A DNA stretch of 64,000 nt from Sphingomonas cremea. GTDB lineage: Bacteria > Pseudomonadota > Alphaproteobacteria > Sphingomonadales > Sphingomonadaceae. The stretch covers positions 434,001-498,000 of the forward strand of contig NZ_JAKFGM010000001.1 of the NCBI RefSeq assembly GCF_021502585.1. Direction: 5' to 3'. Shown here in pieces: positions 1 to 64,000 of this stretch. The number at the start of each line of letters is the position of its first letter. Position 1 is the first letter of the stretch. Below the pieces are notes generated by a model, which was given only the letters and a program-made list of their open reading frames with translations, ran no database searches and was not told where the DNA came from. The position numbers and the translations under genes are program-made.

Positions 1-3
1 CCA

Positions 4-1407
4 GTGCACGGCAGTCGGGAAAATTTGTGTGTCTCCGATTCTGGCACGGTCCCCGCACCCCTTGAAGCAGCCTGGGAAACGATCCGCGCCGGACTTCGCC
101 GTGACTGCGGTGCACGTACCTTCGACGGCTGGCTGAAGCCCGCCGAGCTAGGCGCCTTCAATGGAGAAGCGGGCGAACTGGAAATCGTCATGCCCAGCCA
201 GTTCATGGCCGATTGGGTGCAAAGCCATTTCGGGGAACGCCTTGCACTGGCGTGGCGCACGGTTCTGCCCATCGTTCGAGACGTTCGAATCGTTGCCGCT
301 GCCGATGGGCCGCGACCGGCGCCACTCTTGATCTTGGAAGAAATCCCGGCGGCGCCGGTGGGCCCGCGCGAACGTGATCCTTCGGCTCCCAATTTTGACC
401 CGCGCTATCGGTTCGAAACCTTTGTGGTCGGCAAGGCCAACGAGGTTGCGGCGACCGCTGCGAAGACCCTGGCGACTGCAGACAATATCGCCTTCAATCC
501 GCTGTTCATCCATGGTGGCACTGGTCGCGGCAAGACGCACCTGCTCCACGCCATTGGCCAGGCGTTCCTCGAATGCCGCCCGACCGCGCGCGTAGTGTCG
601 ATGTCGGCCGAAAAGTTCATGGTCGAGTTCATCCGCGCGCTTCGCGAAAATGACACGATCGGCTTCAAGAGCCGGCTTCGTTCAGCAGACTTGCTGCTTA
701 TCGACGATGTCCAGTTCATTGCCGGCAAGGATTCGACCCAGGAAGAATTCTTCCACACGATGAATGAAATCATCACTGCCAACCGACGGCTGGTGATTAC
801 ATCGGATCGTGCACCCCAGGATCTTGACGGAATCGCGCCGCGGATCCTTTCGCGCCTCAGCTGGGGCCTCGTCGCCGACATCAACCCGGCGGACTATGAA
901 CTCCGCCTCAATATCATCGACGCCAAGCTCTCGGCACTTCCGGGGGTCGAGATGCCGCGCGGCGTGGTGGAATTCCTTGCCCGGCGCATCACCAGCTCGA
1001 TTCGCGAGCTCGAGGGCGCCCTGAACCGTATCGCTGCCTATGCGATGATGACCGGTCGTGTGATCGATGTCGCATTCGTCGAGGAAGTGTTGGCCAATGT
1101 TTTGCGCGCCAACCAGCGCCGTATCTCGATCGATGAGATTCAGACGCAGGTCGCCGAGCATTACCGAATCCGCAAGGCGGAAATGACGTCTGCGCGCCGC
1201 GCCCGCGAAGTAGCTCGCCCGCGGCAGGTGGCGATGTATCTGTCGAAGCAGCTGACGCCTAAGTCGCTGCCCGACATTGGCCGCCGTTTCGGCGGGCGCG
1301 ACCACACGACTGTAATTCATGCGGTCAAGCAAATCGAACGGCTGCGCGCTGCGGATTCGGAGCTCGACGCCGACATTCGCCTGCTTACGCGCCAGCTGGA
1401 GGGCTGA
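4..1407 (+). CDS. dnaA: Chromosomal replication initiator DnaA
   Basis: DnaA binds DnaA boxes at oriC as an ATP-driven filament and opens the duplex. The 467-aa frame has an N-terminal DnaA_N domain (about residues 20-95), a short variable linker, and an AAA+ core with Walker [10 protein letters not shown] (about 171-179) and Walker [10 protein letters not shown] (about 233-241). The C-terminal DNA-binding domain carries the DnaA signature around [12 protein letters not shown]. The P-loop reads GRGKT where many DnaA proteins have GLGKT. The first visible start is GTG at 4 and nothing upstream can be seen, so the true start could lie outside the window. Downstream is a strong hairpin and then a convergent lipoprotein gene. 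No cluster of DnaA boxes was seen near the gene. Identity is very secure; only the start is uncertain. Confidence 0.97.
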
Positions 1408-1479
1408 TCTGGGGGGTTAAGGTTGTCCCATCAATTTGGTGGGATGACCGGGGTAGAGGTCCAGTCCCCAACTGGTCGG

Positions 1480-1507
1480 GGGCCCGCTCGGGAAACCGGG
1501 CGGGCCC
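1480..1507 (+). terminator. Intrinsic terminator of dnaA
   Basis: A 12-bp stem (1480-1491 with 1496-1507, one G-T wobble) is closed by a GAAA tetraloop and followed by the T-rich stretch TACTATTTTC. It lies 70 nt after the dnaA stop and points in the dnaA direction. It forms a pair with the second hairpin at 1520-1569. Confidence 0.75.
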
Positions 1508-1519
1508 TACTATTTTCAA

Positions 1520-1569
1520 AGCCAAAGCAAGGCCCGCCAGGAAAACTCCCGGCGAGCTTTGCTTTGGCT
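1520..1569 (-). terminator. Long hairpin after DUF4136 lipoprotein gene
   Basis: Arms 1520-1538 and 1551-1569 pair over 19 positions with one mismatch and one wobble, around a 12-nt loop. The hairpin begins 6 nt beyond the stop of the minus-strand lipoprotein gene. On the minus strand it is followed by TTGAAAATAG rather than a clean U-tract, so it is either a weak terminator or a 3' end stabiliser. Confidence 0.55.
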
Positions 1570-1575
1570 CGACGA

Positions 1576-2244
1576 TCAGTAGCCGGCGGTTGCCTGCTTC
1601 GGCTGGTTGGGAATGGTGATCTTGATCGTTTCGCCCGACTGGCCAGGAAAACCAGTGAACATCGCGTCAACCAGGCTTGGCACGAGGCGCGCAAGCTCGT
1701 CGGTTCGCGAGCGGGCCTTGGCTTTGCCCTCGAACAGGGAGGCGTTGTCCACCTTGCGGCGAATGTCGAGGTCCAGTTGGCTTACATAGTAGACATAAGA
1801 CCGAATTGAACTGCCATAGGGTGCACCCCAAAACGGGTCGTTCCAGCCCCAATAATATCCGTGGCCCCAGCCGCCGCCGTAGCGGCCATAGCCCCAGCCA
1901 CCATAGCCGCCGTAGCCGCCGTAGAAGGGGTCACTGACGATTTCAGTGTTTCCGTCGTCCACGCCGTAGCCAAGATGGACGATCATTGTGGCTTGGTCGA
2001 CAGAAGCTGCCCGGGCATAGCCCTGGGCCTGCATCCGCTGGGCTACCAGTTCCGCGTAGCGCGAGAATTCGAGCCCACCCATGTCATTGGGATTCATCGG
2101 TACTACCACGAAGCTTTGACCCTGCGGGGCAGGCATTGCCTGGTAACGGGAGACCTTCGTTTGGAGTCCTGTTGCGCATGCTGAAAGGCCCAGCGCGGAA
2201 ACGCCCAGCAACACGGCCGCGGCGAGCTTGTTGATACGCATCAT
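1576..2244 (-). CDS. DUF4136-type lipoprotein with Gly/Tyr-rich insert
   Basis: A 222-aa exported lipoprotein. Residues 1-23 are a lipoprotein signal ending in the lipobox LSAC, so the mature protein should be anchored by Cys-23. The remainder resembles DUF4136 (about 30-200): a small fold with a YAELVAQRM helix and a VHLGYGV strand. A central insert at about 107-140 is almost pure Gly, Tyr and Trp (GGYGGYGGWGYGRYGGGWG). Function is unknown; DUF4136 proteins are found in envelopes of many Gram-negative bacteria. It is convergent with dnaA and monocistronic. The 102-bp gap to trpS behind it holds its leader and shows no clear motif. Confidence 0.82.
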   Translation of the reverse strand: MMRINKLAAAVLLGVSALGLSACATGLQTKVSRYQAMPAPQGQSFVVVPMNPNDMGGLEFSRYAELVAQRMQAQGYARAASVDQATMIVHLGYGVDDGNTEIVSDPFYGGYGGYGGWGYGRYGGGWGHGYYWGWNDPFWGAPYGSSIRSYVYYVSQLDLDIRRKVDNASLFEGKAKARSRTDELARLVPSLVDAMFTGFPGQSGETIKITIPNQPKQATAGY

Positions 2245-2346
2245 GTCACACCCCGAGTCGGATTATCCGTTGGTACTGTGTGACACTACATGAAACGTGC
2301 TGAATAGGCGATGAAGCGTGAGAGTCGGCATCGCGACTCGGTCGCT

Positions 2347-3354
2347 TCACTGCCTGAGGCCCACCGCTCGATAAGCCTCAGCCAGGGTCGGCGCCGCTAG
2401 CGCCGATGCTTTTTCGGCGCCGGCGGCAAGGATCGCATCGAGTGCCGCTTCATCCTGACGCAACTCAATCAGTCGTTTCCGGAGCGGTTCCAGAAGGGCG
2501 ATGGTAGCATCGGCCAGCGCCGGCTTGAACATTCCAAAACCCTGGCCGGTAAAGCGTTGGAGCACGGCAGCAGGCGTTTCGCCGGTCATTGCGGCCATGA
2601 TCCCAACGAGGTTCTTTGCCTCCGGCCGCTGTTCGAGCTGATCGGGATCTTCGGGCAACGGTTCGGGATCGGTTTTGGCCTTGCGAATCTTCTGGGCGAT
2701 CTCATCATCGCTGTCGGTCAAATGTATCCGACTTTGCTCGGACGGATCGGATTTCGACATTTTGGCAGAGCCATCGCGCAGGCTCATGACCCGTGCCGCT
2801 GTACCCCCGCCAATGAACGGCTCAGGCGGAATGAACAGCTCGACGTCGAAGTCGTTGTTGAACTTCAGGGCAATGTCACGGGCGAGTTCGATATGCTGCT
2901 TCTGATCTTCGCCGACTGGGACATGGGTCGCCTGGTAAACCAGTACGTCCGCAGCCTGCAGCACCGGATAGGTGAATAGCCCGACGCTGGCTCCTTCCCG
3001 GCTCTTGCCCGATTTTTCCTTGAACTGGGTCATGCGATTCAGCCAGCCCATCCGCGCGGTGCAATTAAGGATCCACGCCAGCTCCGGGTGAGCCGGGACC
3101 GCACTTTGCGCGAAGAGGGTCGATTTGGCCGGGTCGATGCCACTGGCGATCAGCGCCGCAGCCATTTCGCGCACATTCGCCCGAAGCTTGGCCGGATCGA
3201 CGTCGATGGTGAGCGCATGAAGGTCGGCGAGGAAGAACAGGCATTCGGCCTCATCCTGCATTCTCACCCAGCGCAAAATCGCACCGAGAAGGTTGCCGAG
3301 ATGAAGGCCGCCAGTCGGCTGAATCCCCGAGACGACGCGCATGTCCTTTTTCAT
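2347..3354 (-). CDS. trpS: Tryptophanyl-tRNA synthetase
   Basis: Charges tRNA-Trp with tryptophan. The 335-aa length is typical of bacterial TrpRS (class Ic). The HIGH-like signature is [11 protein letters not shown] near residue 15 and the KMSKS loop is [11 protein letters not shown] near 198; between them lies the conserved [13 protein letters not shown] segment that contacts substrate. Its ATG overlaps the murJ stop in an ATGA junction (3351-3354), so it should be translated by coupling within a secB-murJ-trpS operon. A second Met at residue 5 is an alternative start. Confidence 0.97.
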
Positions 3355-4913
3355 ACTGAATCACTCCCGCGCCTGCCGCGCCGGCTCAGCAACGCCTGAA
3401 TATCTTCCTTGCCCATGCCCCCAATCACCCAAACGATCGGGAAATAAACCGCCATGCCGCTTGCGATCAGCGCGCCAACCCCAATCAGGCGATGACCGAC
3501 CGATCCGGCGAAGAAGTCGGCCAACTGCCCCTTGACCACCCACAGCACCGCCGCCATCGCTGCCCCAGCAATCAATTGCTTGCCGATGCGAAGCGCAAGC
3601 CAAGGTTCGATCCGGAAATGACCGCGACGATGCAGGATGACATAGAGCATCAGGCAATTGAGCCACGAGCAAATTGCGATTGCCGCCGCCAGGCCCGCAA
3701 TTCCGAAGGGCGGAATCAGCGCGAAATTCAGCAGGACATTGGCAATCAGCGTGACACCTGCCGTCTTTACCGGGGTGGCCGTGTCCTGCCTCGAATAGAA
3801 ACCAGGGGTCAGCACCTTGACCAGGACGTAGGCAGGCAGGCCGGTAACGATAATCGCCAAGGTCAGGGCGGTGATCGCTGCATCCTGCGAAGTGAAACGC
3901 CCTCCTTCGAACAGGGCGGAGATCAGCGGGCCCGATGCAACCGAAAGGGCCAATGCAGCCGGGAGACACAGCAGCATCGCCAGTTCGGCGGCCTGCGCCT
4001 GGACATAAGCTGCCTTGCCCGGTTCGCCTGCGCCGACATGGCGGCTTACTTGTGGAAGGATGGCGGTGCCAAGGGCAGCACCGATGACCCCGAGCGGCAA
4101 CTGGTTGAGGCGGTCGGCGTAGTTGAAATAGCTGAGCGAGCCCGTCCCCAGCCGGGCCAGGAAGAATGTGTCGATGAAGGCACTGATTTGGTAGACGCCT
4201 GCGCCCAGCGTTGCCGGGATCACGACCCTCACAAACTGTCGAACGCCCGGCGTGATCTTCGGCCGTGTCAGCTTCAGCACAATCCCGGCGCGGGCACAGG
4301 CAAGGAGGAGCAGCCCTAACTGCAACACGCCGCCGAACGTAACCGCGATAGCTAGGGCAATCGCCGTCGTCTGCCCGCCGACTGGCACGAAGATCAGCGC
4401 GGCGAGCATGGCGAGGTTCAGCAGCGCCGGGGCAAATGCCGCCGCGGTGAATCGCGTCAGCGAATTGAGGATGCCGGAGAAAAGCGAAACCAGGCTGATC
4501 AGGACGAGGTAGGGAAAAGTGATGCGGGTGAGGAGGGTGGCGAGCGCCAGCTTTTCCGCATGATAGCCCGAGATCAAGAAGACGAAGGGCCCCATGATGA
4601 TCTCGAAAACGATCGTGAACAGCACGAGGGTCGGCGCAAAAACGGCAAGCACCTCTTCCGAGAAATGCCTGGCCTCCTCCTGGCCGCCCTCGCCATGGAG
4701 CCGCTGTGCATAGAGCGGCACGAAGCCGGCCGAGAACGCGCCTTCACCGAACAGCCTCCGAAATGTGTTCGGTAACCTGAAGGCAACGAAGAATGCGTCG
4801 GCCTGCCAGCTGGCGCCCATCACCCGGCTCATCAGCATTTCGCGGCCGAAGCCCGCGATGCGGCTGACCAGCGTCAGGCCGCCGATCGTGCCTGTCGCCT
4901 TGACGAGGTTCAT
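3351..4913 (-). CDS. murJ: Lipid II flippase MurJ
   Basis: MurJ (MviN, MOP superfamily) moves lipid II across the inner membrane for peptidoglycan synthesis. The chosen ATG at 4913 gives 520 aa starting [19 protein letters not shown], the usual MurJ N-terminus with the conserved SRI(L/A)GF(G/V)R motif. About 14 hydrophobic helices follow. The frame stays open another 270 nt upstream, but that part is antisense-type peptide opposite secB and was rejected. It starts 19 nt after the secB stop and ends in a 4-nt overlap with trpS. Confidence 0.96.
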
Positions 4914-4932
4914 CGGCCGGGCTGCGCGGAGG

Positions 4933-5460
4933 TCAGGCGTGGCCGACCGGCGGCTCGCCGCCACCGCCCGGCTGGCCTTCGACCTGCTGCTGGCTCTCGG
5001 CCTGCGCCATATAGGCGGAAGCAAAGTCGATCGGATCGAGCAATACAGGCGGGAAGCCGAGGTTCTGCACCGCATCCGCGACAATCTGGCGCGCGAAGGG
5101 GAACAAGAGGCGCGGCGCTTCGACCAGCAGGAATGGCGGAAGTGCTTCCTCCGGAATATTGCGGAAACCGAAGAGGCCGGCATAGCTCAGGTCGACAATG
5201 AAATGCGTGCCGCCATCCGATTTGGCGTTCAGTTCGATCTTCAGCACGATTTCATGGACGTCGTCGGCAACCTTGTTGCCGGTGATTCCGAACTGGACGT
5301 CGAGCGACGGCGGAGCCTGCCACTGAAAAACCTGGGGCGACGATGGACTCTCGACCGACAAATCCTTGATATATTGAGCAATAGTGCTGGCCTGCGGCGC
5401 TTCGCCGCCGCCCTCGCCATTGCCCTCTGGGGTCGGGTTGATCGGATCCTGGTCGGCCAT
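4933..5460 (-). CDS. secB: Protein-export chaperone SecB
   Basis: Cytoplasmic tetrameric chaperone that keeps pre-proteins unfolded and delivers them to SecA. The 175-aa chain has a polar Gly/Glu-rich N-terminal tail (about 1-22), then the SecB fold with IAQYIKDLSVESP and a C-terminal block VEAPRLLFPFARQIVADAV followed by the GFPPVLLDPIDF loop. The tail after that is Gln/Gly-rich. A good Shine-Dalgarno (GAGGAA) precedes the ATG. First gene of the secB-murJ-trpS operon and divergent from the timA-like gene, an arrangement common in sphingomonads. Confidence 0.97.
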   Translation of the reverse strand: MADQDPINPTPEGNGEGGGEAPQASTIAQYIKDLSVESPSSPQVFQWQAPPSLDVQFGITGNKVADDVHEIVLKIELNAKSDGGTHFIVDLSYAGLFGFRNIPEEALPPFLLVEAPRLLFPFARQIVADAVQNLGFPPVLLDPIDFASAYMAQAESQQQVEGQPGGGGEPPVGHA

Positions 5461-5590
5461 GGAATTTCCTCAAAGAATCGGGAAGGTTGGTGTAATTAGG
5501 TAAGCCTGCTTGAGGCCCGCCCGCTTGGCGCGAGCGACTAGCAGCCGCGCCTTTGCGGTGCAATGCCGGGGGCATCCGATGGAGCGCCCT

Positions 5591-5618
5591 TTGAATATGA
5601 GCGTTGTCGGGATTATGT
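5591..5618 (+). promoter_or_regulatory. Candidate sigma-70 promoter of timA-mltA-smr
   Basis: TTGAAT (5591-5596), a 16-nt spacer and TTATGT (5613-5618) lie 36 nt before the TTG start of the timA-like gene, inside the 193-bp divergent gap between secB and timA. The call is by eye. The secB promoter in the same gap could not be placed. Confidence 0.4.
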
Positions 5619-5653
5619 TGGACGCGCATTTTTTGTTTTGAACGGAATCATCA

Positions 5654-6310
5654 TTGACCGCCATTGTCATTCTTGCCCTCGTTGCCCTGTTCATCGGCCT
5701 TCGGCTGTACAGTGTGCTTGGAGAGCGCACCGGGCATGAGCAGCCGATCCTGAAGCCCGCCGATCCGGAGGCTGAAGCACGCCTTGAGCCGCGGGCCACG
5801 GCTCGCGCGTCGGCGCCTTCCATGCCGAGCGAGCCGGACGAACTTGCCTTCCTTCCGATGGCAGGCCCTGGGGTGCGCGCACTGCTGGCAGCGGACTCGA
5901 CTTTCGACGTTGCCCGGTTCCTGGAGGGCAGCAAGGCGGCCTATCGCCTGATCCTCGAGGCGTTTTGGAAGGGCGACCTTGCGGCGATGAAGCCGTTCGT
6001 CGACGCCCATGTCTACGAGACTTTTGCCGCCGCGGTCGAGCAGCGAACCAAGGATGGGTTGGTTCTCGATAACCGGCTGGTCGCGATCGACCAGGCACTG
6101 ATCGCGGGGGCCGAGGTCGATCGCAGCATTGCTATGGTCACCGTAAGGTTCGAGGCGGACATTGCCGCGGTGACTCGCAATTCCGCTGGCGAAGTCGTCG
6201 CCGGCTCGCTGTCCGATGCGGTCCAGACTCGCGACCGCTGGACCTTCCGTCGCGATATTTCCTCGCACGATCCCAATTGGCTGCTTGTCGAAACTGACGA
6301 GGAAGAGTGA
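5654..6310 (+). CDS. Tim44/TimA family adaptor-like membrane protein
   Basis: A 218-aa protein with one N-terminal membrane helix (residues 2-20, TAIVILALVALFIGLRLYS), a polar linker, and a C-terminal Tim44-like domain (about 75-212) recognisable from FLEGSKAAYRLILEAFWKGD and the closing RDISSHDPNWLLVETDEE. Mitochondrial Tim44 tethers the Hsp70 import motor; the bacterial role is poorly defined. The start is TTG at 5654; no ATG or GTG fits before the membrane helix. Its stop overlaps the mltA GTG (GTGA at 6307-6310). Confidence 0.88.
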   Translation: MTAIVILALVALFIGLRLYSVLGERTGHEQPILKPADPEAEARLEPRATARASAPSMPSEPDELAFLPMAGPGVRALLAADSTFDVARFLEGSKAAYRLILEAFWKGDLAAMKPFVDAHVYETFAAAVEQRTKDGLVLDNRLVAIDQALIAGAEVDRSIAMVTVRFEADIAAVTRNSAGEVVAGSLSDAVQTRDRWTFRRDISSHDPNWLLVETDEEE

Positions 6311-7485
6311 GCGCGCTCTTACGCGCGCTAGCGCTTTCCGCCAGCCTGCTGCTTGCCGCCTGCGCTACGCGCGGTCCCGTTCCCGCGCCACAGCCACCTG
6401 CTCCGGCGCCTGCGCCTGCGCCTGCTCCCGCCCCTGTTCCTCCTCCACCCGCAACCGCTCGCGAAGCAGGGGTAGCGCTTGCGGCTCCTGTCGCGCTGGA
6501 ATCGGCGAAGGCGGCCAGGGCGCTTGCGGCTTTCAAGCTGAGTTGCCCCGCGCTGGTTCAGCGTACCGACCAAAGCGGCCTGACCCTACCCACCGACTGG
6601 CAACCGCTCTGCGGCGAGGCGGCTACGCTTGCGTCCGAACAGGCGTCGGCCTTTTTCCGCGACCGGTTCGACTGGGCTCGGGTCGGCAATGGCGAGGCAT
6701 TTGCGACCGGCTATTATGAGCCCGAGATCGCTGGTTCGAGGGTCCAGGCACCAGGCTATGATGTCCCAATCTATTCCAAACCCGACGATCTCGTCCGATG
6801 TTACGGGCCGGACGGAAAGGGCCGGGGTCGGGTGGATCCCACAGGCCTTTGTGTCCTTTACTACGCACGGGCTGAGATAGAGGGTGGCGCCTTGGCGGGG
6901 CGCGGCCTGGAGATCGGATGGGCTGCCGATCCGGTCGAGCTGTTCTTCCTGCAGATCCAGGGCTCCGGACGACTGAAGCTTCCGGACGGACAAGAGGTGC
7001 GCATTGGCTACGCGGATCAGAACGGCCGCGAATATGTGGCGATCGGGCGATTGCTCCGAGATCGCGGCATTCTTCCGCCCGGCGGTGCCGACATGAATGC
7101 AATCCTATCCTGGATGCGGTCGCAGCCTGATGGCGGGCGAGGTCTCATGCTCGAAAATCCGAGCTACGTCTTCTTCAAGGAACTGACTGGGCCTGGCCCG
7201 CTTGGGGCACTCAACGTTCCGGTGACACCGCAAGTGTCTGTAGCCGCTGACCCCAAGTTCGTGCCGCTTGGTGCGCCAGTCGTGGTAGCCTTAGACCGCC
7301 CGGAAGCCTCGGGCTTGTGGATCGCACAGGATACTGGCGGCGCCATCAAGGGCGCCAACCGGTTCGACACCTTCTGGGGGCACGGAGATGCCGCCCGTCG
7401 CATGGCTGGCGGAATGTCTGCAAAGGGTAGGGCGATCATTCTGCTCCCCAAGGGAATTGTGGCTCGTGCGCAAGCTATCCCCTGA
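6307..7485 (+). CDS. mltA: Membrane-bound lytic murein transglycosylase A
   Basis: Cleaves the MurNAc-GlcNAc glycosidic bond of peptidoglycan, forming 1,6-anhydro ends, at the periplasmic face of the outer membrane. The 392-aa lipoprotein has a signal peptide ending in the lipobox LLAAC (Cys-19), an Ala-Pro repeat tether (about 24-50), an MltA domain (about 130-290, with GEAFATGYYEPEI), and a C-terminal 3D domain whose three Asp residues lie in SGLWIAQDTGGAIKG and ANRFDTFWGHG. The GTG start overlaps the preceding stop. Its last 20 nt overlap the smr gene. Confidence 0.95.
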   Translation: MSALLRALALSASLLLAACATRGPVPAPQPPAPAPAPAPAPAPVPPPPATAREAGVALAAPVALESAKAARALAAFKLSCPALVQRTDQSGLTLPTDWQPLCGEAATLASEQASAFFRDRFDWARVGNGEAFATGYYEPEIAGSRVQAPGYDVPIYSKPDDLVRCYGPDGKGRGRVDPTGLCVLYYARAEIEGGALAGRGLEIGWAADPVELFFLQIQGSGRLKLPDGQEVRIGYADQNGREYVAIGRLLRDRGILPPGGADMNAILSWMRSQPDGGRGLMLENPSYVFFKELTGPGPLGALNVPVTPQVSVAADPKFVPLGAPVVVALDRPEASGLWIAQDTGGAIKGANRFDTFWGHGDAARRMAGGMSAKGRAIILLPKGIVARAQAIP

Positions 7486-7996
7486 GGAGGCTGCGCTTTG
7501 GGCCAAAGTCACTGAGACCATCCGCCCGCTGTCTCGTGATCCGACGACCGAGCCGGTAATCGCGACAAAGCCAGGATTGGTGACTCCGGTCGGCCCAAAA
7601 GGCCGCGTACCGCCAAGCCGTGCTGCTGAATTGCCTCCGAAACGGACTAAAAATCTTAGCGACGCCACGCTCGATGGTGGCTGGGACCGTCGACTGGGTT
7701 CCGGCCGGGTCCAACCCGATCGGGCGCTTGACCTCCATGGCCATAGTCTTGACCAAGCGTGGACGGCGATCGATCGCGCCCTCGAACAGGCAATTGCCTC
7801 AAATGACAGGGTTTTGCTGTTAGTTACCGGTCATGAGCGTAAGGGCGAGCCTCCCCTGGAAAGGGGCAGGATCCGCGCCGCGGTGCATGATTGGCTGGCC
7901 GTTTCACGACATGCAAATCGAATTGCTGCGGTCCGCGGCGCGCATCGCCGGCATGGAGGGGGCGGAAGCCTTTATATTATTCTTCGCAAGGCTTAG
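7466..7996 (+). CDS. Smr domain protein
   Basis: A 176-aa protein with a C-terminal Smr domain (about 85-175) marked by LDLHGHSLDQAW, the loop LLLVTGHERKG and the terminal HGGGGSLYIILRK. Smr domains are found in MutS2 and in stand-alone nucleases; the cellular role of this alphaproteobacterial form is not established. The frame extends further up inside mltA, but GTG at 7466 (MRKLSPEEAALW) fits family N-termini and has AGGGA about 10 nt upstream, giving a 20-nt overlap with mltA. Confidence 0.9.
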   Translation: MRKLSPEEAALWAKVTETIRPLSRDPTTEPVIATKPGLVTPVGPKGRVPPSRAAELPPKRTKNLSDATLDGGWDRRLGSGRVQPDRALDLHGHSLDQAWTAIDRALEQAIASNDRVLLLVTGHERKGEPPLERGRIRAAVHDWLAVSRHANRIAAVRGAHRRHGGGGSLYIILRKA

Positions 7997-8121
7997 CGGT
8001 TTCCATCCTTTTTTAACCTCACCTGTTTAGTCCTGTTTCCCTGAATTTCCCGTCGTTGTCTGGCGGGCGACAAGGGGCAGATCGATTTCCAAGGTAGCGG
8101 ACGGTACGGCACAAAAAATCA

Positions 8122-8146
8122 GCAACGCCCTGTTGTCGGGCGTTGC
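8122..8146 (+). promoter_or_regulatory. Hairpin over the annotatable TTG start of the GGDEF-EAL gene
   Basis: Perfect 9-bp inverted repeat, 8122-8130 against 8138-8146, with a 7-nt loop that contains the TTG at 8133. A T-run (TTTTTTC) begins about 17 nt after it. It could mask the TTG, act as an early attenuator, or be a by-product of the coding sequence if translation starts further upstream. Confidence 0.4.
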
Positions 8147-9776
8147 GGGCTTTGCCTCGTTCATTTTTTCGCTGACCGCCTTCCTCTACATCACCAGCTT
8201 CGACCAACAGGTTGTCGCATCGATCGTGGCTGGCGCGTTCTGCCTGCTGGTCAGCTATATTGCCTCAGAACGGCCCAACAGCGAGAGCGCGCGCGCCCTG
8301 GCCGCTCTGGGCGATCGCCTGTTGGCGGTCGAACAGGGTGACCTCACGAGTCCCACTCCCCGGATTGTCCGCGATTGCATGCCCAAGCTGGCGACGGCAG
8401 TCGATAGCCTGTTCGCGGAGGTTCGTGCCTCGATCGAGAATGCCCATGCGCTGGGCATGTACGATCCGGTGACTTCATTGCCGAACCGGCTTCATTTCCG
8501 GGCGGAGGCGGATAAGCTGCTGGCAGCCCGCGCGTCCGAGACAAAGGCCGCGATGCTGTTCGTCGATCTCGACCGGTTCAAGAACGTGAACGACAGCTTG
8601 GGTCACGCACGCGGTGACCAATTGTTGATCATGGTCGCCAACCGCCTTCGCGTAGTCGTTACGGCGGAGTTGGGAGAAGCTCCGGTCAAACGTCCGTTGC
8701 TGGCCCGCCTTGCTGGTGACGAATTCACTATCTTCTTTCCCGAAATTGAGGAGGCTTCGGACGCCGAGCGCGTTGCTCGCCGCATTGCCCTCGCCATTTC
8801 AGAACCATTCGAGCTTCACGGTCACAGCATCGACATTGGGGCCTCGATCGGTGTCGCAATCTGTCCCGACCATGGCACGGCGATCGAAGGACTGATGCGT
8901 GCGGCCGATATCGCCATGTATCGCGCCAAGAACAACGGCGGCGGCCGCTACTGCCTGTTCAGCGAAGAATTGGCTGCCGAGCACCAGCGCAAGATCGATA
9001 CGGAAAGTGCGCTTAGTGAGGCTGTTCAGCGCGGGGAATTCCTGTTGGCGCTGCAGCCTCAGCTAAGCTTCGTCACTGGTGAGGTTAGCGGCGCGGAGGC
9101 ATTGCTGCGCTGGAACCATCCGCGCGAGGGCATGCGCATGCCCGCGACGTTCATCCCGATCGCCGAGCAAACCGGAATTATCGCCGATATCGGCGATTGG
9201 GTGGTTGCCGAAGTCGCATCGATGCTTGCCGAATGGCATGCCAGTGGAGTCAAGCGCAGGCTGGCCTTCAATGTCAGTCCGCGCCAGCTCGACCGGGCCG
9301 ATTTTTTTCAGCGCCTGCGGGCAACCTTCAACGAGGCGGGGGTCCCGCTCTCGATGGTCGAATTGGAATTCACCGAGTCTGCGGCAATGGAATGCTCCGC
9401 AGTGGTATTGGGTGAAATCGCCGCGCTTCGTAGCGATGGAGCATCGATCGCCATCGACGATTTCGGGACCGGCTATTCCAACATCTCGAGACTGCGCGCG
9501 ATGCCGCTCGACCGGGTCAAGCTCGACCCGTCGCTGATCGCCGATATCGAAACCAGCGAGAAAGCGCGCGTCGTCGTCCAAGCCGTTGTCCAGCTGATCA
9601 AGGGCGTGGGTGCGGAAATCGTCGCGGAGGCGGTCGAGACAGTCGCACAGGCGGACATCCTCCGTGCCATGGGTTGCGACACGGTCCAGGGCTTTGTCTT
9701 CGCCCACCCGATGTTCGAGGAAGAATATCTCAACTGGACGCGCAACGCCGACCGCGGCTCGCGCAGCGTCGCCTAA
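8133..9776 (+). CDS. Membrane GGDEF-EAL cyclic-di-GMP protein
   Basis: Probable cyclic-di-GMP turnover enzyme. Two hydrophobic helices (about residues 5-47) are followed by a HAMP-length linker (EQGDL region), a GGDEF domain (about 110-275) and an EAL domain (about 290-535). The cyclase signature is RLAGDEF, with Ala replacing the first Gly. The EAL half keeps EALLRW, NVSPRQ, LEFTES, IDDFGTGYS, the KLD lysine and EAVET, so phosphodiesterase activity is expected. TTG at 8133 is the only ordinary start in the open stretch; an ATT at 8085 with AAGGGG seven nt upstream is an attractive alternative adding 16 residues. The TAA overlaps the dapE stop on the other strand. Confidence 0.92.
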   Translation: MSGVAGFASFIFSLTAFLYITSFDQQVVASIVAGAFCLLVSYIASERPNSESARALAALGDRLLAVEQGDLTSPTPRIVRDCMPKLATAVDSLFAEVRASIENAHALGMYDPVTSLPNRLHFRAEADKLLAARASETKAAMLFVDLDRFKNVNDSLGHARGDQLLIMVANRLRVVVTAELGEAPVKRPLLARLAGDEFTIFFPEIEEASDAERVARRIALAISEPFELHGHSIDIGASIGVAICPDHGTAIEGLMRAADIAMYRAKNNGGGRYCLFSEELAAEHQRKIDTESALSEAVQRGEFLLALQPQLSFVTGEVSGAEALLRWNHPREGMRMPATFIPIAEQTGIIADIGDWVVAEVASMLAEWHASGVKRRLAFNVSPRQLDRADFFQRLRATFNEAGVPLSMVELEFTESAAMECSAVVLGEIAALRSDGASIAIDDFGTGYSNISRLRAMPLDRVKLDPSLIADIETSEKARVVVQAVVQLIKGVGAEIVAEAVETVAQADILRAMGCDTVQGFVFAHPMFEEEYLNWTRNADRGSRSVA

Positions 9777-10903
9777 CCGAACACCTTTTCGATGACTCGG
9801 CTATAGATCCGGCTGAGCGCGTAAATATCCTCGACGGCCGTATGCTCGCCAACCTTGTGCATGCTCGCATTGGTCAGGCCGAAGTCGACGACCGGGCATA
9901 GCTGGATCAGGAAGCGACCATCGGATGTTCCGCCGCTGGTGGATAGCCCCGGCTCGATTCCCGTCTCTTCCCGGATGGCCGAAACGATGATGTCGTAAAG
10001 TTCGCCCGGAGGAGTGAGGAACGCTTCACCCGAAATGCGCGCCCGGACTTCGGACCCGGGTGCCTCACGCTCTGCTATCTGCTCGACCAGCCGCACCAGG
10101 TCGGCGCCGCGCTGCAAATTGTTGAAGCGAATGTTGAGCTGGGCGGTTGCCGATGCTGGGATAACGTTGCTTGCCTGCGTGGGCGTCGAGACCGCAGTGA
10201 ACTCCAGATTCGACGGCGGGAACGCATCGGTGCCCTTGTCGAGGTGCAAGTCATTGAGCGCATCGACTACCCGTGCCAGCTTGGGCACGGGATTGTCGGC
10301 CCGATGCGGGTAGGCGACGTGACCCTGCGTGCCCGGCACATCGATCCACATATTGACCGATCCGCGCCGCCCGATCTTGATAGTGTCGCCCAGCTGGTCG
10401 ACCGACGTCGGCTCGCCGATCAGGATCATGTCCGGACGGATTTGCCGCTCTTTCAGCCAATCGATGATGCGAGGCGTGCCGTAAGTGGCATAGCCTTCCT
10501 CGTCGCCGGTAATCAGCAGCGACAGCGTACCTTTTTCCTGCGGTACCATGGCGGCCGCGGAGACAAAGGCGGCAATCGCGCTCTTCATGTCATTTGCGCC
10601 GCGCCCGATCAGCACGCCGTCTTCGATCACCGGTTCGAACGGATCGCTTGCCCAGCCGTCGCCTGGCGGCACCACGTCAAGGTGACCGGCGAAGCCGAAA
10701 TGGGGCCCGCCCGATCCCCGCATCGCCACCATATTTTCCGTCGGTCCGTCCGGCGCCTCACCCATCACCCAGCGATGCACTTCGAACCCGATGCCGCGGA
10801 GCGCGTTGTCGAGCAGGTCGAACACCTCGCCGCTGGCGGGAGTGATGCTTGGGCAAGCAATGAGCCGGGAGGCAAGCTCGACCGGATCGATAGACGAATT
10901 CAT
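9773..10903 (-). CDS. dapE: Succinyl-diaminopimelate desuccinylase
   Basis: Hydrolyses N-succinyl-LL-2,6-diaminopimelate to LL-DAP and succinate, the step before DapF in lysine and peptidoglycan precursor synthesis. The 376-aa M20 metallopeptidase-fold protein has the metal ligands in FAGHLDVVPPGDGW (His and Asp, about 73-78), GANDMKSA (Asp, about 110) and ITGDEEG (Glu-Glu, about 141), plus the dimerisation domain with QGHVAYPHRADNP. Gene stop TAG overlaps the GGDEF-EAL TAA (9773-9776). It is divergent from the cupin gene with only 26 bp between starts. Confidence 0.96.
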   Translation of the reverse strand: MNSSIDPVELASRLIACPSITPASGEVFDLLDNALRGIGFEVHRWVMGEAPDGPTENMVAMRGSGGPHFGFAGHLDVVPPGDGWASDPFEPVIEDGVLIGRGANDMKSAIAAFVSAAAMVPQEKGTLSLLITGDEEGYATYGTPRIIDWLKERQIRPDMILIGEPTSVDQLGDTIKIGRRGSVNMWIDVPGTQGHVAYPHRADNPVPKLARVVDALNDLHLDKGTDAFPPSNLEFTAVSTPTQASNVIPASATAQLNIRFNNLQRGADLVRLVEQIAEREAPGSEVRARISGEAFLTPPGELYDIIVSAIREETGIEPGLSTSGGTSDGRFLIQLCPVVDFGLTNASMHKVGEHTAVEDIYALSRIYSRVIEKVFG

Positions 10904-10929
10904 ACCGCTCGCGTAGCAACTGTATCGCC

Positions 10930-11391
10930 ATGCCGAAAGTCGATCTTGAGTCTATCTCTGCGTCCAATTCGACCGGTTACCCCGATCCGTTCCACAAGGA
11001 GGTGCAAGGACGATGGTGGAAGCGCATCGCTCCACTCGCAGGACTTACCGAACTCGGCGCAAGCCATGTGACTCTCGATCCGGGAGCATGGTCAAGTCAG
11101 CGGCATTGGCATGACGGCGAGGATGAAATGGTCATCATTCTTTCGGGAACAGCGGTGCTGGTCGAGGACGACGGCGAAACCGAGGTCAAGGCGGGCGATA
11201 TATTGGCATGGGCCAAGGGCAGCACCAATGGCCATCAACTCATCAATCGTTCGGACGAAGATTGCACGTTCGTCGCGATCAGCGCGGGTCCGCGCACAGG
11301 CGGCGGATACAGCGACATCGACATGATATTTACCGACGACAGCCGTTTTTGCCGGCGCGACGGTACGGAATATCCAAAGCCCGCACGCTAG
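10930..11391 (+). CDS. Cupin domain protein
   Basis: A 153-aa single-cupin protein. Cupin motif 1 is around residues 57-77 (RHWHDGEDEMVIILSG), with the HxH and Glu metal ligands, and motif 2 is around 95-112 (GDILAWAKGSTNGHQLIN), with the final His. Such proteins are often metal-dependent enzymes or sugar-binding sensors; the substrate is not predictable from sequence. It is transcribed away from dapE, and its TAG forms a shared CTAG with the convergent GST stop. Confidence 0.85.
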   Translation: MPKVDLESISASNSTGYPDPFHKEVQGRWWKRIAPLAGLTELGASHVTLDPGAWSSQRHWHDGEDEMVIILSGTAVLVEDDGETEVKAGDILAWAKGSTNGHQLINRSDEDCTFVAISAGPRTGGGYSDIDMIFTDDSRFCRRDGTEYPKPAR

Positions 11392-12053
11392 GCGGCCGGT
11401 GCCGCCTCATACTCCTCGATCACCCACGGCTCCTCCTGCGCAAGTTCGATCCATTCGACCACGTCGGCGCGGTGGAGGACTGCCTCCATATAGGTGGCGG
11501 CGAACGGCGGGATCCTGACGCCATAAGTGACGAAGCGGGTGACCACCGGGGCGAACATGATGTCGACCGCGCTCCAGTCGCCGAACAGATATTCGCCCGA
11601 TCCGCCGAAGCGAGCACGGGCCTGGGCCCAAAGGTTGAGAATCCGGTCGACCTCGCCCTCGACCTCGGCGGAAAGATCGACCGAGCCGAAATTCCGACGG
11701 ACATTGAATGGCAATTCCCGGCGCAGGGCCGCGAATCCCGAATGCATTTCGGCGGCCATCGAACGGGCCATGCCGCGGGCCGATTCGTCATCGGGCCAGA
11801 AACGCTCGCGACCGACACGGTCGGCGCAAAATTCGATGATCGCCAGGCTGTCCCAGACCACGCAATCCTCGTCCCACAGGATTGGAACCTTGCCGAGCGA
11901 CGGCGCGAACTCGTCGCCTTCGCGGCGTTTTTCCCATGCCTCGTCGAACAGCGGGACAACCAACTCTTCAAATTCGAACCCGGCGTGCTTCAACGCCAGC
12001 CAGCCGCGCATCGACCAGCTCGAATAGGCCCGGTTTCCGATAATCAACTTCAT
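11388..12053 (-). CDS. Glutathione S-transferase family protein
   Basis: A 221-aa GST-fold protein: an N-terminal thioredoxin-like half beginning MKLIIGNRAYSSWSMRGW, with the Ser-Ser pair in the catalytic-residue region, cis-Pro in LGKVPILWDED (about 77) and the glutathione-binding VWDSLAIIEF segment, followed by an all-helical C-terminal half. The substrate is unknown. Its ATG overlaps the engB stop (ATGA at 12050-12053), so it is the last gene of the rpmH-rnpA-yidD-yidC-engB transcript. Confidence 0.9.
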   Translation of the reverse strand: MKLIIGNRAYSSWSMRGWLALKHAGFEFEELVVPLFDEAWEKRREGDEFAPSLGKVPILWDEDCVVWDSLAIIEFCADRVGRERFWPDDESARGMARSMAAEMHSGFAALRRELPFNVRRNFGSVDLSAEVEGEVDRILNLWAQARARFGGSGEYLFGDWSAVDIMFAPVVTRFVTYGVRIPPFAATYMEAVLHRADVVEWIELAQEEPWVIEEYEAAPAA

Positions 12054-12688
12054 TGAAGAACTGCCTCCAGGATCGCGGTCCTCAACTCGGCGATGCCTTC
12101 ACCGGTTTCGCTGGAAGTCGGCAAAATGAGCGGATGCGCGGCCGGATGCTTGGCGGCTTCGGTACGAATGGCTTCGAACATCTTTGCCAGTTCGGTCGGC
12201 TTGATCTTGTCGGCCTTGGTCAGGACCAGGTGGTAACTGACCGCCGCATCGTCGAGCATGCCCATAATGTCGCGATCGACATCCTTGAGTCCGTGTCGTG
12301 CATCAACCAGCACCAGTGCCCGTTTGAGAACCTGCCGACCGCGCAGGAAGTCATTGATCAGGAAGCGCCAGCGCTTGACCATATCCCTTGGTGCTTCGGC
12401 GAATCCGTAGCCGGGCATGTCGACCATCCGGAAGACCAGGGGCCGTCCGACGTCGAAGTAATTGAGTTCCTGCGTCCGCCCCGGCGTGTTCGACGCGCGG
12501 GCCAGCTTGCTGCGATTCGTCACCGCGTTGATCAGCGAACTCTTGCCGACGTTGGAGCGGCCGGCAAAGGCGATCTCAGGCACGATCGGGTCGGGCAGGT
12601 GCTCGAGCTTCGGGGCCGACTTCAGAAAGTCGATCGGCCCCGAGAAGAGCTTCCGCGCACGTTCGCCAATGTCAGGCAGCTCGTCCAT
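12050..12688 (-). CDS. engB: Ribosome biogenesis GTPase EngB (YihA/YsxC)
   Basis: Essential small GTPase needed for assembly of the large ribosomal subunit. The 212-aa chain shows G1 AGRSNVGKSSLIN (about 41-53), G2 around the TPGRTQ loop, G3 DMPGYGFAEA (about 93), G4 TKAD (about 157-160) and G5 SSETGEG (about 191). It lies 7 nt after yidC and overlaps the GST gene by 4 nt. Confidence 0.97.
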   Translation of the reverse strand: MDELPDIGERARKLFSGPIDFLKSAPKLEHLPDPIVPEIAFAGRSNVGKSSLINAVTNRSKLARASNTPGRTQELNYFDVGRPLVFRMVDMPGYGFAEAPRDMVKRWRFLINDFLRGRQVLKRALVLVDARHGLKDVDRDIMGMLDDAAVSYHLVLTKADKIKPTELAKMFEAIRTEAAKHPAAHPLILPTSSETGEGIAELRTAILEAVLQ

Positions 12689-12695
12689 GCCGGTT

Positions 12696-14408
12696 CTAGG
12701 TCTTGACCGGGTGGGTATCGGACAGGTGCATGTCGTAGCGCTTGTACAGCCACGCCTGCTGTCCGATCGTCAAAAGGTTTGAGACCACCCAGTATAGCTG
12801 CAGCCCGGCCGCGAACGGAGCCATGACGAACATCAAGATCCACGGCATGAAACCGAAAATCTGCTGCTGAACCGGGTCCATCTGCTGCGGATTCAATTTG
12901 AACTGGATCCACATGGTAATGCCAAGCAGGATCGGCAGCACGCCGATTGCCAGGAATCCGGGCGGCGTGAAATTCAGGGCGCCGAACAGGTTGACCACGG
13001 TTGCCGGATCCGGCGCGCTCAAATCCTTGATCCACAGCGCGAACGGCTGGTGCCGCATTTCGACGCTGACCATGAGCACCTTGTAGAGCGCATAGAATAC
13101 CGGGATCTGAAGCAGGATCGGAAGGCAGCCTGCGGCGGGATTGATCTTCTCTTCCTGGTAAAGCTTCAGCATCTCCTGCTGGAGGCGCGGCTTGTCGTCC
13201 TTGTAGCGCTCCTGCAGCGCCTTCATCTTCGGCTGAACCTTGCGCATGCCAGCCATCGATCGAAACTGCTTGTCGGCGATCGGGAACATCAGCAGCCGGA
13301 CGATGAACGTCAGGCAGATGATGGCGACGCCGAAATTGCCGGTGGCGTGGAACAGCCATTGGAGAAGGCCGAATATCGGCCGCATGAACCATTCGAACCA
13401 GCCCCAGTCGATCGACTTCGACAGCTTGGCGATGCCCTGGTTTTCATAGCGGTCGAGAAGGCGCTTTTCCTTGGCGCCGGCGAACAGGCGGGTTTCGCTG
13501 GAGACCGCCTGGCCCGGGCCGACGGCGAACGACGTACCGGCATAATCGGCCTGATAGGCCCCAGCCGCGCTCTTCCGGAAACTGGCCTCTATCGGCGCGC
13601 CGTTCGCCGGGGCGAGCGCGGTCAGCCAATATTTGTCGGTGAAGCCGAGCCAGCCGCCGCGGCTGTCACGGGTGATTCCCGTCTTATTTTCGTCCAGCGT
13701 CTTCCAATCGACATCATAGTCCGCCTTGTCAGCCAGGAAGCCGATCGGACCCACATGGTTGGTCCAGGTCGACGGATCCTTGCTTTTCGACGAGCGGCTG
13801 GCGAGGCCATAGGTGCGCAGCGCAACCGCTCCGACGCCGGCATTCACGACACGCTGCTTCACGGTGAACAGATAGCCGTCGTCGACCGAGACAATCTGCT
13901 CGAACCGTTGACCGGTCGGGTTGGTCCAGCTGAGCGTCACGGGTTTGCCCGGCGTCAGTACGGGCGCGCTGGCGGTCCAAACATCATTGGCGTCCGGTGC
14001 GGCAACGCCCTGGCCGGTCCAACCGAACTGGGCGAAATAGCTGTCGCTGGCGCCTGCCGGCGACAGCAGCCGGACCGGCGGCGAATTCTTCGCAATAGTC
14101 TCCCGCTGGTTAAGCAGCACCAGATCGTCGAAGCGAGCGCCCTTGAGGTTGATCGACCCCTGAAGGCTGGGCGTCTGGATGCGGACGCGAGGTGTTTCAG
14201 TCAGGACAATCGCACGATCGCGGATCGCCGCCGGCGCGTCGGCAGCAGGCGTCGCCTGCGGCTGCGGGGCAGGACGGACCTTGCCGTTCTCGACCTGCTG
14301 GGTCTGCGGGCCGGCGGTCGGGAAGAATTTGTCGGACAAAAAGGTCCAGCCGATCAGCACCAGGGCACTCAGCACGATCGCGAGGAGCATGTTGCGGTTG
14401 TCGTTCAC
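12696..14408 (-). CDS. yidC: Membrane protein insertase YidC
   Basis: Inserts and folds inner-membrane proteins alone or with SecYEG. The 570-aa Gram-negative form has an N-terminal signal-anchor (about 7-25), a large periplasmic P1 domain (about 60-335) and a C-terminal five-helix 60KD_IMP domain (about 350-560), with the hydrophilic-groove Arg near KQFRSMAGMRKVQP and the RYKDDKPRLQQEMLKLYQ hairpin. It ends with a short basic tail. It follows yidD within the L34/RNase P operon. Confidence 0.98.
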   Translation of the reverse strand: MNDNRNMLLAIVLSALVLIGWTFLSDKFFPTAGPQTQQVENGKVRPAPQPQATPAADAPAAIRDRAIVLTETPRVRIQTPSLQGSINLKGARFDDLVLLNQRETIAKNSPPVRLLSPAGASDSYFAQFGWTGQGVAAPDANDVWTASAPVLTPGKPVTLSWTNPTGQRFEQIVSVDDGYLFTVKQRVVNAGVGAVALRTYGLASRSSKSKDPSTWTNHVGPIGFLADKADYDVDWKTLDENKTGITRDSRGGWLGFTDKYWLTALAPANGAPIEASFRKSAAGAYQADYAGTSFAVGPGQAVSSETRLFAGAKEKRLLDRYENQGIAKLSKSIDWGWFEWFMRPIFGLLQWLFHATGNFGVAIICLTFIVRLLMFPIADKQFRSMAGMRKVQPKMKALQERYKDDKPRLQQEMLKLYQEEKINPAAGCLPILLQIPVFYALYKVLMVSVEMRHQPFALWIKDLSAPDPATVVNLFGALNFTPPGFLAIGVLPILLGITMWIQFKLNPQQMDPVQQQIFGFMPWILMFVMAPFAAGLQLYWVVSNLLTIGQQAWLYKRYDMHLSDTHPVKT

Positions 14409-14430
14409 GGTAATCAGATTTCCTTGACTG

Positions 14431-14643
14431 TCAGGGGACCGGATCCGGGCCCTGTCCCCCCCAGGGATGGCAACGGCAGATTCGCTTTAGCGCGAGCCAG
14501 CCGCCTTTGGCCGCGCCATAGCGTTGAAGTGCGGTGATCGCATAGGCCGAACAACTCGGCTGATAACGACAGCTGGGCGGAAGAATCTTGCTCGGGCCCA
14601 ATTGCCAGCCGCGAGTCAGCAGGATCAGGCCCTTGGCAATCAC
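14431..14643 (-). CDS. yidD: Membrane protein insertion efficiency factor YidD
   Basis: A 70-aa YidD protein, a membrane-associated helper of YidC-dependent insertion. The family signature is intact: [19 protein letters not shown] with three cysteines in total, and [15 protein letters not shown] at the C-terminus. Start ATG at 14643 overlaps the rnpA stop (ATGA). A frame beginning at 14653 is a shifted shadow and was not used. Confidence 0.95.
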
Positions 14644-14966
14644 GCCGAAGCAACTTTCTTGAGCGCGCGCTTCAGCTCTGTGGCGAGGCTGGCGTAGTCC
14701 CTCTCGATTCCGCCGGCACGGCCGATCAGCACATGATCGGCACCGGCAATACCCTTCTCGGGCAGGATTTCGCGGGCGAGGGCGCGAAAGCGGCGCTTCA
14801 TCCGGTTGCGAACGACCGCATTGCCGATCTTCTTCGTCACCGTGAAGCCGACGCGAATTGTCTCATCCCCGTCGTCGCGCGGTCGGACCAGCAAAACGAA
14901 TCCGGGCATGGGGGCGCGCTTGCCGCGGTTGGCGGCGAGAAAATCCGAGCGCTTGGTAAGCGTGAT
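14640..14966 (-). CDS. rnpA: RNase P protein component RnpA (start unresolved)
   Basis: Protein subunit of RNase P, which binds the 5' leader of pre-tRNA. The core is clear: [15 protein letters not shown], then [21 protein letters not shown] (RNR signature), ending with a [17 protein letters not shown] helix. The start is a problem. After the rpmH stop no ATG, GTG or TTG precedes the conserved TKRSDF strand; ATC at 14966, overlapping the rpmH TAA, is the nearest candidate and is used here. The same frame is open through all of rpmH to ATG 15107 (155 aa) and on to ATG 15182. The product is certain; the N-terminus is not. The next Met lies inside the fold and would delete its first helix. Confidence 0.9.
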
Positions 14967-15100
14967 TAGGCGCTGAGCTTCTTGCGGCCGCGGGCGCGAC
15001 GCGCGTTCAGCACCTTGCGGCCGCCGACCGTCGCCATGCGGCTGCGGAACCCGTGCCGCCGCTTGCGGACCAGATTGCTCGGCTGGAAAGTGCGCTTCAT
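14966..15100 (-). CDS. rpmH: 50S ribosomal protein L34
   Basis: A 44-aa, very basic ribosomal protein, too short for most ORF cut-offs: it begins [19 protein letters not shown], has the L34 centre [20 protein letters not shown] and ends KKLSA. The Shine-Dalgarno GAAGG (15109-15113) sits 8 nt before ATG 15100. An out-of-phase ATG at 15107 opens the overlapping rnpA frame, only 7 nt upstream. First gene of the rpmH-rnpA-yidD-yidC-engB-GST operon. Confidence 0.97.
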
Positions 15101-15125
15101 CGCTCATGCCTTCAAATATCGAATG

Positions 15126-15147
15126 AAAAAGGGCCGCCGAAGCGGCC
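15126..15147 (-). terminator. TTCG-loop intrinsic terminator in the rpmH leader
   Basis: On the minus strand GGCCGC-TTCG-GCGGCC (15147-15132) is followed directly by C and five T (15126-15130), a textbook intrinsic terminator. It lies between the end of the PGPGG membrane gene and rpmH, with the T-run only about 26 nt before the rpmH ATG. It may simply end the upstream gene. If the promoter at 15161-15189 is used, it sits in the rpmH leader and could work as an attenuator. Confidence 0.75.
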
Positions 15148-15160
15148 GATGTCGAGGGCG

Positions 15161-15189
15161 CCGATAGTCGGAGAGGGCCCATAAGTCAA
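15161..15189 (-). promoter_or_regulatory. Candidate rpmH operon promoter
   Basis: On the minus strand TTGACT (15189-15184), a 17-nt spacer and TATCGG (15166-15161) resemble a sigma-70 promoter. It starts at the very base after the stop of the upstream gene. Predicted transcription would begin near 15154, just before the terminator hairpin at 15132-15147. Called by eye. Confidence 0.45.
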
Positions 15190-15594
15190 TTAGCGTTCAG
15201 GGTCGCCCGGCAATTCGGGCGCACGAGCCGGCGGACCCGGAATGGCCGAGGCAATCGGGCCTTCGTTCATTTCATCAGCGGGCGGCGTACAGCCCAGTTC
15301 CTCGCGTTCCTTGCGTAGGGCTTCACGCCGCTTGGCGCTGCGGCGTCTGAGGCCCCAGTCTGCCCAGCGACCGACCTTTGGCTGCCAGCGCTTGAAATGG
15401 ACGTAGCGGCGCTTGGCCCACATGCTGGTCCTCAAGACCAGCGCCAGGCCGATGGCGAAAACGAATATGCCTCCTGGCCCTGGGAGCACGCCGGCAAGCG
15501 GAGAGACGATCATCAGGATCATCCCAAGGGCAAACATTCCCCACTCAACCCAGGGCTGGTCCACGAAGGAGCGCCATTGCTCGCGTTTCCACAT
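15190..15594 (-). CDS. Small membrane protein, PGPGW-like
   Basis: A 134-aa protein from ATG 15594 (MWKREQWRSFVDQPW). One hairpin of two hydrophobic segments (about 18-58) surrounds the motif LPGPGGIFVFAIGLAL, similar to the PGPGW family of putative transmembrane proteins. A basic segment (KRRYVHFKRWQPKVGRW) and a charged, Pro-rich cytoplasmic tail follow. The frame continues upstream to 15753, but that part runs antisense to the comM start and looks non-coding. Function unknown; it may be cotranscribed with rpmH or end at the hairpin behind it. Confidence 0.65.
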   Translation of the reverse strand: MWKREQWRSFVDQPWVEWGMFALGMILMIVSPLAGVLPGPGGIFVFAIGLALVLRTSMWAKRRYVHFKRWQPKVGRWADWGLRRRSAKRREALRKEREELGCTPPADEMNEGPIASAIPGPPARAPELPGDPER

Positions 15595-15733
15595 TCGTGC
15601 CCATGTGGGCAGGGGTTCGTCGCTCGGCAAGAGGGCGCTTGCCTGTCGTTTCGGAAGCGGTCTAATCACGAGTTGCCGAGCCAGGAGGACGTTTGCGTCA
15701 ATATTGTCGGGGTGTAGCGGGGGACGGCCGCTA

Positions 15734-17242
15734 ATGGTCGCCACCGTAGCCACCGTTGCCTATCTCGGGCTCGAGGCACGCGCTGTCGAAGTGCAGGTCC
15801 AGCTCAGCGCCGGCTTGCCCGCCTTCGTCATCGTCGGACTTCCGGACAAGGCGGTCGCCGAAAGCCGCGAACGGGTTCGCGCAGCGCTATCGGCGATCGG
15901 TCTCGCGCTTCCGCCGAAGCGGATCACCGTAAACCTTTCGCCCGCCGACCTTCCCAAGGAAGGGTCGCATTTCGACCTTCCGATCGCCCTTGGGCTGCTG
16001 GCGGCGATCGGTGCGACCGATGCGGAAAGCCTGTCGCATTATGTAGCGGTGGGCGAATTGGGACTGGATGGGCGCATTGCTCCCTCGCCGGGTGTATTGC
16101 TCGCCGCAATCCATGCCAGCGGACAAGACATGGGGCTGATCTGCCCGGCTTCGCAGGGCAGCGAGGCCGCATGGGCGGGCAATGTCGAAGTGCTGGCCGC
16201 GCCCGACTTGCTCGCGCTTCTGTCGCATCTCAAGGGGACGCAGCTCCTCCGGCCGCCTGAGCCGGGCGAGGCCGAACCGGCCGCGAGCGGACCTGACCTC
16301 CGCCAGGTAAAAGGCCAGGAAGTCGCCAAGCGGGCATTGGAGATCGCCGCGGCCGGCGGTCACAATCTCTTGATGAGCGGACCGCCTGGGGCCGGCAAGT
16401 CCCTGCTCGCCGCCTGCCTTCCCGGCATTTTGCCGCCGCTCGAACCGTCGGAGGCGCTCGAAGTATCAATGGTTGCCAGTGTCGCCGGCGAGCTGGATGG
16501 CAGGCGGCTGCGACGGCGCCGCCCTTTTCGAGCCCCGCACCATAGCGCGTCGATGCCGGCCCTGGTCGGTGGCGGGCTCAAGGTTCGCCCCGGAGAGATC
16601 AGCCTGGCCCATCTCGGCGTGCTCTTCCTTGACGAACTGCCCGAATTCCAGCGCGGCGTGCTCGACTCCCTTAGGCAGCCGCTGGAGACCGGCACCGTCA
16701 GCGTCGCCCGCGCCAACATGCATGTGACTTTTCCGGCGCGGGTGCAGATGGTTGCCGCGATGAACCCCTGCCGCTGCGGCCATTTGGGGGATCCGGCGCT
16801 GGCCTGCGCCCGAGCGCCGCGGTGCGCCGCCGACTATCAGGCGAAAGTGTCGGGCCCCTTGCTCGATCGCATCGACCTCCACGTAGAGGTGCAGGGTGTC
16901 AGCGCCGCCGACTTGACCCTGCCGCCGCCGGCCGAGGGCAGCGACCAGGTGGCGAGGCGGGTCGCGGCGGCACGCGCGGTTCAGTCGAAGCGCTTCAACG
17001 GCAATGGCGTGCGGACCAATGCCGAGGCGGACGGCGAATTACTGGACGCAGTGGCGACTCCCGACGAACCCGGCCGAAAGCTGCTGGCAGACGCGGCGGC
17101 AGCAATGAGGTTGTCGGCGCGGGGGTTTCATCGGGTATTGCGCGTGGCGCGGACCATCGCCGACCTTGCCGGAACTGAGCAGGTGGGCCGGATCCACGTA
17201 GCGGAAGCGCTAAGCTATCGCCGCCAGGCGCCCAGGAACTAG
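15734..17242 (+). CDS. comM: ComM/YifB family AAA+ ATPase (Mg-chelatase-like)
   Basis: Hexameric helicase-like ATPase; in naturally competent bacteria ComM promotes branch migration during integration of donor DNA. From ATG 15734 the protein is 502 aa and begins MVATVATVAYLGLEARAVEV. It has an N-terminal ChlI-type Lon-protease-like domain (about 20-140, with GLPDKAVAESRERVRAA), an AAA+ core with Walker A GPPGAGKSLLA (about 216-226) and Walker B VLFLDELPEF, a zinc-like loop CRCGHLGDPALACARAPRC, and a C-terminal Mg_chelatase_C domain. A longer frame from 15413 was rejected because it runs antisense to the neighbour. comEC also occurs in this window at 61 kb. Confidence 0.93.
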   Translation: MVATVATVAYLGLEARAVEVQVQLSAGLPAFVIVGLPDKAVAESRERVRAALSAIGLALPPKRITVNLSPADLPKEGSHFDLPIALGLLAAIGATDAESLSHYVAVGELGLDGRIAPSPGVLLAAIHASGQDMGLICPASQGSEAAWAGNVEVLAAPDLLALLSHLKGTQLLRPPEPGEAEPAASGPDLRQVKGQEVAKRALEIAAAGGHNLLMSGPPGAGKSLLAACLPGILPPLEPSEALEVSMVASVAGELDGRRLRRRRPFRAPHHSASMPALVGGGLKVRPGEISLAHLGVLFLDELPEFQRGVLDSLRQPLETGTVSVARANMHVTFPARVQMVAAMNPCRCGHLGDPALACARAPRCAADYQAKVSGPLLDRIDLHVEVQGVSAADLTLPPPAEGSDQVARRVAAARAVQSKRFNGNGVRTNAEADGELLDAVATPDEPGRKLLADAAAAMRLSARGFHRVLRVARTIADLAGTEQVGRIHVAEALSYRRQAPRN

Positions 17243-17307
17243 CTTTGCTTTCGACCCCACGCGGGCAATTGGCGTCGGCTAACTCATAGCCGAGGTCGCT
17301 GCTCCGA

Positions 17308-18378
17308 CTATCTTCGGCAGACCTCCATATTGGTGCCGGACGATAGGCGGCTCGACCAAAATGTGGGCGACGTGCTGATGATGACCCCGGTCGAACCGCA
17401 TCGCCTCAGCTGGAAGCGTACCTTGCGCGCCCGGAAGTCGAGCGACACGCGGCGAAATGTTTCAAGCAGGTCGGTTCCGAGCAGCAATGATGGCTCCTTG
17501 GACAGGCCGAACACCGTAAAGGGCGGCACGTCGGCAAAGGCGATGGGCACGTCGCGCAGGGTCACCGAGCCCAGCCGAAGCTCCCCGACGCGCGCAAGTT
17601 GCAGATCGACGGTCACTCCCGTGACGCCGGTGACTGCAACCGTCACGAACTTGTGGCGATTCCCTCGGATAAGCTTGTCGCGAAGGGCTAGGTTGCCGAT
17701 CGTGATTTCCGATCCGGTATCGACGACCGCTTCGACGGGCAATCCGGCGGCGCTAACCTGCGTCAGGATCAATTGACCGCGCCGGCGTCGTGCCGTCACG
17801 ACGATTTCGCCGTCGAGCAGTTTGGCGGGCTGCCGCGCGTCCTCGGCCTTGATCACGCGCTTCTCGAAATCCATCATCAGGCGCTGCTGGACCAGCGCAT
17901 CGATTCCGATCATTCCTTCGCCGCCTAAATCCTCCTCTTTCAATGCAGGAACCTCAAGGTCCCTGATCGTGCTTTGCCCGAGTGAGAGTTGGTCGACGAG
18001 GACGCGATCCACTTCGGCGCTGGCTGTGGTGCCGTGCAGGATCGCCTTTGTGCCCACCGGCAATTGCAGTTCGCGGGCGATCCGCAGGCCCACAACTGAC
18101 GTGTCGGCGCCACTGTCGACGAGAAAGCGATAGGGGCCGCGGCCGTTCACCTGCACCTCGACGGTCATGCGCGTGCTGACTTTGCGGGCGTTGATGTCTT
18201 CCCCGCCGATCGCCAGCGTATCGTCGATCACCGCCGGTGGCAGCGGTGGCATTTGTGACGGCGGAACAATGCGCGGCTTTTGAATTTTGGGAGTTCGCGC
18301 CGCCCCTGCCATGTCGGCGCTCATCGCCGACAATGTGAGCCCCATACCCAGCACCAGGCTCCAACGACGTTTAGACAA
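17308..18378 (-). CDS. Exported protein with two retropepsin-like aspartyl protease domains
   Basis: A 356-aa protein with a signal peptide (about 1-27), a Pro-rich linker (29-50) and two retroviral-type aspartyl protease units. Unit 1 has FLVDSGADTSVVG (Asp-88) and a later flap and GMIGIDAL turn; unit 2 has AVVDTGSEITIG (Asp-220) and LLLGTDLL. Each catalytic Asp sits in the usual D(S/T)G context. Most bacterial relatives carry one such unit and work as dimers, so this chain could form an internal pseudo-dimer. Substrate unknown. It stands alone, convergent with comM. Confidence 0.8.
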   Translation of the reverse strand: MSKRRWSLVLGMGLTLSAMSADMAGAARTPKIQKPRIVPPSQMPPLPPAVIDDTLAIGGEDINARKVSTRMTVEVQVNGRGPYRFLVDSGADTSVVGLRIARELQLPVGTKAILHGTTASAEVDRVLVDQLSLGQSTIRDLEVPALKEEDLGGEGMIGIDALVQQRLMMDFEKRVIKAEDARQPAKLLDGEIVVTARRRRGQLILTQVSAAGLPVEAVVDTGSEITIGNLALRDKLIRGNRHKFVTVAVTGVTGVTVDLQLARVGELRLGSVTLRDVPIAFADVPPFTVFGLSKEPSLLLGTDLLETFRRVSLDFRARKVRFQLRRCGSTGVIISTSPTFWSSRLSSGTNMEVCRR

Positions 18379-18576
18379 TCACTCCCACTCCTTGCATTGG
18401 CAGTAGCAAGCTATCCCTCTCTGCGTCCGCTTGCCATGCAAAGTAGACATATGGTCGGTATATTCGACGTGCGTATGTGCCGCAGTCGCTTGGCGCGCCC
18501 GGCGCGATGCAGATGCACAGGGCCTCAAAAGTGCAGTATTGCCCCGCGTTCGGGTCGTGCTAAGGGCGCGTTGCGT

Positions 18577-18661
18577 GCCCCCGTGGCGGAATTGGTAGAC
18601 GCGCTCGACTCAAAATCGAGTTCCGCAAGGAGTGTCCGTTCGACTCGGACCGGGGGCACCA
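18577..18661 (+). tRNA. tRNA-Leu (CAA anticodon)
   Basis: An 85-nt class II tRNA with acceptor GCCCCCG pairing to CGGGGGC, anticodon stem CTCGA/TCGAG with loop CTCAAAA (anticodon CAA, reads UUG), a long variable arm, T-loop TTCGACT and a chromosomally encoded CCA. The 198-bp gap upstream holds the leader of the protease gene and probably the tRNA promoter; a TTGCCC about 38 nt before the tRNA is a weak -35 candidate. Confidence 0.97.
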
Positions 18662-18750
18662 GCCACGCGAGCCGCGAGCAGGCGGCACGCTCAGCCGGTT
18701 CGTTTCTGCAACCATCTGGCGGCTTGGCCCATGTTGGTTAAGATGGGGTC

Positions 18751-19908
18751 ATGGACGCGCGCACAGGGGCATCGGGCGATTCGCCCACACATGAAATGGA
18801 AGCGCTTCAGCTAAAGCGGGTCAGGTTGCTCGCTTCGCTGACGCTGATGGCGGGCATTGGCCTGCTCATCTCCATGCCATTCGCACTCAGGGCCGGCGCG
18901 GAATTCTTCCTTCCAGTGACCGCCGCGCTGGTCGTCGCGATCGCCTTGGTCCCGATGCTTGAATGGTTCGAGCGACGCGGCGTCCCGGCGAAGCTTGCCT
19001 CGGGCCTGTGCGTGCTCGTGTTCCTCGCCGTCACGATATTTGCGCTGGCGGCAATCGTTTATCCCGCGATCGATTGGGTGGCGTTGATTCCCAAGCGGAT
19101 CGACCGGGTGACCCAGGCGCTGGCGCCCCTGCTTGACCTATATTCCAACCTCCAGAAATTCATCGACCAGACCGCCGCGCGAATTTCGATCGAGGCCAGC
19201 CAGGCGCGGACTGTCCGGGTCGAAACGCCCAATTCAATGCTGGGAATAATTACCGCTTCAGCGCCGCATGCGGCGATCCAGCTCTTCTTCGCGCTGCTGG
19301 TGATCTATTTTTTCCTCGCCGGCTGGACCGGGATGCGCAAGCGCACGATCGTCAGCCGGGGAAGCTTCGAAGGCGCGCTAACCACGGCCCGGGTCATCCA
19401 GCAGACCGTTGATGCGACCTCGACCTATATCGGCACCATAACGGTTATCAACATTGCGCTTGGCGGCCTCACCGCGGCGATCCTGTGGGCCCTGGGAATG
19501 GACTCGCCGATCATGTGGGGCGGCATTGTGGCGGTGCTGAACTACATTCCCTACCTCGGCCCGATCGCGGCGGCACTGCTGTTGGCGCTGGGCGGCCTGA
19601 TGACCTTCGTCGATCCGTGGGCAGCGCTGCTCCCGCCGTTGATCTTCATCTCCCTGCATGTGATCGAGGCCAATGCGGTTACTCCGCTGATCGTCGGCCA
19701 TCGCTTGACGATCAACCCGCTACTGATTCTGGTTTCGCTATCGTTCTGGGCATGGGTGTGGGGAACGACCGGAGCGCTTCTGGCCGTACCCTTGCTGATC
19801 ATCTTCAAGACCGTCTTCGCCGCGGCGGGCACTCCGGACATCGCCGGCTTCCTGTTCGAAGAAGGGACGCTGACCCATGTCGGCGACGAGGAAGAAAAAG
19901 ACGATTGA
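18751..19908 (+). CDS. AI-2E family transporter (PerM-like)
   Basis: A 385-aa integral membrane protein of the AI-2E/PerM family. About eight hydrophobic segments are visible: a pair near 27-65, one near 75-95, then a central soluble stretch (about 110-170), then helices from 178 onward including the conserved block MWGGIVAVLNYIPYLGPIAA (about 251-270) and LLILVSLSFWAWVWGTTGALLAVPL. Family members export autoinducer-2 or act in Na+/H+ exchange or lipid-related roles; the substrate cannot be read from sequence. It ends in an acidic tail. The start is MDARTG at 18751; MEALQLKRV at residue 16 is an alternative. Confidence 0.9.
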   Translation: MDARTGASGDSPTHEMEALQLKRVRLLASLTLMAGIGLLISMPFALRAGAEFFLPVTAALVVAIALVPMLEWFERRGVPAKLASGLCVLVFLAVTIFALAAIVYPAIDWVALIPKRIDRVTQALAPLLDLYSNLQKFIDQTAARISIEASQARTVRVETPNSMLGIITASAPHAAIQLFFALLVIYFFLAGWTGMRKRTIVSRGSFEGALTTARVIQQTVDATSTYIGTITVINIALGGLTAAILWALGMDSPIMWGGIVAVLNYIPYLGPIAAALLLALGGLMTFVDPWAALLPPLIFISLHVIEANAVTPLIVGHRLTINPLLILVSLSFWAWVWGTTGALLAVPLLIIFKTVFAAAGTPDIAGFLFEEGTLTHVGDEEEKDD

Positions 19909-19913
19909 GCTTG

Positions 19914-19942
19914 TTGACAGGGTGGGGGGGCTGACCTAGTTG
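19914..19942 (+). promoter_or_regulatory. Candidate promoter of tRNA-Asp
   Basis: A perfect TTGACA (19914-19919), a 17-nt G-rich spacer and TAGTTG (19937-19942) precede the tRNA by 17 nt. It starts only 6 nt after the transporter stop codon, giving the tRNA its own promoter. Confidence 0.5.
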
Positions 19943-19959
19943 GCCGCCCACGCCAAAAC

Positions 19960-20036
<77 letters not shown>

Positions 20037-20069
20037 TTTCCCAAATTGTTAGAATGGCTTGGACCGCCG

Positions 20070-21137
20070 TTATTGGGCGCCGGCCGCGGTGGCCACGTCC
20101 TTGGTCGGGCGACCGAACGCCTGCTGCTCGCCTTCCTTTTCGCTGCCGTTCAGGGCGAAGCGGAGATTGTCGGATGCGGCGGTGCGCTCGACGTAAGGGA
20201 CGACCTTCACCTTCTCGACCGCCTCACGTGCCTCTGCCGAGAACAGGACCCGCACCCGGCCGCCCGGCTGGGTCGAAACCTTGGCGCCAGCGGCTTCGAG
20301 CTTCTGGATGGTCGCATTGGCTCTGTTAAGGGGCGTCACGACATGCGGCGTGCTGAGCGCAGCCAGCCGGAGCGCGGCGGGATTGCCCTCTCGTCCCGAC
20401 CAGCGATCGCTGAACGCCGCAGGCTGGCCCCAACCGCCCGGCCAGCGATAAAAGATATGCGCGCCTTCGACCGTCGTCTTCACCAGGCTCGACGCCCAGT
20501 AAGGCACGACATAATTGGCATGATAATGGGTGGCGTGGCCTGCGGGCGCGTAGACGGCCCCGGCCAGCATCTCTGCCGCAACCTTTCGAGCGCGGTTCCA
20601 AAGCTCGGGAACCGGTGCGCGGGACATCGAGCCATCGCAGGTGAAGGTGAACTGGCATCCGGTGGTCCGGGTAGAGCCTTCATAGACGACGCCGCAGACG
20701 CTGTTCGGGAAAGCAGGATGGCGGACCCGGTTCAGGACCACCTGGGCAACCGCACGCTGGCCGTCGCTGCTTTCCTGGCCCGCTTCATAATAAATTGCGC
20801 TGGTCAGGCATTCGAGGGCGCGAGCGCCCGCATCGCCCGACGCATTTGCCGTCGTGAACGGCATGGCGGCCGGGTTGGGCCCGCTGGCCAGCGGAATCTT
20901 TGAATTGACGACAAGCGCGGTCTCGGGTGGCAAGTCGCGTACGTCGCTCGGCACGGGCTTAGGCAGGGCTGCCGCTGGCTCGGCCGCAGTGCCAGCGCCG
21001 AATGACGGCAGCACCGGTGTTGCTCCGCTGACGCCGGCAAGCGCGAGCAGCACTGCGCCAACGACCGCCACGGCGGTCGTTTCACGCGGATGAGTGCGCC
21101 AGGGCCTTAAGGGCTGGAGGGTTAGGGCCAAAGTCAT
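20070..21137 (-). CDS. SleB-type cell wall hydrolase
   Basis: A 355-aa protein from ATG 21137 (MTLALTLQPLRPW) with one N-terminal membrane segment (about residues 23-40), a low-complexity Ala/Pro linker, and a SleB/CwlJ hydrolase domain (about 105-235). The domain shows LTSAIYYEAGQESSDGQRAVAQVVLNRV, with the catalytic Glu in YYEAGQE, and HATHYHANYVVPYWASSL. Family members are peptidoglycan lytic enzymes first known from spore germination; in Gram-negatives they probably remodel wall in the periplasm. A Met 13 codons upstream is possible. The 33-bp gap to tRNA-Asp shows no clear terminator. Confidence 0.88.
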   Translation of the reverse strand: MTLALTLQPLRPWRTHPRETTAVAVVGAVLLALAGVSGATPVLPSFGAGTAAEPAAALPKPVPSDVRDLPPETALVVNSKIPLASGPNPAAMPFTTANASGDAGARALECLTSAIYYEAGQESSDGQRAVAQVVLNRVRHPAFPNSVCGVVYEGSTRTTGCQFTFTCDGSMSRAPVPELWNRARKVAAEMLAGAVYAPAGHATHYHANYVVPYWASSLVKTTVEGAHIFYRWPGGWGQPAAFSDRWSGREGNPAALRLAALSTPHVVTPLNRANATIQKLEAAGAKVSTQPGGRVRVLFSAEAREAVEKVKVVPYVERTAASDNLRFALNGSEKEGEQQAFGRPTKDVATAAGAQ

Positions 21138-21200
21138 GGGAGGCGGTGATTTGGTTGCCCAATACAGCAATTTCAATGAACCGTCGACGAACGGGCCGAA

Positions 21201-21413
21201 TCAGTCTTTGAACCGACCGGTTTCCATCCAGCGGAGGAGGGGCTTCAGCGGAAGGATCCACGCGATTCCGGCAATCAGGTAAAAAATGGCCTGAACCAGG
21301 ACCGGCCATCGCTCGACCATGGTGGAGAGGGAAGCCACGAGCGCCGCCCAGGCAGCGATCAGCGCCAGGATGGCAAAAATACCCGTTGGTTTGCGCCAAC
21401 TTGGCTCGGTCAT
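21201..21413 (-). CDS. DUF2842 membrane protein
   Basis: A 70-aa protein with two membrane helices (about 10-30 and 37-57), starting MTEPSWRKPTGIFAIL and ending PLLRWMETGRFKD, which fits the DUF2842 family of alphaproteobacteria. Function unknown. Its ATG overlaps the stop of fthC by 4 nt, so it is translationally coupled. Confidence 0.85.
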   Translation of the reverse strand: MTEPSWRKPTGIFAILALIAAWAALVASLSTMVERWPVLVQAIFYLIAGIAWILPLKPLLRWMETGRFKD

Positions 21414-22000
21414 CGGAACATCTCCACACCGTCAGGTGACGCGAACCCATCGAGCGGAACGTCCCATGGGTCGGCCGGGATCTGCTCCTTCAGCTTCTGG
21501 ACTTGCCAGCCGACGCCGATCAGCAACGCGCCACGCTCGCGAAGCCTGGCTAGTACCCGATCATAATGGCCCTTGCCCTGGCCAAGTCGGGTCCCTTTGC
21601 CGTCGATTGCCACCAGTGGCACGAGGACGAGGTCGGGAAATACCTCAGGCGAAGTGAGCGGGGGCTGGAAGCAAGCCCAGGGTCCGGGCTCGACAGGATC
21701 GCCGGCGAGAAAGCGAAACACACTCTGGTGATCGGCAAAGGCGGGGAAAGCGAGGGTCGCCCCGCCGTCCGCTGCCAACTGCATTGCGGGAAGCGGGCTG
21801 ACCTCACTTGGCAGGTGGCAATAACCGCCGATGATTCGCGATCTGGAAATCAATGGCGCCAACTGGCCGGCCAGCGCCACTTCGAGCTTGTCGCGATCCT
21901 GCGGATCAAGCTGTTCGATGAATGCGCGTCGGCGTTCGCGCGCCTGGCGGCGAAGGGCGACCTTGTCGGCCGAAGCGGGAGAAAGTGACGGGACCACCAT
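21410..22000 (-). CDS. fthC: 5-formyltetrahydrofolate cyclo-ligase
   Basis: ATP-dependent conversion of 5-formyl-THF to 5,10-methenyl-THF in one-carbon metabolism (ygfA homologue). From ATG 22000 the protein is 196 aa: an N-terminal ALRRQARERRRAF helix, a middle VLVPLVAIDGKGTRLGQGKGHYDRVL block that is the family signature (ATP/folate site), and a C-terminal VGWQVQKLKEQIPADPWDVPL. The frame is open upstream to 22066, but that part lies in 6S RNA. The order zapA-6S RNA-fthC is the classical proteobacterial arrangement. Confidence 0.95.
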   Translation of the reverse strand: MVVPSLSPASADKVALRRQARERRRAFIEQLDPQDRDKLEVALAGQLAPLISRSRIIGGYCHLPSEVSPLPAMQLAADGGATLAFPAFADHQSVFRFLAGDPVEPGPWACFQPPLTSPEVFPDLVLVPLVAIDGKGTRLGQGKGHYDRVLARLRERGALLIGVGWQVQKLKEQIPADPWDVPLDGFASPDGVEMFR

Positions 22001-22004
22001 GGCC

Positions 22005-22150
22005 GTTTGCCGGAAATCCTCTGACGCCACAAACGTCAGGTGGGAACCATGTGCACCGGACCCCAATGCGAAGAGAGTGGTCCGGACAGGGACAGTCCCC
22101 TAGGATATTTAATCGCCTCAGGGATTTTGCTGGCCTCGTACCGGGCAGTA
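22005..22150 (-). ncRNA. ssrS: 6S RNA (SsrS)
   Basis: The gap between zapA and fthC encodes 6S RNA, which mimics an open promoter and binds sigma-70 RNA polymerase. On the minus strand GAGGCCAGCAAAATCCCTGAGG matches the conserved GGCCAG-CCCTGAG block of 6S RNAs. A central hairpin GTCCGGACC...GGGGTCCGG follows, then a CTGACG...CGTCAG stem. The TGCCCGG near 22147 can pair with CCGGCA near 22008, closing the rod. The ends are approximate. Confidence 0.82.
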
Positions 22151-22165
22151 CCCGTCGCCACCTAT

Positions 22166-22480
22166 CTAGGCGTCAATGCTCGTTCGCTCAAGGGCGTCGG
22201 CGAGCGATTCGAGCCGCTCGGCGAGTCGCTGGGTCCGTTCGACCAGTTCGGCATCGGGGCCCTTGGGGAGCTCGAATTCGCGACCGTCGATAATCTGGTC
22301 GGCAAGAAGTAGCGCAGCGAATAGCAGCTGGCGCGATTCGGACAGGGTGCCGAGACCCGACAGCGCCTCACGGCTCTTGGCATCGACCAGCGCGCCGGCC
22401 TGGCGCAGCGTTTCTTCTTCGCCATTGCGGCAGGCTACTTTGTAGGGACGGCCGGCGATGGTGAGTTCGACCTCTGCCAT
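22166..22480 (-). CDS. zapA: Cell division protein ZapA
   Basis: Promotes FtsZ filament bundling at mid-cell. The 104-aa chain has the ZapA N-terminal globular part (VELTIAGRPYKVACRNGEEETLRQAGALVD) and a C-terminal coiled coil (about 65-100). The ATG shares its A with the stop of the 57-aa gene upstream (TAATG at 22478-22482). It is followed by 6S RNA and fthC. Confidence 0.94.
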   Translation of the reverse strand: MAEVELTIAGRPYKVACRNGEEETLRQAGALVDAKSREALSGLGTLSESRQLLFAALLLADQIIDGREFELPKGPDAELVERTQRLAERLESLADALERTSIDA

Positions 22481-22653
22481 TAGTGACTGGCCTCCCGGAT
22501 AATCACGTCCAATTCGGCAAGCACGTCCGCCACCTTGGCTCGCAGGGCGCCATCGTGACTATCGTGCATGGTCCCACGCTCGATCGCGCGCTCAATGCGG
22601 AGCAAGGCTCGTTCCGCCCGATCCATGGCTTCTTCCAGGGGTGTATTGCTCAT
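22480..22653 (-). CDS. Small coiled-coil protein upstream of zapA
   Basis: A 57-aa frame, ATG 22653 to TAA 22480-22482, encoding MSNTPLEEAMDRAERALLR and ending VLAELDVIIREASH. Heptad-like Leu/Ile/Ala spacing (residues 5-27 and 37-53) predicts a helical, probably coiled-coil protein. Its stop overlaps the zapA start, so the two are coupled. Alphaproteobacteria often carry a small uncharacterised helical protein (DUF4164-like in some orders) directly before zapA; the similarity here is positional and compositional only. A role in division together with ZapA is inferred. Confidence 0.75.
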   Translation of the reverse strand: MSNTPLEEAMDRAERALLRIERAIERGTMHDSHDGALRAKVADVLAELDVIIREASH

Positions 22654-22703
22654 GGTTCAGAAGGCGTAGCAGATTGAAGGGCGTCCGCAAGCAGGCGCCG
22701 AGG

Positions 22704-22732
22704 TTGACGCCGCGCTGCAGCGCGACAATAGG
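22704..22732 (+). promoter_or_regulatory. Candidate tkt promoter with palindromic spacer
   Basis: TTGACG (22704-22709) and AATAGG (22727-22732) are separated by 17 nt that contain a perfect 14-bp palindrome, CGCGCTGCAGCGCG (22711-22724). A palindrome between -35 and -10 is a typical operator position. The -10 match is poor and the call is by eye. Confidence 0.3.
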
Positions 22733-22787
22733 CACCAAACCATCGGCCAGCCGAATCTCTCAACGTGGCCGACCCATGGGAGATTTC

Positions 22788-24773
22788 ATGCCGACGCAAC
22801 GCCGACTCGCCAACGCCATTCGCGCTCTGGCGATGGATGCAGTTGAGGCCGCCAATTCGGGCCATCCGGGCATGCCGATGGGCATGGCCGATGCCGCCAC
22901 GGCTTTATTCACAAAGCATCTGAAGTTCGACGCGGCTGACCCACACTGGCCCGATCGTGACCGCTTTGTTTTGTCGGCGGGCCATGGATCGATGCTAATC
23001 TACGCCTTGCTGCATCTCACCGGCTACGCCCGGCCGACGATGGAAGACATCAAGAATTTCCGTCAGTTGGGCTCTCCCTGTGCCGGCCACCCAGAGAATT
23101 TCGAGCTTGAGGGCATCGAAACGACTACCGGGCCGTTGGGACAGGGGCTGGCAGCCGCAGTCGGGATGGCGATTGCCGAGCGCCATCTGAACGCCGTCTA
23201 TGGCGACGAACTGGTAGACCACCGCACCTTTGTCATCGCCGGTGACGGCTGTTTGATGGAGGGCATCAACCACGAGGCGATCGGGCTGGCGGGTCATTTG
23301 CGCCTGTCGAAGCTGGTGGTCATGTGGGACGACAACAAGATCACCATCGACGGCTCGACTGACCTCAGCCGCAAGGAAGATGTGCTCGCTCGCTACGAAG
23401 CGATGGGTTGGCACACGATCGAATGCGACGGGCTGGATTCGGGCAAGGTTTCGAAGGCGATAGATGAAGCGGTGGCCGATACGCGGCCTTCGCTGATTCG
23501 CTGCAAGACGATCATCGGATATGGCGCACCCAATAAACAGGGAACCGCTGCCACCCATGGAGCCGCGCTAGGTGCCGACGAAGTCGCCGCCGCTCGCAAG
23601 GAACTCGGGTGGGACTTGCCGCCGTTTGAAATTCCCGATGACGTCGCCAAGTCGTGGCGGGAGGCCGGAGCTCGCGGTTCAAAGGCGCGTGCGGAATGGC
23701 AGAGGCGGCTAGATGCAAGCGGCAAGGCGGACGAATTCAAGCACCGCATCGCCGGCAAGCTCGATCATGGATGGCTTGCGCCCTATCTCGACACTCTGAT
23801 CGCCAATCCGCCAAAGGTTGCGACCCGCAAGGCGTCGGAGATGGCTCTCGAAGCGATTAACGCGGCGATTCCTGCGACAATCGGCGGCTCGGCCGATCTT
23901 ACCGGTTCCAACAATACCAAGACCAAGGGCCTGGAGCCGCTGACCACCGATAATTATGGCGGCCGCTACATTTATTACGGCATTCGCGAATTCGGCATGG
24001 CGGCGGCCATGAACGGCATGGCCCTTCACGGGGGCGTGTTGCCCTATGGCGGTACCTTCCTGGTCTTCTCGGATTACAGCCGCGCCGCGATCCGTCTTGG
24101 CGCGCTTCAGGGCGCCAAGGTCGTGCATGTCATGACGCATGATTCAATCGGGCTGGGCGAGGATGGGCCTACCCACCAGCCGATCGAGCATCTTCAATCG
24201 TTGCGGGCCATGCCCGGTTTGATGGTCTATCGACCCGCGGACGCGGTCGAGACCGCCGAATGCTGGGCGGCAGCGCTCGCCAATGACGGTCCGAGCCTGC
24301 TGGCGCTGTCTCGTCAGAATCTTTCGCCCCTCCGCACCAGGGCCGAAAGCGAAAATCTGTCGGCCAAGGGAGCCTACCGCCTCAAAAGTGCCGAAGCGCC
24401 ACGCAAGGTCATCCTTATCGCCACCGGTTCGGAGGTTGAGATTGCGATGGGCGTCGCGGCCAATCTGGAAAAGCAGGGGATCGGGGCCGATGTGGTTTCC
24501 ATGCCCTGCACCGAAGCTTTCGACGCCCAGCCAGCAGGCTATCGGGAGGAATTGCTGCCCGACGTGTCGAACCGCGAAATCCTCCGCGTATCGATCGAAG
24601 CGGGGACGACGTTCGGATGGGAACGCTACACCGGTCTCCACGGGCTTCGCATCGGCATTGACCGCTTCGGCGCCTCGGCCCCTGCGGTCGACCTATATGA
24701 GCATTTCGGGCTGACTGCCCCGAAGATCACTGAGCGCGTCCTCGCGCACCTAAAAATAAGGGAAACTGCATGA
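22788..24773 (+). CDS. tkt: Transketolase
   Basis: Thiamine-diphosphate enzyme moving two-carbon ketol units in the pentose phosphate pathway. From ATG 22788 ([18 protein letters not shown]) it is 661 aa, the normal length, with GGGAGA 5 nt upstream. Motifs: [12 protein letters not shown] (about 27-38), [14 protein letters not shown] (about 113), the ThDP/metal signature [13 protein letters not shown] (about 152-164), and the C-terminal half with [15 protein letters not shown] and [13 protein letters not shown]. It overlaps gap by 4 nt, forming a tkt-gap-pgk carbon operon. Confidence 0.97.
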
Positions 24774-25777
24774 CCAAAGTCGCCATTAACGGATTCGGCC
24801 GCATCGGCCGCCTTGTCGCCCGCGCCATCCTTGAGCGCAGCGATCATGACCTGGAATTGGTCGCGATCAACGACCTGGCCGACGCCAAATCTAATGCGAT
24901 GCTGTTCAAGCGGGATAGCGTGCACGGGTTGTTCCCAGGTGATGTCAGCGCAGAAGGCGATTCAATGATCGTCAACGGCAAGCGCATCAAGGTGACCGCC
25001 GAGCGCGACCCGGCCAAGTTGCCGCACGCCGAACTCGGTGTCGACATTGCGCTCGAATGCACCGGCTTTTTTGCCGATCGCGAGGGCGGGCAGAAGCATC
25101 TCGACGCAGGCGCCAAGCGCGTGCTGATTTCCGCCCCGGCCAAGGGCGCCGACCTGACCGTCGTCTACGGTGTCAACCACGACAAGCTGACCGCGGAACA
25201 TGTGATTGTTTCCAACGCCAGCTGCACCACCAACTGCCTGGCGCCTGTCGCCAAGGTATTGAACGACCTGGTCGGCATCGAGCGCGGGTTGATGACCACC
25301 ATTCACGCCTACACCAACGACCAGAAGATCCTGGACCAGATCCATCCTGACATGCGCCGGGCCCGTGCCGCCGCCATGTCGATCATTCCGACCACCACCG
25401 GTGCTGCCCGCGCGGTTGGAGAGGTGCTTCCGGAACTCAAGGGCAAGCTCGACGGCTCGGCCGTGCGCGTGCCGACCCCGAACGTCAGCCTGATCGACCT
25501 GACCTTCACCCCCGGTCGCGACACCAGCAAGGAAGAGATCAATGGTGCACTAAAGGCAGCTTCCGAGAGCGGCCCCTTAAAGGGAATCCTTGCATACACC
25601 GACGAACCCTTGGTCTCGATCGACTTGAACGGCGATCCGGCCAGCTCGACCGTCGACAGCCTTGAGACCGCGGTGCTCGGAGGCAAGCTGGTCCGCGTAG
25701 TCAGCTGGTACGATAATGAGTGGGGCTTCTCGAACCGCATGGTCGATACCGCCGGCGCGCTCGCTAAGTTGATCTGA
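24770..25777 (+). CDS. gap: Glyceraldehyde-3-phosphate dehydrogenase, type I
   Basis: Oxidises glyceraldehyde-3-phosphate to 1,3-bisphosphoglycerate with NAD(P). The 335-aa chain has the Rossmann start [17 protein letters not shown] and the active-site signature [17 protein letters not shown] with catalytic Cys near residue 153. It carries the C-terminal [14 protein letters not shown]. The start overlaps the tkt stop (ATGA), and pgk begins 4 nt after its stop. Confidence 0.98.
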
Positions 25778-25781
25778 GCTG

Positions 25782-26987
25782 ATGGCGGACGCCTTCAAGA
25801 CACTTGATGACTTGCCGGACGACCTGACCGGCAAGCGGGTGTTGGTACGGGTCGATTTGAACGTGCCGATGCTGGATGGCACAGTCAGCGACGACACCCG
25901 TCTTCGTGCCGCAGTTCCGACCATTGCCGAGTTGAGCGACAAAGGTGCGATCGTCCTGCTGCTGTCGCATTTCGGCCGGCCCAAGGGGCAGAACCGGCCC
26001 GACATGTCGACTGCGCTGCTGGTCAAGCCGCTGGCCGAGCTGACCGGCCGCTCGGTTCGCTTCATCGAGGATTGCCAGGGCGAAGAAGCGGCGCGCGCGG
26101 TGTCGATCATGCTACCGGGTTCGATCGGCATTCTTGAGAACACTCGCTTCCACTTGGGCGAGGAAAAGAACGACCCGGAACTGGCCAAGGGCATGGCAGC
26201 GCTTGGCGACCTATACGTCAACGACGCCTTTTCCGTGTCGCACCGTGCTCATGCATCGACCGAAGGCATTGCCCATTTCCTTCCGGCTTTTGCCGGGCGG
26301 GCGATGGAGGCGGAGTTGACGGCCTTGCAGAAGGCGCTTGGCGCGCCTGACCGCCCGGTGGCGGCGGTGGTCGGTGGGGCAAAGGTCTCTACCAAGCTCG
26401 CCGTGCTCGGCAATTTGGTCGGAAAGGTCGATCATCTGATTATCGGCGGCGGCATGGCCAACACATTCCTTGCCGCGCGCGGCGTTGATGTCGGCAAGTC
26501 GCTTTGCGAGCATGACCTCGTTGGCGAGGCAGAGAGTATTTTCGAGCGCGCTGACGCGGCCGGTTGCACGATCCATCTACCGTACGATGTGGTCGTCGCG
26601 AAGGAATTCGCGCCAAATCCGCCGTCCTTGCGAACCTGCAACGTCCATGAGGTCGCGGCCGACGAGATGATCCTTGATGTCGGCCCATCCGCCGTGGAGG
26701 CGCTGGCCGACGCGCTCAAGACCTGCCGCACACTGGTCTGGAACGGGCCGCTGGGCGCATTCGAAATACCTCCGTTCGACGCCGCCACGGTGGCGCTTGC
26801 TCAAACCGCAGCGGCGCTGACCCAGGATGGCAGCCTGGTGTCGGTTGCGGGAGGCGGCGACACGGTCGCTGCCTTGAACCATGCTGGCGTCGCAGGAGAC
26901 TTCACTTTTGTTTCAACCGCGGGCGGTGCCTTCCTCGAATGGATGGAGGGGCGGACGCTCCCTGGCGTTGCCGCGCTGCAGCACTAA
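25782..26987 (+). CDS. pgk: Phosphoglycerate kinase
   Basis: Makes ATP and 3-phosphoglycerate from 1,3-bisphosphoglycerate. The 401-aa monomer shows the N-domain [13 protein letters not shown], the basic-patch [15 protein letters not shown], the hinge [10 protein letters not shown], and the C-domain nucleotide loop ending in [15 protein letters not shown]. Its TAA (26985-26987) overlaps the TAG of the convergent thioredoxin-like gene on the other strand. Confidence 0.98.
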
Positions 26988-27469
26988 GGCTGCGGCTGGC
27001 GAAGGAGCGGCACCAGCAACTTGTTGAGCCGCTCGACCCCGAGCAGGCCCGACTCCGCCGCACGGACCTGGCCGTTGCGGTCGATAACATAGGTGGTCGG
27101 TAGGCGATCCAGCGGCTCAAACGGCCCCCGAATACGTGAGAGCGGGTGGACACCCTTGCCCTTGAACGCTTCGCGAAGCTGAAAGTCGGTTAAATCTTCG
27201 GCGGGAATGGCAAGTATTTGCAAGCCGAGGTTGCGACGTTGCCGGTAATAATAGTCCAGCATCGCCACCTGCACGTCGCATGCCCCGCAATCGCGCATCC
27301 AATAGGTCAGCACCACCACCTGCCCGCGCAGATCGCGGATGCTAAGCGACTGTCCGCTCGCGGTCGTGAAGGTGGTATCGGCTACCAGCGTGCCCAGGCT
27401 GGGCGGCTTGGCCATTGCCGCGCCCGTGAACAGCAGGGCTCCGGCGGTTATCAAGACACGTAGGATCAT
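26984..27469 (-). CDS. Exported thioredoxin-like (AhpC/TlpA-type) protein
   Basis: A 161-aa protein with a signal peptide (about 1-20, ending AAMA) and a thioredoxin-fold domain. The redox motif is [12 protein letters not shown] (CGAC, about residues 61-64), and the cis-Pro occurs in [14 protein letters not shown]. It most resembles periplasmic TlpA/peroxiredoxin-like reductases. The partner is unknown. It is convergent with pgk and has no apparent operon partner; the 170-bp gap behind it to the aldolase start holds no recognised element. Confidence 0.8.
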
Positions 27470-27639
27470 CGTCAGTTCCTCCCCCCGACAGGCAGGACGC
27501 TGCCCCCGTCACCAGAACCGGTCAAGCGCCTCTCGATCAAGGGATGTGGTCGAATGCCAGCTTCGACCGGTTGCGAGTCCGGCAGGCCGGAGCTAGAGCG
27601 CGCCGCATATCCATCCAGATCAGCTTCCTAGGGGACCCC

Positions 27640-28557
27640 ATGAACGCCACAGCGACCGCCAGCCGGCATGACGAAATGCTTCGCAAGATTGAGCAAGGGC
27701 AGGGCTTTATCGCAGCGCTCGACCAGAGCGGCGGCTCCACGCCCAAGGCTCTGAAGGGCTATGGCATCGAGGAAGGCGAGTGGGGCAGCGACGAGGAAAT
27801 GTTCGGCCTGATCCATGCCATGCGCAGCCGGATCATTACCTCTCCGTCGTTCGGCAGCGGCAAGGTTATCGGCGCGATCCTGTTCGAACGCACCATGGAA
27901 GGAACGGTCGACGGCAAACCGACCCCGCAAGCCCTGATCGACCAGGGGGTGGTCCCGTTCATCAAGATCGACAAGGGTCTGGAGGAAGAGGCGAACGGCG
28001 TCCAGCTGATGAAACCGATGCCGGAACTCGATGCGCTGCTGATCCGCGCCAAGGGCCTCGGCGTGTTCGGGACCAAGGAGCGGTCGGTGATCAACCTCGC
28101 CAACCAGGCTGGTATTGCTGCCGTGGTTGCGCAGCAGTTCGAGGTCGCCCGCCAGGTACTGGCGCACGGCATGGTGCCGATCATCGAGCCGGAAGTGAAC
28201 ATCAAGAGCCCGGAGCGCGATGCCGCCGACCGCATCCTGCTTGCTGAAATCCTTAAGAGCCTCGACGCCATCCCTGAGGGCGAGCGGGTAATGCTGAAGC
28301 TGTCGCTGCCGGTTGAGGCAGGTCTGTTCCAGCCGCTGGTCGATCATCCCAAGGTGCTGCGTGTCGTCGCCTTGTCTGGCGGTTTCAGCCGCGCGGACGC
28401 TTGCATCGAGCTTGCCAAGAACTCGGGCATGATTGCCAGCTTCAGCCGCGCTTTGCTGTCCGACCTTCGCGCCCAGCAAAGCGACGAGGAGTTCGACCGC
28501 ACGCTCGGCACCGCGATCGACGAGATTCACAGCGCCTCGGTGGCCCGAGGCCTATAG
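27640..28557 (+). CDS. Fructose-bisphosphate aldolase, class I
   Basis: Schiff-base aldolase splitting fructose-1,6-bisphosphate. From ATG 27640, preceded by AGGGGA, it is 305 aa. It shows the class I core: GFIAALDQSGGSTPKAL, FERTMEGTVDGKP, VPFIKIDKGL, MVPIIEPEVNI, and VMLKLSLP with the candidate Schiff-base Lys, then VALSGGFSRADAC. A longer frame from 27544 was rejected as it adds an Arg-rich non-conserved leader. It completes the local glycolytic set with gap and pgk, although a 650-nt interval and an opposing gene separate it from pgk. Confidence 0.93.
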   Translation: MNATATASRHDEMLRKIEQGQGFIAALDQSGGSTPKALKGYGIEEGEWGSDEEMFGLIHAMRSRIITSPSFGSGKVIGAILFERTMEGTVDGKPTPQALIDQGVVPFIKIDKGLEEEANGVQLMKPMPELDALLIRAKGLGVFGTKERSVINLANQAGIAAVVAQQFEVARQVLAHGMVPIIEPEVNIKSPERDAADRILLAEILKSLDAIPEGERVMLKLSLPVEAGLFQPLVDHPKVLRVVALSGGFSRADACIELAKNSGMIASFSRALLSDLRAQQSDEEFDRTLGTAIDEIHSASVARGL

Positions 28558-28923
28558 CCCGCCCTGGAAGTCGAAGGTAAATCGGTAAGCGCGGGGATCG
28601 GTTTGCGTCCCGGCGACTTTCGCTGGAACTGCTGCGACTAGGGTCAGCGCACCGTCGGCGACTTGCTGGGACTTGCCCAGCTCAAGTTCGAGCGTCCGGT
28701 GCCAGCTTCCGCCGCTGACCTCGCTGCGCACGACCAGCCTCCCTGCCCATACGCAGGTGACATCGGTCGGGCAGCGGCTGTCCTCGACCACCGAGATCGG
28801 TCGAACATGAAGGCCGTTGGCGTAGGCGGTCTGACCGAGAGCGGCCGACGGACCGGCCGTCGCCGGCGGTGCGGTCATGCATGCGGCAAGTGCGAATGCT
28901 GAGAATGGGGCAAGTGCTTTCAT
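28552..28923 (-). CDS. Small putative lipoprotein
   Basis: A 123-aa protein with a short signal sequence ending in the lipobox-like ALAAC (Cys-15). The mature part contains a Cys pair in DSRCPTDVTCVWAGRLVV, a segment seen in small secreted proteins of Sphingomonadales, followed by beta-type strands. No enzyme motif is visible and function is unknown. Its 3' end overlaps the aldolase gene by 6 nt, convergently, and its start is 35 bp from thiE on the other strand. Confidence 0.7.
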   Translation of the reverse strand: MKALAPFSAFALAACMTAPPATAGPSAALGQTAYANGLHVRPISVVEDSRCPTDVTCVWAGRLVVRSEVSGGSWHRTLELELGKSQQVADGALTLVAAVPAKVAGTQTDPRAYRFTFDFQGGL

Positions 28924-28958
28924 TGGACGCAGCTTCCGTTCCAGCTAATGAGCGGCGC

Positions 28959-29630
28959 ATGAATGAAGACGATGTCGACCTTTCCGCCTTCCCGCCGCCG
29001 TTGCGAAAGGATCCTTGCCAGCTTTACCTGATCAGCCCGCAGGACGTGGGCGGAGTTTTCCCCGATCGATTGAAGGCGGCGCTCGCCGGCGGTCCGGTCG
29101 CGGCATTCCAGCTGAGGGTCAAGGATGTCGAGCAGCATGAGTTGGCACGGCTGGCCGAGCCGTTGCAACGCATATGCGCCGAAGCGGACGTTGCCTTTAT
29201 CGTCAACGACAGCGTCAGTCTGGCCAAGCGGCTCGACACGGATGGCGTGCATCTCGGTCAGGGCGACGGCAATCCGCGCGAGGCCCGGGCTATCCTGGGA
29301 CCGTCGAAGCAGATTGGAGTTACCTGCCATGCCAGTCGGCACCTTGCGATGGAAGCGGGCGAGGCGGGGGCCGACTATGTCGCGTTCGGCGCCTTCTACC
29401 CGACCACCACCAAGCCGAGCGAACATCGACCCGATCCGGCAATCCTAAGTTGGTGGTCATCGCTGTTCGAAATTCCGTGCGTCGCGATTGGTGGCATAAC
29501 GCCGCAAAATGCCGCGCCGCTAGTCACCGCTGGCGCGGACTTCATTGCCGTCTGTAATGTGGTCTGGAGCAAGGAAGACCCATCGGGCGAAGTCGCGAAA
29601 TTCGCCGAGCTGTTCGCTTCGACCTCCTGA
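28959..29630 (+). CDS. thiE: Thiamine phosphate synthase
   Basis: Joins HMP-pyrophosphate and thiazole phosphate to thiamine monophosphate. From ATG 28959 the protein is 223 aa, a TIM barrel with LYLISPQD, AFQLRVKD (substrate Lys), FIVNDSVSLAKRLDTDGVHLGQGD, IGVTCHAS, ADYVAFGAFYPTTTK and the phosphate-binding VAIGGITPQN. No other thi gene is nearby, so a TenI-like regulator is a minor alternative, but the GQGD and FYPTTTK segments favour ThiE. The frame extends upstream to 28869 only as an overlap with the lipoprotein gene start. Confidence 0.88.
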   Translation: MNEDDVDLSAFPPPLRKDPCQLYLISPQDVGGVFPDRLKAALAGGPVAAFQLRVKDVEQHELARLAEPLQRICAEADVAFIVNDSVSLAKRLDTDGVHLGQGDGNPREARAILGPSKQIGVTCHASRHLAMEAGEAGADYVAFGAFYPTTTKPSEHRPDPAILSWWSSLFEIPCVAIGGITPQNAAPLVTAGADFIAVCNVVWSKEDPSGEVAKFAELFASTS

Positions 29631-29690
29631 CGTTCTGAAACAAAGCGAGATGCTGTGGCGTTCCTTGGTGAAAATCCAAGGAGCCTGCCT

Positions 29691-30752
29691 GTGCCGCGTA
29701 CCCCGATTCTGCCGATCCTGTCGTACTGCCTAGTTTTCGCAGCAACCACCGCAACCGCCCAACCCGGCTCGAATGTCTTCACGCCACCGGGCACCGCCAA
29801 GCCTGTCTGGGTGCAACCCGGAACGCCGGGTAGTCCGATCAACGGAGCGGTGTTCCATGCCCAGGTGCTGCTGAGCTCAGCCGGCTTTTCGTCAGGCGTG
29901 ATCGACGGGAAAGACGGCATGTCGTTCAAGGCGGCGGTGCGCGGGTTCCAGCAGTCGCGCGGCCTGCCGGCGACAGGAAAACTCGACATCGCGACCCGCC
30001 GAGCGCTGCTCGATCGCAACCGGCCTTCTACCGTCAATGTGAAGCTCGGCCGCGCCGACATCGGCGGCAATTATGTTTATCCCTTTCCGAAGAAAGCCGA
30101 GGGGCAGGCCAAGCTGAAGTGGGCCGGATACCGAAACATGCTTGAAGAGGTTGCCGAGCGGTATCACACGACCCCCGACACGATCGTCGCGCTCAATGGG
30201 CCAACGGCGTTGATCGGCATCGGGCAGAACTTGCGCTTGCCCAACGTATTGCCAGCCAGCACCGACTACCAGGGCTCACCGCTCAAGCCTGAACATCGCG
30301 CCTGGTTCGTGAAACTCAATATCGACGCCAACGAGCCTCAGGGCGATCATGTCGTCATCGACAAGTCGGAAGGCTTGCTCAAGGTGATCGATGACGGCGA
30401 CCGGCTGGTCGCTCAATTTCCGGTGACGACGGGTTCGCAGCATGACCCGCTGCCGCTCGGCAACTGGAAGGTCTCGACCTACGCCTTTTTGCCGCCGTTC
30501 CACTACCAGCCGGACCTGTTCTGGGATGTCGACGACAGCAAGGACGAGAAGATGCTCCCGCCTGGACCGAACGGGTTGGTCGGCGTTGCCTGGCTCGACC
30601 TCACCAAAGACCATTACGGCATTCATGGCACGCCCGAACCGCAAACGATCGGCCGGACCGAAAGTCACGGTTGTATTCGCATGACCAATTGGGACGTGCT
30701 CAGGCTTTCGCGGATGCTGAAGCCTGGATTCAAGGCCGAGTTCCGGGCCTGA
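29691..30752 (+). CDS. L,D-transpeptidase with peptidoglycan-binding domain
   Basis: Exported YkuD-type L,D-transpeptidase forming 3-3 peptidoglycan crosslinks or attaching proteins. GTG 29691 has AAGGAG 7 nt upstream and gives 353 aa starting with a proper signal peptide (MPRTPILPILSYCLVFAATT). Domains: a PG_binding_1 motif (about 52-105, AQVLLSSAGFSSGVIDGKDG), a LysM-like stretch (about 150-185, YHTTPDTIVALNG), and the YkuD domain (about 210-350) with the catalytic HGTPEP...SHGCIRMTNWD. An earlier GTG at 29655 lacks a signal peptide start. The stop overlaps the M23 peptidase start (TGATG). Confidence 0.92.
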   Translation: MPRTPILPILSYCLVFAATTATAQPGSNVFTPPGTAKPVWVQPGTPGSPINGAVFHAQVLLSSAGFSSGVIDGKDGMSFKAAVRGFQQSRGLPATGKLDIATRRALLDRNRPSTVNVKLGRADIGGNYVYPFPKKAEGQAKLKWAGYRNMLEEVAERYHTTPDTIVALNGPTALIGIGQNLRLPNVLPASTDYQGSPLKPEHRAWFVKLNIDANEPQGDHVVIDKSEGLLKVIDDGDRLVAQFPVTTGSQHDPLPLGNWKVSTYAFLPPFHYQPDLFWDVDDSKDEKMLPPGPNGLVGVAWLDLTKDHYGIHGTPEPQTIGRTESHGCIRMTNWDVLRLSRMLKPGFKAEFRA

Positions 30753-31390
30753 TGGATACGGTCGTCACCAAAATCGGCTGGACTGTGGTGATTGCCGTAT
30801 TGATCGGCGCTTTTTCCATTTTCGCCTATAATATCGGCTATGGTTCCGGTCGTGGCGACGTGACGGTGGCCGGTGGAAAGCAGCTGTTCGACCCAAAGGG
30901 CGGACCACCGGTCATGGTTGCGGAGGGCGTTGTCGTCGGGCCCGCCGGCCTCGCCATTCCAGTTGTGGGCGTGAAGGCGGACCAGTTGGTCGATACCTAC
31001 ACGCAGGCGCGCGCCGGTGGGCAACGGACCCATGATGCGATCGACATCATGGCGCCGACCGGCCAGCCGGTGATTGCCGCCGCACCCGGCCGGGTCGAAA
31101 AACTGTTTTTCAGCGAGGGCGGCGGCGGGATCTCCGTCTACGTCCGGTCCGACGATGGGCGCTGGAGCTATTATTATGCCCATTTGAGCGCCTATGCGCC
31201 GGGGCTGCATGAGAACCAGCTCCTGCAGCGCGGCGCGCCGGTGGGCTATGTCGGCGCGACCGGTAATGCCAATCCGGCCGGTCCTCATCTCCATTTTGCT
31301 GTCAACCGCATGAACCCGGGGGAGAAATGGTGGCAGGGGACGCCGATCAATCCTTATCCGCTGCTTGCCGGAAAGCCAGTCACGCGATGA
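30752..31390 (+). CDS. Membrane-anchored M23 (LytM) peptidase
   Basis: A 212-aa protein with an N-terminal membrane helix (about residues 9-30) and a C-terminal M23 domain (about 95-205). Zinc ligands are expected in THDAIDIMAP (H...D) and GPHLHFAV (second H of HLH), with the catalytic His in YYYAHLS, so it appears active. It would cut peptidoglycan peptide bridges in the periplasm or regulate an amidase. It is translationally coupled to the L,D-transpeptidase, giving a two-gene wall-remodelling operon. The frame extending back to 30671 lies within the previous gene and was rejected. Confidence 0.9.
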   Translation: MDTVVTKIGWTVVIAVLIGAFSIFAYNIGYGSGRGDVTVAGGKQLFDPKGGPPVMVAEGVVVGPAGLAIPVVGVKADQLVDTYTQARAGGQRTHDAIDIMAPTGQPVIAAAPGRVEKLFFSEGGGGISVYVRSDDGRWSYYYAHLSAYAPGLHENQLLQRGAPVGYVGATGNANPAGPHLHFAVNRMNPGEKWWQGTPINPYPLLAGKPVTR

Positions 31391-31397
31391 CTAAGGT

Positions 31398-31422
31398 CGT
31401 TTCAGATCATTGATCTGAAACG
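31398..31422 (+). repeat. 11-bp palindromic hairpin after M23 gene
   Basis: Perfect inverted repeat, 31398-31408 (CGTTTCAGATC) against 31412-31422, with a 3-nt ATT loop. It starts 8 nt after the M23 stop. There is no U-tract behind it, so it may be a mobile palindromic element, an operator, or part of the larger structured region that follows. Confidence 0.6.
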
Positions 31423-31559
31423 TGAATCTTGGTCACCACAAGAGATGAAAGCCTGATTCACGCCATGGTGGGCAGCAAAGGCTTCCCACCACGGCGATCA
31501 GGCTTTATGGGCGCCGACTTGTTTGGGCGGCTTGCCGCCCACGGCTCTTTTTCATCTCT
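31421..31559 (+). ncRNA. Candidate structured RNA or attenuator upstream of efp
   Basis: The 192-bp gap before efp can fold into: P1, 10 bp (31441-31450 with 31550-31559); P2a, 7 bp (31451-31457 with 31497-31503); P2b, 11 positions with one mismatch (31462-31472 with 31485-31495); and P3, 7 bp (31525-31531 with 31534-31540) extended by GCCG/CGGC (31513-31516, 31542-31545) and followed by TCTTTTT. P3 looks like an intrinsic terminator. CGTGAATC (31421-31428) can also pair perfectly with GATTCACG (31455-31462), which would compete with P2. The family is not one I recognise. Confidence 0.45.
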
Positions 31560-31582
31560 CAGGCATATAGGCGGATCACCTA

Positions 31583-32146
31583 ATGAAGATCAGCGGCGTG
31601 GACATTCGTCCCGGTAACATCATCGAATATGAAGGCGGCATCTGGCGCGCCGTGAAAATCCAGCACACCCAGCCCGGTAAGGGCGGTGCCTATATGCAGG
31701 TCGAGCTGAAGAACCTTATCGACGGCCGCAAGAATAATGTGCGGTTTCGCTCGGCCGAAACGGTCGAGCGCGTCCGCCTCGACACCAAGGATTTCCAGTT
31801 TCTGTTCGCCGACGGCGACATGCTGACGTTCATGGACAAGGAAAGCTACGAGCAGATCAGCCTGCCGCGCGACCTGCTCGGTGATGCCGCCGCCTTCCTC
31901 CAGGATGGCATGGACGTGGTGATGGAGCTTCATGAGGAGCGGCCGATTTCGGTCCAGCTGCCCGACACGATCGAAGCGACGATCGTCGAGGCGGACGCCG
32001 TGGTGAAGGGCCAGACAGCCAGCTCAAGCTACAAGCCCGCGATGCTCGACAATGGCGTTCGCGTCATGGTCCCGCCGCATATCAGCGCGGGCACCAAGAT
32101 CGTCGTCGACGTCTATGAACAGACCTACGTCCGGCGTGCCGATTAA
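31583..32146 (+). CDS. efp: Elongation factor P
   Basis: Relieves ribosome stalling at polyproline stretches. The 187-aa chain has the three beta-barrel layout: a KOW-like domain I with loop PGKGG (Lys-33, the position modified in other bacteria), domain II ([21 protein letters not shown]), and domain III ([14 protein letters not shown]...[12 protein letters not shown]). No modification enzyme (EpmA/B, EarP) lies nearby. The stop overlaps the suhB start (TAATG at 32144-32148). Confidence 0.97.
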
Positions 32147-32958
32147 TGGTTTCCCATTCCGGCCTGATCACTGTCATGACCCGCGCGGTCCGCAAGGCGG
32201 CGCCGCGGCTTCGGCGGGACTATAACGAAGTCGAGCAGCTTCAGGTGTCGAAGAAGGGCCCGGCCGACTTCGTGTCGATGGCCGATAAGCGCGCCGAGAC
32301 CACCCTGGTCGAGGAACTGCGCAATGCCCGGCCCGACTGGGGCATGTTGCTGGAAGAGAGCGGCGAGATTGCCGGCGATCCCTCGAAGCCGCGGTGGATC
32401 GTCGATCCGCTCGATGGAACGACCAACTTCCTCCACGGCGTCCCACATTTCTCAATCTCCATCGCGGTCGAGGAGCCGCTTCCCGGTGGCAAGACCGGCA
32501 TCAGCCACGGCCTCGTCTATCAACCGCTGACCGATGAGACTTTCTGGGCGGAAAAGGGCCGTGGCGCATGGCTCAACGACCGGCGGCTTCGGGTTTCGGC
32601 GCGGCGCGACTTGTCGGAAGCGATGATCGGCACCGGTATTCCCCATTTCGGCCGCGGCGATGTCGCTCGCTGGTCGCGAATCTTTGGTGCAATCGCGCCC
32701 GAAGTAGCCGGGATCCGTCGATTGGGATCTGCCGCACTCGATCTCGCCTGGGTCGCGGCAGGCCGTTTCGATGGCTTCTGGGAAGACGATCTCGACATTT
32801 GGGATTCGGCCGCAGGCGTGCTGCTGGTCAAGGAAGCGGGCGGCTTCGTCAGCGATTACCGTGGCCAGGATCGCATGTACGAACGGCGTGAATATCTGGC
32901 TGCAAGCGGAGAGTTGCACAGCCGGCTGCACAAGCTGCTTGCCGGAGCGCTCCGTTAA
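32146..32958 (+). CDS. suhB: Inositol monophosphatase family protein SuhB
   Basis: Mg-dependent phosphatase; SuhB in E. coli also takes part in rRNA antitermination. The 270-aa protein has the family metal site: Glu-Glu in MLLEESGEI, the signature IVDPLDGTTNFLHG (about 84-97), and the second motif DIWDSAAGVLLVKEAGG (about 216-232). Substrate may be inositol phosphate or another sugar phosphate. It is coupled to efp. The 98-bp gap to nuoA contains a small hairpin. Confidence 0.94.
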   Translation: MVSHSGLITVMTRAVRKAAPRLRRDYNEVEQLQVSKKGPADFVSMADKRAETTLVEELRNARPDWGMLLEESGEIAGDPSKPRWIVDPLDGTTNFLHGVPHFSISIAVEEPLPGGKTGISHGLVYQPLTDETFWAEKGRGAWLNDRRLRVSARRDLSEAMIGTGIPHFGRGDVARWSRIFGAIAPEVAGIRRLGSAALDLAWVAAGRFDGFWEDDLDIWDSAAGVLLVKEAGGFVSDYRGQDRMYERREYLAASGELHSRLHKLLAGALR

Positions 32959-32994
32959 GTCTTTTTGCGAGTCATTCTCACTGTTTCAGATGCT

Positions 32995-33010
32995 TGCCCC
33001 GATAGGGGCA
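32995..33010 (+). terminator. Weak hairpin between suhB and nuoA
   Basis: TGCCCC-GATA-GGGGCA, a 6-bp stem without a U-tract, lies 36 nt after the suhB stop. It may help end the efp-suhB transcript. The nuo promoter should lie in or near this 98-bp gap; I could not place it. Confidence 0.35.
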
Positions 33011-33056
33011 GCGTCCTAGAGAGCCGCCAATCTGTAAGCCCACCGGGAGTCCTATC

Positions 33057-33434
33057 TTGGCAAGCGTTGCCGCCGGATATCTGCCGATCCTCTTGTTCCT
33101 GGCCGTCGCGCTTGCGCTGTCGGCTGCGTTCGTCGTGCTGCCGATGCTGGTCAGTCGCCTGACCGGCACGCACCGGCCGGACGCCGAGAAATTGAGCGAA
33201 TATGAGTGCGGCTTCCCCGCATTCGAGGACAGTCGCGCCCAGTTCGACGTACGCTTCTACCTGGTCGCGATCCTGTTCATCGTCTTCGATCTGGAAGCGG
33301 CCTTCCTCTACCCCTGGGCGGTCAGCCTGATGGGCACTGGCTGGACCAGCTGGTTCGCGATGATGATCTTTCTCATCGAGCTTGCGCTGGGCCTTGCCTA
33401 TGCCTGGAAGAAGGGAGCTCTCGAATGGGAGTGA
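33057..33434 (+). CDS. nuoA: NADH-quinone oxidoreductase subunit A
   Basis: Membrane subunit of complex I (ND3 homologue). The 125-aa protein has three hydrophobic helices and the conserved loop between helices 1 and 2, [25 protein letters not shown], containing the quinone-site Cys. The start is TTG at 33057 with GGGAG about 7 nt upstream; no ATG or GTG fits. First gene of the nuo operon, overlapping nuoB by 10 nt. Confidence 0.96.
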
Positions 33435-34006
33435 TGTTGAGCCCGGCCGAGGATCGCTTTCCGTCCGAGGAAGAGGTTGCTCGGGTTGCCGGACTTGTTC
33501 CGGGCAGCGTCGAAGAGGCCAAGTTCCTCGAGTTGCGCAAGGAATTGGACGAAAAGGGCTTCCTGGTCACCACGACCGAGGATCTGTTTACTTGGGCCCG
33601 GACCGGTTCCTTGTGGTGGATGACCTTCGGCCTCGCCTGCTGCGCGGTCGAGATGATCCATGTGAACATGCCGCGCTATGACCTGGAACGGTTCGGTGCG
33701 GCACCGCGCGCGTCCCCGCGCCAGTCCGATGTGATGATCGTCGCCGGGACGCTGTGCAACAAGATGGCGAGCGCGCTTCGCAAGGTTTACGACCAGATGA
33801 GCGAGCCGCGCTACGTCATCTCGATGGGCAGCTGCGCCAATGGCGGCGGTTATTATCATTACAGCTATTCGGTTGTCCGCGGTTGCGACCGTATCGTGCC
33901 GGTGGACATTTATGTTCCCGGCTGCCCGCCGACCGCCGAGGCCTTGCTCTACGGGATCATGCAGCTGCAGCGGAAAATCCGCCGCGAAGGGACGCTCGAC
34001 CGGTGA
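33425..34006 (+). CDS. nuoB: NADH-quinone oxidoreductase subunit B
   Basis: Carries the terminal [4Fe-4S] cluster N2 next to the quinone pocket. From ATG 33425 (GGGAG 7 nt upstream) it is 193 aa. Cluster ligands are in [12 protein letters not shown] (adjacent Cys pair), [14 protein letters not shown] and [12 protein letters not shown] long upstream extension of the frame lies inside nuoA and was rejected. The stop overlaps the nuoC GTG. Confidence 0.97.
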
Positions 34007-34821
34007 GCAGCCCTGCGCCCCTGATCAAGGCCCGCGAAGGACTTGTTGACGCCTATCGCGTGGCAATCGGCGACGCGTTCGTGGCATCGCGCGATTATGT
34101 CGGCGAACTGACCGTCACCGTCACTCGCGATAGGCTGGTTGAGGCCTGCCGCATCGCCCGCGACAAGTTCGGCTATCAGCAGCTGATGGAGATCGCCGGG
34201 GTCGACTATCCCGAGCGGCCCGAGCGGTTCGAGGTGAATTACCACCTGCTTTCGGTCACCCATAATCACCGCATCCGCATCAAGGTCACGACCGACGAGG
34301 ATACGCCGGTGCCAAGCGTTACCGGACTGTGGCCGGTAGCCGGCTGGCTCGAACGCGAAGTGTTCGATCTTTACGGCGTTACTTTCTCCGGCAATCCCGA
34401 CCTCCGCCGCATCCTCACCGATTATGGGTTCGAAGGATATCCGCTGCGCAAAGACTTCCCGCAGACCGGTTATGTCGAGCTTCGCTATTCGGAAGCTGAG
34501 AAGCGCGTTGTTTATGAGCCAGTCCAGCTGCCCCAGGATTTCCGCAACTTCGACTTCCTGATGCCGTGGGAAGGCCCAGAATATCGGCTTCCCGGCGACG
34601 AAAAGGCAGAGGCGCAGGCACCTGGCGCGCCGAGCCCTGCGCCTGCCGGAGGACCGCAGAAAGTCGAGGCCAAGGCCCAGCCACCCCAGCCCAAGACGAC
34701 CGACACGCCTGCAAAGACCGGCGCTGGCGCCAAGGCCAACAAGGCGGCGACGAAGAAGAGCAAGGCCGCACCAAAGGCCAAGGCATCCACCAAGCCGCGC
34801 GCCAAAAAGGGTGACGCATGA
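34003..34821 (+). CDS. nuoC: NADH-quinone oxidoreductase subunit C with Lys/Ala/Pro-rich tail
   Basis: Hydrophilic complex I subunit (30 kDa homologue). GTG 34003, overlapping the nuoB stop, gives 272 aa. Residues 1-195 are the normal NuoC fold, including the family signature [21 protein letters not shown] and YPLRKDFPQ. Residues about 198-272 are an extra low-complexity tail: first Pro/Ala/Glu-rich, then Lys/Ala-rich like histone H1 ([16 protein letters not shown]). The tail is in frame, runs to the nuoD overlap and is unlikely to be a frameshift because no conserved residue is lost. Confidence 0.96.
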
Positions 34822-36065
34822 CCACCCAGATCGATATTCTGGTCGGCTCTCCAACCGACAAGCTTGCCCCCGGCAACAAACCCACCGCGGGCGACCAGAC
34901 CGTCAGCAACTACACGATCAACTTCGGCCCGCAGCATCCGGCCGCGCACGGCGTTCTGCGTCTGATCATGGAGCTGGACGGGGAGATCGTCGAGCGGGTC
35001 GATCCGCATATCGGCCTGCTTCATCGCGGCACCGAAAAGCTGATCGAATATCGCACCTATGCTCAGGCGCTGCCTTACTTCGACCGGCTCGATTACTGCT
35101 CGCCGATGTGCATGGAGCACAGCTACGTCCTCGCCATCGAGAAATTGATGGGCCTCGAGGTGCCGCTGCGCGCGCAATATGTCCGGGTGTTGATGGCGGA
35201 GCTGACCCGCATTTCCAACCATATGCTGAACCTCGGCAGCCACATCATGGACGTGGGCGCGATGACGCCCAACCTGTGGCTGTTCGAAGTGCGCGAGGAT
35301 ACGCTGCAGCTGTACGAGGCGGTGTCGGGCGCGCGAATGCACGCCAATTACTTCCGCGTCGGCGGCGTGCACCAGGATATTCCGGAGAAGGTGCTGGCCG
35401 ACATGGCGACCTTCCTCGACAAGCGCATGCCGCTGTTCGAGGACGCGATTTCGCTGGTCGCCGACAATCGCATCTTCAAGCAGCGCAACGTCGACATCGG
35501 CACGGTCAGCAAGGAGGACGCGCTGGCCTGGGGCTTCTCCGGCCCGATGATCCGCGCAGCGGGCATTCCGTGGGATTTGCGCCGCTCGCAGCCCTATGAA
35601 GTCTATGACCGGATGGAGTTCGACATTCCGGTCGGCACCAGGGGCGACTGCTACGACCGCTTCATGGTCCGGGTCGAGGAAGTGCGGCAATCGGCGCGGA
35701 TCATGCGCCAGTGCCTCAAGGAAATGCCGTCCGGCCCGATCGCGACCTTGGACCGTAAGGTGTTCCCGCCCAAGCGCGCCGAGATGAAGCAGTCGATGGA
35801 AGCGCTGATCCATCACTTCAAGCTCTATACCGAAGGCTATCACGTCCCCGCTGGCGAGGTTTACGTCGCGACCGAAAGCCCCAAGGGCGAGTTCGGCGTC
35901 TACCTTGTCGCGGACGGAACCAACAAGCCCTATCGCTGCAAGATCCGGCCGACCGCGTTCAGCCATCTGCAGGCGATGGACTTCATGATGAAGGGCCACA
36001 TGCTCGCCGACACCACCGCGGTGCTGAGCGCCATCGACGTCGTCTTCGGGGAGTGCGACCGCTAA
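34818..36065 (+). CDS. nuoD: NADH-quinone oxidoreductase subunit D
   Basis: Forms the quinone-binding cavity with NuoB (49 kDa homologue, related to [NiFe] hydrogenase large subunit). The 415-aa chain has [15 protein letters not shown] (about 35-49), [32 protein letters not shown] and a C-terminal [26 protein letters not shown]. It overlaps nuoC by 4 nt and shares TAATG with nuoE. Confidence 0.98.
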
Positions 36066-36730
36066 TGGCTGAACGTCAGTTCCATCCCGACACGCCCGAG
36101 CTCCGCGCCGAGTGGGACGGCTTCGCCTGGACCGAGGCCAACGCCAAGGCCGCGGCGGAGATCGTCGCCCGCTATCCGGCGGGGCGGCAGGCATCCGCCT
36201 CGATTCCGTTCCTTGACTTGGCCCAGCGTCAGGTCGGCGCGATGACCGACACCCAGGGCTGGCTGCCGATCCCGGTGATCGAATTCGTCGCGCGGGAGCT
36301 CGACATGCCGCCGGTCCGAGTGATGGAGGTCGCCAGCTTCTACACCATGTTCAACCTCGCTCCGGTGGGCAAATTCCACGTCCAGGTGTGCGGCACCACG
36401 CCCTGCATGCTGCGCGGGTCGGATGACGTGCTTTCCGCCTGCTTCAAGCGAGGGATGAAGAAGGGCCATACCACCGAGGACGGCTTGTTCACCCTGACCG
36501 AGGTCGAATGCCTCGGCGCCTGCGCCAACGCGCCGATGGTCCAGATCAACGACGACAATTATGAGGACCTGACCGAGGACAGCATGGGCAAGATCCTCGA
36601 CGCGCTTGCCGCCGGGCAGACGCCCAAGCCTGGACCGCAGGTTGACCGCACGACCAGCTGCCCCGAAGGCGGCCCGACCACGCTCAAGAAAATGGCCGAG
36701 CGCAATTACGACTATCGGGGGCAGTGGTGA
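36065..36730 (+). CDS. nuoE: NADH-quinone oxidoreductase subunit E
   Basis: Thioredoxin-fold [2Fe-2S] subunit (24 kDa homologue, cluster N1a). From ATG 36065 it is 221 aa, with cluster cysteines in VQVCGTTPCML and ECLGACANAPM. The C-terminal 35 residues (TTSCPEGGPTTLKKMAERNYDYRG) extend beyond the shortest family members. Its TGA shares bases with the start of a 49-aa peptide (TGATG). Confidence 0.97.
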   Translation: MAERQFHPDTPELRAEWDGFAWTEANAKAAAEIVARYPAGRQASASIPFLDLAQRQVGAMTDTQGWLPIPVIEFVARELDMPPVRVMEVASFYTMFNLAPVGKFHVQVCGTTPCMLRGSDDVLSACFKRGMKKGHTTEDGLFTLTEVECLGACANAPMVQINDDNYEDLTEDSMGKILDALAAGQTPKPGPQVDRTTSCPEGGPTTLKKMAERNYDYRGQW

Positions 36731-36879
36731 TGAAAGACATCCTGAAAGCCGTCGTCGCAATCATCATCGTCGTGATCGCGTTCAAGATCATCACCGGCAT
36801 CATCGGCCTGTTGATCGGCGTCGCGATTGCCGGGCTGGTCGTCTACGGCGGCGTCAAGCTGCTGGAGGGCCGTAAGTGA
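36730..36879 (+). CDS. 49-aa hydrophobic membrane peptide within the nuo operon
   Basis: A small frame, ATG 36730 to TGA 36877-36879, beginning [20 protein letters not shown] and ending [13 protein letters not shown]. The sequence is nearly all Ile/Val/Gly/Ala over residues 6-42, enough for one long or two short membrane helices, with Lys at both ends. It shares bases with the nuoE stop (TGATG) and the nuoF start (GTGA), so it is translationally embedded in the operon. It is not a known complex I subunit. An alternative start GTG 36727 adds one residue. Role unknown; assembly or a small supernumerary subunit is a guess. Confidence 0.78.
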
Positions 36880-38183
36880 CCGGCATCACCTCCCTCACCG
36901 ACAAGGATCGGATCTTCACCAACCTCTACGGCTTCCAGGGTGCGGACCTGAAGTCGTCGCAGGCGCGCGGGGATTGGGACAACACCGCCGGCCTGATGAA
37001 GATCGGCCAGGATGAGATCATCGAGGTGGTCAAGGCGTCGGGCCTGCGCGGCCGCGGCGGCGCGGGCTTCCCGACCGGCATGAAGTGGAGCTTCATGCCC
37101 AAGGCACCGACCGCCGGACGTCCCAACTTCCTGGTGATCAACGCCGACGAGTCAGAGCCGGGCAGCTGCAAGGACCGCGAAATCCTTCGCCACGATCCGC
37201 ACAAGCTGGTCGAAGGCGCGCTGATCGCCGGTTTCGCGATGCGCGCGCGCGCCGGCTACATCTATGTCCGCGGCGAATTCATCGTCGAGACCGAAGCGCT
37301 TCGCAAAGCCGTCGCTGAGGCTTATGACGCCGGCCTGCTCGGCAAGAACGCCGCCGGATCGGGATATGACTTCGACCTGTTCGTCCACCGCGGCGCAGGC
37401 GCCTACATATGCGGCGAAGAGACGGCGATGCTCGAAAGCCTGGAAGGCAAGAAGGGCCTGCCGCGCCTGAAGCCGCCGTTCCCGGCCGGCGCGGGCCTCT
37501 ATGGCTGCCCGACCACGGTCAATAATGTCGAGAGCATTGCGGTGGTGCCGACCATCCTCCGCCGCGGCGCAGCCTGGTTCGCGAGCTTCGGGCGGGAGAA
37601 GAACGAAGGCACCAAGCTGTTCCAGATCAGCGGCCATGTGAACTGCCCATGCGTGGTCGAGGAAGCCATGTCGATCCCGTTCCGTGAGTTGATCGACAAG
37701 CATGCCGGCGGCATCCGTGGCGGCTGGGACAACCTCCTCGCCGTGATCCCCGGCGGATCGTCGGTGCCGCTGGTACCGGCCGAGCAGATCATGGACGCCC
37801 CGATGGATTTCGACGGGCTGAAGGACCTCGGCTCGGGCCTCGGCACGGCGGCGGTGATCGTGATGGACAAGTCGACCGACATCGTCCGCGCGATCAGCCG
37901 CATCAGCTACTTCTACAAGCATGAAAGCTGCGGCCAGTGCACCCCGTGCCGCGAAGGCACCGGCTGGATGTGGCGGACGATGGAGCGCCTTCGCGAAGGC
38001 GACGCCCAGGTGTCGACCATCGACAAGCTCTACGACGTCACCAAGCAGATAGAGGGCCACACCATCTGCGCGCTCGGCGACGCTGCCGCCTGGCCCATCC
38101 AGGGCCTGATCAAGCACTTCCGCCCCGAGCTCGAGCGCCGCATCGCCGAGCGGCAAGGCGATGTGCGGGAGGCGGCGGAGTGA
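36876..38183 (+). CDS. nuoF: NADH-quinone oxidoreductase subunit F
   Basis: NADH-oxidising flavoprotein (51 kDa homologue) with FMN and [4Fe-4S] cluster N3. The 435-aa protein (GTG start overlapping the 49-aa gene) has the NADH/FMN loop [16 protein letters not shown] (about 53-68), [34 protein letters not shown], and the cluster motif [15 protein letters not shown] (about 349-363) with a distant fourth Cys in [11 protein letters not shown]. After it the operon is interrupted by an unrelated secreted protein gene. Confidence 0.98.
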
Positions 38184-38230
38184 TCGGAATCCAAAATGCG
38201 GAGCCGCGGGGGCGGCGGGAGAGGGGCGTA

Positions 38231-39541
38231 ATGCGTAACCTGCTTTTTGGCTTGATCCTTGGGATGGCCGCGTCGTCTGCCGTTCTGGCCGATCCGCCAA
38301 CCGGTTCGCGGCTCGGCAGCCGGTTTGCCGGAAGCATCAAATATTCCGAAGAGGAGGCCGATAACTCGGCGACCAAGATGGCGTCCTGCCTGGTCACCAA
38401 GCGGCCAACAGCGGCGCGGGCTTATCTCGACGCCTACTCGGCCGATGAATCGGACAAACAGCGCAACGAACTATTCCAAGACGTCTCTTGCCTGTCGTTT
38501 GTGGGCTTCAGCGGCATGTCCGATACCATGCAGGTTAGCTTCCCTCGCGACGTGATCCGGGGCAAATTCGCCGAGGCATTCCTCAAGGACCAGTCGAGTG
38601 CGATCGCGGCGCTTCCGGCGCTGCCGCTGGTCAAGGACTATTCGCGGCCCTGGTTCGCGGCGACCGGCCGAAGCCCGGTTATCGACGAAATGGGCGCCTG
38701 TGTTGTCGACACCAATCCAAATGGAGCCGCAGCTATTCTGGCGACATCCGCCTACTCCAAGGAAGAGGCGGCTGCGTTCGGCGGCGCAATGCCGAGCCTG
38801 GCAACTTGCCTTCGTGCCGGTGCCAAGCTGCAAGCCAATCGTCAGGCGCTCCGCGCCGCGCTGGCGGACGCGCTGTATCAGCGCCTGACCAAGCCGGCGC
38901 CGGCTGTGCAACTGGCCGAGGCGGAGGCGCGGACTCGGCAGGTTCGCGTTGCGTTCAAGAAGTTCGCTGAGTGCGTCGTGAGCAAAAATGAGCGTGATGC
39001 GCAGATCTACGTCATCGAGGATTTGAGCGAACAGGAAACGACGCGCCTTCGTAATAAAATGTTGGATGGGGCCTGCTGGCGCGCCTCAACTGGTTTGCAA
39101 CCCCCGATTGCAACGACGGGTTTGAAACTTCAGGGCATCCTGGCTGAGGTATTACTGGCGGCGGAGCCGACCCGCGGGCCGTTGCAGGATCCCAAGAACA
39201 TCGCGCCATTGAATCATGAGCCCGTCAACGCGGCGGAACGGCGGCGGGTAGACGCCGACACGCTGAAATTCATGGACGCAATGTACATGCTCTTTAAGGC
39301 TGGCGAGTGCGTCGTGCGCGCTGACGTCAATGGGGCAGACCGCCTTCTGAAAAGTGGTTTGAATTCTCGTGAAGAATCCGAGGCTTTGATGGCCCTCAAG
39401 CCTGCGTTCGATGGCTGCCCCAAGTGGGAATCCAGTTACGCCGCAAGCATCGATGAGCTTCGCGCCACCATTGCTGCGAACTATTACCGCCTGGGCCATG
39501 CGCGGAGCACCGCTACCAGTGCGGCTGGAGGCACGAAATAA
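38231..39541 (+). CDS. Secreted protein with four Cys-pair repeats, inside nuo operon
   Basis: A 436-aa protein of no recognised family between nuoF and nuoG. ATG 38231 follows GGGAGAGGGG and starts a signal peptide cleaved near VLA-DPP (residue 20). Eight Cys fall in four pairs, 53/87, 157/193, 248/282 and 360/396, spaced 34, 36, 34 and 36. Each unit reads roughly C-x-V ... A-x-x-x-(L/I/Y) ... S-x-x-E/D ... C and is followed by a helix like LRAALADALYQ. A periplasmic fold with four disulfides is likely. GC is lower than in the flanks (28 of 60 in 39001-39060 against 45 of 60 in 37441-37500). A GTG at 38180 overlapping nuoF would add 17 residues but spoil the signal peptide. The stop shares TAATG with nuoG. 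Confidence 0.72.
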   Translation: MRNLLFGLILGMAASSAVLADPPTGSRLGSRFAGSIKYSEEEADNSATKMASCLVTKRPTAARAYLDAYSADESDKQRNELFQDVSCLSFVGFSGMSDTMQVSFPRDVIRGKFAEAFLKDQSSAIAALPALPLVKDYSRPWFAATGRSPVIDEMGACVVDTNPNGAAAILATSAYSKEEAAAFGGAMPSLATCLRAGAKLQANRQALRAALADALYQRLTKPAPAVQLAEAEARTRQVRVAFKKFAECVVSKNERDAQIYVIEDLSEQETTRLRNKMLDGACWRASTGLQPPIATTGLKLQGILAEVLLAAEPTRGPLQDPKNIAPLNHEPVNAAERRRVDADTLKFMDAMYMLFKAGECVVRADVNGADRLLKSGLNSREESEALMALKPAFDGCPKWESSYAASIDELRATIAANYYRLGHARSTATSAAGGTK

Positions 39542-41544
39542 TGCCTAGAGTTACCGTCGACGGCGTTGAGATAGAGGTTCCGCAGGGCGCGACCGTGCTG
39601 CAGGCGTGCGAGCTGGCGGGGAAGGAAATCCCGCGCTTCTGCTACCATGAGCGTCTCAGCATTGCCGGCAATTGCCGCATGTGCCTCGTCGAGGTCGCGC
39701 CGGGGCCGCCCAAGCCGCAGGCGAGTTGCGCGCTTCCCGCCGCGGAAGGGCAGACGATCCGAACCGACACGCCGATGGTCAAGAAGGCGCGCGAAGGGGT
39801 GATGGAGTTTTTGCTTATCAACCACCCGCTCGACTGCCCGATCTGCGACCAGGGCGGGGAGTGCGACTTGCAGGATCAGGCGATCGCTTATGGCCGCGGC
39901 CACTCGCGCTTCGAAGAAAATAAGCGGGCGGTCGACGACAAATATTTCGGTCCGATCGTCAAGACGGCGATGACGCGCTGCATCCAGTGCACCCGCTGCG
40001 CGCGCTTCGCCGATGAAGTGGCGGGGACGCCGGAGATCGGCATGCTCTATCGCGGCGAAGACGCGCAGATCACCACCTACCTCGAAAAGGCCTTCCACTC
40101 GGAGCTGGCTGGGAATTTGGTCGATCTCTGCCCGGTCGGTGCGCTGCTGTCGAAGCCTTACAGCTTCGAGGCGCGGCCGTGGGAGTTGCGCAAGGTTCCG
40201 GGCATTGACGTGATGGACGCGGTCGGCACCAACATCCGCATGGACGTCCGCCAGCGCCAGGTGATGCGCATCCTGCCGCGCATCAACGATGCGGTGAACG
40301 AGGAATGGGCGCACGACAAGACGCGCCACCATGTCGACGCGCTGGTCAGGGGCCGCCTCGACCGGCCGTGGGTTCGCGAAAAAGGCAAGCTGCGCGAGGC
40401 ATCGTGGTCGGAGGCGCTCGACGTCTTTGCCAAGCAATTCAAGAAGGCCGGCAAGAAGGTCGCGGCCATCGCCGGCGATTTGCTCGATGCCGAAACCATG
40501 TATGCGGCCAAGGCGCTGCTGGCTGGCGCAGGCTCGAAGCTGCTCGAAGGGCGGCAGACCGGCCTCGACTATGACGTGACCAGCCTCGCTGCCGTGCGGT
40601 TCAACACGCCGCTGGCCGAACTGGAAAATGCCGACGTCGTGCTGCTTGTCGGCAGCAACCCGCGCTGGGAAGCGCCGCTGGCCAACACCCGCGTCCGCAA
40701 GGCGGTGCGGCGCGGGGCCAAGGTCTTCGCCATCGGGCCGGACGTCGACCTTACCTACAAGGTAGAATGGCTGGGCAATGACCTATCATTGATCGGCAAG
40801 CTGCCCAAGGCGGCTGCTGACGCGATCAAGGCTGCGAAGAAACCCGTGATGATCGTCGGCCCGGGCGCGCTCGGGGCAGGGGCGCTTGGCGCCGCGCTGG
40901 CCGCATCCGGCGCGTTCATGCGTGACGGCTGGAACGGCTTCAACGTGCTGCACATCGCGGCGGCGCGGATGGCGAGCCTGATGCTCGGATATGCCCAGAA
41001 GGGTGGCATTGCCGACATCGAAAAGGCCAAGCCGGAACTGGTGATCCTGCTTGGCGCCGACGAGGCCGCGGCCGACCGGTTCAAGGGTGCCTATAAAGTC
41101 TATGTCGGCCATCATGGCGATGCCGGCGCGGCCAATGCCGACCTGGTCCTTCCGGGCGCGGCCTATGCCGAGAAGCACGGCACCTACGTCAACATCGAGG
41201 GACGTGTGCAGCGCGGCGAGCGCGCCGCCTTCGCGCCGGGCGATGCGCGCGAGGACTGGACGATCTTCCGGGCATTAAGCGACCTCATTGGCAAGCCGCT
41301 GCCGTTCGATCGCTTCGACCAGCTGCGGGCGGCAATGATCGCCGAAGTTCCGGAGCTGGGGCACGAGGGGATTATCGACATGCCCTGGGCGCCGCCCAAG
41401 CTCGACGCCAAGGCGTCAGGCCCGGTCGCCTATCCGCTCAAGGATTTCTACCTGACCAACGCCATCTGTCGCGCCAGCCCGACCATGCGCCGCTGCTCGG
41501 AAGAGCTGGTGCAGGGCCGCGAATATCTGGAGGCCGCGGAATGA
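39541..41544 (+). CDS. nuoG: NADH-quinone oxidoreductase subunit G
   Basis: Large iron-sulfur subunit (75 kDa homologue) of the hydrophilic arm. The 667-aa protein has an N-terminal ferredoxin domain ([2Fe-2S] ligands in [21 protein letters not shown]), the His/Cys-ligated cluster in [18 protein letters not shown], a [4Fe-4S] motif [10 protein letters not shown] with DLCPVGAL, and a molybdopterin-oxidoreductase-like C-terminal region (about 220-660). Length matches alphaproteobacterial and mitochondrial forms. It overlaps nuoH by 4 nt. Confidence 0.98.
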
Positions 41545-42617
41545 CCGCCTGGTTCCAGGGCACATGGCTCGGAGAAGGCGGCGGCTGGTTCCTCGCCAAT
41601 CTCATCCTGATTCTGCTGATTGCCCTGCCACTGATGCTGGCGGTGGCGATGATCATATATGCCGAGCGCAAGATCTGGGCAGCCATTGCGCTCCGCCGGG
41701 GCCCCAACGTGGTCGGCCCGTGGGGCCTGCTGCAAAGCTTCGCCGACGGCCTCAAGGTCTTCCTTAAGGAAACGATCATCCCGAGCAGCGCCAACAAGGG
41801 GCTGTTCCTGATTGCGCCGATCATCACCTTCACGGTGGCGCTGATCGTCTGGGCAGTAGTGCCGTTCGACGTCGGCGTGGTGCTGACCGACATCAATGTC
41901 GGCCTGCTCTATATCCTCGCGGCGAGCTCGCTCGGCGTCTACGGCGTGATCATCGCCGGCTGGGCATCCAACTCCAAATATCCCTTCTTCTCCGCGCTGC
42001 GTGCAGCGGCGCAGATGGTCAGCTATGAAGTGTCGATCGGCTTCGTGCTGATCTGCGTCGTGCTCTATGCCGGCACTTTCAACCTGACCGGGATCGTCAT
42101 GGCGCAGAAGGGCAACATCTTCGGCATCCTGAACGGCTACGCCTTCAACCCGCTGCTGTTCCCGATGGCGGTGGTATTCCTGATCAGCTCGATGGCCGAA
42201 ACCTTCCGCACCCCGTTCGACCTGGTCGAGGCGGAGAGCGAGCTCGTCGCCGGCCACCAGACCGAATATTCGTCGATGAGCTTCGCGCTGTTCTGGCTCG
42301 GCGAATATGCCAACGTCATCCTGATGTGCGCGCTGAACGCCATCCTGTTCTGGGGCGGGTTCCTGCCACCGTTGAACCTCGACTTCCTCTACGGCTTCAC
42401 CCTGTTCGACCATTATTTCTCGCTTGGATGGGTCTGGCTCATCCTGAAAATGTGCTTCTTCTTCTTCGTTTTCGGTTGGGTGAAGGCGACCGTGCCCAGG
42501 TACCGCTATGACCAGCTGATGCGGCTGGGCTGGAAGATCTTCCTGCCGCTGTCGCTGCTGTTCGTTGTCCTTATCTCGGGCTGGATCATGTGGACCCGTT
42601 ATGGAGTAGCGGCATGA
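41541..42617 (+). CDS. nuoH: NADH-quinone oxidoreductase subunit H
   Basis: Membrane subunit (ND1 homologue) at the junction of the two arms, forming the quinone tunnel. The 358-aa chain has about eight helices and the conserved [20 protein letters not shown] and [17 protein letters not shown] loops. It overlaps nuoG and nuoI by 4 nt each. Confidence 0.98.
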
Positions 42618-43096
42618 TCGCGCGCACCATCAAGGCCTTCACGCTGTGGGAATTCGTCAAGGCGCATGCCCTGACCCTCAAATATTTCTTCAAGCCCAAG
42701 GCGACGATCAACTATCCCTATGAGAAGACGCCGCAGTCGCCGCGCTTCCGGGGCGAGCATGCGCTGCGCCGCTATCCCAACGGCGAAGAGCGCTGCATCG
42801 CCTGCAAATTGTGCGAGGCGATTTGCCCTGCGCAGGCGATCACGATCGAGGCCGAACCGCGCGAGGACGGCAGCCGGCGCACCACCCGCTATGACATCGA
42901 CATGGTGAAGTGCATCTATTGCGGCCTGTGCGCAGAAGCCTGCCCGGTCGACGCCATCGTCGAGGGACCAAACCTGGAATTCGCGACCGAAACGCGTGAA
43001 GAGTTGCTCTACGACAAGGCCAAGCTTCTGGCCAACGGCGACCGCTGGGAGCAAGCGATCGCCGCCAACCTTGCCGCCGACGCGGCGTACCGTTAA
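42614..43096 (+). CDS. nuoI: NADH-quinone oxidoreductase subunit I
   Basis: Ferredoxin-like subunit (TYKY homologue) carrying clusters N6a and N6b. From ATG 42614 it is 160 aa, with two CxxCxxCxxxCP motifs: [12 protein letters not shown] and [12 protein letters not shown]. An N-terminal amphipathic segment lies on the membrane arm. A 24-nt gap separates it from nuoJ. Confidence 0.98.
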
Positions 43097-43120
43097 GCGC
43101 CGCCGCCAACCGGGGATCCG

Positions 43121-43726
43121 ATGATTGCAATTTTCGCCTTTTATTTGTTCGCGACGCTGACCATCGCTTCGGCGGTGCTCGTCATCTTCGCGCGCAATCC
43201 GGTGCATAGCGTGCTGTGGCTGATCCTCGCCTTTTTCAACGCCGCCGGCCTGATGCTGATCCTCGGTGCCGAGTTCATTGCGATGCTGCTGGTGATCGTC
43301 TACGTCGGCGCCGTGGCGGTGCTGTTCCTGTTCATCGTCATGATGCTCGACATCGATTTCGCCGCACTGCGATCCGGCTTCACCCGCAACCTGCCGTTCG
43401 GCCTGGTGGTGGCGCTGGTGCTGCTGGCGGAGATCATCGTCGCAGTTTCGGCATGGAAGGCAGGCCCGGTGACCGGCGGCGTCCAGCCGGCGGCGACCAA
43501 CCAGCCCAACATCGAGGCGGTCGGCGAGCTGCTCTACACCCGCTACCTGTTCCCGTTCGAAATCGCTGGCCTCATCCTGCTGGTGGCGATGATCGGCGCG
43601 ATTGTGCTGACCCACCGTAGCCGCGGCGACGTCCGCGGGCAGAAGGTGTGGAAGCAGGTCGACCGCCGCCCAGAAGACGCGATCCGGAACCTTCAGCCGA
43701 AGGTGGGTGAGGGGGTGAAGCTGTGA
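43121..43726 (+). CDS. nuoJ: NADH-quinone oxidoreductase subunit J
   Basis: Membrane subunit (ND6 homologue), 201 aa with five helices. The third contains the conserved [20 protein letters not shown], with its pi-bulge region. A Lys/Arg-rich C-terminal tail (about 165-201) is cytoplasmic. The stop overlaps the nuoK GTG (GTGA). Confidence 0.97.
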
Positions 43727-44027
43727 TCGGCCTGACCCATTATCTCGCCGTCGCGGCGATCCTGTTCACGCTCGGCGTGCTCGGCATCTTCCTCAATCGC
43801 CGCAACATCATCCTGATGCTGATGGCGATCGAGCTCATCCTGCTCGCCGTGAACATCAACCTGGTCGCATTCAGCGCCTTCCTCGGCGACCTGGTCGGCC
43901 AGGTCTTCGCCATGTTCGTGCTGACGGTTGCCGCCGCAGAGGCCGCTATCGGCCTCGCCATCCTTGTCATCTTCTTCCGTCGCCGCGGTTCGATCGCGGT
44001 CGATGACGTCAACCGGATGCGCGGCTG

Positions 44028-44028
<1 letters not shown>
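43723..44028 (+). CDS. nuoK: NADH-quinone oxidoreductase subunit K
   Basis: Small antiporter-like subunit (ND4L homologue), 101 aa with three helices. Conserved membrane Glu residues lie in [12 protein letters not shown] and [14 protein letters not shown] start at 43723. The stop shares TGATG with nuoL. Confidence 0.97.
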
Positions 44029-46075
<2,047 letters not shown>

Positions 46076-46079
<4 letters not shown>

Positions 46080-47614
46080 GCGGCCAAATGACCGGCATTC
46101 CGATCCTTTCCATTCTGGTCGCGCTGCCGCTGATTGCGGGCATCGTCGCGCTATTCCTGTCGGCCAGCGGAGCGCGGTGGCTGGCGCTAGTCACGACGCT
46201 GGTCAGCTTCGCCCTCGGCGTATGGCTGTGGAGCGCCTACGATCCGGGCGGGTCGCAATGGCAGTTTGTAGAGCATTATGCGCTGGGCGGCGGCATTGCC
46301 TGGGCGATGGGCATCGACGGCATCGCGCTGATGCTGATCATGCTGACCCTGTTCCTGATGCCGATCTGCATCGGTGCCAGCTGGCGCGCGATCGAGAAGC
46401 GCGTGCCGGAATATATGGCGTCATTCCTGATGATGCAGGCGCTGATGATCGGCGTGTTCACGGCGCAGGACCTGCTGCTGTTCTACATCTTTTTCGAAGG
46501 CGGCCTCATTCCGATGTACCTCATCATCGGCATCTGGGGCGGGGCCGAACGGATCAAGGCCAGCTATAAATTCTTCCTCTACACGCTGGCCGGGTCGGTG
46601 CTGATGCTGATCGCCATGCTGGCGATGATCCTGACCGCCGGCACGACCTCGATCCCGGCGCTGATGGCCTATGACTTCGCGCCAAGCCTGCAATGGTGGC
46701 TGTGGCTCGCTTTCTTCGCTTCGTTCGCGGTAAAGATGCCGATGTGGCCGGTCCACACCTGGCTTCCCGATGCCCACGTGCAGGCACCGACCGCCGGTTC
46801 GGTGATCCTGGCGGGCGTGCTGCTGAAGATGGGCGGTTACGGTTTCATCCGATTTTCGCTCCCGATGTTCCCCGAAGCATCGGCCGAGTTCATTCCGTTC
46901 GTTTATGTGCTGAGCGGGATCGCGGTCGTCGTCACCTCGCTGATCGCGCTGGCCCAGCACGACATGAAGAAGCTGATCGCTTATTCGTCGGTTGCCCACA
47001 TGGCGTTCGTTACTTTCGGCCTGTTCGCCTTCAACCGGCAGGGCATCGAAGGTGCGATGATCGTCATGCTCAGCCACGGCCTGGTGTCGGGCGCATTGTT
47101 CCTGTGCGTCGGTGTCATCTACGACCGCCTGCACACCCGCGAAATCAGTCGTTACGGCGGGCTGTCCGACAATATGCCCAAATATGCGCTGCTGTTCATG
47201 GTCTTCACCATGGCCAGCGTCGGCCTGCCCGGAACCAGCGGTTTCGTCGGCGAATTCCTCAGCCTTGTGGGGCTCTATGCGGTGTCGACCTGGGCGGCGG
47301 TCGTTGCCACCACCGGCATCATCCTTGGCGCCGCTTATATGCTCTACCTCTACTGGCGCATTTGCTACGGCAAGCTGGTCCACGCCGACGCAGCCGCCAT
47401 GAAGGATTTGAGCGGCCGCGAAATGTGGCTGCTCGCGCCGATCGCCGCAGTGGTCTTTTGGATGGGCGTCTATCCGGAAAGTTTCCTTCGCCCGATGCGT
47501 GCCGACGTGGGCCGCCTGCTCGAACGGATCGATCGCGCCAAGCCTGCAGGTGACTCGCACCTGACTGCCGGCAAGCCGGCACCTGCCACACCAGCTCACG
47601 CGGAAGCGCATTGA
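46076..47614 (+). CDS. nuoM: NADH-quinone oxidoreductase subunit M
   Basis: Antiporter-like proton-pumping subunit (ND4 homologue), 512 aa from ATG 46076. Conserved parts are [17 protein letters not shown] (key Glu), [24 protein letters not shown] (key Lys) and the discontinuous helix around [14 protein letters not shown]. It ends with a Pro/Ala-rich tail. TGATG junction with nuoN. Confidence 0.98.
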
Positions 47615-49047
47615 TGAACCTCGCGCCAATCCTACCCGAACTCATCCTGACGGTCGGCGCGATCGTGCTGATGATGGTCGCCGCCTTCATGGGGCGCCGC
47701 GGCAGCGCACTGTGCAGCTGGGCATCGGTGGCCCTCCTGCTCGGCGCCTCGGTGACTCTCCTCGGCGAGCCGCAGAGCGCCGGGGCCTTGTTCGGCGGGT
47801 TGATCCAGGCCGACGGGTTCGGCGCGTTCGGCAAGCTGGTCATCTACCTCTGCGCTGCCGTTGCAATCGTCATGGCGCACAATTGGTTCGAGCGGGACTT
47901 CGAGCATGCCGCCGAATATCCGGTTCTGATCCTGTTGTCGGCGATCGGCATGTCGGTGATGGTCTCGGCCACTAGCCTCATCTCGCTCTATGTCGGCCTG
48001 GAGCTGCAGAGCCTGTCGGCTTATGTGCTCGCCGCCTACCGCCGTACCGACGACCGATCCGCCGAAGCCGGTCTCAAATATTTCGTCCTCGGCGGGCTTG
48101 CGTCAGGCATCCTGCTCTATGGCATCTCGCTGCTCTACGGCTTCACAGGAACCACCCAGTTCGAAGGCGTCGCGGCGGCTTTCGCCCGCGAAGGCACTCA
48201 GTCGATCGGCCTGTTGTTCGGCCTGGTGTTCCTGCTCGCCGGCCTGGCGTTCAAGATCAGCGCGGTACCGTTCCACATGTGGACGCCCGACGTTTACGAA
48301 GGCGCGCCGACCCCGGTGACCGCCTTCTTCGCATCGGCGCCCAAGGTCGCCGCCGTCCTGCTTAGCGTTCGCGTCTGCCTCGACGCTCTGGCACCCGCGA
48401 TCGATGCCTGGCGGCAGATCATGATCTTCGCCGCGCTGGCCTCGATCCTTCTCGGCGCGGTCGCCGCCTATGGCCAGACCAACATAAAGCGACTGCTGGC
48501 CTATTCCTCGATCAACAATGTGGGCTTCGCGCTAATCGGCCTGGTTGCCGGCGGCGTAGCGGGGGCATCCGCGGTTCTGTTCTACATGGCGGTCTATGTT
48601 GTCATGACATTGGGCGCCTTCCTTTGCGTCCTGCGAATGAAGGATGAAAAGGGCGAGTCGATCGAGGGGATCGACAGCCTGTCCGGCCTGTCCCAGACCC
48701 GCCCTGGCCTCGCCCTGGCCCTTGCCACATTCATGCTGAGCCTGGCGGGCATTCCTCCGCTGTTCGGATTCTGGCCCAAGTTGATGGTGTTCAACGCTGC
48801 TGTTGCCGAAGGGCTCTATCCCTTGGCGGTGGCCGGCATTCTCGGCACCGTCGTAGGCGCCTTCTATTATCTGAAGATCGTCAAGGTCATGTATTTCGAC
48901 GCGCCCGGTCGTCCCTTGTCCAAACCCGGCAGCGCGGTTGAAAGCGGATTGATCGTGATTGCCGCGCTGATCGTCTCGCCCCTCGGCTATTTGCTGATTC
49001 GCCCGCTCGGCCAGCTGACGAACAACGCAGCGGGGTCACTCTTCTGA
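47614..49047 (+). CDS. nuoN: NADH-quinone oxidoreductase subunit N
   Basis: Antiporter-like proton-pumping subunit (ND2 homologue), 477 aa and about 14 helices. Conserved parts: LYVGLELQSLSAYVLAAYRR, KISAVPFHMWTPDVYEGAPTPV (key Lys) and LAYSSINNVGFALIGL. ATG 47614 is preferred over TTG 47611. It is the last nuo subunit, but its stop is embedded in the birA start, so the operon continues. Confidence 0.98.
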   Translation: MNLAPILPELILTVGAIVLMMVAAFMGRRGSALCSWASVALLLGASVTLLGEPQSAGALFGGLIQADGFGAFGKLVIYLCAAVAIVMAHNWFERDFEHAAEYPVLILLSAIGMSVMVSATSLISLYVGLELQSLSAYVLAAYRRTDDRSAEAGLKYFVLGGLASGILLYGISLLYGFTGTTQFEGVAAAFAREGTQSIGLLFGLVFLLAGLAFKISAVPFHMWTPDVYEGAPTPVTAFFASAPKVAAVLLSVRVCLDALAPAIDAWRQIMIFAALASILLGAVAAYGQTNIKRLLAYSSINNVGFALIGLVAGGVAGASAVLFYMAVYVVMTLGAFLCVLRMKDEKGESIEGIDSLSGLSQTRPGLALALATFMLSLAGIPPLFGFWPKLMVFNAAVAEGLYPLAVAGILGTVVGAFYYLKIVKVMYFDAPGRPLSKPGSAVESGLIVIAALIVSPLGYLLIRPLGQLTNNAAGSLF

Positions 49048-49742
49048 GCCGCATCCAAATCGTCGAGCAGCTGCGGTCGACAAACTTCGCTCTGCTTGCA
49101 GATACCACTGCGGTCGAATCTGATTGGCTGGTCGCATTGCGCCAGGAGGGCGGTCGCGGTCGTCATGGCCGGCCATGGGAATCGATCGAAGGCAATTTCT
49201 TCGGTTCGACCCTGATCCAATTGAGGCCCGATGACCCGCCGGCGCCCTCCCTGGCGCTTGCCGCCGGCCTAGCACTAATCGAGGCAGTCGAAGTCGCCGC
49301 TCCGAACGCGCAATTGGCGCTCAAATGGCCCAACGACCTGATGCTCGGCGATGCCAAGCTCGCGGGGATCCTGCTCGAACGGTCCGGGGACCGGGTCGTC
49401 GCGGGTTTCGGTGTCAATCTGGCGGGTGCTCCGCAGATTCCGGGAAGGAAGACGGCGGCACTGAGTCCTGCCCAAGCTATTGCGCCGCAAGTCTTTGCGC
49501 CGTTGATTGCAGGCAAGTTCTCCCAGGTTCTCGCACTTTGGCGAACGGCTGATCCGTCTGCCTTTAGCCAGGCCTGGATGGCACGCGCCCACCCCATTGG
49601 CACGACCCTGGAAGTGCATAGCGGGCCGGGCGAGCGCGTTAGTGGATCGTTCGACGGTATCGAACGCGACGGCGCCATGCGGCTGAAGCGCAAGGACGGC
49701 ATGATCGACATTATCCGCGCAGGCGACGTCAGCCTTGGCTGA
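49044..49742 (+). CDS. birA: Biotin--[acetyl-CoA-carboxylase] ligase, CTG start
   Basis: Attaches biotin to the biotin carboxyl carrier protein. No N-terminal HTH domain is present, so it is a non-repressor (group I) ligase. From CTG 49044, overlapping the nuoN TGA as CTGA, the protein is 232 aa and keeps the family start with RSTNFALLAD. The first ordinary start, TTG 49137, would remove this substrate-binding STN motif. Further motifs are EGGRGRHGRPW (biotinyl-AMP loop) and LKWPNDLMLG. The C-terminal domain has GSFDGIERDGAMRL. Confident on function, fairly confident on start. Confidence 0.93.
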   Translation: MSRIQIVEQLRSTNFALLADTTAVESDWLVALRQEGGRGRHGRPWESIEGNFFGSTLIQLRPDDPPAPSLALAAGLALIEAVEVAAPNAQLALKWPNDLMLGDAKLAGILLERSGDRVVAGFGVNLAGAPQIPGRKTAALSPAQAIAPQVFAPLIAGKFSQVLALWRTADPSAFSQAWMARAHPIGTTLEVHSGPGERVSGSFDGIERDGAMRLKRKDGMIDIIRAGDVSLG

Positions 49743-49781
49743 CCCTCGCAATTGACGGCGCTTCGGGTTAGGGGCGCACCC

Positions 49782-50558
49782 ATGCTGCTCGCGATCGATG
49801 CCGGAAACACCAATCTTGTCTTCGCTTTGGTCGACGACGGCGACATCAAGGCGCGCTGGCGGATCGCGACCGACCCCCGCCGCACCGCGGACGAATATGC
49901 CGTATGGCTGCACCAGCTGCTCGAACTTGAAGGCTATCAGCGCGGCGACATAGCCATGGTCATCATCGGCACCGTTGTCCCTCGGGCGCTTCATAACCTC
50001 GAAGTGCTCAGCGAGAAATATTTCGGCGTGAAGCCGCTGGTCGCGGGGCAGGGCGAGGCTGCATGGCCGATCGAGCTGGACGTGCCGGAACCCGAAAGCG
50101 TCGGCGCCGATCGGGCGCTCAACGCCATGGGGGCGCATGCCCGGCACGGCGGCGACCTGGTTGTCATCGATTTCGGAACCGCGACGACGTTCGATGTCGT
50201 GGATTTCTCGGGCACTTATAAAGGCGGCATCATTGCTCCGGGTATCATCCTCAGCCTCGACGCACTGGTTTCGGCGGCGGCCAAGCTTCCGCGCATCGCA
50301 ATCGCCGCTCCGGCCGACGAAAGCGTGGTCGGTCGGACCACCGAAACCCAGATGCTGATCGGCGTTTATTGGGGCTATGTGGCGATGATCGAAGGGCTGG
50401 TAGCGCGGTTGAAGGCGGAGATTGGGCGCCCGGTCACCGTCATCGCCACCGGCGGCCTCGCGGTCCTATTCGCCAAGCACACCGATGCATTCGACGTGAT
50501 TGAGCCCGATCTCACGATCCAGGGCCTGGCATTGCTTGCGGCCGGATCCAGTCGATGA
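49782..50558 (+). CDS. coaX: Type III pantothenate kinase
   Basis: First step of coenzyme A synthesis, ATP-dependent phosphorylation of pantothenate. From ATG 49782 (AGGGG about 9 nt upstream) it is 258 aa with the ASKHA fold: phosphate loop [16 protein letters not shown], pantothenate/Asp site around [25 protein letters not shown], and GGIIAPGI. It sits between birA and rnj and overlaps rnj by 4 nt. Confidence 0.96.
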
Positions 50559-52195
50559 CCCCCGGCGAGGAGCTATTGTTCCTGGCCCTGGGCGGGTCGG
50601 GGGAGATTGGCATGAACGTCAATCTCTACGGCTGCCGCGGCAAATGGCTGATGGCCGACCTTGGCCTCACTTTCGCCGACTCCGACTATCCCGGCGTCGA
50701 CCTCATCCTCCCGGACCTCGAGTTCATCGAGCAGCGGATGGACGACCTGGTGGGCATTGTCCTGACCCACGGCCACGAAGACCATATTGGCGCGCTGCCC
50801 TATCTGGCGGATAACCTCAAGGTTCCGCTCTACGCGACGCCCTTCACCGCTGGGCTGATTGCGGGAAAGCTTGAGGAGGAAGGGCTGACCGGCCAGGTCA
50901 GCCTGCGCGTCATTGAGCGCGGCGGCTCGATCGACCTTGATCCCTTCAAGGTGACCTATGTTCCGCTTGCTCACTCAATCCCCGAGGGCAACGGCCTGCT
51001 GATCGAAACGCCGTTCGGCAATATCTTCCATACCGGCGACTGGAAGATCGATGAGACGCCGGTGCTTGGCCTGCCCAGTTCGGCCGAAACGATGACGGCG
51101 ATCGGCGACCGTGGCGTGCTGGCGCTAGTCTGCGACTCCACCAACACCTTCCAGGATGCGGCTTCAGGTAGCGAGGCGGGCGTTCACGCCGGGCTGCTCG
51201 ACGCAGTCATCCAGGCGCGAGGGCGAGTGGTGATCACGACGTTCGCTTCCAATGCGGCGCGGCTTGAGACCATTGGCCGTGTAGCCCTTGAGACCGGGCG
51301 CCGGGTTTGCGTCGCTGGGCGAAGCCTCGACCGGATCCTAAAGGTCGCCAAGGCAACCGGCTATCTGCGCGATTTTCCCGAGCCGGTGCGGTTTGACGAG
51401 GCAATGCGGCTTCCGCGCGAGGAGCTTCTGGTGATCGCTACAGGCGGTCAGGGGGAGCCGCGGGCAGCGCTCGGGCGAATCGCCTTCGGCATGCACGAAT
51501 TGAAGTTGAGCGAGGGCGACACGGTCATTTTCTCGTCCAAGCAGATCCCAGGCAATGAGATTCCCATCGGCAGGATCATGAATGCGCTGTCGGACCTGGG
51601 CGCGCTGATCGTCACCGACCGGCAGGCACATGTTCACGTCTCGGGACATCCCGGACGGCCAGAGCTGGCCGCGATGTATCGCTGGATTCGCCCGGAAATT
51701 CTCGTACCCGTGCACGGCGAAATTCGGCACATGCGCGAGCAGGCGCGGCTTGGCCTGTCCCAAGGCATTCCCAGTGCCATGGTTCAACGCAATGGCGACC
51801 TGATCCGCCTTACCCCCGATGGACCCCAGAAAATCGGCGAAGAGCGGACGGGCCGGCTGGTGCTCGACGGCGACGTCATCCTGCCCGCCGACGGTGCTAC
51901 CCTCAATGAACGGCGCAAGATTGCGATCAACGGCCTTATCACCGTCGCGTTGCCGGTCGATGGCGAACGGCGCCAAGTCGGCAAGGCGCTGATCCGGCCG
52001 TTCGGGGTGCCGGTAGAGGAAGATCGCGACGATTTTCTTGCCGACGCCGCGGACGCCGCTGAGCGTGCCTATGAGCCGACGCAGGACCTCGAAAAGGTGC
52101 GAGAGGCGGTGCGGCTAGCGGTTCGGCGCTGTGCGACGCTGTGGACTGGTAAGAAGCCAGTGGTTGAAGTGATGCTGGTCGAGGCGAATCCATGA
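50555..52195 (+). CDS. rnj: Ribonuclease J
   Basis: Metallo-beta-lactamase/beta-CASP ribonuclease with 5'-3' exonuclease and endonuclease activity in RNA decay and rRNA maturation. The 546-aa chain shows [14 protein letters not shown] (HxHxDH, about 69-74), the later ligands in PLAHSIPEG and [10 protein letters not shown], and beta-CASP motifs [12 protein letters not shown] and [14 protein letters not shown]. Typical of alphaproteobacteria, where it coexists with RNase E. Overlaps coaX and DUF1467 by 4 nt each. Confidence 0.96.
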
Positions 52196-52452
52196 AGTGG
52201 ACCTCGGTGCTGGCGATCTACTTCCTAATCTTCTGCCTCAGCGCATTCCTGCTGCTGCCGTTCGGGGTAAGAACCCATGAGGAAGTCGGGGCGGAGCGGG
52301 TGCCCGGGCAGGCCGACAGCGCGCCGCACCACTTCGATTTGCCACGTCACCTGGTGAAGGCAGCAATTCTCGCCGCTCTGCTGACGGCGCTTTACATCGC
52401 CAATTATATCTACGGCTGGATCGCGGTCGACGACCTCGATTTCTATAATTGA
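52192..52452 (+). CDS. DUF1467 membrane protein
   Basis: An 86-aa protein with two membrane helices (about 5-24 and 53-75) separated by a polar loop with LPFGVRTHEEVG, the DUF1467 signature. Function unknown; it is regularly the last gene of the birA-coaX-rnj string in related bacteria. The stop lies at the base of the hairpin that ends the long nuo-rnj block. Confidence 0.88.
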   Translation: MKWTSVLAIYFLIFCLSAFLLLPFGVRTHEEVGAERVPGQADSAPHHFDLPRHLVKAAILAALLTALYIANYIYGWIAVDDLDFYN

Positions 52453-52492
52453 GCGGCAAGAGGGACTGCCGGGGGCAGTCCCGGTCCGCTCA
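52450..52492. terminator. Bidirectional hairpin joining two convergent stops
   Basis: An inner 9-bp perfect stem (52462-52470 with 52474-52482, 3-nt loop) is enclosed by an outer 7-bp stem, TGAGCGG (52450-52456) with CCGCTCA (52486-52492). The outer arms contain the stop codons of both convergent genes. No strong U-tract follows on the plus strand. Confidence 0.65.
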
Positions 52493-54799
52493 ACGGCTCT
52501 TTTCCACCGCCTGTGCCAGGGCGGCGTAAAGCTTGCCCATGTCGCTGGACATCAGCGTGACTGCGATCATTCCGCCATCGCGCTCGGCCAGCACTCGGCG
52601 AAGCATTGCTTCGAAGTCGTGCACATAGTGATTGACCGCATTCTGGAATTCGTGGTCGCTCTCATATTGCGCCGCGATTGCCCGACTCTCCGTCCCGCCA
52701 AGGAGGCGCACCGCGCGACGAGTGAAGATGCCACGGTTGCCTTTCAAATAATGGCTCCATGCCTTTTCATCGACTTCGTCGCTGAGAATCTTCTGCACGT
52801 CGATTGAGGCGGAATGCATCGAATCCATCAGCGATGAGACGCGGCGGGCGAATTCTTCGCCGCTGTCCTTCATCTGCGCCTCGCGGCTGCGTTCGATATG
52901 CGCTTCCAGCGCCGCGGCGCTTTGGCCGATGGACAACATTTGCGCGGTAAGGCGCCCGGATGCCTCACGCGCAGTCTCGATCGCACGCGTCGCGACCTGG
53001 TCAAGTTCCACAAGCTTGTCTTCGACACTGTCGCGAACAGCTTTTTCGAGCGCCGCACGAGTCTGCCGGCTAAGCTCTCCAGCGCTCTCGGGGATGACCT
53101 TGCCAATGGCTTCGCGAGCACGTTCGGCAGCGTGGCTGGCCGCTTCGCGCACCTGCACCAGCGCGGCAACCAATGCCGGGCCGGTTTCCGCGGACAGTTG
53201 GCCCGCTTCGGCGCCGGCTGCGGCGATCGCGGCGCTAAGTTCGGTGAGCCTCTGCTCGGCCTGACCGACACCAAGATCGACGGAGGTCATCAATGCCGCT
53301 AGCCGCTCCTGCTGGGCTTCGACATTGGAGGCACCGGATTCGATGCGGTTCGCAGCCTCGATCGCGGCATTGCGCATTTGTTCGACGCGCGGCACCGCCG
53401 CTTCGGCCGAGGCAAGCAATCTCGCCGCACCCGCTTCGGCTTCGCCAAGTGTGCCGCTCATCTCGCCGTGCAGCACCTCGCCAAGTTGATCCAATCCTTC
53501 GCGCAGTCGCCGGGTTCGCTCCGCCAACCCGTCGAGTCCGGAATCCTGGGAAGCGGTTGTCTCCGACAGCGACTCCAGTTCCAAGCGGAGCCGGGCCAGT
53601 GCCGTCTGGACATGGTTCGCGCGCTCGTCGCCTGATCGGGCGAGGTCGAGGAAACGTTCGTCGAGCGCCGCAAGGCCTGTATCCAGGTCAGCGATCAGGC
53701 GCTGCGACGACCTTTCCTGTTCCGCAATGCGGGACGTCAGTCCGTCCAGCGCCGCGCCGGCGCTGGCCAGCCGCTCTCCGAGCAGCTCGGACGCATCGAT
53801 GCCCGCCCGTCCAATTCCCGCCTGGCTTTGCGCAACCAGCGCCGACACCGCGGCAGCCTGGGCGTCGATGCCGCCACGGATTTCCGCCAGGGCCTCCGCC
53901 GAGCGAGCCAGCAAGGCGTCAACGACCGCACCCGTTTCGGTGCCCGCCTCGGACACACGCAGTGCGGCGGCCGTGCCGGCGCTTTCGATGTGGGTGAGGT
54001 GAGCAATCAATCGCTCCGATGCTTGATAAACAAGTGCATCGGCCTGCTGCGCCTGTTCGGCAAGCTGGGTGACTTGGCCCTCGAAGGCGCCGGCCTGCTG
54101 GATTGCAGACCTGCCTGCTTCGCGCAGCGTATCCGCCATTCGCCGGGCGCAGTCTTCGGCTTGGGGAAGGTCGGCGAGCAACACACCAATATCGTTGCGG
54201 GCGGCCTCGGCCGCTCGGTCGAGCGCCGCTCCATGTTCGCTGAGTGCAAGCGAACCTGCGTTGAGATCGGCCGTGATTCCGCCCAGCCTGGCCGCGGCCT
54301 GATCGCCAAGCCCCATCAAGTCCCCGGCCATCAGGCCCAAGGTTCGATGATTTTCCTCAATCTGGCGCGATAATGCCGCCAAGACGTCCTGGAGCGATCG
54401 CGCCTCGGTCCGCATGGAAATCACCGATCGGGTGAATCGCTCCGCTTCCTTGCGACGGGTCCGGCCGAACATCAGCCAGACGAGACCCATCAGTGCCAGT
54501 GGCCCGGCCAGGATCGCCATCCACTGGGCAATTGCCGGACTGGACAGGGGCTCGTCCGCAAGCGCGCGGCCAGCGGACCAGGCGGTATAGCCGGTCCACA
54601 GCAGGGCCAGGATCGCCAGGGCCCAACCCAACACCATTCGCCCGCCCTCGCTGGCGACGCCGTGCAAGTCGCGCCTTTCCGCCCAGCTCATCCGGTCGAA
54701 ACTCGACTCGGAGGAAATTTCCTCACCTTCGACCGTCGGGATGTGCTCCTCGACGCCGTAGTTGGGATCGCTGTGGGCGCGGTGCGGGCTGATGCTCAT
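52490..54799 (-). CDS. Large membrane-anchored coiled-coil protein
   Basis: A 769-aa protein from ATG 54799 (MSISPHRAHSDP). A short acidic cytoplasmic N-terminus contains VEGEEISSES, followed by two membrane helices (about 55-76 and 90-112). The remaining 650 residues are Ala/Glu/Gln/Leu-rich helix with almost no Pro and clear heptad character. The last 120 residues (SDEVDEKAWSHYLKGNRGIF to the end) look globular and mixed in composition. The layout, two N-terminal helices then a long coiled coil, recalls the alphaproteobacterial polarity factor TipN, but I see no proof of orthology. Divergent from the membrane nucleotidyltransferase-like gene with a 131-bp gap. Confidence 0.72.
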   Translation of the reverse strand: MSISPHRAHSDPNYGVEEHIPTVEGEEISSESSFDRMSWAERRDLHGVASEGGRMVLGWALAILALLWTGYTAWSAGRALADEPLSSPAIAQWMAILAGPLALMGLVWLMFGRTRRKEAERFTRSVISMRTEARSLQDVLAALSRQIEENHRTLGLMAGDLMGLGDQAAARLGGITADLNAGSLALSEHGAALDRAAEAARNDIGVLLADLPQAEDCARRMADTLREAGRSAIQQAGAFEGQVTQLAEQAQQADALVYQASERLIAHLTHIESAGTAAALRVSEAGTETGAVVDALLARSAEALAEIRGGIDAQAAAVSALVAQSQAGIGRAGIDASELLGERLASAGAALDGLTSRIAEQERSSQRLIADLDTGLAALDERFLDLARSGDERANHVQTALARLRLELESLSETTASQDSGLDGLAERTRRLREGLDQLGEVLHGEMSGTLGEAEAGAARLLASAEAAVPRVEQMRNAAIEAANRIESGASNVEAQQERLAALMTSVDLGVGQAEQRLTELSAAIAAAGAEAGQLSAETGPALVAALVQVREAASHAAERAREAIGKVIPESAGELSRQTRAALEKAVRDSVEDKLVELDQVATRAIETAREASGRLTAQMLSIGQSAAALEAHIERSREAQMKDSGEEFARRVSSLMDSMHSASIDVQKILSDEVDEKAWSHYLKGNRGIFTRRAVRLLGGTESRAIAAQYESDHEFQNAVNHYVHDFEAMLRRVLAERDGGMIAVTLMSSDMGKLYAALAQAVEKSR

Positions 54800-54930
54800 A
54801 ACCGAGGAGTTTACCACCTTTGTTTGCGTGCGAAAGCGACAAATGGCCACAGTGCGGACTGGAAATCCTTGTGCAGCCTGCCTTATGGCTGGTCTTTCAG
54901 GGGGGAAATCATCAAGCGGCGGGGAAAGCC

Positions 54931-56118
54931 ATGGCGCTCGGCGCCCTAATCGGTGCCTATCAGGAAGATGATGCCGGGGGCTTGCGCGCCCTGCTTCCGC
55001 TCGCCGGTAGGACGCTTATCGAATATCAGGCGCGTTGCCTCGCCGCGGCGGGGGCTTCCCCTTTGATCGTCCTTGTGGAGCGCATCCCCGTCGCGCTCAA
55101 TGATGCATTCGATCGGTTGCGCGGAGAGGGGATTGCGGTCGTTCCGGTCAGCGATGGCAATGAGGCTGCCAGCAGGTTCGAAGCCGGCAGCCAACTAGTC
55201 CTGTTGGCCGACGGTGTTGCACCGGACATGGGCGACCTTGCGAAGCTCCTTGAAGATGACGTTGCGATCCTCACCGTGCCAGACGAGGAGGCGCACGCCG
55301 GTTTTGAGCGGATCGACGGCACCAACCGCTGGGCGGGCCTTGCCCGGCTCGATGCCAACATACTGGGCGCCACTGCGGCGATGCTGGGTGATTGGGACCT
55401 TCAATCGACATTGCTGCGCCGCGCGGTCCAGGCGGGGGCACGACTGGTCCCTTCAACGTCCGGGGAGGGTCGTGGCCCGTTTCTCGCAAGCGATGAAGAA
55501 TCGATGGCAAGCTATGAGCGGCGCTTGCTTGTCGCATCCCGCACCGCGCGCGAGGACGTGATTAGCCGTTATGTCCTTCCGATTATTGAGGAAGTTTCCA
55601 CCGAAAAACTCATGGAAACCAGCGTCAGGCCCGCCTGGCTGGTCCATGCGGCATTGGTCATGACTGTCGCGGCTGCATTTTGTTTCACCCGTGGCTGGCA
55701 CTGGGCCGCGGTCGCCCTGCTCATCCTGTCGACCCCGCTCGACCTGGTTGCCCAGCGCCTGGCGATGCTGCGCTTGAGGCCGCTCAGTCCCTCAATGCCT
55801 TCGCGACGCCTTTTGTGGCCGGCAGCCGGACTGGCACTCCTCGCGCTTGGATGGTTTGAGGCAAGGCACGGATCCGGCTGGGGTGCGATGATGGCAGCGC
55901 TTGGGGCCGCTGCATTCGCGGAGGCAGGGCGGATCGAGCGCAGGGGCCGAAGCGTCCCGAGCGCGGAACTGCATTTCAACCGCCGAACCTCGATCTGGTT
56001 AGCGCTTCCATTCGCCATCGGAGGCTGGTGGAGCCTCTATCTCGGATTGGTCGCTTTCTATGCGGCGGCCAGCTTCTTCATCCTTCAGCACGTGCGGCAT
56101 GGCTTCGAACGCGATTGA
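54931..56118 (+). CDS. Nucleotidyltransferase-like domain fused to a membrane domain
   Basis: A 395-aa protein from ATG 54931 (MALGALIGAYQEDDAG). Residues 1-200 resemble a sugar-nucleotidyltransferase Rossmann fold: GGLRALLPLAGRTLIEYQARCLAAAGASPLIVLVE is typical of such enzymes. The usual GxGTRL loop is absent or very degenerate. Residues 230-395 contain about five hydrophobic segments with a TPLDLVAQRLAMLRL stretch faintly like the CDP-alcohol phosphatidyltransferase motif, but the conserved Asp pairs are incomplete. The architecture recalls bifunctional inositol-phosphate synthases, though catalysis is doubtful. It lies 35 nt before the DUF2336 gene on the same strand. Confidence 0.6.
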   Translation: MALGALIGAYQEDDAGGLRALLPLAGRTLIEYQARCLAAAGASPLIVLVERIPVALNDAFDRLRGEGIAVVPVSDGNEAASRFEAGSQLVLLADGVAPDMGDLAKLLEDDVAILTVPDEEAHAGFERIDGTNRWAGLARLDANILGATAAMLGDWDLQSTLLRRAVQAGARLVPSTSGEGRGPFLASDEESMASYERRLLVASRTAREDVISRYVLPIIEEVSTEKLMETSVRPAWLVHAALVMTVAAAFCFTRGWHWAAVALLILSTPLDLVAQRLAMLRLRPLSPSMPSRRLLWPAAGLALLALGWFEARHGSGWGAMMAALGAAAFAEAGRIERRGRSVPSAELHFNRRTSIWLALPFAIGGWWSLYLGLVAFYAAASFFILQHVRHGFERD

Positions 56119-56153
56119 CCGCGCGTTAACCCAATCTGTTCTATGACGTCGGG

Positions 56154-57167
56154 ATGATGCCCGTGGAATGGCCGCTCGCTGCATCGGCAGCCGACCGCCA
56201 GGTCGAGCCCGCGCGCCCGCGTACGGGGCGCGGTCGGCTGGCTGTCGCCAGTGCCGATTTCTTCCTTGATGAGGCCAGCCGGCTGACAGACGAGGAGCGC
56301 GCATTGATGGCCGCGATGCTCCGCGGTCTGGTCACGGACATTGCCGATGAGCTGATTTCCGTCCTCCCGCCAATGCTTGCCGCTCAGGCAGAACAGGCCC
56401 GTGAGGGGCTGTACCGGCGGCTGCGCCGGGCGCGACTGTTGGAGCGGGAAGGGCTGGTCGCCTTGCTGCTGCGCCGGGCTGATGAGCAACAGCTGTCGGC
56501 CCGCACCGACCGCCGCGAGCCCACTTTGTCCGCATTGGTCGGGGATGATGACAGTCAGGTCGCCGAGGCAGCAATGGCCCTGGTCCTTGCGCGGGGCAGG
56601 CGCCGGGATCGATTTGGCAGGGCAGGCCTGGAGTTTGACGACCTCGCTGCGGAAGATGCAGTGGCCACCGTATATGCGGTTGCCGCGGGCCTGCGCGACG
56701 TCCTGCCCGCCGAGTCCGACCAGCCGTTGGCCGCCGCTGCCCAGGCCCTGCTGGCTCGCCATGACGAAGGTCGCAGGCTGGAGGCGAGCGTCATCGCTCT
56801 GGCGCGGGCGCTGGAGGCCGCGGGCCAGGCCGATGAAACGATGATCAGAAAGCTAGCAGAGGACGGCGATCCCGCGCTTCTGGTAGGGCTACTCGCCCGG
56901 CGTGCCGGGATCGATTATCTCGACGCCTGGAATTTCCTCACTGGCAATGACGCGATGATGCTGGCGCGGCTGGCCGGCTGCGACCGCACGACTGCGGCCC
57001 AGATCCTGGCCGGATTCGAGCCTATGTCGGGTGCTCACGCAGCAGACCGGATCATTGATGGCTTCGAAGCGATCGACGACGTTGCGGTCGAACGCTGCCG
57101 CCGCTGGATGCGCCTCGATGTCCATTATCGATCGGCATCCGACGCCATGGAGCAAGTCCGTGGCTAG
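56154..57167 (+). CDS. DUF2336 protein
   Basis: A 337-aa cytoplasmic, helix-rich protein resembling the DUF2336 family of alphaproteobacteria. Features are an N-terminal basic segment, a long helical body with ADFFLDEASRLTDEERALMAAML, and the C-terminal family block AGIDYLDAWNFLTGNDAMMLARLAG. DUF2336 proteins often accompany signalling genes; the function is not established. Its last 8 nt overlap the GTG of the kinase-like gene, so the two products are made together. Confidence 0.72.
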   Translation: MMPVEWPLAASAADRQVEPARPRTGRGRLAVASADFFLDEASRLTDEERALMAAMLRGLVTDIADELISVLPPMLAAQAEQAREGLYRRLRRARLLEREGLVALLLRRADEQQLSARTDRREPTLSALVGDDDSQVAEAAMALVLARGRRRDRFGRAGLEFDDLAAEDAVATVYAVAAGLRDVLPAESDQPLAAAAQALLARHDEGRRLEASVIALARALEAAGQADETMIRKLAEDGDPALLVGLLARRAGIDYLDAWNFLTGNDAMMLARLAGCDRTTAAQILAGFEPMSGAHAADRIIDGFEAIDDVAVERCRRWMRLDVHYRSASDAMEQVRG

Positions 57168-58497
57168 CGCTCCGTTCGACCTTGGGCCCGTTAGCGGGCG
57201 CGTCGATCGTGAGGGTCGCCTGACGGCGGCCGATCCCGCGCTATTGAGGTTGCAGGAGGAAGCAGGCTCAAGGCTGGGGGCGCCACTCGCCTTGCCGCAG
57301 CTGGCAGCGGTCGCTCGGTCGGCGATGAAGCTTGGCGTTCCGCTGTCCCGATCGGTCATTGCGGCATCGAGTGATCAGGACCTCGACCTGTGGGTCCGCG
57401 CCGAGCCCGACGAAGACGGGGCCAACTTGACGATCGACGGCTGGAAAGCGCGACCGCCGGCGCCTCCACGGCTTACCCTGGTGGGGAGCGAACCTTTACC
57501 TGACGAGGATGCCGCTTCATCCGGCCCGCTGGGTTTTACCACCGATGCGGAGCTCAAGATAAGCCGGATCGACGAGCAGTTGGCCGACCGGCTCAACATC
57601 GCTGCGACCGACGCGATCGGTCAGCCCCTTACCCGCTTCTTCCTGCTGACCGACAATGGCGATGGGGTCATGCCCTTGCTGACCGCTCTGGTCAGTCGCC
57701 AGCATTTCTCGGGCCAGCGGGCGCGAGTTCGCGGGGGCGGCGACGAAATTCAGGTGACTCTTGAAGGTTCGGCGCTTCAGCACCGACGCGAGGGCTTCAC
57801 CGGCTATGAAATCATCGTAGTCATCGAAGGTGAGCCGGAGCCATCCGCCTCCGTAAGCTTCGATCCCGCGCTCGATGTGGCGCTTCGGTCTCCGCTCGAC
57901 CGCATCATCGCCGCCGCGGAGCGGATCGTCGATCGCAGCGAGGGTCCGCTTCGCAGCGACTATGCGGCTTATGCCGGCGATATCGCCGCGGCCGGCCGTC
58001 ACCTGCTTTCGGTCATTCACACGATGACCGAGCAGGAAGCCGCGCGCGCAAGCGGCCACGTCGACATGTCGCAATTGGCAGCGGAAGCTCTCCAGCTGGT
58101 CCAGGAAACCGCCCAGAAGCAAGGCGTGAAGATAGAGCTCGTCGGCGCCGACCAGCCATTATTGGCCATCGGCGATCAGCGCGGGGCGGTGCAGATCCTC
58201 GTCAACCTGCTCGCCAATGCGGTGCGGCATTCGCCTGCCAACGGCAACGTCGCATTGATCGTCCAGAGCCTGGGGCAGCAAATTGCCGTAACCGTTGCCG
58301 ATGAAGGGCCCGGCATTGCCGAAGACGATCATGAACGGATCTTCGAACGCTACGAGCGGGCCGACGATTCACCCGGCGGCATCGGTCTCGGGCTCGCCAT
58401 CTCGCGCCGGCTGGCGCGATCGATGGGGGGCGATATCGAGCTGCAAAGCAAGCCGGGATCAGGGGCCCGCTTCACTCTCCTGCTGGCGGCCGCCTGA
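57160..58497 (+). CDS. PAS sensor kinase-like protein lacking the phospho-acceptor His
   Basis: A 445-aa cytoplasmic protein from GTG 57160: a PAS-like region (about 125-225), a HisKA-like dimerisation helix pair (about 235-292) and a HATPase_c domain (about 335-445). The H-box aligns as DVALRSPLDRIIAAAERI against the usual SHEIRTPLNAIIGFAEVM of the PdhS/DivJ/DivL group; Val-240 replaces the His. The ATP site is complete: N box LLANAVRHSP, G1 DEGPGIAEDD, F box IFERYER and G2 GGIGLGLAISRRLA. It may bind ATP but should not autophosphorylate at the normal place, like DivL, whose His is Tyr. Coupled to DUF2336. Confidence 0.82.
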   Translation: MASAPFDLGPVSGRVDREGRLTAADPALLRLQEEAGSRLGAPLALPQLAAVARSAMKLGVPLSRSVIAASSDQDLDLWVRAEPDEDGANLTIDGWKARPPAPPRLTLVGSEPLPDEDAASSGPLGFTTDAELKISRIDEQLADRLNIAATDAIGQPLTRFFLLTDNGDGVMPLLTALVSRQHFSGQRARVRGGGDEIQVTLEGSALQHRREGFTGYEIIVVIEGEPEPSASVSFDPALDVALRSPLDRIIAAAERIVDRSEGPLRSDYAAYAGDIAAAGRHLLSVIHTMTEQEAARASGHVDMSQLAAEALQLVQETAQKQGVKIELVGADQPLLAIGDQRGAVQILVNLLANAVRHSPANGNVALIVQSLGQQIAVTVADEGPGIAEDDHERIFERYERADDSPGGIGLGLAISRRLARSMGGDIELQSKPGSGARFTLLLAAA

Positions 58498-58510
58498 CCT
58501 TTAAATCGGC

Positions 58511-59797
58511 TTAGCGTTCCTTCACCGGAACATAGTCGCGCTGCGTCGCGCCCACATAAAGCTGGCGGGGACGGCCGATCTTCTGCTCGGGGTCGGAAAT
58601 CATCTCGTTCCACTGGGCGACCCAGCCGACAGTGCGGGCGAGGGCGAAAAGGGCAGTGAACATTTCGGTCGGGAAACCGATCGCGTTGAGGATCACCCCT
58701 GAATAGAAATCGACGTTGGGGTACAGCTTCTTATCGATGAAATAGGCGTCGTTTAGCGCGATGTGCTCAAGCTCCCGGGCGACATCCAGCACCGGGTCGG
58801 TCAGCTTCAGCTCCTTTAGCACCTCTTCGGCCGTTTGCTGCATGACCTTCGCGCGCGGATCGTAGTTTTTATAGACCCGGTGGCCGAAGCCCATCAGCCG
58901 GAAGGGGTCGTTCTTGTCCTTGGCGCGGGCGATATATTCCGGGATGCGCTTCACGTCGCCAATCTCGCGCAGCATGTTGAGCGCGGCTTCGTTGGCACCG
59001 CCGTGCGCCGGGCCCCACAGGCAGGCAATACCCGCTGCAATACAGGCAAATGGATTGGCGCCCGACGAGCCGGCCAGCCGGACGGTTGAGGTGGACGCAT
59101 TCTGCTCATGGTCGGCGTGGAGGACGAAGATCCGGTCCATCGCTTTCTCGATGATCGGGTTGACGTCATAGGTTTCGGCCGGAACGCCGAACGTCATGCG
59201 CAGGAAATTGCCCGTGTAGCTGAGATTATTCTGCGGATAGAGGAACGGCTGGCCGATCGAATATTTGAAGGCCATCGCGGCGATGGTCGGCATTTTGGCG
59301 ATGAGCCGGTGCGATGCGATCAGCCGCTGCTGCGGATCGGTGATGTCGGTGCTGTCATGGTAGAAAGCGCTGAGCGCGCCGACCACGCCGCACATGATCG
59401 CCATCGGATGGGCGTCGCGCCGAAAGCCCCGGTAAAAAGTCGCCAGCTGCTCATGAAGCATGGTGTGGCGGCTGATGGTGTAGGAGAACTCGTCCAGCTC
59501 CTTCTGCTTCGGCAGGTCGCCGTGAAGCAGCAGGTAGGCGACTTCCATGAAGTTCGACTTCTCCGCCAACTGGTCGATTGGATAGCCGCGATGCAGAAGA
59601 ATGCCATCATCGCCATCGATGTACGTAATCGCGCTCTGGCAGCTGGCGGTCGACGTAAAGCCGGGGTCGTAGGTGAACTTGCCCGTATCGGCATAGAATT
59701 TGCGGATATCGACGACATCCGGCCCGACCGATCCCTCCAGCAGCGGAAGGGGGATTTCGCCGCCTTCGGTGGTGAGTTTGACGGTCTTTGCAGTCAT
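58511..59797 (-). CDS. gltA: Citrate synthase
   Basis: Condenses oxaloacetate and acetyl-CoA in the TCA cycle. The 428-aa type II (Gram-negative) enzyme has an N-terminal beta domain, the catalytic His in [14 protein letters not shown] (about 265) and the signature [15 protein letters not shown] (about 304), with the Asp-containing region near [16 protein letters not shown]. Start ATG at 59797 overlaps the gltX stop (ATGA), an operon order common in sphingomonads. It converges on the kinase gene with 13 bp between stops. Confidence 0.98.
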
Positions 59798-61209
59798 GCG
59801 TTCGGCTCCAGCATTTGATCGGCGATCCGCGCGAGGCTTTCGTCTTTTCCGAGAAGTACGAGCACGTCGAAGATGCCTGGCGAGGTTGTCTTGCCCGTCA
59901 GCGCCGCCCTCAACGGCTGGGCGAGCTTGCCTAGCTTAAGTGCGTTGCTTTCCGCAACCTCCCGCACTGCAGCATCCAACGAATCATGCTCCCATTTCGG
60001 CACTGCAGCGAGCGCTGCGTGTGCAAGTGCGAGATGGGTACGCGCTTCGTCCGACAGAAGGGCTGCGGCCTTGTCGTCCAGGGCAAGCGGCCGCTGGGCG
60101 AACAGGAATTCCGCGCTTTCGGCCAACTCGTTCAGATTATGGGCGCGTGCTTTCAACTCCGGCATAGCGCGGATCAGGAGCGGAAGTTCCTCGTAGCTTA
60201 GCCCGAACTTGGGCGAAACGAGCGTCGCCAAGCGACCATTGTCGGCCTCGCGCAGATAATGGCCGTTCAGATTCTCAAGCTTTTTCAGGTCGAAACGCGA
60301 CGGGCTTTTGCCCACATGATCGATGTCGAACCATTCGATTGCCTGCTCCCGGCCAATGATCTCGTCGTCGCCATGGCCCCAGCCAAGGCGGAGCAGATAA
60401 TTGAACAGGGCCTCGGGCAAGATGCCAAGCTCGTCCCGATAGGCTTCGACGCCCAATGCGCCATGCCGCTTCGACAACTTGGCGCCATCCTGGCCATGGA
60501 TCAGCGGAATATGGGCATAGGTTGGTTCGGTCCAGCCCATCGCGCGGATGATCGCCAGCTGGCGGAAGGCGTTGTTCAGATGGTCGTCGCCGCGAATGAT
60601 ATGGGTGACGCCCATGTCGTGGTCGTCGACTACCACTGCCAGCATATAGGTCGGGGTACCGTCCGAACGGAGCAGGACGAAGTCGTCAATCTCCGCATTG
60701 GCGACCGTCACCGTCCCCTGGACAAGGTCGTCGATCGCAGCTTCCCCTTGGCGGGGCGCCGCGATGCGGACCACATAGGGTTCGCCGTCAGGCCAGTCGG
60801 TGCGATCGCGCCATTCGCTGTCGATACGGAACGGGCGGCGCTCGGCCTGGGCTTTCTCGCGGCGGGCCGTCAATTCTTCGGGCGTCAGATAGCAGCGATA
60901 GGCCGCCCCGCGCTCGATCAGTTGATGGGCAACCTCGGCGTGGCGTTTTTCGAATTGCGACTGGAAATAGGGGTCGCCGTCGCCGCTGATGCCGAGCCAA
61001 TCGAGCCCATCGATTATGGCGTCGATCGCTTCTTTCGTTGAACGGGCGCGGTCGGTATCCTCGATACGCAGCAGATATTGGCCCCCATGATGCCGGGCGA
61101 ACAGCCAGTTGAACAAAGCGGTGCGGGCTCCGCCGATGTGCAGGTAGCCGGTCGGCGAGGGCGCGAAGCGGGTGACCACTCCGGAAATCTTGTTGCTTGC
61201 GCTGGCCAT
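59794..61209 (-). CDS. gltX: Glutamyl-tRNA synthetase
   Basis: Charges tRNA-Glu. The 471-aa class I enzyme has the HIGH motif [21 protein letters not shown] (HIGG, about 14-34) and the KMSKS-type loop [13 protein letters not shown] (about 241). The helical anticodon-binding domain follows. Whether it is the discriminating enzyme or charges tRNA-Gln cannot be decided here because gatCAB is not in the window. Promoter should be in the 50-bp divergent gap to comEC. Confidence 0.98.
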
Positions 61210-61259
61210 AATTTTGTCGCTTGCGCCGAGGCGCTCTTTCCTTTTTTCTGCTGGGGCCG

Positions 61260-63389
61260 ATGGACTGGGTGAGCGCCCCTATCATAGAGGACGCGCCGCT
61301 GGAACCGGCGCCTCGACGCTTTTTGTTCGCAAAAATCGGCCATTTCGCTGATCGGATAGAAGCGTTCCTGGAACGGGAGAGGGCGCAGCTGCCCTTATGG
61401 TTTACTGTTGCGTTCGGTACGGGGATTGCCGCCTGGCTTTGGTTGCCGGGACCACGCCAATGGATGGCCTTCTTAACGATTGCGCTGGGGCTGGCGGCTG
61501 CGGGGGCCGCACTTAATCACGGGCGATGCAGGCGGGTCTTGATCCTGGTTGGCCTCGCCATGTCTGCTGGCTGCGCTCTGATCTGGTGGCGCAGCGATTG
61601 GGTCGCCTCGCCGCGCCTTGAACGGCCGACGATCGTCTCATTCGAGGCACGGGTTGAAAAGATCGAGAGCCGCGCCGCCAAAGGCGATTTACGATTGACG
61701 CTGGCCCCGACGGCGGCGGACCTTCTGCCCGTCGTACGCCTGTCGTTACCGGAAAGGGAGGCGCCGTCGGGCCTGGGCGATGGGGCCCGCATTCGGGTCA
61801 GGGCCCGGCTCCAGCCGCCACCGCCGATGGCACTTCCGGGAAGCCATGATTTCGCGCGCGACGCCTGGTTCCAGGGTATCGGCGGTGTCGGTCGGGCGAT
61901 CGGGCCGGTGGAGATCATCGAACGGTCGAGCGGCGGAGGCCTCGACGCCATGCGCGACCGCCTCGGCCGTCACATCCGTTCCCAATTGCCGGGTCCCAGC
62001 GGCGGCATCGCCAATGCACTTGCAACCGGCGATCAGGCTGCGGTCGGCGAAGAGGACGCCGAAGCAATGCGGCGTTCTGGCCTTGCACATCTCCTCTCGG
62101 TCAGCGGGCTGCACATTGCAGCCGTAGTCGGCGCGGCAATGCTGCTCGCGTTGAGGCTGTTGGCCCTGAGCGAGCGCCTTGCCCTGCGCTTCAACCTGGT
62201 GCTGGTGGCAGCTGGGGTCGGAGCGATCGCGGGCATTGCCTATACCCTATTGACCGGAATGCAGGTGCCGACTGTTCGTTCATGTATCGCTGCGCTGCTG
62301 GTCCTCGGAGGAATTGCGCTTGGGCGCGATGCTATCAGCCTTCGGCTGGTAGCAGTGGGGGCGCTGCTCGTGCTGCTGTTCAGACCCGAGGCAATGGCCG
62401 GCGCCAGCTTCCAGATGAGCTTCGCGGCGGTAACCGCGATTATCGTGCTGCACCAATGGGCATCCGTGCGCCATTGGCTTTCCCCGCGCGAGGAAGGTTG
62501 GCCTTTGCGTGTGGTACGGGGATTGGTTGGATTGCTGCTTAGCGGCCTCGTCGTCGAGGTCGCGCTGATGCCCTTCGCGCTATACCATTTCCATCGTGCC
62601 GGACTTTACGGCGTTGCTGCCAACCTGGTCGCAATCCCGTTGACCACCTTTGTCATCATGCCGCTTGAGGCCGCCGCTCTGCTCCTCGATTCAGTGGGTT
62701 TTGGCGGGCCGATTTGGGTTGCGGTCGGGTGGACCATCGACGCGCTGCTCGGCCTTGCGCGCCATATTGGGTCGGCCGAGGGATCCGTTGCCATGCTACC
62801 GACGATGCCGCGCTGGGCGTTCGCCTCGATGATCGGTGGCGGACTGTGGCTGTGCCTTTGGACCAGCCGGATCCGGCGGTGGGGCCTTGTTCCCTTCATG
62901 GCCGGCGCGCTTGGCGCGGCCCTCGCACCGGTGCCGAGCTTGCTGGTCACCGGTGACGGCCAGCATTTGGCGCTAGTCCGTCACGATGGCGTGCCGGTCC
63001 TGCTGCGCAGCCGGAGCGGCGATTTCGTGCGAGACTTGATGAGCGAGGCTTCGGCCTATGACGGCGATCCGCTGCCGCTGGAGGAGCAACGCTTCGCCCG
63101 CTGCAGCCGCGATGCCTGCATCGCCGATATCGTCGAAGGCAAATCGGCCTGGCGGCTGCTTGCCATTCGCAGCCGGAACCGCATGGATTGGGCAGAGCTC
63201 ACCGGCGCTTGCGCGAACGCGGATATTGTCGTCGCCGACCGGTGGCTTCCGAAGGGGTGCAGTCCGCGCTGGTTGAAGCTCGACCGCAAGGCGCTGGAGC
63301 AGACGGGCGGAGTGGCGATCTATCTTAACGAAGCGCCAAGAGTGGAAAGCGTCTCAAGCCGCATCAGGGCCCACCCGTGGGCGAGTTGA
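61260..63389 (+). CDS. comEC: ComEC/Rec2 family DNA-uptake membrane protein
   Basis: Inner-membrane channel candidate for uptake of single-stranded DNA. From ATG 61260 it is 709 aa. The N-terminal part has membrane helices and an OB-like DUF4131 region (about 105-230); the Competence domain (about 255-530) shows [20 protein letters not shown] and many helices, ending near residue 560. The C-terminal metallo-beta-lactamase-like region (about 570-700) has lost the HxHxDH motif, so the nuclease function is probably absent. comM is encoded 44 kb away in the same window. Confidence 0.9.
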
Positions 63390-63391
63390 GC

Positions 63392-63730
63392 CTAGCGTTC
63401 GCTCCATGCAGCCAGCTCGCTGCCGGACGGATCGATGAAGTGGAATCGACGACCGCCCGGAAATGAAAAGATCGGCCGTGAAATGACGCCGCCCGCCGCC
63501 GCGACCGCGTCCAGCGTGGCGTCCAGATCATCGACCCGGATGACCGGAAGCGGAGCCGCAAGCGCCTCGTTCGGCTGACCGTTGAGGCCAAGGTCGACGT
63601 CGCCGCTCGTCGTTGCTGAATAGTCGCCGCCAAAGTCGGTGAACTGCCATCCGAACGCTTTGGAATAAAAGCCGCGCGTCAGCTCATGCGCAGTGACGCT
63701 GGGAAGCTCCACATAATCGATCCGGGCCAT
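63392..63730 (-). CDS. VOC family (glyoxalase/bleomycin-resistance-like) protein
   Basis: A 112-aa protein with a VOC fold: MARIDYVELPSV strand, FYSKAFGWQFTDFGGDYS helix-strand unit, a VIRVDDLDATLDAVAAAGG second half and FHFIDPSGSELAAW end. Ligand unknown. ATG 63730 is preferred over TTG 63736, which lies in the lexA stop; it starts 2 nt after that stop, so the two are probably cotranscribed. Confidence 0.85.
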   Translation of the reverse strand: MARIDYVELPSVTAHELTRGFYSKAFGWQFTDFGGDYSATTSGDVDLGLNGQPNEALAAPLPVIRVDDLDATLDAVAAAGGVISRPIFSFPGGRRFHFIDPSGSELAAWSER

Positions 63731-63732
63731 CG

Positions 63733-64000
63733 TCAATAACGCCGGATCAGGCCGGAAAGCCGGCCCTGAATGGTTACTCGGCCCTCTTCATAGCGCTGCG
63801 GCTCATATGACCGATTGGCCGGGTCGAGCCGGATCATTTGCCCTTCGCGCCTGTAAGTCTTGAGTGTCGCTTCCTCATTGTCAATCAACGCCACCACAAT
63901 CTCGCCGTCGCGCGCGCTGTCGACCTTGCGGATCAGCGCATAGTCGCCGTCGAGAATGCCTTCTTCGACCATCGAATCGCCGGAAACCTCCAGCGCATAA
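63733..64000 (-). CDS. lexA: LexA repressor, 3' part only
   Basis: C-terminal portion of LexA, the SOS repressor; the gene runs past the window edge. The visible part starts [19 protein letters not shown], where SGDSM contains the catalytic Ser, and continues to [13 protein letters not shown], with the catalytic Lys, both of the S24 self-cleavage domain. It ends [12 protein letters not shown]. The DNA-binding half is not visible, so a UmuD-like paralogue cannot be excluded outright, but the sequence fits LexA best. Confidence 0.9.

Follow-up and report, generated by a model that had tools for sequence, protein, structure and literature searches.

A probable decayed mobile palindromic element of the CIR kind upstream of efp in Sphingomonas cremea

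Features of the efp locus

The window, a 64,000-nt stretch of the Sphingomonas cremea genome, carries a strongly structured region between a gene for a putative M23-type peptidase and efp (Table 1). An earlier note, made from the sequence alone, had singled out the segment 31398-31559 for its inverted repeats, all of which are present. A perfect 11-bp inverted repeat pairs 31398-31408 with 31412-31422, CGTGAATC (31421-31428) is complementary to GATTCACG (31455-31462), and helix P1 is a 10-bp match of AGAGATGAAA (31441-31450) with TTTCATCTCT (31550-31559). Hairpin P2 spans approximately 31449-31506, and hairpin P3 consists of TGGGCGGCTTGCCGCCCA (31524-31541) followed by CGGCTCTTTTT. This structure is far beyond chance: the 162 nt fold with an energy of -81.1 kcal/mol, compared with -48.0 ± 3.8 kcal/mol for shuffled sequences (z = -8.7; 0/200 shuffles as stable), and the segment contains four exact 10-nt inverted pairs where composition shuffles lead one to expect 0.012. 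The repeats are real, but the segment is a composite of two units of different origin.

An Rfam search, which the note had proposed, returned no family above the gathering threshold for the segment or for 12 relative loci, apart from tRNA in the relatives, and at E values up to 5 only chance microRNA matches were added. Collections of plasmids and phages contained no match to the element described below.

Table 1. Coordinates of the features between the upstream peptidase gene and efp (window positions)
Feature	Position	Strand	Evidence
Upstream M23-type peptidase gene (putative); stop codon abuts the element	30671..31390	+	weak matches to M23-type peptidoglycan hydrolases
Whole inserted element (probable two-arm palindromic CIR-like repeat, degenerate copy)	31391..31507	+	covariance model R1 matches 31386-31508, 92.7 bits; missing here in 29 congener loci
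Arm H1, inverted	31391..31434	-	alignment A1
GANTC site, H1 bulge motif	31424..31428	-	
Inter-arm linker	31435..31448		alignment A1; arm motifs 22-25 nt apart in 43/43 relatives
Arm H2, AAGCCTGAT-TCA-CG ... CG-ATCAGGCTT with inner stem-loop; TCA bulge at 31458-31460	31449..31506	+	exact pattern match; covariation on A1
GANTC site, H2 bulge motif	31455..31459	+	
Native terminator-like hairpin P3 and T-run, outside the element	31512..31552	+	terminator scan; recurrence in congeners
efp, elongation factor P	31583..32146	+	TIGR00038, 223.6 bits, above cut-off

Comparison with congener efp loci

Examination of 29 congener loci showed the structure upstream of P3 to be missing before efp in all of them. 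For those congeners whose upstream stop codon could be located, the distance from it to efp is mostly 34-85 nt, as opposed to 195 nt in the window. The window's final ~75 nt ahead of efp, which contain P3 and CGGCTCTTTTTCATCTCTC, are a close match to the leader of one congener (L021). Taken together, the lack of structure in congeners, their shorter gaps and the L021 leader match indicate that 31391-31507 is an insertion and that 31508-31582 is the native efp leader. An outlier among the congeners, L036, has a gap of 134 nt that contains a palindromic repeat of another kind, CCCTGAGCTTGTTGAAGGGC ... GGGCTTCGACAGGCTCAG, which implies that repeats have entered this gap more than once.

P3 belongs to the native part. 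GCTCTTT after a GC-rich stretch, soon past the stop of the upstream gene, recurs before efp at 23 of the 29 congener loci. When 31508-31582 is compared with loci L017-L045, the apical part of the GCTCTTT hairpin proves very variable. With a GC-rich stem followed by a T-run, P3 has the make-up of an intrinsic terminator, as far as sequence can tell, and is best read as an older feature of the locus, separate from the element, that would terminate transcription of the upstream M23-type gene; an attenuating role before efp is conceivable and less favoured. The note's description of the stem as terminator-like is supported.

P1 bridges the two units, pairing the linker of the element with the native leader. 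One could suppose that the element, once inserted, was co-opted in this species alone, with P1 tying it to the leader and modulating P3, and the exact 10-bp linker-leader complementarity speaks for this, since only 0.012 such pairs are expected by chance in the whole segment. However, the pairing is confined to one genome, beyond the reach of covariation, and was spotted after the fact, and L021, a congener lacking the element, already has the leader half of P1. We consider co-option improbable; most simply, P1, which is not conserved, is a coincidence, though an unlikely one.

Anatomy and spread of the element family

Both BLAST and model R1 find a single copy of the segment in its own genome. 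The genome-wide BLAST that the note had recommended therefore detects just one copy and would mislead, as the repeats show in relatives. At least nine copies of the first ~110 nt, at ~75% identity, are found by BLAST in G007, a genome of another genus of the same family. A search of 200 family genomes for the pattern GCCTGATTCACG-N8-38-CGATCAGGC found it in 12; two of these hold 31 and 34 copies, and the reversed control gave zero matches. The same pattern is present in at least 117 stretches of a genome collection, from Sphingomonas, Sphingobium, Brevundimonas and other alphaproteobacteria; a few matches, for example in Mesosutterella and Rhizobium, look like chance.

The element is ~117 nt long, with CTAG-like ends, and its two palindromic arms lie on opposite strands and are joined by an AT-rich linker. 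Many copies are doublets, in which the inverted arm H1 is followed by the AT-rich linker and arm H2; all 43 distinct doublets keep a distance of 22-25 nt between their TGATTCACG motifs. Across 34 aligned doublets, including the window copy, 96.6% of cells are paired, and double-sided changes affect 22 of 38 base pairs, a level reached in 0/500 shuffles. The covariation score is 0.258, compared with 0.103 in shuffles (0/500) and at most 0.063 in slid controls; the search pattern itself accounts for part of the invariance of the outer stems, while the inner stems are free of that selection. This covariation is strong and is found among dispersed copies. Relatives adjoin many unrelated genes, and 12 of 75 hairpins lie inside long ORFs, as compared with 83% of random positions, from which it follows that the hairpins avoid coding sequence.

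Two variant arrangements were also seen. In Sphingomonas colocasiae (L140, 7192-7454), four H2-type arms stand in tandem with a 69-bp period. In the Caulobacteraceae MAG RH-23may17-1303 (L096, L102, L114, L129, L139 and L148), a minimal 34-nt arm, GCCTGATTCACGGTTCGATTCGAACCGATCAGGC and variants, is multi-copy; its inner stem is very short, and the bulge is retained.

These data bear directly on the principal suggestion of the note, that the segment resembles an attenuator or riboswitch of efp-suhB built from mutually exclusive helices and a P3 terminator. A very stable fold, a terminator-like hairpin before efp and a 10-bp P1 joining element and leader are what such a switch would offer. Nevertheless, the structure is absent at 29/29 congener loci, its relatives stand beside unrelated genes, and it matches nothing in Rfam. 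The competing 8-nt helix of the proposed switch is the TGATTCACG motif common to both inverted arms, read on opposite strands. We regard an efp switch as very unlikely.

Decay of the window copy

In alignment A1 the 5' half of the outer H1 stem reads CTAAGGTCG in the window, where relatives have CTAGACCTTGATCG, bases having been lost. The GANTC of the H1 loop, present as GAATC in many relatives, is also gone from the window copy, which retains two GANTC sites, at 31424 and 31455, neither in a loop. The window copy is degenerate, a worn-down fossil of the element.

Mobility

Presence and absence at two sites run in opposite directions in the window and in the congener genome G134. At efp (L020), G134 has no element, but it carries several elsewhere, one of which (L269) falls between the orthologues of window 19895 and 19909, just before tRNA-Asp (19960) and where the preceding gene has its stop codon; the corresponding window site is empty. 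As G134 is empty at efp and filled where the window is empty, the element moves. A mobile palindromic element had been listed in the note as an alternative, and the dispersed relatives together with these two sites bear it out. In both cases the insertion point is at a stop codon or immediately past it, and no target-site duplication was established at the sites compared.

No mobilising enzyme was found among Y1_Tnp profile matches or among genes between separated arms. In the latter position, where an autonomous version might carry its enzyme, L163, L243 and L085 hold ordinary genes and no transposase. In its paired inverted palindromes with a bulge, and in the tetranucleotide that edges the stem, the element does resemble REP doublets, which raises the question of whether it is a REPIN belonging to a REP-associated tyrosine transposase (RAYT) system. 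Against this, Y1_Tnp is lacking in the copy-rich genomes G007, G228, G174, G725, G134, G102, G278 and G552, no arm or model match was found near Y1_Tnp genes, and the element is absent from G677, which has four Y1_Tnp matches. A RAYT origin seems highly improbable to us, and RAYT as the mobiliser is not supported, no cognate Y1_Tnp flanked by the palindromes having been found.

Caulobacter-like copies

Counting both strands, model R1 also has 22 and 12 matches in two genomes from one Caulobacteraceae genus, which we infer to be Caulobacter, from which the CIR repeats (CIR1-CIR4) were reportedly described by Chen and Shapiro in 2003. These Caulobacter-like copies read CTAGAGCCCTTTAGCTTTAGATGGAATCATCTAAAG...GGGCTCTAA, linker, then TTAGAGCCTGTTTATCTGG...CCAGACAGGCTCTAG, an arm-linker-arm order that corresponds to the CIR plan. 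Of the 40 arms in this set, 38 have more unpaired bases (a net surplus of mostly 3-4) on the strand leading out from the linker than on its partner, and none has the surplus on the opposite strand. The TCA bulge of sphingomonad arms is on the same outgoing strand, though in those arms the search pattern fixed it. In Caulobacteraceae, where a pattern search with a wider gap range covered 20 genomes, a spacing of 35 nt is common. GANTC occurs 19 times in the Caulobacter-like copies versus 7.5 in shuffles.

Interpretation

Very probably, 31391-31507 is what remains of a CIR-type mobile palindromic element, non-autonomous and now decayed, that landed past the stop codon of the M23-type peptidase gene, ahead of the native efp leader. 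The mobile-element reading is based on the two-arm anatomy, the covariation, the mostly intergenic placement and the presence and absence at two sites. A stand-alone small RNA gene, also raised in the note and suggested by the stable structure and terminator-like 3' end, is hardly credible given that the region has no sigma-70-type promoter match, the structure is not conserved at the locus and the copies are dispersed. With the segment read as an inserted element, any effect on efp would be incidental.

As to mechanism, an enzyme acting in trans may have moved the element, possibly by recognising the folded arms with their 3-4-nt bulge on the strand leading out from the linker. A strand-specific bulge is hard to explain by double-stranded recognition, which would point to recognition of folded single strands. 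More broadly, we tentatively propose, as a rather doubtful possibility when all its parts are taken jointly, a CIR-like superfamily spanning Caulobacterales, Sphingomonadales and some other alphaproteobacteria, with an outgoing-strand 3-4-nt bulge in both arms and fixed spacing, and moved by a hitherto undescribed enzyme for which the arms, folded as single strands, would be the recognition signal.

These results remove a false riboswitch candidate and illustrate that a single-copy fossil repeat can mimic a unique structured leader, such that relatives should be searched and not the host genome alone. Strand-specific bulge and fixed arm spacing also constitute a constraint for any model of CIR mobility. 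We found no prior report of the element in sphingomonads or Brevundimonas in the open-licence literature; the sphingomonad/Brevundimonas subfamily is apparently new, as, apparently, is the strand-specific 3-4-nt bulge in nearly every arm.

Comparison with known repeat families

Like the element, REPs and REPINs of RAYT systems are paired, inverted, imperfect palindromes that are mostly extragenic; the element differs in that most copy-rich genomes lack a Y1_Tnp gene and no Y1_Tnp is flanked by its arms. The TA-flanked MITEs Correia/NEMIS, ERIC and RUP (PMC2229807) share with it a small size, dispersal, TA ends and the absence of coding capacity, but each forms one long end-to-end hairpin (PMC2229807), whereas the element folds as two arms and a linker.

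The CIR elements (Caulobacter CcrM-associated intergenic repeats) are intergenic repeats of ~110 bp in Caulobacter and Brucella, with two arms, a linker, GANTC in the terminal loop of one arm and TA termini (PMC2229807, PMC10969869). How they move is not known, and more information has been called for (PMC2229807). The points of likeness are a length of ~110-120 bp, dispersed intergenic placement, two palindromic arms with a linker, GANTC sites and TA at the termini. Two long inverted-repeat arms and a linker are borne out by the 34-doublet alignment and its covariation, and intergenic, multi-copy occurrence by relatives, with tens of copies in some genomes and one copy in the element's own. 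Differences exist, in that sphingomonad and Brevundimonas copies have TGATTCACG/CGATCA arms with a TCA bulge, unlike the TTTAT-type bulges of Caulobacter-like copies, and in that a portion of one arm and the loop GANTC are missing from the window copy. CIR would appear to be the closest known kind, a likening drawn from published descriptions and the plan of CTAGAGCC arms and linker. Repeats of this kind, described from Caulobacter and Brucella, appear to extend with unchanged geometry to Sphingomonadaceae and Brevundimonas.
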